DNA from: a virus
Length of the DNA stretch: 43,722 nt
Reading direction: 5' to 3' (one strand)
Virus record (IMG/VR): IMGVR_UViG_3300024054_000523
Span: 1-43,722 of that record
Shown here: piece by piece, positions 1 to 43,722 of the stretch
Numbering within the stretch: the stretch's first letter is position 1
How the letters are laid out: every line of letters starts with the position of its first letter
The notes under the pieces: model-generated
The model's database searches: none
Seen by the model: only the letters and a program-made list of their open reading frames with translations
Told to the model about the DNA's origin: nothing
Translations under genes and position numbers: made by a program

Positions 1-519
1 TTACCACCCCATGGTGATGTCGTAGGCCAGGACGGACTCGACCGTGGCTAGGGCGGAGATGGCCTCGGCGTGGGCCTTCTCCCGCGAGAAACAGGCCTGG
101 ACGTGGGCGCCAACCGCCAGGGCGATCTGGGCCAAGGTCTGCTGGTCGATGGTGGTCCATCCGTCCTCTCCCTTCCAGTCGATCAGTACCCCAGGGGTCA
201 TGGCGCTATAGGCCAAGGCCCCGGAGAGCATGGCTTGGCTCTCCCTATCGGTGCTGATACGCGCCCCGGCGACGGTGATCCCGCCGGTCTCCTGCTGGTA
301 GCGGTAGGCGGCGAGTTCTTGCAACGCCATGGCCTTGGCTTCCTCCAGGGTGATCTCCGGCAATGGGATTGGCACCACTTTCCCGCTATCCCAATGCCAC
401 TCGTAGGCCACGCAGTCATCAGGGCATGGTTCGAAATGGAGCGGCATGGCGGTTGGCCACGGGGTATCCGACACTTGCGCCACCAGGCCCCTTTCGTCAA
501 TCAATGCGTATTGTGTCAT
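1..519 (-). CDS. Tail fibre assembly-like protein (DUF4376 type)
   Basis: The 172-residue product has a short N-terminal half that ends in a Tyr-Glu-Trp-His-Trp stretch, then a charged helical region and a C-terminal half with the EAKAMALQELAAYRYQQETG pattern seen in the DUF4376 family. Those proteins sit next to phage tail fibres and are thought to help fibre folding or attachment. It is the last gene of the late operon that is visible, and its ATG at 519 overlaps the stop of the glycine-rich fibre gene (TGATG), so translation is probably coupled. A GTG one codon upstream is also possible. A GGAG lies about 9 bases before the ATG. The stop codon is the first three bases of the window, so the gene is complete. 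Confidence 0.7.
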   Translation of the reverse strand: MTQYALIDERGLVAQVSDTPWPTAMPLHFEPCPDDCVAYEWHWDSGKVVPIPLPEITLEEAKAMALQELAAYRYQQETGGITVAGARISTDRESQAMLSGALAYSAMTPGVLIDWKGEDGWTTIDQQTLAQIALAVGAHVQACFSREKAHAEAISALATVESVLAYDITMGW

Positions 520-1418
520 CACAGATACTCCGTAATTATTACTGATCCATCTTGACCATTCGCCCCAGGATGAGTCGTATAACTCTCACCCAACCCGCCG
601 ACCCCTCCTGAATTCCCTGCTCCTGTTGTATTGGTTGATCCTCCAGAAGCGGAACCGTTAGCTCCCGCCGCAGCAGATGTTCCGCCGCCGCCACCATTGG
701 CAGTTTGCCCCGACTGCGTACAGGTTGTCGCTGTGCCAGCGGTGCCGCTCTCTCCACTCGATGTCCCCCCCACGCCGTGATTTCCCACCGTACCGCTAAG
801 CACTGTTCCTGGGGTTATAGACATTGTTTTGAAACTATACCCCCCATCACCTCCATCATGACCAGCCTGACCAGAAAAGTTACTTATTGACGCAGACCCA
901 CCACCTCCTGCTCCATTCAGTGTTATTTTTACCGAACGAGTTCTATTCGATGTCGTAAACGACCACGACCCAGAAGTAGTCTTGGAGTATCCTCCATTTG
1001 GCACCGAGAAGCCTGTAATCACGTCATAAAGTCCATCTGGGGTTACAGCCCTGGTCGTGTCAGTTCCAGCAATAGTCTCGGAGCTGGTGGCCAGCTCCAC
1101 CGCGCCAGCAACGGTGGTGGTGGCCACCGGGACATTCCCCAATCCATCCAGCTTGGTTTTGTCAGCCGCGCTCATCAGCCCCTTTTTAGAGGTGGTGGCC
1201 ACATTGAGCAGAGCGGTGACATCGGTGGCGCTGAGGAATGAGGTGGCCAGCTTGCCTAAGCTGTTAAGCGGAGCAATGCCGCTGGCAGCGCCAAACGAGG
1301 CAATGATGGCCTTGATCTTGTTGACAGCGGCTAGGAGTTCAAGCCGCGCTTCCGCTGGGCTGTCGCCGGTGCCGCTGTCCAGGTTGGTGGTGGTTAGATC
1401 GTCAGAAGGAAAGGCCAT
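519..1418 (-). CDS. Glycine-rich tail fibre / adhesin
   Basis: The 299-residue protein begins with a helical, Ala-rich region (about 1-75) resembling the shaft or attachment part of phage fibres. It then has a KKGLMSAADKTKLDGL motif (about 78-93) that is very common in bacteriophage fibre proteins, and ends in a long Gly/Ser/Thr/Asn-rich stretch with several GGGG runs (about 165-290). Glycine-rich tips of this kind form polyglycine sandwich adhesins in some fibres, so this is a candidate receptor-binding tip. It lies directly downstream of the central tail protein gene and overlaps the assembly-type gene. The poly-Gly region is coded with AT-richer codons than the neighbours, which suggests the tip has been exchanged. 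Confidence 0.75.
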   Translation of the reverse strand: MAFPSDDLTTTNLDSGTGDSPAEARLELLAAVNKIKAIIASFGAASGIAPLNSLGKLATSFLSATDVTALLNVATTSKKGLMSAADKTKLDGLGNVPVATTTVAGAVELATSSETIAGTDTTRAVTPDGLYDVITGFSVPNGGYSKTTSGSWSFTTSNRTRSVKITLNGAGGGGSASISNFSGQAGHDGGDGGYSFKTMSITPGTVLSGTVGNHGVGGTSSGESGTAGTATTCTQSGQTANGGGGGTSAAAGANGSASGGSTNTTGAGNSGGVGGLGESYTTHPGANGQDGSVIITEYL

Positions 1419-1421
1419 GGC

Positions 1422-4400
1422 TCATACTCCTCGCACGTAGGCGTCAATCACGGCGTCGGCCAGGACGCCAGAGGCATTGTAAATCTTAATCTCAGGGGCC
1501 AAGGCACCGCTTACCGTCCTGGCCTTGTTGATCACCACAGAGGACCAGCCAGCCGTTACCCCCTGCATGGCGATCATCACCTGGGTCACCACCGAAAACG
1601 GTTTTGTCAGGGGCAGGTAGATGTGGCCGGCAGCCACCCGGTTGGCAGACGGAAGGCCAGAGGTGGATAGGTCATTGACCTCTTCGGTCTTGGTCTGGCC
1701 GGTGACCACAATGGACAGGGAGGACAGCGTAGGCGGCGGGCTGGTGTTGTCGGTGACAACCACCTTGATCTTGATGTACTGCGCCTTGACCATGCCCAAG
1801 GACACCCAGCCGCTCCAGTTCTGGTTGTCGGTAGAGGTGTTCATGGTGATGACAGCCGTGCCAGTGGCCACTGCCGTGGCGATCATGGTCACCTGGAGCG
1901 CCGAGCCCAGGTCAATAGCTGGGTGCTCATAGGTGAGCTGGGCGAGCGGGTTGGGAAACCAAGTGGTCCATTGATCCCAGGTGGCTGGTAGCCCGTCCCA
2001 GGTCGTCTGGTCGTTGGCCACCAGTTGCGAGCCCTCCACATGACAGCCAGTCTTGGTCCCCGGCCAAGTTGGCCTGGCGTTGACCGCATAGATGGCTTGG
2101 CCCATGCGCGGGTCACCCAGCGATCCGACGATGGCCCGCATGGCGGTTGACTCGTTGCCAGACCAATCCACCGCCTTAATCCCGAACAGGTAATCACCGG
2201 CCTCGAGGGCGTTGGTCTCCAGGGGAGACATCACCACCAGGCCGCTGGAGAGGTCGGTCATTTCTTCCCAGGTGCCGTTGGTGCCAGTCTTGTAGCGGAT
2301 GCGGAACCCGGCGAGGTCCGGTGGCCGGTAGGCCATGGACCAGCTAAATTCTCGGGTGCCATCAGCTTGGCAGGAGACAGAGAAGGCATCAACATCGGGC
2401 GGGCCGTCGCTCTTGCCGTCGATGGAGACTTGCGCCGTGTTGCCGCCGGTGCTGATCAGGCCCTTGCCAGCAGCCACCACCGTGATCTTGTAGGTGTGAC
2501 CTATTGTCAGCAGCGAGGGCGGGACCACATAGCGCAGGCCGTGGGCCGGGAATGGCCCCATGGCCGAGCCGCCCGAGGACATATCCTCCAGCCACACCTC
2601 CCAGGCCTGGGCCGGATCGGTGGCAGCGGCCAGCCACGAGACCGAGATCTGGGACATCGTGGTGCCATCCTTCTCCATCGACAGGTACTCGCTAGCGGAG
2701 ACGGCATAGGCCTTGGCTTTGGTCTTGGGGGTGTCCGGCGGGCTGATGAGGTAGACCGTATCCTGGGACAATAGCTCGCTGTACTCCCGGCCCGACACGG
2801 TCTTCTTCAGGTCGTGGGTCCGGCTGAGGCGGGTGCAGCGGTAGGTCCGCTTGTAGGTCTGCACCGGTCCGAAGCTGTACTCGTCGTAGCGGGCCGGGAC
2901 ATCGGACGGGTCAAGGGCGGCGGCAAAGGTCAGAGTGGCGGTGGTGGTCAGCGCTGAAACCTGAGCGAGGGCCTTGTCCAGGATCACGCCATCGGCGCGG
3001 CTGATCAGGATGGCGTATGCCTCACCGGCCAGCAGCGTCACCTCCCGGTCTAGGGTGATCGTGACCGTGCCGGCGGCCACGATCCGGCCAGAGTCGCCCC
3101 AGGTTGGGGCGTCGTGCATGAAGTAGAACAGATCGCCCACCTGGGTGGCCAGGGCGGCAACATCGACATCAAAGGTAATGTCCCTGATCTCCCAGGCGTT
3201 GCTGTTGAGGTCGGCCACCCCCGAGCGGACCACCTGCCCCCGCGAGGTGGAGCCGTAGGCGTTCCTGGAGGTCTTGTTGTCTGTCTCGCCGGCCTGGTCA
3301 TAGTCCGGCGAGACGATGGTGACCACCTGGCGGGAGTAGTCCAGGTCCTTGTCGTAGTAGCTGATCTCCACGGCGTTGGCCCGGTCCTCCTGGCCCAGAT
3401 AGGTCAGCTTGAAGTTGGTCACGCTGCCGGTGGTGAAGAGCTGCCGCGGCACGGCGGGCATGTCGGCCACCACGCCGTATTTTGAGCCACGGCGGATCGG
3501 TTGCGCCCGGCCAATGCGGCAGATCTGCTGGGCGTTGGTCCAGGCGTTGGCCTGGACATCGAGGTAGAGGTCGAGGCAGTAACGTTTCTCGGCGCCGCCA
3601 TCCTCGGGCCTGATGATCTCGTCGCAGTGCGCCGCCCAGGCGGCGATCTCGTCGTAGAGCATCAGGGACGGGTCGACCCCCTGGTGGGTGGTCCAAAAGG
3701 CGTAGTAGGCCCAGGCCAGGTTATCAGCCCTACGGGCGGACCAGGACCCGGTGTGCGGGTTATAGACCTGGACATAGGTCCGCTCGGCCAGGAAGGTGAT
3801 GGACGGCACGCCTCCGGAGAGCTGGTCGGTGGCCAGGGCCGTGACCGCCACCTTGGCAATGCCGGGGTAGGTTAGGTTCTGCTTGATCACCTCCCGGTGC
3901 GACGCCAAAAATATCGTGGTCTTCTCGCGGTACGACGTCGACTCGGCATTGGTCCGGCGGAGGCGGAACTCGTACTGGCCGGCGCTTAAGTTGTCGATGG
4001 TGTAGGTCTGGCGCACGGCCTGGGTGGTGGCCCCGGACAGGGTGGCCGTGCCGTGCTTGACAAAGGCGCCGCCCGCCAGGCCGTACCAGACCTCGATCAC
4101 CGCCTGGCGGTTGTCGAGCCCGCCGCCATCGTTGCTGTAAAACAGGCCATAGGGGGCAACGAGGTCGATCTCGATTGTCTCCACCTCGTTGCCGGTGGTG
4201 GTCCGGTCGAGGTTGGCAGTGGTCAGCTTTACCCCATGGTCGATCTGGGCCACGATCTGGTCAAAGCCGGGGATCACCGCGTCGTTCAAGCCACCAGGAC
4301 GGGTATAGGTGGTGACGCCCTGGAAGTGGGAGGCATCCTGGCCGTTGATCTCGACCTTGGAGATGGCCACGCTGTCCACGCCCTCGGTGTCGGCCACGCC

Positions 4401-5042
4401 GATCAAGACATGCAGGTACTGTTTGTCCCCGGACACGGTGACGAATTTGGACAAGATCTGGCCAGAGACCCGCATCTTGCCAAAGAGGAGCTGCACCGGG
4501 CGGCCCTGGCCTTCGGTGGCCCGCAGATCGCCCCAGCCGTAGGTCGGCGACTCTTTGAACGGATCGGAGCCGATCTGCGGCACATCAGGCGCGGATGGTG
4601 GCAGGACGGCGTTGACCAGGGCCGCTCCGCCAGCCACTGCCAGGCCGGTGCCGATGGCGGCCGCCGCGGCATAGGTGCCATACCCGGCAGCTTGAATGCC
4701 ATAGACCAGCGATTCGCCAAGCCAGGCCCCGAACTGCGGCGCGACCATGATCACGGCCACCATGGCCAGGATCCGCAGAACGTCTCCGTCCTCGAGGATG
4801 GGGCAGACGGCGATGAAGTCGCCGGGCCGGACTACAGGCCAGTGCTCCACCTCGCCGAGTACGCCGCGCCAGTGGGTGCGGTCCTGGCTGGTCACGGACA
4901 CCGCCCACTTCACCTCGGGCAGGTTGCGGACCTCGTCTAAGTAATGCGGCACAGTGGCCCCAGGGAAGGGTTCGACTACCGCCACCCGGCGCTCAGCGTC
5001 GGGGAAGGGCGAACTGAGCTGGCAGACGGTGACTTTATCCAT
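1422..5042 (-). CDS. Central tail tip protein, lambda J-like (host specificity)
   Basis: This 1206-residue protein should form the central tail tip under the baseplate, as lambda J does. The N-terminal about 90 residues are soluble, followed by an Ala/Gly-rich hydrophobic stretch (about 90-150) typical of the tail-assembly I/J family. Residues about 150-620 match the general J layout (a GWGDLR...G..VQLLFGKMRVSG segment). The C-terminal half looks like fibronectin-type and beta-sandwich modules. The start chosen is the ATG at 5042 (M-D-K-V). It overlaps the end of the NlpC/P60 gene by 8 bases; a longer open frame to 5126 would overlap that gene far more. The order K-like, J-like, fibre matches lambdoid tails. 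Confidence 0.85.
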   Translation of the reverse strand: MDKVTVCQLSSPFPDAERRVAVVEPFPGATVPHYLDEVRNLPEVKWAVSVTSQDRTHWRGVLGEVEHWPVVRPGDFIAVCPILEDGDVLRILAMVAVIMVAPQFGAWLGESLVYGIQAAGYGTYAAAAAIGTGLAVAGGAALVNAVLPPSAPDVPQIGSDPFKESPTYGWGDLRATEGQGRPVQLLFGKMRVSGQILSKFVTVSGDKQYLHVLIGVADTEGVDSVAISKVEINGQDASHFQGVTTYTRPGGLNDAVIPGFDQIVAQIDHGVKLTTANLDRTTTGNEVETIEIDLVAPYGLFYSNDGGGLDNRQAVIEVWYGLAGGAFVKHGTATLSGATTQAVRQTYTIDNLSAGQYEFRLRRTNAESTSYREKTTIFLASHREVIKQNLTYPGIAKVAVTALATDQLSGGVPSITFLAERTYVQVYNPHTGSWSARRADNLAWAYYAFWTTHQGVDPSLMLYDEIAAWAAHCDEIIRPEDGGAEKRYCLDLYLDVQANAWTNAQQICRIGRAQPIRRGSKYGVVADMPAVPRQLFTTGSVTNFKLTYLGQEDRANAVEISYYDKDLDYSRQVVTIVSPDYDQAGETDNKTSRNAYGSTSRGQVVRSGVADLNSNAWEIRDITFDVDVAALATQVGDLFYFMHDAPTWGDSGRIVAAGTVTITLDREVTLLAGEAYAILISRADGVILDKALAQVSALTTTATLTFAAALDPSDVPARYDEYSFGPVQTYKRTYRCTRLSRTHDLKKTVSGREYSELLSQDTVYLISPPDTPKTKAKAYAVSASEYLSMEKDGTTMSQISVSWLAAATDPAQAWEVWLEDMSSGGSAMGPFPAHGLRYVVPPSLLTIGHTYKITVVAAGKGLISTGGNTAQVSIDGKSDGPPDVDAFSVSCQADGTREFSWSMAYRPPDLAGFRIRYKTGTNGTWEEMTDLSSGLVVMSPLETNALEAGDYLFGIKAVDWSGNESTAMRAIVGSLGDPRMGQAIYAVNARPTWPGTKTGCHVEGSQLVANDQTTWDGLPATWDQWTTWFPNPLAQLTYEHPAIDLGSALQVTMIATAVATGTAVITMNTSTDNQNWSGWVSLGMVKAQYIKIKVVVTDNTSPPPTLSSLSIVVTGQTKTEEVNDLSTSGLPSANRVAAGHIYLPLTKPFSVVTQVMIAMQGVTAGWSSVVINKARTVSGALAPEIKIYNASGVLADAVIDAYVRGV

Positions 5043-5433
5043 GATAGCGCCAGTAGCCGTTAATGGCGGCCCGCCAAAGGGGGGAGTCAAGGTCGTCGAG
5101 GCGCACCCCGTGGTGGCGCAGGGCATGGATAAATACCCCGCCGCCCAGGCAGACCCCGAGGTGGTTGGTCACGTAGCCGTGGCCTCCAATCAGACGGCGG
5201 ATGGGGATGATGGCCAGTGGCTCCGGGCCAGGCAGCGGCAGCCAGCGCGGGTCGCGGCTGCCTCGCTCGATGGCTGCCGCGATGGCTGCCGGGTCAAAGG
5301 TGTCTTGCTGGTGCTGGGGCAGGCTCAGGCCATGGAGGCGGTAGACGGCGCAGGCCAGTCCCCAGCAGTCGTAGGCCTCGGGGCCGCGGCCATTCTCCGC
5401 GAATGGTATGCCGATCAGGTCGTCGATGGTCAT
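5035..5433 (-). CDS. NlpC/P60 tail peptidase, lambda K-like
   Basis: The 132-residue protein is a small NlpC/P60 cysteine peptidase domain. The catalytic Cys is in Y-D-C-W-G-L near residue 22, and the catalytic His is in N-H-L-G-V with further His residues in I-H-A-L-R-H-H. In lambda K this domain is part of the tail tip and is thought to cut peptidoglycan or be needed for tip assembly. The chosen ATG at 5433 overlaps the stop of the L-like gene by four bases (ATGA), so the two are translationally coupled. The protein is shorter than lambda K and lacks the JAB/MPN half, as in many non-enteric phages. Confidence 0.85.
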   Translation of the reverse strand: MTIDDLIGIPFAENGRGPEAYDCWGLACAVYRLHGLSLPQHQQDTFDPAAIAAAIERGSRDPRWLPLPGPEPLAIIPIRRLIGGHGYVTNHLGVCLGGGVFIHALRHHGVRLDDLDSPLWRAAINGYWRYHG

Positions 5434-6434
5434 GCTTTGGCCGTGGTCACCGTGGTCGGTCCCAGGTTGAGGTTGGTCGAGCGCCAGACGTAATAGTCTT
5501 CGCAATAGCCCTGGGCGTTGGTCACCTCCACCACTTCAGGCGGACGGAATCCACCGGCAAAGCCGTTGACCCGGAAGGTGACCAGGCCAAGGCGGGTGGG
5601 GCTGGCGAAGAGGATGTATTCGTTCACCCCCGGCGTAACGTCAAAGACCCTGGTGTTGTCGTTGGAGCGGTTGTATTCAGCCAGGGCGGTGACGTCGGCC
5701 GAGCTGTAGCCTGAGGCCTTGGCGGTCACGCCGTTGTAGATGTAGTTCAGCGACGAATAGGGGCTGATGTCCGACTCGCCATAGACGTACATGCCGCCGT
5801 CGATGCCGGGGAAGCCTCCGAAACGGGAGCCGTTGCCCAGCTCCTTGCAGCGGGCAAACGAACGGTTGCATGAGGTCTCGTCGCCGACGTAGCCGCAGAG
5901 CGGCCCCTTGAAACCGGGGACAAAGCCAAGGCCGGGGACGTACTTGGGTCCGTAGCGGCAATGGTCCTTGAGGTAGCGGCCCCGGGGCGAACGCATCCGC
6001 TGCGGGTTCTCGGCGCCGCAGCGGATGGTGACCCACTGCAGGTCGACCCCGCAGCCGATGACGCTGACCGTCTCTTCCAGCTCCGCCTTGGTGATGGAAA
6101 GGTGACCAGAGTGGACGATCCGCAGGGTGACGGTGGCTCCGTTCAGGCCGTTGGTCGCCTCGAGGTAGGGGATCAGGGCCCGGGTGACGTTCGAGACCCG
6201 GATCGAGAAGGTGGGCAGGCCGCCCTGTCCGTCCTCCACCACATCGTCGATGAGGAAGGGAAACGGCGAGTAAAGTTCGTTGCTGCTGGCTGGCCACTCG
6301 ATAGGCTCGTTGTTGTTGACCAGACGCAGGGGCATTGGGTAGCCGGGGACGGCGATGGCGAGCAAGATCAGCCAGGACCCGGTGGAAGAAATCTTGTTTT
6401 TTTCGAGGATAGCGGCGGAAGAGAGGGGGAGCAT
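5430..6434 (-). CDS. Minor tail protein, lambda L-like (Cys-rich)
   Basis: The 334-residue protein starts with the L-family opening (NKISSTGSWLILL, then RLVNNNEPIEW and FPF). In the second half it has five or more cysteines in the spacing C-G-V-D, R-C-G-A-E-N-P, D-H-C-R-Y-G, L-C-G-Y and S-C-N-R-S-F-A-R-C. In lambda L the comparable cysteines bind an iron-sulfur cluster, so the same is likely here; that is inference from the family. The gene lies between the M-like and K-like genes as in lambda. Residues after about 220 (many Ser/Tyr) are less familiar. Confidence 0.8.
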   Translation of the reverse strand: MLPLSSAAILEKNKISSTGSWLILLAIAVPGYPMPLRLVNNNEPIEWPASSNELYSPFPFLIDDVVEDGQGGLPTFSIRVSNVTRALIPYLEATNGLNGATVTLRIVHSGHLSITKAELEETVSVIGCGVDLQWVTIRCGAENPQRMRSPRGRYLKDHCRYGPKYVPGLGFVPGFKGPLCGYVGDETSCNRSFARCKELGNGSRFGGFPGIDGGMYVYGESDISPYSSLNYIYNGVTAKASGYSSADVTALAEYNRSNDNTRVFDVTPGVNEYILFASPTRLGLVTFRVNGFAGGFRPPEVVEVTNAQGYCEDYYVWRSTNLNLGPTTVTTAKA

Positions 6435-6437
6435 GGG

Positions 6438-6776
6438 CTAGACCTCTCGCAGCTCGACGGTGCAGTTCCAGAGCCCTGCCGACCATGAGATATCCGGGAC
6501 CTTGGCCAGCCTGACCTCGTGTGTGGCCAGCGTCTGAGGGTGGATCCAGTAAAACTGGCCCGACGTGCCCCGGTCGGCGATGAACGAATCCAAGGTCATC
6601 TTGTCACCGGCGGAGAGCCCCAGGTAGGGGATCACAAATACCTTACGGCGTCGGGTATATCTGCGCCTGGTGATTTCGTAGCCGGCATCGGTGGACGATG
6701 AAATGTCGCCGGTGTCGTCCCAGCGTTCGGAGAACCCTTCCATCGATAGGGGCTCGATGGCTGGGAAATCCATCAC
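6438..6776 (-). CDS. Minor tail protein, lambda M-like
   Basis: The 112-residue protein has the compact beta-rich pattern of small tail proteins that bridge the tape measure and the tip: an aromatic FSERWDD start, an RRRYTRRRKVFVIPYLGLS strand pair, and FYWIHPQT near the C-terminus. Its ATG overlaps the end of the tape measure gene by four bases, and its stop is four bases from the L-like start. Size and position match lambda M. The sequence alone does not prove function, but the M-L-K-J order is convincing. Confidence 0.7.
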   Translation of the reverse strand: MMDFPAIEPLSMEGFSERWDDTGDISSSTDAGYEITRRRYTRRRKVFVIPYLGLSAGDKMTLDSFIADRGTSGQFYWIHPQTLATHEVRLAKVPDISWSAGLWNCTVELREV

Positions 6777-9229
6777 ATCCCCCCGCGCAAGGCCCTGGAA
6801 TACGGACCGCTCTCAGCCAAATCCTCAAGCATGACGGAGATCACCCACTCATTCCCGTTGAATGACGGGACGGCGGATGCCACCTTCTTCTCGCTGCCCT
6901 TGTTCTCGATGACGACGCGGACTGACTGAGGCTGGGATGCCCCGCCGTACATCGTGACCCCGAGACGGCCCCCTGGCCCGCGCATCAGCGGCAGGATTCC
7001 CTCCGGTCCGGCCTCGCCCATCATCGCGGTGCCGGAGGCGAAGGCAAAGACCGTGGGGCGATTGACTATCGTGTTGGAAAAGGCGGAGATCCCAGGGCCG
7101 TCATAGACCCCGCCGAGGGCGTTGGGGATAAGGTTGGCAAGCCACGAAAATGCCCCGCCGCTGTCCATGGCGGCGAAGATGGGCTCGACAACCTTTTTTT
7201 GCAGCACCATCTGGGTAATCATCCGGCCGAACGACTCGCCGATCTTGCCAAAGGAGAAATCGGCCGTCCACACGGCGTCGGTCATGGTCCGGGCAAAGTC
7301 GTTCCCCCAGCCGGTGAAGGCGTCCTTCATCGCCACGGCGGTGGTTTTCGCCTTGCCCTTAAGGGCCGCCATATCGTCGGCATAGGACTGGATCTGCCCG
7401 GCCAGGAGGTCGCGGCCGCCATGGGTTTGATCGTTCCACGCCTCGTTAAAGTTGGGAGCCGTAACCGGAGCAGCATTGGTCCAATCCTGGTACAGGGCCA
7501 TCTCCTTTCCCGCCGCTCTCAGTTGCCCTTTGAGCTTTTCCAGCTCCTCCCTCTGGGCTGGGCCATACAGCTCCATGCCGCCCAAGAGCCATGTTTGGTA
7601 CTCCGCATTGAGCTTTTTGAGCTCCGCCGTCTTCCACTGCTCAACCTGGACAACCGACAGCCCGAGCTTGCGCCACTCGTCCGCCTGCCGGTTAATCTGC
7701 CCGGTCTGATAGTCGAAATAGCCGCTCCCTTCTCCTTTGAGGTCGGAGAACAGCGACGCCCAGGCAGACTTTTGCGCCCCGGCGAATTCCTTGTCTTTGG
7801 CAATCCGCTGCTGGTACTGCTTTTCGTAAACCTCCCGGAGCCCCTCCAGCTCTTTTAACTTGTCCGCCAGCGGGTCTTTATTCATCTGTGGCGTATTGAC
7901 GCGCTTACGGTTCGCCTCCCGCAATTCGTCCTCCTTGGCCGCCGCCTTGTCGAGCAGCAGCAATTTTGCCTGCAAATCGGCGATAGCCCTCTCCTGGGCC
8001 CGGAACGACTCGGGCCGGTAGGCCTTTTCGTCGGCGTGCATCTCCCGGAGGATCTGCCGCTCCTGTCTGATCTGGGCAACGACCCCTTCGATTTGTTTGG
8101 CAGCCGAAAGGGACTCGCCGGTGCTGTTGATCATCCCCTTAATCCCCTCGCCCAAGGCGAAACCGCCCATAAACGCCATTACATAGGGATTGGCCCGGAC
8201 CGAGGCATTGAACGCCAGTTGCGCCGCATTGACCGCCCATACTCCGGCGGCGATCTCAAGCACGGTCGGACCGATTGCCCTAATCACCGGCGCGACGGTT
8301 TTGGCCATGACAGTGATGTCGTCAAGGCCATGTTTGACCTTGCCCCAGCCAGACATGATGTCGCCGGAGATCATGTCCCGGTGCTCCCGGAGGTAGGCAT
8401 TGAGTCCCCGGGCATGGCTGACGAGATCAACCATGATCGGCAGGAAGCCAGCGCGCAAGATCTGGTTGACCGTGGTTTCGAGGGTGGTCTTGTTGGCCTC
8501 CCAGGAGTTTGCCAGTTCGTCGGCGAACGGCTTGTAGCCCCGCAGCAGGTTGCCGAGGTTTTCGACCAGCGTCCCTTGCTGCCGCCACTCCTCCGTCATC
8601 TCCCTAAGCTGGCCATGCAGGACGGCGTCGAGCTGGGAGGCGAGCTGGCTTGACGCATCTACCTTGCCCTGTAGCAGGGCGCGGACTTCCTGGCGCAGCT
8701 GCACCTCCATCCCATTGGAGAACACCGTGGCGGCGTTGGCCAGGTTGACAAACCCTTCTATCTGTTTGGTGTTGTTGAGATCGAGCAGCACCCCCTGCTT
8801 GAGCATCTCCTGGGAGATCACCGCCAAGTCCTTGCCCCCGGCGATCGTTTGGGCATCGATCTCTTCGAGCTTTGCCACCAGGGCGGTGGCATACTCCTTG
8901 GCCCCGGCGTACTGGGTGGCCAGGTCCATGCCGTCAACCCGGCCCTGCAAAGAGGTGATCAGGGCAGCGGTCTTGCCCACGGCCATGGTGTAGGATTCAA
9001 CCGCCTGGATGCCGTCCAGGAACACGCCCCGGATCTTCCAGGCCGCAAGCCCTGCCGCCACGGACGAGACCAGGCCGCCCATGGTGTGCATGGTGGCGTT
9101 GGCTCGCGCTCCGGCCCGGTCGATCTCACCCAAGGCGCGGGCCCCGCTCTCGCCGATGGACTTGAAGACAACGGTGCCGTCGTCCTTGACCTTGATCCTG
9201 ATGTTTATGTCGCGCTCGGTTGCTGTCAT
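6773..9229 (-). CDS. Tail tape measure protein
   Basis: The 818-residue protein is the longest helical protein of the tail module and sits where tape measures sit, after the G/GT genes and before M. It has hydrophobic stretches near residues 50-70 and 320-400, long charged helical regions (about 400-600), and a C-terminal segment with G-E-A-G-P-E-G-I-L-P-L, a hallmark of lambda-type tape measure C-termini. It sets tail length and is probably ejected with the DNA. Its length predicts a tail of roughly 120 nm by the usual 0.15 nm per residue rule; that is an estimate. The ATG is 1 base after the TAG of the GT frame, with an AAGAGA ribosome-binding site. Confidence 0.9.
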   Translation of the reverse strand: MTATERDINIRIKVKDDGTVVFKSIGESGARALGEIDRAGARANATMHTMGGLVSSVAAGLAAWKIRGVFLDGIQAVESYTMAVGKTAALITSLQGRVDGMDLATQYAGAKEYATALVAKLEEIDAQTIAGGKDLAVISQEMLKQGVLLDLNNTKQIEGFVNLANAATVFSNGMEVQLRQEVRALLQGKVDASSQLASQLDAVLHGQLREMTEEWRQQGTLVENLGNLLRGYKPFADELANSWEANKTTLETTVNQILRAGFLPIMVDLVSHARGLNAYLREHRDMISGDIMSGWGKVKHGLDDITVMAKTVAPVIRAIGPTVLEIAAGVWAVNAAQLAFNASVRANPYVMAFMGGFALGEGIKGMINSTGESLSAAKQIEGVVAQIRQERQILREMHADEKAYRPESFRAQERAIADLQAKLLLLDKAAAKEDELREANRKRVNTPQMNKDPLADKLKELEGLREVYEKQYQQRIAKDKEFAGAQKSAWASLFSDLKGEGSGYFDYQTGQINRQADEWRKLGLSVVQVEQWKTAELKKLNAEYQTWLLGGMELYGPAQREELEKLKGQLRAAGKEMALYQDWTNAAPVTAPNFNEAWNDQTHGGRDLLAGQIQSYADDMAALKGKAKTTAVAMKDAFTGWGNDFARTMTDAVWTADFSFGKIGESFGRMITQMVLQKKVVEPIFAAMDSGGAFSWLANLIPNALGGVYDGPGISAFSNTIVNRPTVFAFASGTAMMGEAGPEGILPLMRGPGGRLGVTMYGGASQPQSVRVVIENKGSEKKVASAVPSFNGNEWVISVMLEDLAESGPYSRALRGGM

Positions 9230-9230
9230 G

Positions 9231-10012
9231 CTATCTCTTCGTGTGACTGAACTTGAGAAAGTGCGAGGCGAGAACCTTCACCCTGAGGAAGACATCCAGC
9301 TTGTTGCCGGGCCGGTGCTCGTCGATAACCCGCCACACGACATTGCCGTCGATGGCGTACGCCCCGCCGAATCCTACCCGCCACTCGTCGGAGCAGGCGC
9401 TGAACACAGCCATGGGCAATCTGTTCTCGGCCATGATCTCGTCGGGGGCGGCGGCATGATGCCCACACGACAGGCAATTCACCGTCACGCCCATGACCTT
9501 CTGGTCGCGCTGGCATGACTGACAAACAGCGCGATCGCCCGCCGCCAGCCAGCGGGCGATCGCAATCAGTTTTCCTGGGAATCCTCGTCCCGCCGCGCAG
9601 CAGCTACGGCAATGGTCGACAACTCCGCCAGCACCCAATTCTGAAAGCCGACCACGTGGTCGCACAGGGCCACCACCGTCTCCGTCTCGCAGGCCAACGG
9701 CTCGTCTGCCCTCGCCTTCAGTGATTCAGGGAGCGCGCGGCCGCACAGGGTCAGCCCCTTGCGGATGGACAGCCCATGGAGCCCGGCAACCCTCCCCGCC
9801 ACCCAGGCGGTGAACTTTTTGCCGTCGTGCCGCTTGACCAATTTCCCTGCCTCAGAGTCGAAGACCTCGGTCGTGCAGTCCTCGAGCGCCTGCTCGAGTT
9901 CCGAGCGCGGGGTGACGATCAATTCGACCCCGAACAGGCCTTGAAACTGTGAGATAACGGTGCGGACCGGGGCCGCCTTGATCAGTTCGGAGAAACGCTG
10001 CGCGTCGTGCAT
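9231..10012 (-). CDS. GT tail assembly chaperone, made by -1 frameshift
   Basis: Proposed fusion of the 148-residue G protein with a 112-residue extension read in the -1 frame from about 9568 down to the stop at 9231. The downstream frame has no good start codon at its head, but it is open through the end of G and closes one base before the tape measure ATG. The extension carries C-Q-S-C and C-L-S-C-G-H-H pairs, 17 residues apart, that look like a zinc ribbon. In lambda the T domain recruits tail tube subunits to the tape measure. The shift is predicted to happen at 9569-9575. This is a composite feature; the join cannot be shown by sequence alone. Confidence 0.6.
9531..9575 (-). promoter_or_regulatory. 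Programmed -1 frameshift signal
   Basis: In the mRNA sense, a GGAAAAC heptamer (9575-9569) is followed by a 5-base spacer and then a perfect 12-bp hairpin, GCGATCGCCCGC (9563-9552), a 9-base loop, and its complement (9542-9531). The zero-frame stop is in the spacer. The layout of slippery run, short spacer and strong stem is that of known -1 sites. The heptamer is not canonical: the A-site AAC can re-pair on AAA, but the P-site GAA would have to re-pair on GGA. Confidence 0.6.
9566..10012 (-). CDS. Tail assembly chaperone, lambda G-like (0-frame product)
   Basis: The 148-residue acidic/helical protein lies between the tail tube gene and the tape measure gene, the invariant position of the G chaperone in siphoviruses and myoviruses. 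It has no recognised catalytic motif. The stop codon TGA at 9566-9568 comes directly after an AAAAC run and is followed by a strong hairpin, so a fraction of ribosomes is expected to shift and make the longer GT form. The start ATG at 10012 is 11 bases after the tube gene stop. Function as a chaperone that coats the tape measure is inferred from position. Confidence 0.75.
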   Translation of the reverse strand: MHDAQRFSELIKAAPVRTVISQFQGLFGVELIVTPRSELEQALEDCTTEVFDSEAGKLVKRHDGKKFTAWVAGRVAGLHGLSIRKGLTLCGRALPESLKARADEPLACETETVVALCDHVVGFQNWVLAELSTIAVAAARRDEDSQEN

Positions 10013-10023
10013 GGGAAGTCCTC

Positions 10024-10947
10024 TTACTTGAAGGTTAATTTGATTTCGTCGTCCCCAGCGTCGCGGGTAAACGACACCGGCATTTCGTAGGTCAGCACCC
10101 CGTCGTCGTCGCCGTACTGGATGTCGTCGAGCTGCACCTTCGGCCCATCGATCAGGATGAGATTCCCCGCCTGGCCGTGGCTAAACGCCAAGACCACCAA
10201 GACGCTATTCTCCCAGGAGGCAAAGTAATCCTTGCTGCCCAGCTCCACGGCGTCCATGCTCAGGCTGCCCTTGCATTCCCGGCCGGAGACGGAAATCGCG
10301 GCGCTGGCATTGACCAACTCCCGGTACTTATGTTTGATCCCGGCGTCGAAGGTGAGCTTGTGCAGCGAGGCGTCATAGCCGTCCAGGGAAAACGTGGTGT
10401 GGACCGAGTTGACCTCCAGCGGGGCAACGTCGAGATAGACGGGGGTGACCGGATTGGCGGACACCGGCCCGGCATGGAGCCCGAGCAGGGAAAATTTGAT
10501 GGTGGGGAACTCCCCGGCCTGGATATTGACCGAGAATGTCCCCCGGCAGCCGGTCAGCTTATGCAGCACCCCGTCCATGTTGACGTAGATCGTCGACGAC
10601 TCGAACGAGGAGGAGATGGGATCGTACTCAACCTGGGTCGCCGGGGTGATGGTTTCGGCCATCATGCAGGACCGCAGGAGCACCCCGCACTCTGGCACAT
10701 CGCCAGCTGCCCCAGCCCCCTTCAGCTCCATGGTAAAACTCACTGCCTGGTGTTTTTCGGTGATGATCCCCGATTGGGTGGCGAGGTCCGGGGTCATCAG
10801 GCCCCGCATCTTCTTGTTGCCCTTGGCTGGTTCGATCTTGAGATCGGTGACATTGATGGCGTGCGCCCCGTCCGGACTCGCGTCGATGCCGTACGCGGCC
10901 TCGATCTTGGCCAGGATCAGCGCCTTCCGTTTGTACAGTTCTGCCAT
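10024..10947 (-). CDS. Major tail tube protein
   Basis: The 307-residue, beta-rich protein has the layout of siphovirus tail tube subunits: an N-terminal KRKALILAKIEAAYG segment, repeated Thr/Val-rich strands, and a C-terminal DDGVLTYEMPVSFTRDAGDDEI stretch. It sits between the tail completion gene and the G-type chaperone gene, as tube genes do. It would polymerise around the tape measure protein. The Met start is preceded by AGGAGGAAAA, a strong ribosome-binding site that fits the large amounts of product needed. Confidence 0.8.
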   Translation of the reverse strand: MAELYKRKALILAKIEAAYGIDASPDGAHAINVTDLKIEPAKGNKKMRGLMTPDLATQSGIITEKHQAVSFTMELKGAGAAGDVPECGVLLRSCMMAETITPATQVEYDPISSSFESSTIYVNMDGVLHKLTGCRGTFSVNIQAGEFPTIKFSLLGLHAGPVSANPVTPVYLDVAPLEVNSVHTTFSLDGYDASLHKLTFDAGIKHKYRELVNASAAISVSGRECKGSLSMDAVELGSKDYFASWENSVLVVLAFSHGQAGNLILIDGPKVQLDDIQYGDDDGVLTYEMPVSFTRDAGDDEIKLTFK

Positions 10948-10963
10948 TTTCCTCCTCCTGTCG

Positions 10964-11404
10964 CTACCGTGGCATCCTGACCATGACGGTCAGTTCCTTG
11001 GTGAGAAAATAGACGGGGTGAAACGCCCCCTCGTCGTTGACTGACTCTCCAGAGTCGAGGTCATTCGCGGCGCCATTCAAGGTCTGATTTGCCCTGAGCA
11101 GCATCTCCAGCGCCTCCTCGAACTCGATCAGCTCGGCGGCCCCTTTGTCCCGGTCATTTTGATGGAATCCGGCGTAGAGCCGCACCGCGTTGGCGCTGAC
11201 CACAGCGCCGGTAGACTCTTTCCGGGTCACCCTCGGCCTGGTGATCAAGACAAGCGGCAACTCATTGACCCTGATCTCCACCCGGTGCTTGAAAACGATC
11301 CGGGCCGCGACCGCCTTACCCCATTTCCACTGGCTGAAGGCCTGCAACCCGCTGTCTGATTCAATGAGCGCTTGCAGCGCCCTGAGCGCGTCGATCGCCG
11401 CCAT
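10964..11404 (-). CDS. Tail completion / terminator-like protein
   Basis: The 146-residue protein begins with an Ala/Leu-rich helix followed by alternating strands (KHRVEIRVNELPLVLITRPRV), a pattern seen in tail terminator and tail completion proteins that cap the tube at the head-proximal end. It lies directly upstream of the tail tube gene, the usual place for this function. There is no diagnostic motif, so the name rests mostly on position and size. It is separated from the lysis genes by only 5 bases. Confidence 0.5.
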   Translation of the reverse strand: MAAIDALRALQALIESDSGLQAFSQWKWGKAVAARIVFKHRVEIRVNELPLVLITRPRVTRKESTGAVVSANAVRLYAGFHQNDRDKGAAELIEFEEALEMLLRANQTLNGAANDLDSGESVNDEGAFHPVYFLTKELTVMVRMPR

Positions 11405-11409
11405 CGCCG

Positions 11410-11829
11410 TTACCCGAGCAAGGCCGCCTCGGCCTCGCGCCGCAGGACCAGCCCCGGCAAGACCCTACCACCGCCGCGCACCCACTTCCTCAACTCAGCC
11501 TTGGCTCCAGCCATATCGCCGCTGTTGAGCTTGCGGCGCAAGGTCGATCCCTTGAGCCTGGTCAATCCGAGGTTGTAGGCAAAGTCAGCCACCGCCGCCA
11601 AGGCGTCGCCAGCGAGGGCTACGCACATCGCCTGGGTGGCGGCCGTGAAACTTCCGGCATCGGCGATCATCCTGGCCTCGGCCTGCTCCAGGCTCCACAC
11701 GGTCTCCGGAGTGATATCCGGGCCGGTGCTGCCGTACCCGCAGGTCAGCACCCCTGCCGGACAATAATAGGCCTTGAGCCTTAGCCCCTCGAAGGAGCGG
11801 ATAAGGTCAAGCATGGCGCGCGGGGGCAT
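11410..11829 (-). CDS. Endolysin, GH24 lysozyme (T4-like muramidase)
   Basis: The 139-residue protein is a minimal GH24 lysozyme. The catalytic Glu is in S-F-E-G-L-R-L-K-A-Y near the N-terminus, followed by C-P-A-G-V-L-T-C-G-Y-G-S-T, where the Thr-x-Gly-Tyr-Gly signature is clear. The Asp of the T4 Glu-Asp-Thr triad is replaced by the Cys-Pro variant found in many phage members. It would cleave the glycan chains of peptidoglycan. There is no signal peptide, so it needs the adjacent holin. The ATG at 11829 was chosen because AGGAGGGGGTGAC just before it is an excellent ribosome-binding site inside the end of the holin gene; an in-frame ATG at 11859 is less likely. Confidence 0.85.
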   Translation of the reverse strand: MPPRAMLDLIRSFEGLRLKAYYCPAGVLTCGYGSTGPDITPETVWSLEQAEARMIADAGSFTAATQAMCVALAGDALAAVADFAYNLGLTRLKGSTLRRKLNSGDMAGAKAELRKWVRGGGRVLPGLVLRREAEAALLG

Positions 11830-11830
11830 G

Positions 11831-12352
11831 TCACCCCCTCCTGATTGCCCGGTCGACATACCAAAACCCGATGATGGTCGACAGCACGGCGGCGTCCTGC
11901 TCCAGCCATATCCGGCCAGAGAACACGGTCAAGGCCGAGCCTATCCCCTCCAGTGAACCCCCGCCCTGCACGGCGGCATAGAATTCGATCCCGGCCACAA
12001 CAATCACGCATATCTTGTAGAGCGTGAACAGGGCCATCCACCAATAGGTGGTGAAGGGACGGACGGTCATGTTGACGGCATCGATCCAGCCCACCCCGGT
12101 CAGCTGGCCCTGTCCCTTGATCGCTTCGAGGTAGGCCTGCATCTGGGCCGTGGCCTGGGCCTCCAGCCCCTGGGCGTGCACCAGGTCGATCCCCTGCGCT
12201 GCCCTGGCCTTGTCGATGTCGAGCTGGAGCTGGGTCATCTTGAACTCGTGATCACGGTCCCTGCCCGCGGTGATCATCTTCATGATCTCCGGCACAAACC
12301 GGAGCAGCCCGCCCAGCCCGCCGCCCAACAATGTCAATATCATGCTCAACAT
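11831..12352 (-). CDS. Three-TM phage holin (GTA_holin_3TM type)
   Basis: The 173-residue protein has an N-terminal Gly/Leu-rich membrane segment (about 1-20), a charged amphipathic helix with DRDHEFKMTQLQLDIDKARA, then V-R-P-F-T-T-Y-W-W-M-A-L-F-T-L-Y-K, a second membrane segment near 110-125, and a C-terminal I-I-G-F-W-Y-V-D-R-A-I-R-R. These match the three-TM holin family found in gene transfer agents and many proteobacterial phages. It is followed directly by the lysozyme gene, so together they make the lysis cassette. GGAGG precedes the ATG by 8 bases. Confidence 0.85.
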   Translation of the reverse strand: MLSMILTLLGGGLGGLLRFVPEIMKMITAGRDRDHEFKMTQLQLDIDKARAAQGIDLVHAQGLEAQATAQMQAYLEAIKGQGQLTGVGWIDAVNMTVRPFTTYWWMALFTLYKICVIVVAGIEFYAAVQGGGSLEGIGSALTVFSGRIWLEQDAAVLSTIIGFWYVDRAIRRG

Positions 12353-12370
12353 CCGCCGTTCCTCCGTGTC

Positions 12371-12547
12371 TCACCGGCACCGTTTCAAGGCGTCGGCTAT
12401 GATGCCGGTCTGTGCTTCAACCAGGTCCACGTCCTCGTGGGTGATTGCCACGCCGGCAGTAATCTTTGCCCGCAAGGCAGGGATCAGCAGCAAAAGCCGT
12501 TGCACCGCAGACGATTGGACGTGCAACACCTCCTGGCACCGGGTCAT
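12371..12547 (-). CDS. Small hypothetical protein in lysis block, 58 residues
   Basis: A 58-residue ORF beginning M-T-R-C-Q-E-V-L-H-V and ending A-L-K-R-C-R. Its ATG overlaps the stop of the upstream small membrane protein gene by four bases (ATGA), and its TGA is 18 bases before the holin start, so it fills the gap exactly. It has a central hydrophobic L-L-L-L-I-P-A-L segment and an acidic EDVDLVEAQTG segment, and no match I recognise. Its place among holin, lysozyme and a membrane-anchored protein suggests a lysis accessory role, but that is only position. Confidence 0.6.
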   Translation of the reverse strand: MTRCQEVLHVQSSAVQRLLLLIPALRAKITAGVAITHEDVDLVEAQTGIIADALKRCR

Positions 12548-12849
12548 TCGGCTTCGTCCAATGCGTCCAAGATAGCCTCCTTGGACGCCCCCGAATTCAC
12601 CATCGACCTGACGATCAACTGGCGCGTCCGGCGGTTCTCCTTTTCCGACCGCTCGACGATGCCGACAATCTCCTTGTAGGCCTCATCCCGCTTGCAGCCG
12701 CACTCCTTGCGGAAGGCGTCGCAATCCTCGGCGGTCCGGTATTGCGTCCCCACCGTCCGCTTCATGAATCTCGCGGTCAGCCATTTCAGCGCCTCCAGGA
12801 TTACCAAACCGGCGACGATCTGGCCGACGCCCTGCGCCTCTCCCACCAT
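12544..12849 (-). CDS. Small membrane-anchored protein, lysis region
   Basis: The 101-residue protein has one N-terminal hydrophobic stretch (V-A-G-L-V-I-L-E-A-L-K-W-L), then a charged, helical, soluble part with the pair C-G-C, rich in Lys/Arg/Glu. The single N-terminal anchor with a long helical tail is the general shape of spanin i-type or holin-associated proteins, but no family signature is visible. Its start overlaps the stop of the gp10-like gene, and its end overlaps the next small ORF. It sits just before the holin. Confidence 0.55.
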   Translation of the reverse strand: MVGEAQGVGQIVAGLVILEALKWLTARFMKRTVGTQYRTAEDCDAFRKECGCKRDEAYKEIVGIVERSEKENRRTRQLIVRSMVNSGASKEAILDALDEAE

Positions 12850-13409
12850 TAAAACCCTCGCCGCCGGATCGCCTGGCCGATCGCGTTGTCAATGGTGCCA
12901 GCGGCGCCAGCGCCATCGTTGAACCGGTTGAAGCCGTCCTCAAGGAACCGCCTGGCGTTCCCCGACGAAGACCCTTCCCCTTCGTGGATAGCGAAGGCAT
13001 AGTCCGCCGAATCGTAGACCACGACCTCATGGGCTCCGGCAACAAACCCGCCTTTGGCCCGGCCAGGGGCCACCCAGTCGAGCAGGCGGCGGAGATTGCC
13101 AGTCACAACCGGCACGGGATAGCTGCCAGGCCGGGCCTGAAGGCTCGAGGACTGACCCCTCCGGCCATACCTGATAGCTCCATCTTGCCGCCGTTTGATC
13201 GCCCCCTTGCCGCCGTCTTCCGCCTTCTCGTGGAGTACTGGATTCCGGGGCCGGTTGGGGCCGGAAAGCCACAAATATGCCTCGCGCGTAGTCCCCTTGG
13301 CGATCTGGACCAAGCCGCTGTCGATGGCCGGATGGATGTCGCCATACAGGTCAACGAGCCCGCTCAAGACCACCTTGGCCTCTGTAATATCGACCGAAAT
13401 CCCAAGCAT
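12849..13409 (-). CDS. Virion morphogenesis / tail completion protein, gp10-like
   Basis: The 186-residue protein starts with L-G-I-S-V-D-I-T-E-A-K-V-V-L-S-G-L-V-D and has a mid-region W-L-S-G-P-N-R-P-R-N-P-V-L, then a C-terminal V-V-Y-D-S-A-D-Y-A-F-A-I-H-E-G pattern. That last pattern is typical of HK97 gp10 and Mu gpG-like neck proteins, which often end in a phrase of the form Y-A-x-x-x-E-x-G. It should help join head and tail. It sits between the connector gene and the lysis block; its single-base overlaps with both neighbours indicate coupled translation. Confidence 0.65.
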   Translation of the reverse strand: MLGISVDITEAKVVLSGLVDLYGDIHPAIDSGLVQIAKGTTREAYLWLSGPNRPRNPVLHEKAEDGGKGAIKRRQDGAIRYGRRGQSSSLQARPGSYPVPVVTGNLRRLLDWVAPGRAKGGFVAGAHEVVVYDSADYAFAIHEGEGSSSGNARRFLEDGFNRFNDGAGAAGTIDNAIGQAIRRRGF

Positions 13410-13840
13410 TACGGCGCCGCCAACGTCACCGGATGCTCACTCTCAACCACGCAGCCCGAGTATCCCGTGCTGGCGGCAAGAAGACCGCTGAGCAACCGCT
13501 CGATGATCCGCGCCGCCTCGGCCCGGTAGGTCTCGATGTTGCGCCTGAGTTTTAGGTTGTCCATCCCGTCCGCGCCGTCGACCGCACCCTGCACCACGTC
13601 GATCCTGGCCGCCAACAGTTCGGCCATCACCATGAGCCGCTCGGCCCTGGTCACAGCAACAACAGTGGCCGGATCGACCGAGGCAAAGGCGGCGGACCCG
13701 ACCTCGCCTGCCAAGAGCCCGGATTGCTCGTCGATAATGCCGGTCAAGAACGCAACAAAGGCGTTGTCGCTCTCCTGGGCGAACATCTCGCGGCTGAACC
13801 CGCGGTCGATGTATGCTTGCGCTTGGGTCTTGGCTGCCAT
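13409..13840 (-). CDS. Head-tail connector-like protein
   Basis: The 143-residue, largely helical protein has A-Y-I-D-R-G-F-S-R-E-M-F near the N-terminus and a second helical half with N-L-K-L-R-R-N-I-E-T-Y-R-A-E-A-A-R-I-I. That two-bundle layout, its size and the place right after the major capsid gene fit head-completion adaptor proteins (the gp6/gp15-like group). There is no catalytic motif. The call rests on gene order more than on sequence. Confidence 0.5.
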   Translation of the reverse strand: MAAKTQAQAYIDRGFSREMFAQESDNAFVAFLTGIIDEQSGLLAGEVGSAAFASVDPATVVAVTRAERLMVMAELLAARIDVVQGAVDGADGMDNLKLRRNIETYRAEAARIIERLLSGLLAASTGYSGCVVESEHPVTLAAP

Positions 13841-13894
13841 GGGATCGGCAAAAACGGCCGGCCGGGATCGCCAGCCAGCCGCTCAGGTTACTGA

Positions 13895-14863
13895 TTAGGA
13901 CAGGGCGCAGCGGCGATGCTGCTTGCTCTCGCCGATGGCGCCGTTATAGGCCCCGGTCCAGACATGGTCGGCGCCCAGCACCAGTTCGTTGCGCTGGGCC
14001 GGACGGGTGTTCAGGTCCTCCCACTCGCCTCGTTTGCTCTTCACGCCTGGCAACGAGACGTAATAACTGGTGCTGGCAATCTTGGCGGTGGGGATGATCC
14101 CCGCGATCTGCCAGACGATCTGGTTGTTGTTGGCGTTTGGGTTGGTGAAGCTAGCGGCCAAGGCCTTGTAGATCCTCATCAACAGGCTTGGGTGGCAGGT
14201 GATGTAGAACTTGCTGGCCGCCGAGGTGGCGTAGCCCGCCGCCTGCATGTCGGTGATAACCTGGGAACAGGCGTTGTTGATGGTGGTGACGTCGTCGGTG
14301 GCAAAGGCCTGGTTGATCCCGGACCCAAGTGCTGTCAGCAGCCCGTAGAACAGGTCTGCCTTCTGGTCGTACCAGCGTTTGACGGTGTCGTTGGTCAACT
14401 CGTCGATCTTGTACAGCTCGTTGAAGCGGAGCCAGTCGTCGAGGATGGCAAAGCCGCCGGTGAACCGCAATAGGCCCACGGACGCCTTGGCCGCCTGGGG
14501 CAGGCGGGAGAGCTTGGCCAGTTCGCCCGGCAACTGCTGGAAGAAGGTGACCCCGCCGGTGATGTTGACGATGTCAAAGGTCTTCGAGGTGGACGACCGC
14601 ATGTCCACCTCACTGAACAGGGCCTCGTAGCCGCGGTCGGGCATGTCCACCGTGTCGGTGCCGACCATGACGATGGGGGGCGTGCCCCGCAGCATCGTCG
14701 CATCGGCGCCGACCATCTTGTCCGCCGACACCAGTTGCAGCGGAATATCGGCGGTGGTCTTGATGGCCGATGAGATCGCCGCCAGGATCTTGCCTTTCCG
14801 CTCCGCCTCGGGGATTTTGCCCAGCTGGCCCCAGTCGATTACTTTTTTGCCGTAAATCTTCAT
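13895..14863 (-). CDS. Major capsid protein
   Basis: The 322-residue protein lies between the decoration protein gene and the connector gene, the standard position for the capsid subunit. It opens with M-K-I-Y-G-K-K-V-I-D-W-G and includes a mid-region D-K-M-V-G-A-D-A-T-M-L-R-G and a C-terminal N-E-L-V-L-G-A-D-H-V-W-T-G. Size and composition fit an HK97-fold coat protein, although the head genes around it (portal, Mu F-like) are Mu-type. It has no N-terminal delta domain, consistent with a separate scaffold encoded by the nested protease/scaffold gene. A TTAGGAGCAACGACA ribosome-binding site precedes it. Confidence 0.8.
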   Translation of the reverse strand: MKIYGKKVIDWGQLGKIPEAERKGKILAAISSAIKTTADIPLQLVSADKMVGADATMLRGTPPIVMVGTDTVDMPDRGYEALFSEVDMRSSTSKTFDIVNITGGVTFFQQLPGELAKLSRLPQAAKASVGLLRFTGGFAILDDWLRFNELYKIDELTNDTVKRWYDQKADLFYGLLTALGSGINQAFATDDVTTINNACSQVITDMQAAGYATSAASKFYITCHPSLLMRIYKALAASFTNPNANNNQIVWQIAGIIPTAKIASTSYYVSLPGVKSKRGEWEDLNTRPAQRNELVLGADHVWTGAYNGAIGESKQHRRCALS

Positions 14864-14929
14864 TGTCGTTGCTCCTTAGGTTGCCGGAAAATTCAAGGCC
14901 GAGGGCTTAAGCTCCCGGCGGTTGCCGCG

Positions 14930-15274
14930 TTACTTGTTCTCTGCGAGTTCAATCAACACGGTGGTGGCCGCCGAGGCGGCGGCCGCCGTGCAGATGCCGA
15001 GCTTGGTGTTGCCAGCGCTGGTCTTGTTGGCGTTGCCGTTGGCGGCGACCCAGTAACAGACGTCGCCCGGGTTGACCGCCAGCGCAGCCTCCTTCGGGAC
15101 CTCCACCGGACCCCGGAAGATGTAAATGTTTGTCGCGTTGGCAGCAGCGTCGTTGACCGCCACCAGCACCTGCCCGTTGGAGACGACGACTTCGCCAGCG
15201 GCAACCGCCGCCGTGTGGGCCAGTTTAAGGGTGCGGAGCTGATCGACTCCGCCGCGAGGGGTTGCTGTTGCCAT
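14930..15274 (-). CDS. Capsid decoration protein (DUF2190-like)
   Basis: The 114-residue protein is Ala/Val/Asn-rich and beta-structured, with L-K-L-A-H-T-A-A-V-A-A-G-E-V-V at about 15-30 and V-P-K-E-A-A-L-A-V-N-P-G-D-V-C-Y-W in the middle. This is the pattern of the DUF2190 family of head decoration proteins, which bind the capsid surface after expansion. It is encoded directly between the protease/scaffold gene and the major capsid gene, the normal place for a decoration protein. A TGGAGGTAGACC ribosome-binding site is seen. Confidence 0.75.
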   Translation of the reverse strand: MATATPRGGVDQLRTLKLAHTAAVAAGEVVVSNGQVLVAVNDAAANATNIYIFRGPVEVPKEAALAVNPGDVCYWVAANGNANKTSAGNTKLGICTAAAASAATTVLIELAENK

Positions 15275-15331
15275 GGTCTACCTCCAGATGGTGTGTGTTG
15301 ACTTCGTTAATGCGCCGTTCCCGGCGGGCGG

Positions 15332-15769
15332 TTACTTGCCGTCCTTGACCAGCAGCGGGTTGTCGTCTCCCGCGCCCTCGCCCCGGTTGGCGTTCGGATC
15401 ATTAGGCGCGATCTGTTCGCCCGGGAACTTCTCGCGCATCCTGGCATCCAAGTGCTTGACCTCTGCCTGCAGCATCTCGGTAGGGATCTGCGCGGCAAAG
15501 GCCTTGACGCCCTCCTGCTTGGCGGCGTCGGCATCCGCCTCGCCCAGGGCCGCCTTCATCCGCACGTAGTCGGCAATCAGCCCGGCGCGGAACGACTTGC
15601 CGTCCGCTGCCAGGGTGGCAAGCGCCGCCTTTTCCTGCTGCAACACGGCAATCTGGTCGTCCTTATCCTTGAAGGCGGCCTTGATCGCCTCGGCAATCTG
15701 CTCTTCGGTGGCGGTGTCGCCAAACGACTTGCCCACCATGGCCCCCAGCAACAACACTAGCGTCTTCAT
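15332..15769 (-). CDS. Nested scaffold protein from internal start
   Basis: Inside the protease gene and in the same frame, an ATG at 15769 (M-K-T-L-V-L-L-L-G-A-M-V-G-K) is preceded by AAGGAG with an 8-base spacing, as good as any ribosome-binding site in the window. It would give a 145-residue protein comprising exactly the helical scaffold half. This is the arrangement of lambda C and Nu3, where the scaffold is made separately from an internal start. The first residues are unusually hydrophobic for a scaffold. Confidence 0.6.
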   Translation of the reverse strand: MKTLVLLLGAMVGKSFGDTATEEQIAEAIKAAFKDKDDQIAVLQQEKAALATLAADGKSFRAGLIADYVRMKAALGEADADAAKQEGVKAFAAQIPTEMLQAEVKHLDARMREKFPGEQIAPNDPNANRGEGAGDDNPLLVKDGK

Positions 15770-16429
15770 CGTCTTCTCTCCTTGCGGTTTGGCCAACGGC
15801 TCGTCGCTGCCGCCCGCCGATTTTTGACTTGTCGCCCCAGGCTGCGCCCCGAGCCACACCAGCGACCCCTCCCGCGCCTCGCCTGGAGAAACGTACTCAT
15901 AATACTGCGCCGGGCCGTTCACGTCGGTCTTGACCCCGACCAGATCGGCCGCGCCGAACCCTATCGACCAGTGGCGGTACACCCCGCCCTCGATATTGGC
16001 CAGGACCGACTCGACGTCTGGGGTCTTGACCACGTAGTACCAGGCCCACAACACCTTGGCCTCGCTCGTCCCTGCCGGGAGTCTGATCTCCTCCCCGGTC
16101 AGCTCCTTAAACTTCTCCGGCGGCATGACCTCGGTCGCGGCGTCGAAGTAGAGCCCGAGCGGCAGGAATGTCCGCTTCTCGTGGAAGTACAGGACGTTCT
16201 TGCCCGGCAGCGTGGCGGAGAACTCGTCCAGCATCGATTCGGGGAACCGTTCATTGTCCCGGTCAACCCCGTTGTGGCAGAGGAGCTGTTTCCGAACGAA
16301 TACCTCGTCCGCCGACAGGTCTTTCAGGGCGAAGCGGTTAATCTTGGCCAGGACTCCAGCCTCGGCCGCCACCCCGACCGACGCCGCCTTGCCGCCGAAG
16401 CAAAAGGATTTTGAGCCTGACTTCTGCAT
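15332..16429 (-). CDS. Prohead protease with C-terminal scaffold domain
   Basis: The 365-residue protein has an N-terminal protease half and a C-terminal helical half. The protease part carries the two hallmarks of HK97-type (S78-like) prohead proteases: a catalytic His in Y-F-H-E-K-R-T-F-L-P-L-G and a catalytic Ser in Y-R-H-W-S-I-G-F. After a linker (about 200-220) comes a coiled-coil region (K-D-K-D-D-Q-I-A-V-L-Q-Q-E-K-A-A-L) that resembles capsid scaffolds. The fused order matches other phages in which protease and scaffold are one gene, and the scaffold part has its own start (see the nested feature). The ATG overlaps the stop of the collagen-like gene by one base. Confidence 0.85.
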   Translation of the reverse strand: MQKSGSKSFCFGGKAASVGVAAEAGVLAKINRFALKDLSADEVFVRKQLLCHNGVDRDNERFPESMLDEFSATLPGKNVLYFHEKRTFLPLGLYFDAATEVMPPEKFKELTGEEIRLPAGTSEAKVLWAWYYVVKTPDVESVLANIEGGVYRHWSIGFGAADLVGVKTDVNGPAQYYEYVSPGEAREGSLVWLGAQPGATSQKSAGGSDEPLAKPQGEKTMKTLVLLLGAMVGKSFGDTATEEQIAEAIKAAFKDKDDQIAVLQQEKAALATLAADGKSFRAGLIADYVRMKAALGEADADAAKQEGVKAFAAQIPTEMLQAEVKHLDARMREKFPGEQIAPNDPNANRGEGAGDDNPLLVKDGK

Positions 16430-16734
16430 CAGACCTGGCTCCCCTTGGCCCGCAAGGCCTCAAGAACATGCTCCCCGGTGACCACGGTTGGTCCCTGGCC
16501 CTTTTCACCCTCCACGCCAGGTCCGGCGAAGTCCTTGCCGCCTTTAGGGCTTTTCCCGGTCTGGCCTCTCTGGCCCTTGGCTGCGCCTGGCGTGCCGGTC
16601 TGGCCTCTCTGGCCCTTGGCTGCGCCTGGCGTGCCGGTCTCCGGTTCCTTTCCTTTGGCTGCCCCGTCCTTGCCGGTCTCCGGTTCCTTTCCTTTGGCTG
16701 CCCCGTCCTTGCCGGTCTCGTCCTTGTCGTCCAT
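16429..16734 (-). CDS. Small collagen-like repeat protein
   Basis: The 101-residue protein is highly charged and contains Gly-x-y-like repeats: the segment D-G-A-A-K-G-K-E-P-E-T-G-K twice, then T-P-G-A-A-K-G-Q-R-G-Q-T-G twice, then a C-terminal tail with H-V-L-E-A-L-R. Collagen-like segments are known in phage structural and fibre proteins and in some linkers. The ATG at 16734 was chosen over a longer open frame because it follows AGGGAGGAA with a proper spacing, and the repeats begin just after it. It precedes the protease gene with a one-base overlap, so it is likely co-translated with the head genes. The role is unknown. Confidence 0.65.
   Translation of the reverse strand: MDDKDETGKDGAAKGKEPETGKDGAAKGKEPETGTPGAAKGQRGQTGTPGAAKGQRGQTGKSPKGGKDFAGPGVEGEKGQGPTVVTGEHVLEALRAKGSQV
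16558..16713. repeat. Tandem 39-bp repeats in collagen-like gene
   Basis: Two perfect 39-bp direct copies (16558-16596 and 16597-16635) are followed by two perfect copies of a related 39-bp unit (16636-16674 and 16675-16713). Each unit is 13 codons, so changes in copy number keep the frame. The identical copies at the base level mean recent duplication, so the length of the collagen-like region probably varies between relatives. Confidence 0.9.
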
Positions 16735-16863
16735 CGCGTATTCCTCCCTGCTGAGTGGTGGTTTACTTTCCGTTCGTATTGGCTTATAATTAGAGGAAAG
16801 AGCGGGCATGTTCCGCCATAACATGTCACTATTTTCCCAGGCCGATTTTTTTTGGTGATTGCC

Positions 16864-17097
16864 ATGGAAACCATCTTCGACCACAATCCTACCCCCGAGG
16901 AGATCACGGCCCACTGCGGCAAAGTGATCACCAAGGAGGAGCATCTGTCATTCCCTACCGGGCAGGTTGGGGAATACGCCTTGATCTACAGCCTCTACAA
17001 AACCCGGGGCGACGAGGCGGCGGCAACGCGCTACAAGGCGCTGCTCCCTCCTGACTATGTCCGGTCGTGCCTTGACCTGGACGACATCGTGCACTAA
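16864..17097 (+). CDS. Small plus-strand protein inside the late operon
   Basis: A 77-residue ORF running against the late operon, in the gap between the collagen-like gene and the Mu F-like gene. Its stop codon overlaps the last codons of the Mu F-like gene in the opposite direction. The protein is N-P-T-P-E-E-I-T-A-H-C-G, then Y-A-L-I-Y-S-L-Y-K-T-R-G-D-E-A-A-A-T-R-Y, then L-P-P-D-Y-V-R: a helical pattern that resembles small hypothetical proteins I have seen near other Mu F-like genes. The GGTGAT before the ATG is a modest ribosome-binding site. Function unknown. Confidence 0.55.
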   Translation: METIFDHNPTPEEITAHCGKVITKEEHLSFPTGQVGEYALIYSLYKTRGDEAAATRYKALLPPDYVRSCLDLDDIVH

Positions 17098-18638
17098 GCG
17101 ACCGCCTGCAGCACCGCGGCGAACTCCTCCTCGGCCAGGTAGAGCCGGCCGAGGACCGCTTCAACCACACTCCTCTCCTTCCCGCTCCTCTCCGCCAACA
17201 CCACCGATAGGTTCGCCTTGACCCTGCTGTAGCTTTTCTCGAAGAGAATCTTCTCGAACTCTGGCACCAGCCCCTGTTCTCCGACGCCAAGCCAGGCAAT
17301 CAGCCGCCTTAAATTACGGACCCAGGTGGAATAGCCGTAACCATTGGCCAATATCTCCTCAAACCGGGTGGCCGTCCCGCCAAGCTTGACCATGAACGAA
17401 GGATAAGTATGCCGGGCGACGAGCTGGTTAAGCGCCTCCATGCAGACACGGATATCCCCGGCAGGACCCCTGGCGTCGGGCCTGACCCGGTATTGCGTGG
17501 CCCGGTTGTGGCAGACCTCATGCCACAGGCTTTCAATCGCATACTCTTCCTCAAAGGAGAGATGCAGTCCGGCCTTGATCTTGGTCATTGCCGCCTTGAT
17601 TGAGGAGGCCGGGTTGAAAGTCCCCATGAAGGTCTGGTTGGAGACCAGCACCCGGCCATGGCAGTTGGTGGCCATGAAGTAGTCCTCGCTCACCTCCACC
17701 GTTTCGTGATAGCCGCGGACGAACAGCCCCGGATTCTCCCGGTCGAAGGCGAGCATCAGGGAGTGCAGGCCCGTGTCGATGTCATTGACCTCAAAACGGG
17801 CGGCAAGCCCTGCCTCCGGCGGCTGATGCTCAACGCCGGTCTCCCGTTTTGCCGGCCTGGTCGAACATCGGCAGTGGGGGTGGGTGTCACGCCCGGCAAC
17901 AGGGCAGTTGGCGATGGGGTAGTCTCCGGCCAAGGCCATGCACGCCGGACAGCCGTCCGGCGCCGGGGTAAACTCCACCCACTGCACGCTCCAGGCAGCC
18001 CACTCGTTTAGCTTGGCGCTCTCCGCCGCCATGCTCATCTCGGTCCGCGCCAGACGCCGCCAGTTGCTGTTCTGTTCCCCGAACCGTTGTTTGAGCCGGG
18101 CCGCCACGGTCAAGGGATTGGCCCCGGCAATGGCGAACGCCTCCATCTCCGGGATGATCTTGTCCACGATGGCCCTGGTGGCGTTGTCCTTGACCAGCTG
18201 GAACCCATCCGTAGCGAGTTGCCCGAAGATCTCCCGGTTTTTGATCAGATCAAGGACCGGGCGTTCCTTGCCGATCATCCGGGCCGCCTGCAGCAATCCC
18301 AGGCTATAGGCCTGGCCGTAGTACCACGAGACCGGCGACTCCGGATTGCCGGGGCGGTACTCGCCGGTAAAGGTCCGCATGGCGGCCATCACCGCCCGGC
18401 GCTGCTCGCCGCTGAAGGTGAAGGCATCCCGGGGCGGTAGGTCCTCCGGCCCCTTCTCGCCGTCACTCCCGGCCGCCCGCTGGCTGAGCAGGATATCGGC
18501 GACGTTGAGTTTGAGGGCCGCGGCGCAGATCTCGGCGCACTGCTGCCAGCGCCGCTTGAGATCGTCTTCATAGCCATCCTCGACCTGGTCCAACTCCGGC
18601 CAGGGCTGGGGCCTATGCTCCTCCTTGCTGCCTGACAC
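17094..18638 (-). CDS. Mu F-like capsid protein with C-terminal HEXXH domain
   Basis: The 514-residue protein is a phage head morphogenesis (MuF, SPP1 gp7-like) protein. The middle part has the MuF cysteine/histidine set: C230-x2-C233, C245, and H-P-H-C-R-C at 253-258. About 250 extra residues follow. They contain L-W-H-E-V-C-H-N at 371-378, a HEXXH metallopeptidase motif with H373, E374 and H377, and a downstream Glu at 401 in C-M-E-A-L-N that could be the third zinc ligand. MuF proteins in some temperate phages carry toxin or enzyme domains that are packaged into the capsid, so this may be a delivered peptidase; that role is inference. The start is a GTG. Confidence 0.8.
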   Translation of the reverse strand: MSGSKEEHRPQPWPELDQVEDGYEDDLKRRWQQCAEICAAALKLNVADILLSQRAAGSDGEKGPEDLPPRDAFTFSGEQRRAVMAAMRTFTGEYRPGNPESPVSWYYGQAYSLGLLQAARMIGKERPVLDLIKNREIFGQLATDGFQLVKDNATRAIVDKIIPEMEAFAIAGANPLTVAARLKQRFGEQNSNWRRLARTEMSMAAESAKLNEWAAWSVQWVEFTPAPDGCPACMALAGDYPIANCPVAGRDTHPHCRCSTRPAKRETGVEHQPPEAGLAARFEVNDIDTGLHSLMLAFDRENPGLFVRGYHETVEVSEDYFMATNCHGRVLVSNQTFMGTFNPASSIKAAMTKIKAGLHLSFEEEYAIESLWHEVCHNRATQYRVRPDARGPAGDIRVCMEALNQLVARHTYPSFMVKLGGTATRFEEILANGYGYSTWVRNLRRLIAWLGVGEQGLVPEFEKILFEKSYSRVKANLSVVLAERSGKERSVVEAVLGRLYLAEEEFAAVLQAVA

Positions 18639-18703
18639 CCCCTGGCAGCCACACGCACACCCCTTGTCATGCCTGACGCCCCGGAGGATTTTTCCCCCGG
18701 GGC

Positions 18704-19921
18704 TTACTGTTTTCCCGGGGCGTCACCCGTCCCTGCCTGGCTCTGCATCTGCTCGGCCTGGGCGTTGAGGAACTTGGCCTGGGCCTGGGCCACGATGTCG
18801 TGCAGGTTGACCTGCTTCCACTCCAGCTGCCAATCGCCAGGCTTCCAGGTCCGCCCCCGCAGGAGCAGCATGGCCGTGATCAGCCGCTCGAAATGCGGGG
18901 CCTTGGCGGCCTGCCGCACAGTGACGTCGGCCAGCACCATCTCGGCCTCGAAGTTAGCCCGCCGCTCGGTGGTGGAAAACGAATAGCCGAGCATCCAGGC
19001 GGGGAGCCCGGTCTTGCCGCAGATGTCCTGCAGGATATACTTGACTGGCACCTCCATCTCCAGAACCTGGCCGTCCGCGCCAATGACCTTGATCTCGATT
19101 GACGAGTTGATGTCGATGGCCCGGACGAAATCGGCGCTCCTGCCCTCCCGCTTGGCCCTGAGGGCGGTGTTCAACTCGTCGCTGATCTGTTTCCTCCGCC
19201 CGTCGAGGTCCGCCCCGTCCTTTTTGCTGGTCTTGTAGATCACCGAAAACGACGGGTCGCCGAACCGCTCCCAGGTGTTGGCCGTAGACTGATAGATGGT
19301 GGTCAGGATCCGGCTGACGAACTCGCAGCCGCGCAGGATGGGAGTGCCGTACGGGTTCTGGTTCTCGTTGTTGATCGAGAAGTAGACCAGGCCTTCCTGC
19401 TTCAACTCCCGCTCGACGTTGTCGCCATCGGCCTTCTGGTAGATGCGCAACCCCTTGCCCTGGTCGCGGGAGAACTTGATGGTCTTCGAGTCGGCCACCC
19501 GGAGGCCGACGATATCGCGCCGGTTCGTGTCCGGAATGAACTCGCCCAGGCCGAATCCCTGCTCAAACGCCTCGCGGCTCAAGCACTGATGAAACGCCTG
19601 CAAGCCCTTCTGCACGTCGTTGACCGGCACATCCCTGATCCAGTCGTTGATCTCAGCCACCAGCGCCTCGTTCTCGCCCACCACCTGGGGGATGCCGTCC
19701 AGGGTCACCAGCCGGTCGATGGCCGTGCCGCAGATCGGCACCGACTCGATCAGGAACTCAAAGAATGCCGGATCGATCCGGCGGGGGACAAAGGTGGCGA
19801 AATATTTGGTGTATGGCCCCTGGCCGTCCGAGGTCCTGATCTGCCAGCCCGCCCCGTCTGGCGGCGCGGTGCCTGGCACCCGGTCTTTGTCTCGTGTGAT
19901 GGTGATCCCGAATAGCTTCAT
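18704..19921 (-). CDS. Portal protein (DUF935-like)
   Basis: The 405-residue protein lies between the large terminase and Mu F-like genes, the standard place for the portal. It has the portal-like run Q-N-P-Y-G-T-P-I-L-R-G-C-E-F-V-S-R-I-L-T around 200 and a C-terminal Gln-rich tail (A-Q-A-Q-A-K-F-L-N-A-Q-A-E-Q). It is similar in layout to the DUF935/Mu gp29 family. It would form the dodecameric ring for DNA entry and exit. Its ATG overlaps the stop of the large terminase gene by four bases. Confidence 0.8.
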   Translation of the reverse strand: MKLFGITITRDKDRVPGTAPPDGAGWQIRTSDGQGPYTKYFATFVPRRIDPAFFEFLIESVPICGTAIDRLVTLDGIPQVVGENEALVAEINDWIRDVPVNDVQKGLQAFHQCLSREAFEQGFGLGEFIPDTNRRDIVGLRVADSKTIKFSRDQGKGLRIYQKADGDNVERELKQEGLVYFSINNENQNPYGTPILRGCEFVSRILTTIYQSTANTWERFGDPSFSVIYKTSKKDGADLDGRRKQISDELNTALRAKREGRSADFVRAIDINSSIEIKVIGADGQVLEMEVPVKYILQDICGKTGLPAWMLGYSFSTTERRANFEAEMVLADVTVRQAAKAPHFERLITAMLLLRGRTWKPGDWQLEWKQVNLHDIVAQAQAKFLNAQAEQMQSQAGTGDAPGKQ

Positions 19922-21705
19922 GCGAATAGGTCCTCCACGGTTTCGGCCATGATCTCGGCCAGGGTTTGCGCGCGGTCGGCGTCGATAAGGTGGTCGTCCT
20001 CCTTGCGGAAAATCCGGTGTTTCTGGCCCGCCCTGACCGTGTGGTTGGTGTAGTACAGGATGAGGTCCGGGTCCGGCGGCAGCTCCAGCTGCTGCCGCTG
20101 CATCCGCTTGACCATGAAATCGGTGGCCAGCTCCTTCAAGGTGATGCGGGACGGCTTGCCGGTCTTGGAGTCGATCAGCGGCTCGCCGTCCTCGTTGACG
20201 TTGTCGGTGGTCGACTCGAACATAAAACCGCGCAAGCGGTGGTCGAACTCCTTGTGCTCGTAGATGGCAAGCCCCTGGAGGTCGTGGGCCACGGCGGACC
20301 CGGCGTTGCCGAAGTCGGTGCCCCAGGTGATGGCGGTGGCCGGGGCGTAGACATCGTCAATGGCGTTGAGCGCCTGGCACTGCTGATCGTAGGTGACGTG
20401 CTTGAGCTGGAGCCTAGCGACCAGACGCTCCCGCTTGCCGATGATGTTCTTGACGATGATCTCGGTGGGGTCGCCGGAGAAGCCAAGGTCTGCGCCGCCG
20501 CGCTTCAGCCCGGGGACGGCGATGAAATAGGCCCTGATGAGCCTGGTGAACTCGCTCTGGCCCTCGTCATCCAGGTCGAAGAAGGTCGATTGCGGATAAA
20601 CGGTGTCGATGGCGGAGACCGCCTTGGCCTGGGGATCGCCGCCGGAAAGAGTCATCTCGCAGCGGTAGCCGGTGACGATCACCTCATTGTGGCTCGAGTC
20701 CACCATGATCTTGAGCACCCGGTACTCGGGGATCTCCCGCAGGCAGTGCTTGAGGTGGTGCCAGGGGAACACGGTGTTTTCCGGGTCCCCGTCCTCGCCC
20801 AGCACGTTGTGCTGATAGCCGGGGCTGTCCTCGCCGCCGTACTGCTCGACATAGAACTTGCGCCGGACATCGCTCCAGTACGGAGGCGGCATCAAGGTCT
20901 TGGCCCACCTGAACAGCCTGAAGGTCAGCTGCTTGGCCGCCCCTTCCAGGCTGGCCCCGTCATCATGATTGCCCGCGGCCCGCTGGCCGAGCTTGTAAAA
21001 CTCGCAGGAGCGGTCGCCATCGGGCACCGAGTAGATGCGGGCCACCGCCGAGGGCTTCATCGCCCGCCAGAACTCGGAGAACTGCCGGGGGTTCTTGCAC
21101 TTTGCCGCCTCGTCCTTGATGGCGAAGGTGCGCACATGGACGCCGCGGTAGGCCTCGCCGTCGTGGCCGGCCGGACGGAAATCGATCTTGAAGCCGTTCT
21201 TGAAGTAAAAGGCGTGGTGGGGGTGCTTCTTGTGGCGGACCAGATCCCGGCCCAGGTCGCTATTCCAGGCGAACTGGTCGGTCATGGCCTCGATGATCTC
21301 GTCCAGGTGGGTCTGCTGCGGGGCGCCGATCAGCCCAGAGCCGTTGGGGATGGTAAAGGCCTTGTGCAGGCACCAGGCGATGATCTCCCGGGTCTTGCCG
21401 ACCTCGGCCCCGCATTTGTGGACGGTGGAGCCGGGCCAGCGCAGAGAATCCACCTGGTAGCCAAAAAAACTATAGGGTTCGTGGTGGTCTTGGTCCTCCG
21501 GCTCCCGCAGGAAGGCGGCGCACCAGAGCAGGGGATCGTCGGCGATGATGGCGAGCTGAAACTCTTCCAGCGAGGTGAACGGCGGCGGCAACTCGCCCCT
21601 GGCGAGCTGGTGCCAGGTCCAATCGAGCGCGGCCAGGGTGGACTCCATGATCGCCTCGGGGACCACCACCCCCTTGCCGGCATCGGCGAGACGGATTGGC
21701 TCCAC
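19918..21705 (-). CDS. Terminase large subunit
   Basis: The 595-residue protein is the packaging motor. A Walker A-like K-C-G-A-E-V-G-K-T-R-E lies at about 97-107, an A-I-K-D-E-A-A Walker B-like segment follows about 90 residues later, and a C-terminal part has T-W-G-T-D-F-G-N-A-G and acidic residues as expected for the RNase H-like nuclease domain. Size and order fit well. It cuts concatemeric DNA and pumps it into the prohead using ATP. Confidence 0.85.
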   Translation of the reverse strand: MEPIRLADAGKGVVVPEAIMESTLAALDWTWHQLARGELPPPFTSLEEFQLAIIADDPLLWCAAFLREPEDQDHHEPYSFFGYQVDSLRWPGSTVHKCGAEVGKTREIIAWCLHKAFTIPNGSGLIGAPQQTHLDEIIEAMTDQFAWNSDLGRDLVRHKKHPHHAFYFKNGFKIDFRPAGHDGEAYRGVHVRTFAIKDEAAKCKNPRQFSEFWRAMKPSAVARIYSVPDGDRSCEFYKLGQRAAGNHDDGASLEGAAKQLTFRLFRWAKTLMPPPYWSDVRRKFYVEQYGGEDSPGYQHNVLGEDGDPENTVFPWHHLKHCLREIPEYRVLKIMVDSSHNEVIVTGYRCEMTLSGGDPQAKAVSAIDTVYPQSTFFDLDDEGQSEFTRLIRAYFIAVPGLKRGGADLGFSGDPTEIIVKNIIGKRERLVARLQLKHVTYDQQCQALNAIDDVYAPATAITWGTDFGNAGSAVAHDLQGLAIYEHKEFDHRLRGFMFESTTDNVNEDGEPLIDSKTGKPSRITLKELATDFMVKRMQRQQLELPPDPDLILYYTNHTVRAGQKHRIFRKEDDHLIDADRAQTLAEIMAETVEDLFA

Positions 21706-21708
21706 GGC

Positions 21709-22434
21709 CTATCCCCCCGCGACCGGGGACGGGTCCGGGCCTTTGCCCTTGCTGGCCTCCTTGGCCTGGGCCAACTGCCGTCCGGCGCTGCCCAGCAGCT
21801 CGCCGATGGTCTTGGCGGCCTCCAGCTCGCTGTCGGCGCTGGCCTGGGCCTTGGGCGTGATCATGAACTGCTCAGGGGTCAGGTTGAGGTCATTGAGCAG
21901 CTTGGGCAGGGCGGCCAAGGCCGGGTGGAGTTTGTAATCGACTATCGGGCCCCATTGGGACGGCCGCGTGGTCTTGAGCAGGACGCCATCCTGCTGGATG
22001 GCCTGTTCCAGCATCTCCAGGATGTTGATGCAGTTGGCGATATGGGCCGAGGCGATCTCTTGAAAGCCCCCGGCGTTGGCCTTGGGATCGCGGATGGCGT
22101 CGTGGATGACACGGATGGTGGACAATAGCTCGGCCTTGTCCAGGCAGTCCTGGCCGGGGGCGGTGGCCCCTTCATCGACCAAGGAGCACGGGAACTGGGG
22201 GCAGGTGGACTTACAAGGTTTGATCCGGGAAAGGAAGGTGGCGGCGTAGGAGCCGTGGCGGAAGGCGTTGCGGTTCCCGGCCGAGGCCGGGCGGGACTGG
22301 GCCGCCGCGGCCTGGCGCTGGGCCATGGCCTTTGGGCTCATGGTGTAGGCGCGCTTGACCCGCATTGCCTGCGGGATGCCTACCTCTTCGTCGGTGTCGT
22401 GAGCGGTATCGTGGTCGAGCTGGTCTTCTGCCAT
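21709..22434 (-). CDS. Terminase small subunit-like protein
   Basis: The 241-residue protein directly precedes the large terminase gene. It has a basic N-terminal region with A-Q-R-Q-A-A-A-A-Q-S-R and N-R-N-A-F-R-H-G-S-Y-A, a Cys-containing segment C-K-S-T-C-P-Q-F-P-C, and a helical acidic C-terminal half. These features are compatible with a DNA-recognising small subunit that has a possible zinc site (the C-x3-C-x4-C group). The gene opens the late operon, and a long G-rich ribosome-binding region (GGGGGAGGGGAC) precedes it. Confidence 0.7.
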   Translation of the reverse strand: MAEDQLDHDTAHDTDEEVGIPQAMRVKRAYTMSPKAMAQRQAAAAQSRPASAGNRNAFRHGSYAATFLSRIKPCKSTCPQFPCSLVDEGATAPGQDCLDKAELLSTIRVIHDAIRDPKANAGGFQEIASAHIANCINILEMLEQAIQQDGVLLKTTRPSQWGPIVDYKLHPALAALPKLLNDLNLTPEQFMITPKAQASADSELEAAKTIGELLGSAGRQLAQAKEASKGKGPDPSPVAGG

Positions 22435-22616
22435 GGATTTGTCCCCTCCCCCTGTAATAGCAAGGGGAGGGGACGCAGGCTGGCAGATGGTGTCACTTTC
22501 TGGGGAACGGAGGAGTTCAGTCGCAGACGACCAAACATGGAGATCTCTTTTCCCTTAACAGGTTTATCAAAAATCAACAAATAACAGTTAGTTATATTTG
22601 CTTAACATTAATTAAG

Positions 22617-22652
22617 TTTTGTATAAGAAATATTTGTATCATTTTGTATAAG
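22617..22652 (+). repeat. Two 11-bp direct repeats upstream of the PadR-like gene
   Basis: TTTTGTATAAG occurs at 22617-22627 and again at 22642-22652, 25 bases apart, just before a good promoter. Two turns of helix between equal sites suggests a regulator binding site, possibly for the PadR-like protein encoded downstream. Confidence 0.5.
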
Positions 22653-22658
22653 TAATCC

Positions 22659-22687
22659 TTGACCAAATTCTTTCCATTTCTCATAAT
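22659..22687 (+). promoter_or_regulatory. Promoter for the leader ORF and PadR-like gene
   Basis: TTGACC (22659-22664), a 17-base spacer, and CATAAT (22682-22687) make a strong sigma70-type promoter. It is followed by the hairpin GTGGGA-TGG-TCCCAC (22701-22715) in the predicted leader, then AAAGGAG and the ATG at 22744. Confidence 0.65.
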
Positions 22688-22743
22688 AAAAAAAATAGGC
22701 GTGGGATGGTCCCACAATTAACAATCCACAAAGGAGAACTAAC

Positions 22744-22833
22744 ATGCGACAGACGACCGTATTTTCTACTTACACTCACCCCCCCCCAAGGAAATTCCTT
22801 TCTCAACACGGGAGATTACACCCAAAAAAATAA
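22744..22833 (+). CDS. 29-residue ORF with C9 tract, out of frame with PadR-like gene
   Basis: An ATG with the best ribosome-binding site of the region (AAAGGAG, 7-base spacing) opens a 29-residue frame that runs through nine consecutive C (22779-22787) and then stops at 22833. The frame of the next gene is open from 22743 with no stop, so one extra C (or two fewer) would join this start to the PadR-like protein. The peptide may have no function of its own and may simply be the OFF product of a switch. Confidence 0.5.
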   Translation: MRQTTVFSTYTHPPPRKFLSQHGRLHPKK

Positions 22834-22880
22834 TAGAATGCTCTACCTCTAAACATGGAGCAATAAGACATGGTGATATT

Positions 22881-23270
22881 ATGGTGAAATTCCTATCCAA
22901 GAAGATGGCTGATGAAGACACTTCAGTGAAAGAGGAAATTCTCGGGTTTTTAGCAACAGAAATTATATCTTCTATCATAATTCTAGGCGACGATGCCTAT
23001 GGTGTTCCGATTGGGAAAATGGTTGAAAAGAATTACAAAAAGTGCACTGTCGGGGCGATATATGAAACCTTGCACAGGCTAGAGTCAAAATCATATTTAG
23101 AAGCTAGAGACACAGAACCAGAAATATATCGAGGCGGCAGAAAAAAAAGAATCTACAAGGTAACTGCGAGTGGAAGAAGGGTGCTGAATAACACGCGAAG
23201 ATATCAGGCAAACATTTTAGCCAACAGACAAAACATCATTGAGGAGGGCCAACTCTGTCCCAGCACCTAA
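22881..23270 (+). CDS. PadR-like transcriptional regulator
   Basis: The 129-residue protein has a PadR winged-helix layout: E-E-I-L-G-F-L-A-T-E-I (first helix), G-D-D-A-Y-G-V-P-I, then V-G-A-I-Y-E-T-L-H-R-L-E-S-K-S-Y-L-E (recognition helix region), and the basic wing R-G-G-R-K-K-R-I-Y-K-V-T-A-S-G-R-R-V-L. PadR proteins repress stress or transport genes and some are phage or plasmid encoded. The ATG at 22881 has only a weak GGTGAT before it, while a stronger start sits upstream in another frame across a C9 tract. A longer form with about 46 extra N-terminal residues would be made if the tract had 10 C. Confidence 0.75.
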   Translation: MVKFLSKKMADEDTSVKEEILGFLATEIISSIIILGDDAYGVPIGKMVEKNYKKCTVGAIYETLHRLESKSYLEARDTEPEIYRGGRKKRIYKVTASGRRVLNNTRRYQANILANRQNIIEEGQLCPST

Positions 23271-23318
23271 CTATCCCGTCAGTACATCTTATTAATGAAT
23301 ATCCAGGAGGACAAGACA

Positions 23319-23327
23319 ATGCCTTAA
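23319..23327 (+). other. Minimal ORF (Met-Pro-stop) with strong ribosome-binding site
   Basis: AGGAGG (23305-23310) stands 8 bases before ATG-CCT-TAA. Such start-sense-stop minigenes, like the bar minigenes of lambda, can trap peptidyl-tRNA, but a chance site or a relic of a lost gene is also possible. No ORF follows in that frame until another gene starts at 23410. Confidence 0.3.
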
Positions 23328-23409
23328 AAATCGCCCCTAAAACATACATCCCTGTTGACTGTACCGGTTCAGATCATGCTCCAAACCCCCTGTCCATGGA
23401 GGCCACCAT

Positions 23410-23952
23410 ATGTCCAAACTGAAAAACCGCTCCAAAGGCAAAGAGCCGCAAGGCAGAGTCCGCCCCCCCTGCCCGGCTTTTTGCCTCGAATCACTTTGCA
23501 TTAACCCAGGCAAGGTAGATCGGGAATTGCTCATCACGGCAATTTGCGAAGATTCCGCCGCTGGGCTCTACTCGGAGGAAGACACCATTTGCCTCTTGCT
23601 GCAACTGAACGAACTGACCCGCAGACAAACCGGCGCAGGCATTCCCCCGCGGGTTTGGAAACGGCACATCAAGAATATTGGTCTGCCGCCTGCGATCAAA
23701 CAGGCCATCCGCGAGTATTTCATCAACTCACCGGACTCGAGTAGCCTGGTGAAAATCCTGCTGAATGCGATTCCCCGTTACTACCAAGATGAAATCGCTG
23801 GCGACATGATCGAGCGATACCAGGCGAAAGTCCGCAGCAAAAAGAACCGGTGGCTTGTCTGGGTGCAGATTGTGCTAGCTCTCGCTGGCTTCATTTGGCG
23901 CCACTATGCTCCGAAGATTTGGGACTTCTGGACCCAGATTAGCAAGCCATAA
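23410..23952 (+). CDS. Membrane-anchored hypothetical protein
   Basis: The 180-residue protein has a basic N-terminus (K-L-K-N-R-S-K-G-K), two Cys in P-C-P-A-F-C, a helical middle (Y-S-E-E-D-T-I-C-L-L-L-Q-L-N-E-L), and one C-terminal hydrophobic segment W-L-V-W-V-Q-I-V-L-A-L-A-G-F-I-W followed by aromatic residues. This looks like a tail-anchored inner-membrane protein. It matches no family I recognise. GGAGG before the ATG is a good ribosome-binding site. The gene ends in front of two hairpins, the second an intrinsic terminator, and is a likely lysogen-expressed cargo gene. Confidence 0.65.
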   Translation: MSKLKNRSKGKEPQGRVRPPCPAFCLESLCINPGKVDRELLITAICEDSAAGLYSEEDTICLLLQLNELTRRQTGAGIPPRVWKRHIKNIGLPPAIKQAIREYFINSPDSSSLVKILLNAIPRYYQDEIAGDMIERYQAKVRSKKNRWLVWVQIVLALAGFIWRHYAPKIWDFWTQISKP

Positions 23953-24008
23953 CCCCTAACCGTTCAGTTGGGGTGGAACAAAAAAAGTTCCTCTCCAACC
24001 CACTTAAT

Positions 24009-24032
24009 GTAGCCCCTCAAGAGAGGGGTTAC
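24009..24032 (+). other. Hairpin after the 23410 gene
   Basis: GTAGCCCCTC and GAGGGGTTAC pair (10 bp with one G-U) around a 4-base AAGA loop. No T run follows, so it may protect the transcript end or be part of a larger terminator region with the stem at 24065. Confidence 0.5.
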
Positions 24033-24064
24033 ATGGATCTTTCCCGCGCTACTCCCCGAATTCC

Positions 24065-24098
24065 AAGGCTGATCTGCCCCAGATCAGCCTTTTCTTTT
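24065..24098 (+). terminator. Intrinsic terminator
   Basis: A perfect 12-bp stem, AAGGCTGATCTG with CAGATCAGCCTT, around a CCC loop is followed by TTCTTTT. It ends transcription of the PadR-like and membrane protein genes. Confidence 0.85.
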
Positions 24099-24192
24099 CA
24101 TGTGCTTGCCGAAAGACATCGATCGATCCTAGGGCTCCCAGTCTCTCTACAATCTATTTTCGCAATCATGCCAACCAGCAAGAAAAAATATT

Positions 24193-24250
24193 GTCAATAA
24201 TACAAATATGCGGTAATTGCCAGCATGTTACCGGATATTTAATAGATTAT
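24193..24250 (+). repeat. Copy A of about 58-bp upstream element
   Basis: This segment is matched without gaps at about 70 percent identity by 25163-25220. The core 24207-24233 is 21/27 identical and starts TATGCGG; it holds CGGTAA and TTACCG arms 11 bases apart. A TTGCCA-17-TAATAG promoter-like pair lies in it. It ends 75 bases before the lipoprotein gene. Confidence 0.6.
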
Positions 24251-24324
24251 TTGCGGTATCATCGGACAACACCCCCTAAAATTGACATGCCCAATCGAAC
24301 ACCATTATCCTCCCAAAGACTACG

Positions 24325-25065
24325 ATGAAAACACAATCCATTTGTCTTGCCCTGCTAACATTGTTAGTCTCTTCTTGCGCCACCATGAAACCAACTCTTC
24401 CCTCGGCAACCAGGGCAACAGCGACTGATTTCCCAGCGTATCTCAAACTAGCCGATGAGCGCATAACGACATATCGAAACGAAGTTGTAAAAATAGAAAA
24501 TCAAGAGTGGAGTAACGGCGAATCCACCCTTTTCGGAGGAACTGTTGGCACTATTGGCGCCGTAGCACACTCTATTCCAGCTGCAGCTGGAGGCGCGGTG
24601 ATTGCCGGCACAGCTACGTTAATGTCAACTTTCTACGGCACAGAGAAACAAAACGACGTTTACACCAAAGCATTTGACGCCGCATCGTGCGTCCGCACAA
24701 TCGCTTCCAACATCAACAAACCAGAAGCCCTGCAATATATTCAAGCCCCAGATGGTGGTGGCACCGCCGATACGTATGCAATACAAACGCTTAATGGAGC
24801 CTTGGACAAGATTGATGGTATCCTTCTGAAACGATTAAAAAAACGCGCGGTAAGCTCTGAGCCAAATTTTGAGTTATTCCAGACCCACTTACAGAATAGT
24901 CTTAAAAGCCAACCCGCCCAGGCGACAGCAACTTTGCCTACCCCATCCGGAGGAGTGCATTCTCTAGCCGGAGGGAAAACAATATCATCGGGAGATCTTG
25001 ACCGGCTCAAAACATCCATTGGCCGCCTAAAAGATGATATCGGACTATGCATCTCAGCAAATTAA
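24325..25065 (+). CDS. Lipoprotein, hypothetical
   Basis: The 246-residue protein starts with a lipoprotein signal (M-K-T-Q-S-I-C-L-A-L-L-T-L-L-V-S-S-C; the lipobox is L-V-S-S-C with the Cys at 18). A Gly/Ala-rich middle segment, G-A-V-A-H-S-I-P-A-A-A-G-G-A-V-I, resembles a hydrophobic hairpin, and a further Ser/Gln-rich C-terminus follows. It should be exported and lipid-anchored. It stands alone between two copies of the same upstream repeat and is AT-richer than the late genes. It is likely a lysogenic conversion gene, such as a surface or exclusion protein; that is inference. Confidence 0.7.
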   Translation: MKTQSICLALLTLLVSSCATMKPTLPSATRATATDFPAYLKLADERITTYRNEVVKIENQEWSNGESTLFGGTVGTIGAVAHSIPAAAGGAVIAGTATLMSTFYGTEKQNDVYTKAFDAASCVRTIASNINKPEALQYIQAPDGGGTADTYAIQTLNGALDKIDGILLKRLKKRAVSSEPNFELFQTHLQNSLKSQPAQATATLPTPSGGVHSLAGGKTISSGDLDRLKTSIGRLKDDIGLCISAN

Positions 25066-25162
25066 CAATAAAAATTAAACACAATATCCCCTAGACGATT
25101 CAACTATCATCCTACACGTCTACAAGCCACCGGACAACCAGCACCACAGCATAGAAGAAACA

Positions 25163-25220
25163 GTCAATGTGACAACTATGCGGCAAACACCAGCCTGCTA
25201 CCGCACAGTTTATGTATTAT
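25163..25220 (+). repeat. Copy B of the upstream element
   Basis: This segment aligns with 24193-24250 without gaps. The core 25177-25203 begins TATGCGG and ends CTACCG. It lies directly ahead of the small membrane protein gene. The CTACCGCACA part recurs at 27811-27820 near the integrase promoter region. Confidence 0.6.
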
Positions 25221-25294
25221 TTTTGTGTTAATATGTGCCACTACCTATTCAAATCCCATTTAATTTAAAGTATAATTTTTTATGGCATAACAGA

Positions 25295-25684
25295 ATGGCC
25301 TCAAAAAATGACCTTGAAATCCAGAGAGTCAAATCTTCCACCGATAAATTCGGTTTTGTCTGCGGGCTATTTGAGCAAGTAGTAAGAACCGTAGGCGGGC
25401 TGGGCGCCCTCTGGATTATTTTCGCAGGACTCAAGCCATTTCTCGCATCAAACCCTGCTACCATTAATGCAATGTCAGCATTAATTGAGAAAATAAACAT
25501 TTCAAACATAACAGGATATTTCTTAGCAGCCGCCGTAGGAACTGGATGGCTCATTGAAAGAAAAGGAAAAAAACGTGCCATTAAGCAAAAAGGCAAATAC
25601 CAGAAGATGGTTGAAGAAAACGATCCTTACCGTTCATCAAGTGGATTAACAAGCATAGGCGAGACTCCAGGAGGTGAATCATGA
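25295..25684 (+). CDS. Small two-TM membrane protein
   Basis: Using the ATG at 25295 (M-A-S-K-N-D-L-E) the protein has 129 residues with two membrane segments: G-G-L-G-A-L-W-I-I-F-A-G-L (about 35-50) and Y-F-L-A-A-A-V-G-T-G-W-L-I (about 78-92). A basic tail follows (R-K-G-K-K-R-A-I-K-Q-K-G-K) and a Ser/Gly-rich end. A longer frame with a GTG at 25235 is possible. Its TGA overlaps the ATG of the next gene by four bases (ATGA), so the two products are probably made in equal amounts and may form a complex. No known family recognised. Confidence 0.6.
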   Translation: MASKNDLEIQRVKSSTDKFGFVCGLFEQVVRTVGGLGALWIIFAGLKPFLASNPATINAMSALIEKINISNITGYFLAAAVGTGWLIERKGKKRAIKQKGKYQKMVEENDPYRSSSGLTSIGETPGGES

Positions 25685-26298
25685 TAAATACTGTATTTTT
25701 TGGAATCAATATCATATTGTTGTTTTATGTTTGGAAATTCATTTTAAGGCCATCAATATTAGATTACTTCAGAGATAGATTATTTGATCTGAGAGAAGAA
25801 GTTAGGGATTTTTATATATTAAAAAATATACCACTAAGCGATAACACTTACAAATCATTAAGGGATTTGCTAAATAATCACTTAAGATTTACTGAAAAAT
25901 TATCATTATCTAATGTTTTTTATTTTTCTGCTAAAATTGATAAAAACATTGAATTAAAAAATTTCATAAAGCATGAAATAGAAAATAAATTTAAAACAGA
26001 TGATGAGCGTCTCTCAATTTTCATAAAAAAAGCTAGGCTAACATCATCTAGAATACTTATTTATTATATGATATTTTCTTCACCGTTGTTAATATTACTG
26101 TTTTCATCTATACTTGTTTATCGCATTCCATTATTTATGGCTGGGAAAATAATATCATCAATCAATGACGAGATAAAACTTATTAGCTCTACACTAAGAG
26201 GGACATCGGAAATAGTAAATAAATACATAACAACAAACGATGACCTTGAAGAGCTATCATACAAGTTATCAAACGGAGATTTTGCCACAGCAGTTTAA
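25681..26298 (+). CDS. Membrane protein, partner of 25295 gene
   Basis: The 205-residue protein has an N-terminal membrane segment (I-N-I-I-L-L-F-Y-V-W-K-F), a charged middle with Asn/Lys/Asp-rich helices, a second hydrophobic segment Y-Y-M-I-F-S-S-P-L-L-I-L-L-F-S-S-I-L-V-Y (about 120-140), and a soluble acidic C-terminus. Its base composition is far more AT-rich than that of the phage modules, so it was probably acquired separately. Coupled to the two-TM protein gene by ATGA and closed by a terminator, the pair looks like an independent two-gene cassette, for example a superinfection-exclusion or toxin/antitoxin-like unit; no motif supports either. Confidence 0.65.
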   Translation: MINTVFFGINIILLFYVWKFILRPSILDYFRDRLFDLREEVRDFYILKNIPLSDNTYKSLRDLLNNHLRFTEKLSLSNVFYFSAKIDKNIELKNFIKHEIENKFKTDDERLSIFIKKARLTSSRILIYYMIFSSPLLILLFSSILVYRIPLFMAGKIISSINDEIKLISSTLRGTSEIVNKYITTNDDLEELSYKLSNGDFATAV

Positions 26299-26316
26299 TT
26301 GCTAATCAACATTCTA

Positions 26317-26350
26317 AAAAGTGGTAGCACGTTAATGTGTTACCACTTTT
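26317..26350. terminator. Bidirectional terminator
   Basis: AAAAGTGGTAGCAC (26317-26330) pairs with GTGTTACCACTTTT (26337-26350) around a GTTAAT loop. The T run continues on the plus strand and an A run precedes the stem, so it can work in both directions. It separates the plus-strand cargo from the minus-strand Mor-like gene, whose stop codon lies in the stem. Confidence 0.85.
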
Positions 26351-26633
26351 TTTTTGCTTCAATATCCCCACCATTAACTATCCTCCTGATCTGCCTGGAC
26401 GACAGGTCGAACCTCACCCCCAACTCAGCCGTATTGTCGCCCCGGAAAAGCGTCCTGATTTTCTTGTCCCGCCTGGCGCGCTCAACCTCGTCCATCGTCG
26501 GCACCGTTATCCGCAAGCCGCCGAGCTCATCGATTAAGAGCATCATCACCACCCGGGCATGATCAACGCCGAGCTCCTCATGCACCCTGGCCTCGAACCG
26601 TGTCAGCAGTTCCCTATTCTCCGCTCTCACCAC
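26340..26633 (-). CDS. Mor/C-family transcription activator
   Basis: The 97-residue protein (GTG start) has a helical N-terminal half (L-L-T-R-F-E-A-R-V-H-E-E-L-G), then G-G-L-R-I-T-V-P-T-M-D-E-V-E-R-A-R-R-D-K-K-I-R-T-L-F, F-R-G-D-N-T-A-E-L, and R-F-D-L-S-S-R-Q-I-R-R-I-V-N. This matches the Mu Mor/C activator layout: a dimerisation part, a strand with a Thr-Val-Pro phrase and a C-terminal HTH. Mu Mor activates middle genes and C activates late genes. Here it could switch on the late operon from 22434 leftward. It overlaps the integrase stop and is coupled to it, with GGAGGGGAGAG as the ribosome-binding site. Confidence 0.7.
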   Translation of the reverse strand: MVRAENRELLTRFEARVHEELGVDHARVVMMLLIDELGGLRITVPTMDEVERARRDKKIRTLFRGDNTAELGVRFDLSSRQIRRIVNGGDIEAKKKW

Positions 26634-27591
26634 CTCTCCCCTCCGTGTAGAGTTTTTCCCAAGGCCGCCAATAGTCGCGCAGGCTGCGGTACTGCTCGTT
26701 GATCCTCCCCCGGCGGGGGAGATAGGTGTCTGTCGTCGCAATATTCCTATGCCCGAGCCGAGCTGCAATGGCCGGCACGGTAAATCCCTTGATAAACAAC
26801 AAGTCTGATCCATGAGTCGCCCTGAAAATGTGAGAGTGATTGCGTGTCTTGCGTATCTCGGCCGTGGCGGCCAATTTTTTCACTAAACGGTCTATGTCGT
26901 TGTTAGAGAGCTGGCGGCCGGAGCAATGGTCACCTCGGCGGTAGGAGACGAACAACGGGTCGTTGCTCTTTGCCCCTTGGGACAGTCGAAGCCCAACCCA
27001 CTGGCGGATGAACTTTGACGGGGCCAGCCATAAATCTACCATTCGGAAATGCCCTTGCTTCCCGATGTCTTCGGTTACCTGGATGTCGATATATTCGCCA
27101 TCGTCGGAGATATTGACCATCTTGAGCCCGCAAAGCTCTCCCACCCGGAGACCAGCGAAGGCCATGATGATCAAAATACAGGTGTCGCGCAGGCCTTTTT
27201 CTGTGTTTAGCGGACAAGCAGAGAAGAACCTGATCACCTCGGCCTTGGTGAAGTATTGCATCATCCTCCGCTTTATCCTTGGCCTCGGGATCTGGGCGGT
27301 AATATCTGCCGGGACATGATTCTCATAAAACAAGAACCGCCAGAAGCCGGACAATGCCCCAAGTTTTGTATGCCGAGTATAGGTGCCGTTATGCTCGTTG
27401 TAGTAGAGGTGTTTCAGCCAAGCCTCGACATCCTCTCTGGTGATATTCCTTGCCTCAGTTGCCCGCCCAGAATCAGAGAGCCACTTAAAAAATGAAGCTA
27501 CCCGCCGCTGATTGTCTGTCACGCTCCGCTGGGACAGCCCGCGCAGCACGATCAAGTGCTGGCCGTATTGCTCCAAAAGCTCTGTCAGCAT
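26614..27591 (-). CDS. Tyrosine recombinase, XerD-like (interior of prophage)
   Basis: The 325-residue protein has the SAM-like core-binding domain (N-Q-R-R-V-A-S-F-F-K-W-L, about 20-100) and a full catalytic domain. The catalytic Arg is in F-A-G-L-R-V-G-E-L, the H-x-x-R motif is S-H-I-F-R-A-T-H-G, the second His is in A-R-L-G-H-R-N-I, and the Tyr is in T-T-D-T-Y-L-P. All four are present. A C-terminal tail (E-Q-Y-R-S-L-R-D-Y-W-R-P-W-E-K-L-Y) follows. The ATG at 27591 is preceded directly by G-runs of seven bases. It lies next to the Mor-like gene and about 400 bases from the iterons. It may serve resolution or another integration path, because a different integrase stands at the host junction. 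Confidence 0.75.
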   Translation of the reverse strand: MLTELLEQYGQHLIVLRGLSQRSVTDNQRRVASFFKWLSDSGRATEARNITREDVEAWLKHLYYNEHNGTYTRHTKLGALSGFWRFLFYENHVPADITAQIPRPRIKRRMMQYFTKAEVIRFFSACPLNTEKGLRDTCILIIMAFAGLRVGELCGLKMVNISDDGEYIDIQVTEDIGKQGHFRMVDLWLAPSKFIRQWVGLRLSQGAKSNDPLFVSYRRGDHCSGRQLSNNDIDRLVKKLAATAEIRKTRNHSHIFRATHGSDLLFIKGFTVPAIAARLGHRNIATTDTYLPRRGRINEQYRSLRDYWRPWEKLYTEGRGGESGE

Positions 27592-27682
27592 CCCCCCCGC
27601 GCCCCCCCTTGGACAAGGTCTGAAAAATCTCCCCAATTTAGAGGAGCCAATCGCATGAGGGGTTGACCCCAATGCCCAAATC

Positions 27683-27717
27683 TTTCGACCGGGGGTGGGG
27701 GTTCGACCCCCTCCATG
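27683..27717 (+). other. tRNA 3'-end-like GTTCGAC stem-loop
   Basis: GGGGG-TTCGA-CCCCC, followed by a CCATGACCGCC-like stretch, resembles a tRNA T-arm and acceptor end. No 5' half is present, so it is not a tRNA gene. It could be an att-like copy left next to the integrase gene, or a chance palindrome. Confidence 0.25.
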
Positions 27718-27812
27718 ACCGCCCAATCCCAACAAATCCCAACACGAACCGCATAATTCATAAAATCCCCCACCAGCTATCCCCCACCAAATGGCAACAC
27801 ACCCAACCAACT

Positions 27813-27839
27813 ACCGCACAATATGAAACAATGTGCGGT
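27813..27839. promoter_or_regulatory. Inverted repeat upstream of the interior integrase
   Basis: ACCGCACA and TGTGCGGT form 8-bp perfect arms separated by 11 bases. The left arm shares CTACCGCACA with the repeat at 25197. Likely a protein binding site in the control region of the integrase/Mor operon. Confidence 0.5.
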
Positions 27840-28005
27840 TAAATGATTTCGCTATTTCGTTAGAAACTTAGTAAAAATTCCTAACAATAAATTAGAAAGA
27901 GCGCACAGGTACATCTCTGCCTTAGTCCGTAAGGGTTTCGCCATTTCTGATAAAATTCATAATAAGACTATAAAAGGTGTATTCTATCCCGCCAATGAGC
28001 ACCCT

Positions 28006-28375
28006 GGGTGCAAGTCAGGTCAATATCCGGCCACCAAGATTAACGTTTTGGCGACCCCCAAGGCATTTTTTGGATTGCACCCGCGCACCCAAATTCATAA
28101 CTATCAGTAAATGCGTTATTATTTTTGGGTGCAAGTCCCAAAACAGCCCAAAGACTTGCACCCAACTTGCACCCAATTGCACCCAACTTGCACCCAGGAT
28201 TGCACCCAAGAATAATAACAGAATAACAATGAGATATATTGATTTGGGTGCAAGGGTGCAAGTCCTGGAAAGGTGCCCCAGAGGTCGGCCAAATTTAGCT
28301 AAAAAAAGGGGCGATCTGCTGTTTTTTGTGCCAATCTGTCCTTCTTGGTAGTTTTTATTAAAAAGACTTGCACCC
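28006..28375. repeat. TTGCACCC iteron cluster, candidate replication origin
   Basis: Eleven perfect TTGCACCC octamers occur in both orientations. Plus orientation: 28075, 28156, 28167, 28177, 28188, 28200, 28368; minus orientation: 28006, 28127, 28246, 28254. The middle five start 10-12 bases apart, one helical turn. An AT-rich stretch (28208-28245) sits between the five and the two inverted copies. The whole set lies directly downstream of the primase-helicase gene, in an otherwise gene-free 797-bp interval (27592-28388). P4-type origins have this form, so this is the likely origin. Confidence 0.75.
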
Positions 28376-28388
28376 ATGCCTTCACCCA

Positions 28389-31300
28389 TCACTTCACCAC
28401 CACATGACGGAACCGGATAAACCGGCTCCCATGCACAGTCCTGGAGTACATCTTGCCGTCATGGCCAGGAATTATCTCCCAGCCACCCTTTGCCAGCAAG
28501 GGCAGGTCGTTCTTCAGCCGCGCCCCGAACGTGCTGGCGTTGGCGTATGGATTCTTCTGGCCGTTATTGCGGCACAGGCGATCAAAGGCGTGAACGATGT
28601 CCCTGCTCGTCGTCTCAAACTCGATTGTACTCTTGGTGTAGAACTCGGTGGTTTCCTTGTCCATGATGCTCTTTGGCACCGTGCGGATCAGCTCGATGCC
28701 GTACTCCGGGTGAGTCCAAATATAGACGTCCTCCTCGTAGTCACGATGGGCCTGCGGAGTTAAGCTCAACTCTCGCATCTTCAGGAGGTACTCGCGGACC
28801 ATGCCATCCAGGAGCTTGACGATATTGTTGCTGCCGATCTCTGTCTCCTTGGCCCGGCTGTTTTGGTACTCGATCCATGCCTTGCGGATCTCTTTCTCCC
28901 CTGTCTCCAGGCCGTAGCGGAAGTCGTCCTCGCCATAGAGCGGCAAGTACGGGATGGCCTTGTTCAGGATCAGCATCATGAGCGACCAGAACTCATTCAT
29001 CCTGTCTTTGGCGTGACCCTTGTACTCTCGCTGCAGGATAGTGATGAAATCGCGGCGCTTGGCCAGGTTGGGGAGGATGTCGCGGTGGATCAGCTTGATG
29101 AATGCCGAAAGGATCAGATCACGCTTCTTGATCAAGGCGCGGGTAACCTCATCCTCAATAAAGTCGTCGCTCTGGAACTCCTTGCCAAACTCGATGTCCA
29201 CCGTGCGATTGATCAGCTCGGCCTTGGTGAACGGCTCGATGGCCGTGATCAACACCAGGGCTCGTGGCGACTCCTCGGTGGTGTCACTTTCGGTGCCGCT
29301 GGTGCGCTTCGACTTTTGGCCCCTGGTGGCAGAGAGGAGTAAAAATTTCATGATCGACTTGGTGACGTCGTCGCTCTCCAAGTTGTCGATCACCAAGAGC
29401 GGGTTCTGGGCCGCCATGCTGTAGGCGGCAGCAGCGCTGGGGTCGTCGAGATGCCCATCTCCGTACAACAGCACGGTGAGGAGCTTTGCCGCGGTCGATT
29501 TCCCGCATCCTGATCCGCCGGAAAACTTCAGGTGGCCCTGGCTCGACACCAGGTCGAGCAGGGCAAAGGTCAACAGCCAGCAGGTAACGAGATAGCGCTG
29601 CTCAACAGGACAGGTCAGGTTGTCCTGGACTAACGTCTTGTAGGCCTCGAGGCCCTCACGGATGTCGGCGTCCGGTTTGTAGGTGAAGGGCATGATCTTC
29701 TTGCTGCTTTGCAGCAAAACATGGTCTTCGTTCAGCCCATTAGGGATCTCGGTGATTCCCCGCGCCGAAACCTTGATGATCATGTTCCCTGGCGAGTTGA
29801 GGTTGAGATAGATGGTGTCGGTGGCCGGGTCGGTATGCACCCACCGTGCTACCTCGATCTTACGGCCGGAGATGTACCCCTCGCTGGCCATGCTTTCCCA
29901 GACGCTGGGGCCAGGGGCGAGATTTGGCAGCAGCATGGTCTGCCGTTTCATCAGGGCGTTGAATGGCCGGTTGTTGCCGACCTCGTAGATGTAGTTCTGG
30001 TAGAGGAGGTATACCTTGTTGGCTGAGTCCCAGAAGAAGCGCCCGTCTCGAGCCAACTCCTTATAGATGATGCCGGCCAAGATGTTCGGCTCGCAGTTCT
30101 TGGGGCTGCCGACACTCTCGATGTAGACTGCCACTTGCCGGCGCAGCTCAATGCCATTCTCAATCTGCTGGGCAATCGCCTTAGCTGAGAAACCAAGGGC
30201 CATCAACTTTTCGGTGTAGATCTGCTGCTGGATCTCGGTGTCGGCCGCGATCATCCGGAATATCTCAAGGTCTCGCAGGTGGTCGAACTTATCCTCCATG
30301 GTGACGAGCCTGCTAGCCCGGCCGATCTCCCAGGTGATGTAGTCAACCGCCTCCTCCTGGAGCCGCTTAATCTCCTTGTGACGGTCGCCGTCGAAGGCCC
30401 GCAGGTAATCATCTGGATCCTTGCAGTCGTCTTGATAGACGATTACCCGGACCGATACCTCCCGCATGATTTCGCGGCAGATCTTGCGCACGTAGCCGAT
30501 ACCCTTGGCCATTGGCTTGCCAGGCTCTTCATCGTTGTCCATCCAGAGGAAGAGGCGCTTGCCCCGGCAATCGGCCTTCAAGGCCTTGATTTGCTCTTCT
30601 GAGATCTGGCCAATCAGGCCAAACACATAGTTGACCTTGGCGTCCTGCACGGAGAGGAGATCATTCTCGCCCTCAACCAGGATCAACTCTTGATAGCGGC
30701 TGATGGCCTCTTGATTGTAGAAGCGCCACGACTTGTGGCGGTTGGCGGCCGGCAGTTGATATGCCAGTTTCTTCTCCGGGTCCTTCATGGTGAAGTGCAT
30801 TGCCCGGCCGCCGGAGAGGTGAGGAAAGATGGCGAGCCCCTTGCCGAAAAAGTCAACCACGTGGGAGCATCCATCCACCTCCCGCTCCTTGGCCAGGCCC
30901 GAAGCCAGGATCTCCTCCTGCTCATACCCCTTGGCGCGCAGATGGTCGAAGAGGTTGCCATCGCTGAATCCGACACGCATGGCCTTCAAAACCTCAATGC
31001 GGTGGCCCCTGGTGTTGATCAAATATTCCCTGCCGCCGTTGACCAGCATGTGGTTGTGGTAGTAGTCGGCGGTCTCCAACATCAACTTATCGTGGCGGCT
31101 CAGGCGCACCGCTGGCTCCTTTTTCCGCTCATCGATCTCGAGGCAGGCTATGGTGGCCGCACGCTTCAGGGCCTCAGCCTTGTTGATACAGTGGAACTGT
31201 TCCAAGAGATCGAACACATCGCCTCGGGCGTCACACTGAAAGCAGTGGAATGCCTGCTCGTCGCGCCGGACAGAAAAACACCCATGGCCCCCGCACATAG

Positions 31301-31403
31301 GGCACGACTCCAGGTGCTTCCCCTTCATAACGAGTCCTGTCTCGGTGGTGATCACCGTCAACAGGTCAAGGGCTGATTTGACGCGCTCGAAGTCGGTAGT
31401 CAT
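28389..31403 (-). CDS. Primase-helicase replication protein (P4 alpha-like)
   Basis: The 1004-residue protein combines three parts. Residues 30-60 form a zinc finger of CHC2 type (C34-x2-C37 and C54-x2-C57). Residues about 235-300 form a Toprim-like domain with L-I-L-V-E-G-E-N-D and L-F-L-W-M-D-N-D. Around 630 is a Walker A site, G-G-S-G-C-G-K-S-T, followed by a Walker B-like L-L-V-I-D-N-L-E, as in a helicase. The C-terminal 250 residues are unassigned and may be the origin-binding domain. It should make primers and unwind DNA at the neighbouring iterons. It is the last gene of the early operon before the iterons. Confidence 0.85.
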   Translation of the reverse strand: MTTDFERVKSALDLLTVITTETGLVMKGKHLESCPMCGGHGCFSVRRDEQAFHCFQCDARGDVFDLLEQFHCINKAEALKRAATIACLEIDERKKEPAVRLSRHDKLMLETADYYHNHMLVNGGREYLINTRGHRIEVLKAMRVGFSDGNLFDHLRAKGYEQEEILASGLAKEREVDGCSHVVDFFGKGLAIFPHLSGGRAMHFTMKDPEKKLAYQLPAANRHKSWRFYNQEAISRYQELILVEGENDLLSVQDAKVNYVFGLIGQISEEQIKALKADCRGKRLFLWMDNDEEPGKPMAKGIGYVRKICREIMREVSVRVIVYQDDCKDPDDYLRAFDGDRHKEIKRLQEEAVDYITWEIGRASRLVTMEDKFDHLRDLEIFRMIAADTEIQQQIYTEKLMALGFSAKAIAQQIENGIELRRQVAVYIESVGSPKNCEPNILAGIIYKELARDGRFFWDSANKVYLLYQNYIYEVGNNRPFNALMKRQTMLLPNLAPGPSVWESMASEGYISGRKIEVARWVHTDPATDTIYLNLNSPGNMIIKVSARGITEIPNGLNEDHVLLQSSKKIMPFTYKPDADIREGLEAYKTLVQDNLTCPVEQRYLVTCWLLTFALLDLVSSQGHLKFSGGSGCGKSTAAKLLTVLLYGDGHLDDPSAAAAYSMAAQNPLLVIDNLESDDVTKSIMKFLLLSATRGQKSKRTSGTESDTTEESPRALVLITAIEPFTKAELINRTVDIEFGKEFQSDDFIEDEVTRALIKKRDLILSAFIKLIHRDILPNLAKRRDFITILQREYKGHAKDRMNEFWSLMMLILNKAIPYLPLYGEDDFRYGLETGEKEIRKAWIEYQNSRAKETEIGSNNIVKLLDGMVREYLLKMRELSLTPQAHRDYEEDVYIWTHPEYGIELIRTVPKSIMDKETTEFYTKSTIEFETTSRDIVHAFDRLCRNNGQKNPYANASTFGARLKNDLPLLAKGGWEIIPGHDGKMYSRTVHGSRFIRFRHVVVK

Positions 31404-31463
31404 GCTGTCATCCTGTCTCCGTCCGTGTGGTCATCGCTCATCTATCTGATACATTAGACATCC

Positions 31464-31485
31464 CCCAGCCCGTTTTCGGGCTGGG
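31464..31485. other. Hairpin between small gene and primase gene
   Basis: CCCAGCCCG and CGGGCTGGG make a perfect 9-bp stem with a TTTT loop in the plus sense (AAAA in the transcript). No U-run follows on the minus strand. It may be an RNA processing site or partial terminator between 31502 and the primase start. Confidence 0.5.
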
Positions 31486-31501
31486 TTTGGTTGATTAATG
31501 G

Positions 31502-31726
31502 TTATCCCAGCGCAAGGTGTGCGCCGTGCTCCTCTTCGTACTCAGCCACCTTGCCAAGCAGGATGAAAAAATGGGCAACGCTTTGCGCTCGTATGGACCT
31601 GGCCAAAAGCACCAGGTGCCGTTCGTGCTTGGTCACTGGCATGGCATCCGCCTTGACCTCCAGTTCAGGATATTGCTGCTGCCGCTGTGGTTTGCGAAAG
31701 GGAATGATTTTGACTTGCGTGCTCAT
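31502..31726 (-). CDS. Small hypothetical protein downstream of antirepressor
   Basis: The 74-residue protein is basic at the N-terminus (Q-V-K-I-I-P-F-R-K-P-Q-R-Q-Q-Q-Y) and helical after that (H-E-R-H-L-V-L-L-A-R-S-I-R-A-Q-S-V-A-H-F). Its ATG overlaps the antirepressor stop by four bases (ATGA), and GGAGGTGAG stands just in front, so it is surely translated. No family recognised. It lies in the early operon ahead of the primase gene. Confidence 0.65.
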   Translation of the reverse strand: MSTQVKIIPFRKPQRQQQYPELEVKADAMPVTKHERHLVLLARSIRAQSVAHFFILLGKVAEYEEEHGAHLALG

Positions 31727-32286
31727 GCCTCACCTCCATTCATGCCAGGAAGGGCCATTTGCGGCGATGGCGGAGGAACGTAAAGTGGTGCCCCCCTCCT
31801 GAAGGTTGCCCCACACCCCTTGAGTATCTTTCTGAGGTATCTGGCCTCGCTTTCGTTTTCCTCCAGAAGGGTCATGGTATGATCAAAAAGCGCCCTGGCC
31901 TGGTCAAGATCGTCGGGGATTTCCAGGGGTGGCAGCTTGCGGTAGCCGCCAGTCTTGCGGATGGTGGGTAGCACTTCGGAGGTTACCCACTTGCGGAAGA
32001 TTCTGGCCTGCTTTTTATTAGAACGGATGATCAGGGTGAAGAGGCCAGACTCGGAAATAATGTTGGTTCCAGGCCCAGGTAACCCTATCGAAACGATAGC
32101 TTTCTCGTCATCGTCAAGATGATCTAAAAGCGTTTGGGTTGGGTTTGAATATCCAAGGATATCGCACACATCCTTGGCGATAAACCACGGATTGCCTTTC
32201 CCGTCGATGATGGCGCGGATAGGGTTATTTTGGTAATGAAAAACGGATTGAGCGACGGTGGGGGGACTGCTGGCGTTGATGCTCAT
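31723..32286 (-). CDS. BRO-N antirepressor
   Basis: The 187-residue protein has a BRO-N domain at about 18-115: V-F-H-Y-Q-N-N-P-I-R-A-I-I-D-G-K-G-N-P-W-F-I-A-K-D-V-C-D-I-L-G-Y and S-E-S-G-L-F-T-L-I-I-R-S-N, ending K-W-V-T-S-E-V-L-P-T-I-R-K-T-G-G-Y. Proteins of this family act as phage antirepressors. The C-terminal part is helical and short. The ATG at 32286 was chosen because AGGAGG precedes it; a longer frame to 32481 is a reading of the RNA leader. The Shine-Dalgarno region overlaps box b of the C4-like RNA unit just upstream, which would silence it in a lysogen. Confidence 0.85.
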   Translation of the reverse strand: MSINASSPPTVAQSVFHYQNNPIRAIIDGKGNPWFIAKDVCDILGYSNPTQTLLDHLDDDEKAIVSIGLPGPGTNIISESGLFTLIIRSNKKQARIFRKWVTSEVLPTIRKTGGYRKLPPLEIPDDLDQARALFDHTMTLLEENESEARYLRKILKGCGATFRRGAPLYVPPPSPQMALPGMNGGEA

Positions 32287-32615
32287 TGGGCACCTCCTAC
32301 TGGAAAGGGTTTTGTAGCCCAATTTCCGTCGCCAAAACGAAAAAAGGGCAGGCTGATGGATTGGCGTACCGGCAGTAGGTCCGGCGAGTCTTGCGACTCT
32401 CCACCAGCCTGCCCAAACAGAGCAAGCCAGACGGCGGGCAAAAAAATACCACCAAACGCATAAACGGTGGTGGTTGCCCACCTACTGAACCGGGACGCCA
32501 ATCCCGTGCATGGTATATCCATGCTGGCGTCACGGTACCCTATGTTCAGCGCTCGTGTCAAGAAGTAAAAAATGGCGGGGACTTTGGTGGGGGGATTGCT
32601 GGTAGGTGTACTCAT
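32283..32615 (-). CDS. Ash-like ORF overlapping RNA unit 1
   Basis: A 110-residue open frame from the ATG at 32615 runs through the whole of unit 1 and stops in the antirepressor start region. Its ribosome-binding site (AGACAGGAGC) is the target of the upstream unit 2 RNA, so it is the position that unit 2 would control. The product (L-L-T-R-A-L-N-I-G-Y-like motif, later L-A-L-F-G-Q-A-G) recalls the Ash-type ORFs that overlap such immunity RNAs in other phages. It may be translated only to open or close the leader, as icd does in P1. Confidence 0.45.
   Translation of the reverse strand: MSTPTSNPPTKVPAIFYFLTRALNIGYRDASMDIPCTGLASRFSRWATTTVYAFGGIFLPAVWLALFGQAGGESQDSPDLLPVRQSISLPFFRFGDGNWATKPFPVGGAQ
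32296..32335 (-). promoter_or_regulatory. Target boxes a and b of RNA unit 1
   Basis: In the mRNA, TTGGCG (32335-32330) follows the unit 1 RNA, and CAGTAGG (32302-32296) overlaps the antirepressor Shine-Dalgarno AGGAGG. They are complementary to CGCCAA and CCTACTG in the unit 1 RNA loop. Confidence 0.7.
32346..32414 (-). ncRNA. C4/CI-like antisense RNA, unit 1
   Basis: A 69-nt RNA closed by GGGCAGGCTG / CAGCCTGCCC with an inner GAGTC-GCAA-GACTC hairpin and followed by six U. Its loop (complement of 32358-32379) pairs with the upstream segment 32481-32504 and with the boxes at 32296-32335. The closing stem and inner stem covary with unit 2 (32672-32745). This is the architecture of the P1/P7 C4 and P4 CI RNAs. 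It would repress the BRO-N antirepressor by translation block and attenuation. Confidence 0.75.
32440..32474 (-). terminator. Terminator ahead of unit 1 RNA
   Basis: ACCACCA and TGGTGGT pair (7 bp) and are followed by seven U in the RNA sense. It stands directly after the complementary segment 32481-32504, where binding of the RNA could favour termination. Confidence 0.75.
32481..32504 (-). promoter_or_regulatory. SeqB-like segment of unit 1
   Basis: In the RNA this segment is nearly perfectly complementary to the loop of the unit 1 RNA (22 bases against 24, with one mismatch and a 2-base bulge). In P4 the same kind of segment lets CI RNA stop transcription early. Confidence 0.7.
32531..32563. 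repeat. 33-bp conserved block, copy 1
   Basis: Identical over 33 bases to 32869-32901, including third codon positions. On the minus strand it contains CTTGACACGAGCGCTGAAC and GGTACC. No -10 hexamer follows at the right distance. Confidence 0.85.
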
Positions 32616-32923
32616 AGCATTGCTCCTGTCTGGGAGTTAATAATACGCCCTGTTTCGCTACCAACGAAAAAGGGCGAGCTGAGACGGGTTGGTAGATCGG
32701 AAGACAGGACCCGACTAGCCTTGCGGCTACCCATCCAGCTCGCCCAAAGAGAGCAATGCCAGAATTTGGACGCAAAAAAACCGCCAAGAATTAAATTGGT
32801 GGCGGTATGCGTCCGCCTGTCCTTCCGGGCTACCAACCCGACACCGCCTTTTTTTGACGATGCAGGAACACGGTACCCTATGTTCAGCGCTCGTGTCAAG
32901 AGGTCAATCATCACATCAAGCAT
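32612..32923 (-). CDS. Ash-like ORF overlapping RNA unit 2
   Basis: A 103-residue frame whose ATG overlaps the stop of the OB-fold-like gene (TGATG), so ribosomes can pass into the RNA unit. It shares the L-L-T-R-A-L-N-I-G-Y-R motif with the unit 1 frame because both read through the 33-bp block; further on it reads S-L-W-A-S-W-M-G-S-R-K-A-S and S-P-F-F-V. A mainly regulatory role (keeping ribosomes on or off the leader RNA) is more likely than a protein function. Confidence 0.4.
   Translation of the reverse strand: MLDVMIDLLTRALNIGYRVPASSKKGGVGLVARKDRRTHTATNLILGGFFASKFWHCSLWASWMGSRKASRVLSSDLPTRLSSPFFVGSETGRIINSQTGAML
32624..32665 (-). promoter_or_regulatory. Target boxes a and b of RNA unit 2
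   Basis: GTTGGTAG (32665-32658) stands right after the U run of unit 2, and AGACAGGA (32631-32624) overlaps the Shine-Dalgarno ahead of the ORF starting at 32615. Both are complementary to the unit 2 RNA (CTACCAAC and TCCTGTCT). Confidence 0.7.
32672..32745 (-). ncRNA. C4/CI-like antisense RNA, unit 2
   Basis: A 74-nt RNA closed by GGGCGAGCTG / CAGCTCGCCC with an inner TAGCC-GCAA-GGCTA hairpin and five U after it. The loop (complement of 32685-32708) pairs with upstream 32816-32840 and downstream boxes at 32624-32665. Stems differ in sequence from unit 1 but keep pairing, so the structure is under selection. It would control the ORF at 32615 and everything after it in the operon. Confidence 0.75.
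32774..32806 (-). terminator. Terminator ahead of unit 2 RNA
   Basis: ACCGCCA and TGGCGGT pair (7 bp) around a 13-base AT-rich loop and are followed in the RNA by seven U. Confidence 0.75.
32816..32840 (-). promoter_or_regulatory. SeqB-like segment of unit 2
   Basis: Complementary to the unit 2 RNA loop over 24-25 bases, with a single-base bulge and two mismatches. Same place as in unit 1, just before the terminator. Confidence 0.7.
32869..32901. repeat. 33-bp conserved block, copy 2
   Basis: Identical to 32531-32563; see that entry. It is at the same distance from the terminator in both units to within a few bases. Confidence 0.85.
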
Positions 32924-33510
32924 CAAAACCCCTCCACGATCCGGCTCTTGAAAATGATCGGCCGCACGTCACCGGTACAGGAGCCGTACTCGTCTTCGCC
33001 CTCACCCTGCTGCATGCACCCCTTGACCTCGACCACCTGCCCTGGCCGCATGCTTACCATCCTGGCATCGAAGGCCCACAGGTCGAAGTCCTCCTTCTGC
33101 GCCTCGTGGCCGTCTTTGCCCCCTCGCTCGAGGTGCAGGGACAACCGCAACAGGTCGCCATCATCCACAACGCTCGTCACCGCACCGACCAGGACGAATG
33201 CGGCCCGGCGATCCTGTTTCGCCGCCTCCTCCCAGGCGTAAAAGGTGTAGTTGGTCCGCACCTCGCCACTCTTTTCGTACTGGCCGAGATAGCCGCGGAG
33301 TCGTACCACGGCGCCTGGATTCTCCTTGTGAAAGTCAATCAGCCCGTCAATCTTCTGCTCGCCGAATAGCCTCCCAAAGGCCCGCACCGATCCGTACTTG
33401 CCGCCACAATCAACCTCGATCATCAAGCACGGGGTCTTTCTCTCGTTGTGCTCCTTCTTCAGAGACTTGATCGTCCCCCACACATTGCCAGCGTTGAAGT
33501 GCTTACTCAT
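32923..33510 (-). CDS. OB-fold-like early protein (possible ssDNA binding)
   Basis: The 195-residue protein reads as two beta-rich domains. The first is V-W-G-T-I-K-S-L-K, T-P-C-L-M-I-E-V-D and S-V-R-A-F-G-R-L-F-G, then V-V-R-L-R-G-Y-L-G-Q-Y. The second is A-A-F-V-L-V-G-A-V-T-S-V and L-R-L-S-L-H-L-E, ending F-K-S-R-I-V-E-G-F. This recalls OB-fold proteins such as phage SSB or recombination partners, but there is no clear SSB signature. GAGGGGAGAGC precedes the ATG. Its place in the early operon before the RNA units and replication gene fits a DNA metabolism role. Confidence 0.55.
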   Translation of the reverse strand: MSKHFNAGNVWGTIKSLKKEHNERKTPCLMIEVDCGGKYGSVRAFGRLFGEQKIDGLIDFHKENPGAVVRLRGYLGQYEKSGEVRTNYTFYAWEEAAKQDRRAAFVLVGAVTSVVDDGDLLRLSLHLERGGKDGHEAQKEDFDLWAFDARMVSMRPGQVVEVKGCMQQGEGEDEYGSCTGDVRPIIFKSRIVEGF

Positions 33511-33700
33511 GCTCTCCCCTCTTGTTTGTTTTGCGGTGTGGACATCCTGCTCCCCGATCGCACCACTCGCCTTGATTCTTGTTGCACCACGGCTCAGTAA
33601 CCCCGGCGATAACGCCCGATGATGGATAGGCCATACATCCGGCCAACCGTGTCTCTCCCCCCGCGCTGGCCTTGCTCTGCTTTGGCGTCCATGATGCCAT
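33503..33700 (-). CDS. Small Cys-rich protein
   Basis: The 65-residue protein starts with the ATG formed by the stop/start overlap TAATG of the recombinase gene, and its stop overlaps the start of the OB-fold-like gene, so it fits the operon exactly. The second half has W-C-N-K-N-Q-G-E-W-C-D-R-G-A-G-C-P-H-R-K, four Cys/His positions that could bind zinc. No family recognised. Small zinc proteins like this are common in phage early operons, often with DNA-binding or host-takeover roles. Confidence 0.6.
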   Translation of the reverse strand: MASWTPKQSKASAGGETRLAGCMAYPSSGVIAGVTEPWCNKNQGEWCDRGAGCPHRKTNKRGEHE

Positions 33701-34350
33701 TAAATCCCGCTCACCCGCGCCATCTGTTCCTTGGTCGGGGCGGTGTAGATCATGGTGCTGGAAAACGATTTGTGGCGGAGCTGCCTCGCGGCGAATTGCA
33801 GTTTCTTTTGCTGCTCCTCCGGCAACAGGCTGTAAATATCGGCCATGATCCGCTGCGCCTTGGTGTGGCGCATGGCGTGCGGGGTGTACAACGGCTCACC
33901 ATGTCTATCTATCAGTCCGGACGCCAGGCACCACTTGGCCATCAGGTCGTTGAAGGTCCTAGCGCCAATCCGCTCGCCCTTGCGGCTGACAAAGAGCGGG
34001 GCGTCATGGGCCAACGACTCCCCCCAGCTCCTCTTCTGGCGCAGGAAGGTAGTCAGTATCTGCTGCAGTTCCTGCGGCATGTAGACCTCTCCGGTCGCCC
34101 CTTTCTTGGCGATCCTCTCATCAACGACCAACTGGGCCCTGACCGATATCCCGTTCGGCGAGATGTCTCCTACATTAAGGGCAATGGCCTCTCCTCGGCG
34201 CAGCGCGGTCAACCGGCACATCTTGAGCAAGGCAAAATCCCGGTCGGCCTGCTTGCCCTTGCGGCCCTTGATCGTGGCCCACAGCTTTCTCTCCTCCGCC
34301 TCGGTTAGATAATTCTCTCCGGCCCTGGTGTTGATCTGGGTATCGCTCAT
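33700..34350 (-). CDS. Tyrosine recombinase, catalytic domain only
   Basis: The 216-residue protein has no core-binding domain; the catalytic domain starts almost at once. The catalytic Arg is in L-T-A-L-R-R-G-E-A, a Lys may be in K-K-G-A-T-G-E-V-Y, H-x-x-R is H-A-M-R in T-P-H-A-M-R-H-T-K-A, the second His is L-R-H-K-S, and the Tyr is in S-T-M-I-Y-T-A. All catalytic residues are present, so it may be active, but without the DNA-clamp domain its target choice would differ from an ordinary integrase. It lies in the early operon between the AlpA-like and Cys-rich genes, preceded by AAGGAG. Confidence 0.75.
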   Translation of the reverse strand: MSDTQINTRAGENYLTEAEERKLWATIKGRKGKQADRDFALLKMCRLTALRRGEAIALNVGDISPNGISVRAQLVVDERIAKKGATGEVYMPQELQQILTTFLRQKRSWGESLAHDAPLFVSRKGERIGARTFNDLMAKWCLASGLIDRHGEPLYTPHAMRHTKAQRIMADIYSLLPEEQQKKLQFAARQLRHKSFSSTMIYTAPTKEQMARVSGI

Positions 34351-34366
34351 ATCGCACTCCTTTTTC

Positions 34367-34495
34367 TTAGATCATCTCGTCGGTTACGGGTTGCGCAGGA
34401 CATGGTAAATTTTCTATCACTCTATTTTTGTCGCGCGAACCGGGAGAGGCTGGTGGCAGTTCATCCTGGCGATATCGCCACGCAAAATGTTTCAT
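34367..34495 (-). CDS. 42-residue protein coupled to HTH gene
   Basis: A small ORF (M-K-H-F-A-W-R-Y-R-Q-D-E-L-P-P, ends V-T-D-E-M-I) whose ATG overlaps the stop of the HTH gene by four bases (ATGA), with GGGAGAGG in front. Its stop is 17 bases before the recombinase start. It is basic at the N-terminus and Pro-rich. No family recognised; the close spacing supports that it is translated. Confidence 0.5.
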   Translation of the reverse strand: MKHFAWRYRQDELPPASPGSRDKNRVIENLPCPAQPVTDEMI

Positions 34496-34728
34496 GCCCT
34501 CTCCCTGATCATCGATGCAATAATATCATCGGCAATCTCCTCCGCCTTGCCGGGTTTGGTCACCTTGTGCCCTTCAAGGAAGGAGTCGATGTCATTGATT
34601 TTGAAGAGCCTGGTCTTCCTTGGTTGCGAGTAGGGCAGACCATCGTCGATAAACTTCTCAAACTGGTCGACGCTGACTCCGGCATAGCGAGCCGCCAATC
34701 GTGTCTTCAGCCAACCAGACTGGCTCAT
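34492..34728 (-). CDS. AlpA/excisionase-like HTH protein
   Basis: The 78-residue protein has a MerR-like winged helix: L-K-T-R-L-A-A-R-Y-A-G-V-S-V-D-Q-F-E-K-F-I-D-D-G-L-P-Y and R-K-T-R-L-F-K-I-N-D-I-D-S-F-L-E-G-H, the pattern of AlpA and excisionase family members. Excisionases bend DNA at att sites and AlpA-type proteins activate integrase genes. A GGAGGGAGGC ribosome-binding site precedes it. Being next to a recombinase gene supports an excisionase-like role, although it could also be a regulator of this operon. Confidence 0.7.
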   Translation of the reverse strand: MSQSGWLKTRLAARYAGVSVDQFEKFIDDGLPYSQPRKTRLFKINDIDSFLEGHKVTKPGKAEEIADDIIASMIRERA

Positions 34729-34832
34729 GCCTCCCTCCGCAGATCGATTGACAATACATTAACGAAGTCTGAGCCGAACTCTTGATGGATTATGATATTA
34801 CGGACAGTTTCTATTGTTTTCCTAATGTCCAT
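34725..34832 (-). CDS. 35-residue ORF overlapping HTH start
   Basis: M-D-I-R-K-T-I-E-T-V-R-N-I-I-I, ending S-I-D-L-R-R-E-A, with AAGGATAATGCA in front. Its TGA overlaps the HTH ATG by four bases, and it begins 10 bases after the previous gene stop. Probably a translational coupling peptide or small regulator. Confidence 0.45.
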   Translation of the reverse strand: MDIRKTIETVRNIIIHQEFGSDFVNVLSIDLRREA

Positions 34833-34842
34833 TGCATTATCC

Positions 34843-35205
34843 TTAACCGTGCATATCCGCTTTTATGCTGATTAATATCTGTTTAGGGTGCTTACACATG
34901 AACGACCGGCGCGTCCCACATGACGTCCAGAAGGAGTGGATTGACCACCACTTCGAGCAATATCTTGCGTTCACCCGTCTTATCCTTTCCCTTGCCACGG
35001 GCAGTTTCTCTCTGTTCGCCGCATTGAGCTGTCTAATGTCTGGGGTAAGTTCATCCCTGTGTTCTCCAACGTAATCCACAAAACGCCCTATTTCTCTAAC
35101 TGCGTCCAACATCTTTTGGGCCTTCTCTTTGCTGACTCCACAGGTGCTATTGGCAAGAGACAGAACAAACCAGCAGAGGATCAGAACAATGATGATTTCT
35201 TTCAA
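34843..35205 (-). CDS. Exported or membrane-anchored small protein
   Basis: The 120-residue frame starts with a TTG (M-K-E-I-I-I-V-L-I-L-C-W-F-V-L-S-L-A-N-S), a clear signal-anchor, then a soluble helical part (S-K-E-K-A-Q-K-M-L-D-A-V-R-E). The C-terminal third is rich in Trp, Cys and Arg and less convincing. The rare start and the weak ribosome-binding site (CGGGGTGC) lower the confidence, but the frame fits between Rha and the small 35-residue ORF with little spare room. Confidence 0.45.
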   Translation of the reverse strand: MKEIIIVLILCWFVLSLANSTCGVSKEKAQKMLDAVREIGRFVDYVGEHRDELTPDIRQLNAANREKLPVARERIRRVNARYCSKWWSIHSFWTSCGTRRSFMCKHPKQILISIKADMHG

Positions 35206-35228
35206 GATGCACCCCGGAAACTAACCAA

Positions 35229-36080
35229 TCAATTCACGAGTTTTGTCGCGGCCAACCGGGTAAAACGGTGCTCACGGTAGCCGTGGACGGTGCGGACAGC
35301 ACCGGTGCGGAGCCAGCCGAGCTGCGCCAGCGACTCCGATTCCTTGGCCAACAGTTCCCCAAGGTGTTTCGCATTCCTGAAGATGACCGGGATGCCGGTG
35401 GCCATGGCGATGGAGGCAAAGGCGTGGCAGAATTGGGTGGCGGTACCCTGCACCCAGTCTCCGTCCTGCCCTGATCCGGTGGACAGGCCATGGCCACCAG
35501 CAGCGATTGCCTGGGCAAGATAGCGGGTGAGGGTCGCCGCCGCCCCTGGCGTGGATGGTTCCGGCGTTTCAATCTCTGCCAGCAGATCGGCCACCGGCAT
35601 GCCGGTGAAGTAGTGCAGGGCCCGGAGCGAGGCCTTGCCTTTGAGATACTTGTCCGCCTCCCGGCACAGTCCGGCAATGGCGTCCATGGAAAGTCCAGGC
35701 GCTGGGAGTTGCTGGCCCCCAGCATAGTGAGATCGAGCCATCAGCTCGGCCTCCATGGCGTTGAAGGCCTCGATGTAGGCAATCTTGAAGCGCATAGCCT
35801 TGCTGCCGGTGAATCCCATGGCCAGGATGGTGAAGCCGTCGCGGGTCATGTTGACCATGGGGCGCATTTGCCCTTGAGCGTCGGCATAAGACCCGGGCTC
35901 AAAATTGAGCCCGGCCCAGTTCCTTGGAACTTCTAGCCTTTCGATATCGCGGATGACATTCTTGTGCAGCTTGCCAAACGTCTTGGCAACATCGATGGAC
36001 GAGGCCATGGGGTGGCCGTTGATTACCTCGAGTTTGACTGCTGGCATGGTGGTCGATTGGGGTTCGTTGTTGGTGTCCAT
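35229..36080 (-). CDS. Rha-family regulatory protein
   Basis: The 283-residue protein has the Rha domain at about 15-115: A-S-S-I-D-V-A-K-T-F-G-K-L-H-K-N-V-I-R-D-I-E-R and D-A-Q-G-Q-M-R-P-M-V-N-M-T-R-D-G-F-T-I-L-A-M-G-F-T-G-S-K-A-M-R-F-K-I-A-Y-I-E-A-F-N. In phage P22-type phages the Rha protein affects IHF-dependent growth. The remaining 165 residues are a separate, mostly helical region. AGGAGG precedes the ATG by 7 bases. As the first gene of the early minus-strand operon it is probably made right after derepression. Confidence 0.85.
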   Translation of the reverse strand: MDTNNEPQSTTMPAVKLEVINGHPMASSIDVAKTFGKLHKNVIRDIERLEVPRNWAGLNFEPGSYADAQGQMRPMVNMTRDGFTILAMGFTGSKAMRFKIAYIEAFNAMEAELMARSHYAGGQQLPAPGLSMDAIAGLCREADKYLKGKASLRALHYFTGMPVADLLAEIETPEPSTPGAAATLTRYLAQAIAAGGHGLSTGSGQDGDWVQGTATQFCHAFASIAMATGIPVIFRNAKHLGELLAKESESLAQLGWLRTGAVRTVHGYREHRFTRLAATKLVN

Positions 36081-36101
36081 GGCTGCGCCTCCTGCTATCC
36101 T

Positions 36102-36129
36102 TTGAAAAGATCCTCACTTGTGCTACTTT
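36102..36129 (+). promoter_or_regulatory. Promoter for 36171 gene
   Basis: TTGAAA (36102-36107), 16-base spacer, TACTTT (36124-36129). It lies between the divergent Rha gene and the plus-strand coiled-coil gene. Confidence 0.5.
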
Positions 36130-36170
36130 AGCCAGTGCCAACCAACCATTTCACACAAGGAGGAAACACA

Positions 36171-36422
36171 ATGTTGGAAAGACTATTTGACCTGGTTCGC
36201 CCTATCCTCTTTTCCCTTTTTGGCCGCCTCATGGACCCTTATTCGGCGAAGCATATCGCGTTGCTCAAGGAGCAAAACAGCATTCTTACGTCTAAGCTTG
36301 CGGAGACTACGCGAGACAAAGAAAAGTTTGAGGCGAAGGCCAATTTTTTTGAGACGGAGACTCTGAACCTGAAAGAACACATACGGAAATTGGAGGATCG
36401 CGACACAGACCTCTTTGCCTGA
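36171..36422 (+). CDS. Small coiled-coil protein
   Basis: The 83-residue protein (ATG at 36171 with AAGGAGGAA in front) has a hydrophobic start (L-E-R-L-F-D-L-V-R-P-I-L-F-S-L-F-G-R-L) and then a long coiled coil (L-L-K-E-Q-N-S-I-L-T-S-K-L-A-E-T-T-R-D-K-E-K). It stands between Rha and the CII-like gene but on the opposite strand. It has its own promoter and may be expressed in the lysogen. Function unknown; the shape is that of a small membrane-associated or oligomerising protein. Confidence 0.6.
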   Translation: MLERLFDLVRPILFSLFGRLMDPYSAKHIALLKEQNSILTSKLAETTRDKEKFEAKANFFETETLNLKEHIRKLEDRDTDLFA

Positions 36423-36430
36423 CATCTGGT

Positions 36431-36883
36431 TCATGCTTTGTCCGCTGCGTCTTTGAGCTCGGCAACCTGGCGAGAAAGCTCATCGACCAGAGCCAATATT
36501 TCACGTTTTTCCTTCCAATCAGCTTTCCCGTCCCGCATGGCATCATTAACGGTCTCGGCCACGCGCCCTAACGCCGCCTGAACATCAAGAACCTCTCCGG
36601 TCATGCAATGGTCGCATGCCACATCACGTTTCACCACGTCGTAGCCCAGAGGCCCGCAGATCACCCGGAGCGACCCCGCAACCACATCCTCCCTGCCCAA
36701 CTCCAGAAGATGCTTGTAGAGTGAGCGGAGCAGCAGATCCGGGCCGCGGGATGTCTCTCCACAAAAGTCAGGATCAGCGGCCCAGCGGTAAAACTGCCGC
36801 TTCTCTACCCTGAATAGCGTGCCCAACCGCTCGGGGCAGAGCTTCATCGTGGTCGACCAAAATTGACAACTGCGCGTGATCAT
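36431..36883 (-). CDS. Phage regulatory protein, CII/CP76-like
   Basis: The 150-residue protein is F-R-V-E-K-R-Q-F-Y-R-W-A-A-D-P-D-F, then L-L-R-S-L-Y-K-H-L-L-E-L-G-R-E-D-V-V-A-G and I-C-G-P-L-G-Y-D-V-V, a pattern similar to CP76/CII-like phage regulators. A C-terminal helical part follows (E-I-L-A-L-V-D-E-L-S-R-Q-V-A-E-L). GGAGATCAAGAC precedes the start. It lies next to the Cro-like gene, with TTGAC/TGTCA half-sites around the start, so repressor control is likely. Family assignment is tentative. Confidence 0.5.
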   Translation of the reverse strand: MITRSCQFWSTTMKLCPERLGTLFRVEKRQFYRWAADPDFCGETSRGPDLLLRSLYKHLLELGREDVVAGSLRVICGPLGYDVVKRDVACDHCMTGEVLDVQAALGRVAETVNDAMRDGKADWKEKREILALVDELSRQVAELKDAADKA

Positions 36884-36901
36884 GTCTTGATCTCCATGTT
36901 A

Positions 36902-36942
36902 TTGACTTTGTGAAATTGTCAGATTGCGTGACATATTGACTA
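36902..36942. promoter_or_regulatory. Cluster of repressor half-sites
   Basis: TTGAC, TGTCA, TGACA and TTGAC half-sites lie within 36902-36942, between the CII-like and Cro-like genes. They match the arms of the palindrome at 37189-37208. Confidence 0.5.
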
Positions 36943-36947
36943 CAAGA

Positions 36948-37169
36948 TCAATCTTTGGACGAATCTTTAGCCTGCTGGAATTTGTCTTCCAGCCTCTTTT
37001 TGATCGTCTCCGGGTAAAATATCCAGTCCGCGGCAGGAATCCCGACTTCCTTTTCGAGGAGGAGGGCGGTCTTTTTGGGGCAAGGGACCTTCGCGTGGAC
37101 GATTCTGTTGAAGAACCCACGGTCAATCCCAATTTTCTTAGCAAGTTGATTTTGGTTTGTGGCGATCAT
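36948..37169 (-). CDS. Cro-like repressor
   Basis: The 73-residue protein is a small HTH DNA-binding domain (Q-L-A-K-K-I-G-I-D-R-G-F-F-N-R-I-V-H-A-K and L-L-L-E-K-E-V-G-I), with a basic C-terminus (K-K-R-L-E-D-K-F-Q-Q-A-K). Size, direction and place across the operator from a longer HTH repressor fit Cro. It transcribes toward the early genes. No strong ribosome-binding site is visible. Confidence 0.7.
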   Translation of the reverse strand: MIATNQNQLAKKIGIDRGFFNRIVHAKVPCPKKTALLLEKEVGIPAADWIFYPETIKKRLEDKFQQAKDSSKD

Positions 37170-37188
37170 GTCAACCAGTATTGCCCAT

Positions 37189-37208
37189 AGTTGACACCAT
37201 TGTCAACT
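37189..37208. promoter_or_regulatory. Main operator palindrome between Cro-like and CI-like genes
   Basis: AGTTGACA-CCAT-TGTCAACT is a perfect palindrome with 8-bp arms and a 4-base centre. Further TTGACA/TGTCAA half-sites lie at 37170, 37215 and 37250. This is the expected operator region for the divergent switch. Confidence 0.8.
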
Positions 37209-37266
37209 ATAAAATTGACATACTTGTTAGTTTATTTTGTTGAGTTAATTGTCTACAATATTGCTC

Positions 37267-37767
37267 ATGGAAAAATTACCCCCGAAACTGTTCAATGCTG
37301 CATTATCATACCTTCTGGCTCAGCATGGGCGCGGCACCCAAGCTAGACTTGTTGCCCAGACGGGAATAGACCGCGGACAACTCAATAAAATCGTTAAGGG
37401 AAAAATTTCTGGATCGGAAGAAAACAGAGTAAAGATCTCCGCCGCACTGGAAACAACGTATGAGGATATGCTGGCGCTAGGGCGCCGTATCATGGAAGGG
37501 ACTCCAGAAGTAGAGTCAGAAGACCGTACAGGCCAGAAAGAACCTATCGCGGTAGCGGCCGAGGAGTCGGGACAGGAAGAGCGGAGAAAAACCGGGCGGA
37601 GGGTTGCCGACATATTATCGCCCCAGCTCCGGTCACTACTGGAGGCGGCCCGCTACCTGGAAAAAAACTCTCCGAACGCTTTTCACATCGTTTTAGGCAA
37701 GATTTTAGAAAGGGCCGAGATCGAGAAAGCGACAAAAGAAAAAAAAAGGGCCAACTCATCTTATTAA
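37267..37767 (+). CDS. CI-like repressor
   Basis: The 166-residue protein (ATG at 37267; a TTG start 18 bases up is possible) has an HTH N-terminal domain (A-R-L-V-A-Q-T-G-I-D-R-G-Q-L-N-K-I-V-K-G-K-I and R-V-K-I-S-A-A-L), a Glu-rich linker, and a C-terminal helical part (Q-L-R-S-L-L-E-A-A-R-Y-L-E-K-N). It lacks the LexA-like Ser/Lys autocleavage domain of lambda CI, so it is not expected to be cut by RecA. That fits control by an antirepressor (the BRO-N protein). It is divergent from the Cro-like gene around a TTGACA palindrome. Confidence 0.75.
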   Translation: MEKLPPKLFNAALSYLLAQHGRGTQARLVAQTGIDRGQLNKIVKGKISGSEENRVKISAALETTYEDMLALGRRIMEGTPEVESEDRTGQKEPIAVAAEESGQEERRKTGRRVADILSPQLRSLLEAARYLEKNSPNAFHIVLGKILERAEIEKATKEKKRANSSY

Positions 37768-37893
37768 GGGGAACCGGCATTCACCATACTGCTTCGCACC
37801 CAGACGACTTCTTGGGCCGTCAGTCAGTGTAACATCTCATCATTTACTCATCCCCATTGTTTCTGATTACAGATCCACAGGAGACAGGCGTTT

Positions 37894-39330
37894 ATGGCAG
37901 ACCATATTATCAAAATCCCCCGCGCCACCGACCGCGCGATTGCAGTTTGGCGCACTAAGTTAAGCGCAAAATTCAACCTCAACAGAACAAGAGTCAACAC
38001 CCTCGGGTTCGGATCAATCAATATTCCCTCTGAGGAAGGTGAGGCACCATGGCAGCGCCTGCTAGACCACGACTCTTTTTTGATAGCTTCAATGTCCTTA
38101 TCAATTGGTGGACTGGCCATCACATACCAGAGAGGAGGGGCACCAGACCAGAATAAGGGCAGGTCTCCGATTTACGATGAAATTACCTTTTCATGGCATG
38201 ACAACCAGCAACAGAATCCAAATCCCTTCCCGAGCGACGAAGAGAGGCTTGAAATCGTCGCCATCACGAATAACGCCCTAAATTCGTTCGATCCAGGACG
38301 TACTGTCCAGGGAGGGATCTCTGACGAACAGAGCCAACTTCTGGCGATTCATCAGAGCACCCTTGAACGATTAGAGCACCTCAACGAAGATTTAATCCGA
38401 CGCGGCACGGAATTCAGATCAGAACTGGATAAAAAATTCCAGGCAAAGGTCGAGCAAGTTGAAAAGGATCTAAACAGGGCAAAAGCTGACATTTTGACAG
38501 AAAAACGTGGCCACGAAGAAAAAATTGCAGAACGGGAAAGAGCCCTTGAAGAAAAACTGAAAGCAATTGACAACAGCAACAATACTCACGCCCGCCGTGC
38601 AATTCGAGACAAGATGCTCGCCGACGTCACAGCTCGCATTGATAAATTTGGAGTTTCCAAAACAACAGAACAAAAACGACGCCCTGTTTTTTGGGGCATA
38701 GTAATAATGCTCGTTACATTTTGCATAATCATTGGGGTGACATTTGAGGAAATAACTAATATTGATCTGACCATCAAAAATGCGGTTTCTCGCATGGATG
38801 ATTTTCGAAGTCTATTGGAAAGGAATGATCAAAGCGTAAAGGATTTAATTATAGACATTATTGGAAGCTTAAAATCATTCACCGGATCATTAAATATGAG
38901 AATGTACATACTGTCTGCAAGGTTGACCTTCTCCATAATTGGTCTACTTGGGACAATCCTCTATTACATAAAATGGCAAAACCGGTGGGCTGAGCAGCAT
39001 ATATCGTCAGAATTTCAGCTTCAGCAATTTCACCTTGATGTAAATCGGGCCAACTGGGTCATTGAGGCAGCCCTTGAGTGGAAGACAGCGACCCAGGCGG
39101 AAATTCCAAGCGAACTAACTAATAGCATCACCAGGGGACTTTTTTATAACAACCAGACAGAGCCCGAGCGTGTCGTTCATCCGGCCGATGCTCTTGCGTC
39201 AGCATTAGTCGGATCAGCCTCAAAGCTTAAGCTCAGAGTAGGAGATAATGAATTGTTATTTGACAAACCGGGGAAGATTACTAACAAACCAAAAAAAGTT
39301 GTTAAGACAGAAGAGGCTAGTGACGCTTAA
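37894..39330 (+). CDS. Coiled-coil membrane protein (lysogen cargo)
   Basis: The 478-residue protein has a soluble first part, a coiled coil (about 150-225, rich in Glu/Lys/Arg), then a membrane segment F-W-G-I-V-I-M-L-V-T-F-C-I-I-I-G-V (about 270-287), a short helical loop, a second membrane segment F-S-I-I-G-L-L-G-T-I-L-Y-Y-I (about 350-365), and a soluble C-terminal part with D-V-N-R-A-N-W-V-I-E-A-A-L-E-W. It does not match a family I know. Placed next to the repressor and read in the same direction, it is a typical site for lysogenic conversion or superinfection defence genes. Confidence 0.65.
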   Translation: MADHIIKIPRATDRAIAVWRTKLSAKFNLNRTRVNTLGFGSINIPSEEGEAPWQRLLDHDSFLIASMSLSIGGLAITYQRGGAPDQNKGRSPIYDEITFSWHDNQQQNPNPFPSDEERLEIVAITNNALNSFDPGRTVQGGISDEQSQLLAIHQSTLERLEHLNEDLIRRGTEFRSELDKKFQAKVEQVEKDLNRAKADILTEKRGHEEKIAERERALEEKLKAIDNSNNTHARRAIRDKMLADVTARIDKFGVSKTTEQKRRPVFWGIVIMLVTFCIIIGVTFEEITNIDLTIKNAVSRMDDFRSLLERNDQSVKDLIIDIIGSLKSFTGSLNMRMYILSARLTFSIIGLLGTILYYIKWQNRWAEQHISSEFQLQQFHLDVNRANWVIEAALEWKTATQAEIPSELTNSITRGLFYNNQTEPERVVHPADALASALVGSASKLKLRVGDNELLFDKPGKITNKPKKVVKTEEASDA

Positions 39331-39433
39331 GGATATCCAATTTCTGGACAGCCGATGAATTGATTGCCACAATTAATAATAATTGCTCTTCAACAATCAA
39401 ATATTGCTTATAAATACTTATTGAGGATAAGTA

Positions 39434-39922
39434 ATGAAAAACAATAAAACATTTATTGTCAGATGCAAATCAATATTTCCATTTTTATTTGTTTTATTGG
39501 CAGGATGTGCAGAACTAACAAGCACACATGCCGTATATGAAAGAGATAAACATAAGTATGACATGGAAAATAAGGAGGCAGAGATTGAATATGCGTGTAA
39601 ATTCTGCTCTAATGAGCCAAAAGTAGGAAGGATAGAAGGAATTAAGTTGTCTATAGATTTAAAACGTGATGAACTTAATAGTGCCAAAGCAAGAATAGGG
39701 ATAGAAAGATATAGCAAACTCTCTCAAGAACTAGCAGGATACAGTGCCGAGTGGGAAGCGCTATACGATCAGGTAACCACAGCTTGTAAGCAATATGCTG
39801 TTTGCCTGCGCAGAAATGACAATTCAGGAATCTGCAACAATGCAGACGGTAAGTATCAGGACAAAATTGACAAAGGGAATGACCTTGTTTTCAAGATAAA
39901 ACAGTTATCAGCAAAGCAGTAA
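39434..39922 (+). CDS. Lipoprotein, hypothetical
   Basis: The 162-residue protein has a signal with lipobox L-L-A-G-C (Cys near 25), then a soluble, helical and charged part with C-K-F-C and two more Cys (C-K-Q-Y-A-V-C). It is AT-rich and lies alone between the coiled-coil membrane protein gene and the 39975 gene. No known family. Possibly a surface-exposed exclusion lipoprotein. Confidence 0.65.
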   Translation: MKNNKTFIVRCKSIFPFLFVLLAGCAELTSTHAVYERDKHKYDMENKEAEIEYACKFCSNEPKVGRIEGIKLSIDLKRDELNSAKARIGIERYSKLSQELAGYSAEWEALYDQVTTACKQYAVCLRRNDNSGICNNADGKYQDKIDKGNDLVFKIKQLSAKQ

Positions 39923-39974
39923 AAATACCATAATAACTAATTAAATCCGACAACAACACAAACAAAGAGCATCT

Positions 39975-40910
39975 ATGCTAAAGCATAATGAAAGATGGGT
40001 TTTATTTTACGGTCAACACCTGAGAACAACTCCTGAAGACCCAAAATCTCCTGATATTCCGCTACGTGATATCATCACATTGTTGCTTAACAGACAGACC
40101 GATGGCAATTGTGTTAAACTGATAAATAATGAGACTGCTGCCATACGAATAACCGACACATCACTTGACGTTGACAATAATGCACTATGCCTTCTTATCC
40201 AGTATGCAGACAAGAATGCATCAGATCCTGTGTTTAGTAATCTCATGACGGGAGAACTTAGAGTAGAACCAAAACTACTCGGAGAAGGCGTGGCCGTTTC
40301 TGCGCATATGATGATTTCGTTGACTCCACAAAAAAACAACCCCAGTGAGTATCTCACGTTGCTTGAAGATGTCCCTGGCATTGGAAAGACAATGATTGAG
40401 CATTTTTTGACAAGCGAGTTCAAAGAGGTCAGTGATTTCGTTTTTGAGGATGATAAAAATAGAGTCAGGCAGTGCAGACCTATCGTAAAAATGGAAGGGC
40501 ACATGTCGCAAACTCTCCAGGAAAGCCTTGAGAGAGGACACCTTCAAGGGTTTGAGCTCGTTCGATATGGAAAAAGAGTAGATTTTGACGAGTTTGCTTA
40601 CACGACAGATGTCACCTACACGGCTAACATCAAATGCGTCCAAACAGGAGGGGGAGGAGCTGTCGATCTGATTAAGAGAGTATCGGCGATAGCTAAAAAA
40701 AAGAAATATACGGAAATGAGAGTCCGCTATAAACGCCCAGAAGGGAGGACTCAAACAGTATCAATCCCGACCGGGAGAGAAGATGCCATAAACACCTTAT
40801 TCACGAGAATGGACCTTATAAAAGTGAGAAATCCCTTACCTCAGTGTTCGCCGTTAATCAACGAAGAGGTGTTGGGGAAATTAAAGGGATTACTGATTGC
40901 CTCCAGATAG
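39975..40910 (+). CDS. Hypothetical soluble protein, first of a two-gene unit
   Basis: The 311-residue protein begins H-N-E-R-W-V-L-F-Y-G-Q-H-L-R and has D-I-P-L-R-D-I-I-T-L-L-L-N-R, then V-P-G-I-G-K-T-M-I-E-H-F-L (about 133-145), similar to a helix-hairpin-helix motif, and a basic C-terminal region R-Y-K-R-P-E-G-R-T-Q-T-V-S. Its size and partner recall the Kiwa-like layout (soluble partner plus four-TM protein), but I see no shared sequence. The next gene starts 22 bases later. A defence or exclusion function is plausible from place and partner only. Confidence 0.6.
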   Translation: MLKHNERWVLFYGQHLRTTPEDPKSPDIPLRDIITLLLNRQTDGNCVKLINNETAAIRITDTSLDVDNNALCLLIQYADKNASDPVFSNLMTGELRVEPKLLGEGVAVSAHMMISLTPQKNNPSEYLTLLEDVPGIGKTMIEHFLTSEFKEVSDFVFEDDKNRVRQCRPIVKMEGHMSQTLQESLERGHLQGFELVRYGKRVDFDEFAYTTDVTYTANIKCVQTGGGGAVDLIKRVSAIAKKKKYTEMRVRYKRPEGRTQTVSIPTGREDAINTLFTRMDLIKVRNPLPQCSPLINEEVLGKLKGLLIASR

Positions 40911-40931
40911 AATAAAATGTAAATAAACTGC

Positions 40932-41552
40932 ATGGGACTAATTGCTCGTTTATTCAGACCGCTTGACTACGTAAGGATTAAACATCCCCATAAGGTCTAT
41001 TACGACCTTTATCTTCCTTTTTCGTTAGCAAGCATTTTGACCCTCATCTTCGTGTATTTGCCCGTCCAGCCTAAGATCCTCGGGGAGGCTGGTCTGATTA
41101 AAATAATTACAGACATTCTCCAAATCCTATCAGGATTTTATATCGCATCATTAGCCGCCATCGCCACGTTCAACAAGGAAGGGATGGATGACCTCATGGA
41201 GGGAGATCCTCCTACGCTGAAAATATTTTGCCGTGGCAAAATGATGATTGATCAGCTCACCAGGAGGCGATTTTTGTGCCTCCTTTTTGGCTATCTCTCA
41301 TTATTGAGCCTTTTTTTGTATTTCCTGGGCACGGGAACGTTTTTATTAGCCGCCAATGCAAAATATTTTTTCGCTAAGCATTCGAATCTCGAACTGGCAA
41401 AATGGGGATTTGTTTGGTTTTATCTACTACTCACTTCTAATCTTATAATCACTACACTCCTTGGCCTGTTTTACATGGTAGACCGGATCCACAGAAAAAA
41501 TATTAAGGCCAAGCGCGCCACACCCCCCTCCGGACCAGAATCCAACCTCTGA
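40932..41552 (+). CDS. Four-TM membrane protein, second of the two-gene unit
   Basis: The 206-residue protein has four predicted membrane segments near 28-45 (P-F-S-L-A-S-I-L-T-L-I-F-V-Y-L), 58-80 (I-L-Q-I-L-S-G-F-Y-I-A-S-L-A-A-I), 112-135 (L-L-F-G-Y-L-S-L-L-S-L-F-L-Y-F-L) and 155-185 (F-V-W-F-Y-L-L-L-T-S-N-L-I-I-T-T-L-L), with a basic C-terminus. It follows the 39975 gene closely and precedes the integrase gene. The pair looks like one functional unit, with a soluble sensor or effector and a membrane partner. Confidence 0.65.
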   Translation: MGLIARLFRPLDYVRIKHPHKVYYDLYLPFSLASILTLIFVYLPVQPKILGEAGLIKIITDILQILSGFYIASLAAIATFNKEGMDDLMEGDPPTLKIFCRGKMMIDQLTRRRFLCLLFGYLSLLSLFLYFLGTGTFLLAANAKYFFAKHSNLELAKWGFVWFYLLLTSNLIITTLLGLFYMVDRIHRKNIKAKRATPPSGPESNL

Positions 41553-41565
41553 TGTCGCTTAGACC

Positions 41566-42765
41566 ATGGGCGTCACGATCCGACAAAAGCCTAAAGGTTC
41601 AGGCATCTGGTATGTGTTCGTCAACCACAATGGGGAGCGAACCTCCAGGAAGATCGGCAGAGACCACCGTCTGGCAGTTAAGGTTAAACGAGAACTGGAA
41701 GAGAAGTTGACTCGCGGATCCCTTGGCCTCCTTGAGGTGGCCAAGGAGTGTCCAACCTTCAAGCAGTATGTCTATGGCTGGGAGTCATCGGGAGGATACC
41801 GCCTCGGGTGGCTCGACACGTCCAAACATTCCCGCAAACATTCCACCCGGGCAGGATACGAGCTGATGGTCAAAAATCATCTCTGCCCTCATTTCGGTGG
41901 CTCCCGGCTCGACCAGATTACCTCCCGCCAAATTCACGACTTCGCCATATCTCTGCTCAACAGCGGCCGCCGGAGCCAGACTGTAAAAAACGTCAAAAAT
42001 TGCCTGTCCGCAATCATGCAGCACGCCTGCAATCCGGATGGCTATATTGCAGCCAACCCGGCTCGCGGGGTGCGAATCCCCAGCCCGGAGCACGAACATC
42101 CCAAGAGAGAACCGGATCCCTGCACATGGGAAGAAAGAGCGGCAATCGAGACAGTGTTTCGTGAACACTATCCGGACCACTACCCTTTGGTGGCGTGCGG
42201 ATTCCGCACCGGGCTCAGGATCGGCGAGCTTTTGGGGCTACAGATCGGCGATATCGATTTCAACGCCAAACTGATAACCGTCTGCCGCGGCGTCACCATG
42301 GGCCGGGTGACTACTCCGAAGAGCAAATCAAGCCGCCGCCAGGTGCGCATGACAACGCAGCTCGTGGAGGTACTTCGGGCACATCGAGTGAAAGTTAAGG
42401 AGTTGGCGCTTAAGGGTGCGGCTGGGGTGCCGGATTGGCTATTCATCGGGCCAGGGATGCGACCGATCAACTATGGGAATTTTGTCCACCGGGTTTGGAA
42501 CCGGGCATTGGAAAAGACGGGATTGCGCCGGCGCACTCCGCATGACATGAGACATACTTACGCCACCCTGCGCCTCTCAAACGGAGACAGCCTGGCAGAA
42601 GTGAGCAAGGAGATGGGGCATTCGACCATCACAATCACGTACCAGACGTACTACAAATGGTTGCCAAGCGAGAGCAAATCGGATATCGATACTCTGGACA
42701 ACGGCGCACCCATCCGCGCCCCAGGCGCACCCAACAAAAAAACGGGTCAAGGAAGTAGCCCTTAA
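41566..42765 (+). CDS. Integrase (tyrosine recombinase) at the tRNA-Cys junction
   Basis: The 399-residue protein has an N-terminal arm-binding region (G-S-G-I-W-Y-V-F-V-N-H-N-G-E-R), a core-binding domain, and a full catalytic domain with T-G-L-R-I-G-E-L (Arg), P-H-D-M-R-H-T-Y-A (H-x-x-R), M-G-H-S-T-I (His) and T-Y-Q-T-Y-Y-K-W (Tyr). It ends 14 bases from the tRNA-Cys CCA end, with its terminator in between, so it is the integrase that inserted the prophage at tRNA-Cys. It probably recognises a core within the tRNA 3' half. Confidence 0.9.
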   Translation: MGVTIRQKPKGSGIWYVFVNHNGERTSRKIGRDHRLAVKVKRELEEKLTRGSLGLLEVAKECPTFKQYVYGWESSGGYRLGWLDTSKHSRKHSTRAGYELMVKNHLCPHFGGSRLDQITSRQIHDFAISLLNSGRRSQTVKNVKNCLSAIMQHACNPDGYIAANPARGVRIPSPEHEHPKREPDPCTWEERAAIETVFREHYPDHYPLVACGFRTGLRIGELLGLQIGDIDFNAKLITVCRGVTMGRVTTPKSKSSRRQVRMTTQLVEVLRAHRVKVKELALKGAAGVPDWLFIGPGMRPINYGNFVHRVWNRALEKTGLRRRTPHDMRHTYATLRLSNGDSLAEVSKEMGHSTITITYQTYYKWLPSESKSDIDTLDNGAPIRAPGAPNKKTGQGSSP

Positions 42766-42777
42766 CCCGTTGATTTT
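42741..42777 (+). terminator. Terminator of the integrase gene
   Basis: AACGGGTCAAGG and CCTTAACCCGTT pair (12 bp with one mismatch), followed by GATTTT. It overlaps the integrase stop codon and lies directly against the attachment region. Confidence 0.7.
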
Positions 42778-42779
42778 AC

Positions 42780-42855
<76 letters not shown>

Positions 42856-42993
42856 ATTTCAACGCCTTGAAAAGTGAAGGCTATCTTAGCCGTTACCAAT
42901 CTATTTGACAAGAAAAAACTTACATTCAACGACTCGGACAAATCTGCGGAGCAGCAGGCATATCGCCGTACCCTCCTGCGTCGTCAAGACATT

Positions 42994-43722
42994 ATGAGCA
43001 CCACACAAAACTTCCTCACTCCCTCTAATGTCCAGCTTCCTCGACTCCAAGAACTCATCGGGTACCACTTCAGGGATGCCAGACTCCTTATCCAGGCGCT
43101 TACCCACCGCTCTTTTCGAGTGGAGCATCCGAATCTGGTCGCTACAGATAACGAAACGTTGGAGTTCCTGGGCGATGCAGTTCTCGACTTGGCCATTGGC
43201 GCCAAGCTCATTACACTCTACCCGGAAAAAACAGAAGGCGAGTTGACAAAACTCCGCTCAGTCTTGGTCCAAGAAAAATATCTCTCCCAGATGGCTTGTG
43301 AGTTCGACATTGGAACCTTCCTCCTCCTCGGCCGCGGGGAAGATCAATGTGGAGGTCGTCTGAAGCCATCCATTCTCGCCTCTGGATATGAATCGCTGAT
43401 CGGGGCCATATTCATTGATAGCGACTACCAACATACCAAAACCATTATAGAGCATCACTTCAGCGACCGAATTGTCCCGGCCCAGTTGGCCATTGAAACC
43501 TACGATCCCAAAAGCGCTCTGCAGGAGTTGACTCAAGCGCGGCACCATGTTGCCCCTGTCTATGTGCTGGACAGATCGGAAGGCCCTGACCACGCAAAAA
43601 AATATACCGTCTCAGTTCACCTGCAGGGCCAATGCGTAGCCTCTGCCTCGGCAAGTAGTAAAAAGGCGGCAGAACGAAAAGCAGCGGCTACCGCGATAAC
43701 CCGGTTACGTCAGCATGAGTAG
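42994..43722 (+). CDS. rnc: Ribonuclease III
   Basis: The 242-residue protein has the RNase III signature E-T-L-E-F-L-G-D-A-V-L-D-L (catalytic Asp/Glu positions), A-L-T-H-R-S-F, G-R-G-E-D-Q-C-G-G-R and A-L-I-G-A-I-F-like segments, and a C-terminal double-stranded RNA-binding domain (P-K-S-A-L-Q-E-L-T-Q, then K-K-A-A-E-R-K-A-A-A-T-A). It cleaves double-stranded RNA in rRNA maturation and decay. The ATG at 42994 was chosen; the longer frame to 42874 begins right at the tRNA gene and has no family match. It is a host gene outside the prophage. The stop codon is at the window end. Confidence 0.9.
   Translation: MSTTQNFLTPSNVQLPRLQELIGYHFRDARLLIQALTHRSFRVEHPNLVATDNETLEFLGDAVLDLAIGAKLITLYPEKTEGELTKLRSVLVQEKYLSQMACEFDIGTFLLLGRGEDQCGGRLKPSILASGYESLIGAIFIDSDYQHTKTIIEHHFSDRIVPAQLAIETYDPKSALQELTQARHHVAPVYVLDRSEGPDHAKKYTVSVHLQGQCVASASASSKKAAERKAAATAITRLRQHE

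Follow-up and report, generated by a model that had tools for sequence, protein, structure and literature searches.

Two tandem C4-type antisense RNA units of different pairing specificity upstream of a Bro-N antirepressor gene in a lambda-like prophage sequence

The window analysed here comprises positions 1 to 43,722 of the virus record IMGVR_UViG_3300024054_000523 (43,722 nucleotides) and looks prophage-like, with an integrase gene, a tRNA-Cys and an RNase III gene at its end and lambda-like tail genes elsewhere. The flanking RNase III gene had no match in viral contigs and reached 46% identity at best in genomes sampled from the phylum to which a Geobacteraceae locus belongs. Three tyrosine recombinases are encoded in this one prophage (26614-27810, minus strand; 33700-34350, minus strand; 41566-42765, plus strand), only the last of which adjoins the tRNA-Cys. 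PADLOC matched two genes at 39975-41552 (plus strand), lying between the repressor and integrase genes, to the candidate defence pair PDC-M53A/PDC-M53B, and a protein encoded at 25681-26298 (plus strand) to 1TM-TIR (E 7e-15). The minus strand carries the early left operon, which comprises genes for a CII-like protein (36431-36883), Rha and a small tyrosine recombinase, then orf195, two C4 units, the Bro-N antirepressor gene, a small ORF and the gene of a 1004-aa primase-type protein. The features on which the analysis turns are the following.

37249-37767, plus strand: Cro/C1-type HTH repressor gene
32612-32923, minus strand: 103-aa ORF through unit A, a candidate coding frame; its start overlaps the orf195 stop (TGATG) and its stop overlaps the ORF110 start (ATGA)
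32869-32901, minus strand: unit A 33-bp promoter-like block with TTGACA; best -10 candidate TACCGT, 18-nt spacer
32816-32840, minus strand: unit A a1/b1 (seqA-like) target; a1 at 32830-32840, b1 at about 32816-32828, imperfect
32774-32806, minus strand: unit A t1-like terminator hairpin, 7 bp plus T7, seen in the sequence
32669-32750, minus strand: unit A C4 antisense RNA (C4-A), RF01695 46.0 bits, over the 45-bit cut-off; stem-bounded core 32672-32745
32624-32665, minus strand: unit A a2 (32658-32665) and b2 (32624-32631, at the Shine-Dalgarno of ORF110), exact runs of 8 nt each
32283-32615, minus strand: ORF110, placed as icd is in P1; begins at unit A b2, extends through all of unit B and shares 4 nt with the antirepressor start (ATGA, 32283-32286)
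32531-32563, minus strand: second copy of the 33-bp promoter-like block, in unit B, identical to that of unit A
32480-32504, minus strand: unit B a1 (32495-32504, 10-nt exact run) and b1 (32480-32487, 8-nt exact run)
32440-32474, minus strand: unit B terminator hairpin, 7 bp plus T7, seen in the sequence
32343-32419, minus strand: unit B C4 antisense RNA (C4-B), RF01695 44.5 bits at a relaxed threshold; stem-bounded core 32346-32414
32296-32335, minus strand: unit B a2 (TTGGCG, 32330-32335, 6 nt) and b2 (32296-32302, 7 nt, at the antirepressor Shine-Dalgarno)
31723-32286, minus strand: Bro-N antirepressor gene (PF02498, E 7.5e-26; PHROG anti-repressor Ant, E 2.5e-43)

Two copies of one minus-strand arrangement thus run from 32901 to 32284, as the earlier note on this DNA had described, each with the same 33-bp block, a 7-bp hairpin followed by a T run, a closing stem (GGGCGAGCTG/CAGCTCGCCC and GGGCAGGCTG/CAGCCTGCCC, one pair per C4 RNA) and a GCAA-capped inner hairpin. 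Shuffled sequence gave an expectation of 0 matches for the block copies; no third copy occurs anywhere in the window even when 3 mismatches are allowed, no operator-like occurrence of the block motif elsewhere in the window was convincing, and an exact search of its 28-bp core in viral contigs returned no match. Comparison with other C4 units places their promoter where this block lies; the -10 half of the block is poor and a promoter scan did not pick it up, so that we regard its promoter activity as uncertain.

Both RNAs gave full-length (1-87) matches to RF01695, C4-A with E 2.0e-9 in the window record and C4-B, whose unit is homologous to unit A, with E 4.7e-9; the C4 assignment stands above the Rfam cut-off for unit A and falls 0.5 bit beneath it for unit B. 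Since this single family takes in both P1 C4 (68.8 bits) and P4 CI (74.9 bits), the naming of one unit as "C4" and the other as "CI" was dropped, and with it the idea of a P1-type and a P4-type control in series: the two units share their anatomy and are duplicates. The leaders match Rfam isrK (RF01394) weakly, at 33.3 bits in unit A (32774-32863) and 25.7 bits in unit B (32443-32525), both below the cut-off of 50. Some miRNA-family matches at the C4 sites were dismissed as low-score chance hits.

Pairing with the upstream targets was strong in both units, with duplexes of -40.9 kcal/mol for C4-A and -43.6 kcal/mol for C4-B, each matched by 0/300 shuffles. The complementarity of C4-A to a1 is exact over 11 nt, but its second box is imperfect, b1 being interrupted, and the upstream pairing described in the earlier note needs correcting to this extent. 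Downstream, both units have the two expected boxes with the second at a Shine-Dalgarno; C4-A pairs with its own boxes at -25.6 kcal/mol (8 + 8 nt; 3/300 shuffles pair equally well), but with an a2 of only 6 nt C4-B reaches -24.3 kcal/mol (6 + 7 nt), equalled by 13/300 shuffles, and downstream pairing is the weakest element of unit B. Cross-pairing, that is, of the C4 RNA of one unit with the targets of the other, stayed within the shuffle range. The pairing specificities of A and B therefore differ, each RNA fitting its own targets and not its neighbour's, which bears out the claim of two tandem C4-type units with different specificities upstream of a Bro-N antirepressor. The same relation was seen among 39 C4 units, in which exact complementarity to own versus foreign flanks averaged 14.7 versus 9.9 nt for a2 plus b2 and 7.8 versus 6.0 nt upstream, the own-target complementarity falling at fixed offsets.

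Different loops would also suit RNAs acting partly in trans, with C4-A and C4-B giving immunity against incoming phages that carry a matching unit and thus two heteroimmunity specificities. P1 and P7 differ in specificity by only 4 nt of the loop, according to the passage of PMC5320573 that cites Citron and Schuster, and the same paper describes 21 C4-like RNAs in Acinetobacter baumannii, processed at GGW. We consider such trans immunity unlikely, since no further phage bearing matching targets turned up and the known targets here are all in cis. No additional trans target of the C4 loops in the window was convincing.

Unit A (32907-32586) and unit B (32569-32257) are identical at 234/294 aligned bases (~80%), far beyond shuffles, and a 17-nt repeat makes positions 32586-32602, within ORF110, the same as 32257-32273 at the start of the antirepressor gene. 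This degree of identity, together with the common start of the downstream gene, points to an origin by tandem duplication, and the simplest history would be either a duplication of a C4 unit plus the antirepressor start or the loss of a first antirepressor. A genome of the order of a Burkholderiaceae locus (L132), G951, has two serial modules of C4 plus Bro-N, 1.4 kb apart and with differing loops, the second Bro-N ORF being truncated; it appears ancestral-like, of the ancestor type that the duplication history predicts.

The same observations could be read as leaving unit B the sole working lock, unit A being the remnant of a C4-antirepressor module that lost its antirepressor by deletion and was kept by chance or is recent. 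ORF110 does open with sequence related to the antirepressor gene start, as the repeat attests, the serial modules of G951 supply a precedent, and in another genome with neighbouring C4 units, G279, the upstream unit is incomplete. Unit A is, however, complete and outscores unit B, its 33-bp block is fully conserved, and its loops and all of its target boxes have diverged jointly from those of B while still matching one another, which requires either selection after duplication or the acquisition of an already different unit. A decayed unit A is thus possible but doubtful, and we retain the reading of two functional locks.

That reading depends in part on the reading frames. The frames of the 103-aa ORF and ORF110, which are homologous to each other, remain open through the units at a rate of about 2.5% and about 4%, respectively, in dinucleotide shuffles, which is suggestive of translation through the units but is not proof of it. 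Neither ORF has a recognised Pfam family at useful score, and in the middle of both there is no conservation from one copy to the other. In Pasteurellaceae-like arrays (L220, L222, L224, L225) a frame is likewise open across the C4 RNAs, and the P4 record (L242) carries an annotated 137-aa "cI" ORF over its C4 RNA.

C4 control of the antirepressor itself is well supported, and C4 units lie directly before Bro-N genes elsewhere as well, in plasmid pRA2, in several viral contigs and in G951. We consider it probable that one C4/CI-type control unit has been duplicated in tandem within the early left operon of what looks like a lambda-like prophage, giving two orthogonal locks on the antirepressor. 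In the lysogen, the 33-bp blocks would drive low-level transcription, the majority of transcripts would end at the t1-like hairpin, and read-through RNAs would be processed to C4 RNAs of about 69-74 nt; in P1 this processing is done by RNase P, and cleavage by that enzyme to a stable species of about 77 nt is characteristic of C4 antisense RNAs. C4-A would then pair with a2/b2 at the start of ORF110, and C4-B with a2/b2 at the start of the antirepressor gene. Because ORF110 crosses unit B and its last 4 nt are shared with the antirepressor start, as icd and ant1 overlap in P1, the two locks would act in series, C4-A blocking the coupled route via ORF110 and C4-B the direct route, so that the antirepressor would be doubly locked; this series model is conditional on translation of ORF110. 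Pairing of each C4 RNA with the a1/b1 targets of the same unit is also predicted and may promote termination at that unit's hairpin, an autoregulation of the kind reported for P4 CI at t1. With both locks released, the antirepressor would act, presumably on the Cro/C1-type repressor.

The earlier note had extended the control to a replication gene, and the units might indeed serve chiefly as P4-style attenuators of the downstream primase operon, and not as antirepressor controls. P4 CI belongs to the same RNA family, the primase gene lies about 0.3 kb past the antirepressor, and both units include a seqA-like box upstream and a t1-like hairpin. Related phages speak against it: the primases of L003 and L004 are 70-72% identical to that of the window, and neither has a C4 match at the Rfam threshold; L003 and L005 lack the C4/Bro-N cassette but retain the order int2-orf195-primase, with other DNA between; and a C4 unit ahead of the primase is absent from all three. 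Relatives that retain the primase without C4 or Bro-N indicate that the cassette is accessory and not an obligatory replication control. Moreover, the Shine-Dalgarno of the antirepressor gene coincides with b2 of unit B, and many C4 units elsewhere immediately precede Bro-N genes. Attenuation of the primase as the chief role is therefore improbable, any control of the primase would amount to no more than a polar side effect, and the antirepressor remains our preferred target. A nucleotide search of public phages and plasmids returned short Bro-N matches only, plus 148 bp of unit B in pRA2. In L003, positions 1575-1641 match the int-alpA RNA (RF02996) near the small tyrosine recombinase of that phage.

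C4/CI RNAs are a textbook case of antisense control of phage immunity and have been shown as single units. The closest counterpart is immI of P1 and P7 (c4-icd-ant), which shares RF01695 and the order of promoter, a1, b1, C4, a2, b2 at a Shine-Dalgarno and an ORF overlapping the antirepressor by 4 nt; the P1 record is annotated as P1c4, a1, b1, C4, a2, b2, icd and ant1, with icd and ant1 overlapping at 48688-48691. P1 differs in having a single unit and the Icd protein, whereas the window has two orthogonal units, the second inside the ORF in icd position, and ORF110 is not recognisably Icd. P4 CI (seqA, t1, cI/seqB, seqC) is again of RF01695, with an upstream target and a T-run hairpin preceding the RNA and a downstream target after it, but it is one unit ahead of the replication operon of a satellite, whereas here the antirepressor comes next, in a lambda-like phage. 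The isrK-orf45-anrP region of Gifsy-1 (IsrK, STnc1160) is echoed by the weak isrK matches of the window leaders; it has a single unit, however, and IsrK there activates anrP translation in trans. In Gifsy-1, read-through beyond the isrK terminator yields a downstream RNA species before the antirepressor gene, and P4 SeqA RNA has been called a structural homologue of IsrK (PMC4825925). The C4 and c4-a1b1 motifs have been described previously (PMC2864571).

We surveyed C4 in about 1,600 sampled public genomes, a scan in which weak matches are lost. C4-positive genomes made up 83/395 of those from the Gallibacterium order (L143), 53/399 from that of L132, 60/391 from that of a Microbulbifer locus (L114) and 6/345 from the phylum to which a Geobacteraceae locus (L098) belongs. 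An alignment of eight C4-linked Bro-N proteins was too diverse for scanning genomes, and six were used instead. Same-strand C4 neighbours within about 0.8 kb occurred in G450, G262, G067, G427, G189 (a triple and a pair), G279 and G1466, and these units were mostly complete with orthogonal loops, although the second unit of G262 has no upstream target of its own. The Gammaproteobacteria arrays (G189 triple, G450, G067, G427, G1466) resemble the window in having two or three complete tandem units with orthogonal loops and differ from it in a spacing of about 490-750 bp and a small ORF of its own after each unit, and none of these arrays precedes a Bro-N gene.

The tandem C4 units of the window are real, unremarkable as to family and unusual in their arrangement. 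The earlier note knew of no described phage with two such units, and we likewise found no description of tandem C4 units in the literature searched, mostly non-subscription journals, but orthogonal pairs and one triple array do exist in other genomes; the C4 switch is well known, and its tandem arrangement seems to be undescribed yet present in several other bacterial genomes. What is new at this locus is the layout of the ORF targeted by unit A: it takes the place of icd, contains the whole of unit B and shares 4 nt with the antirepressor start, which suggests two locks, one nested in the other. More tentatively, tandem orthogonal C4 units may represent a recurrent layered-immunity architecture, in which nested translational coupling would let the antirepressor answer only if both RNAs are lost, as a two-key lysogeny switch. 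In the copies described here and in several other genomes, loops and targets diverge jointly, which provides natural orthogonal repressor-target pairs within one transcript, and tandem arrays make testable how antisense specificities split after duplication, whether spontaneous induction is reduced by two locks and whether superinfection immunity is widened by such arrays.

Some of these loci have features of their own. In the triple array (L224, G189:C37), three complete C4 units lie in tandem at 629-718, 1116-1201 and 1630-1717 (minus strand) with three loop specificities, and one open frame of about 650 codons passes through all of them. In L247 (G1466, of the order of L114), two orthogonal units lie 626 bp apart; the 78-aa genes that follow them are almost identical to each other, resemble DUF3077 by eye and are not antirepressors. 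In L227-L233, from the phylum of a Geobacteraceae locus and outside the orders richest in matches, C4 units have upstream targets and a terminator, and several of them precede antirepressor-like genes.
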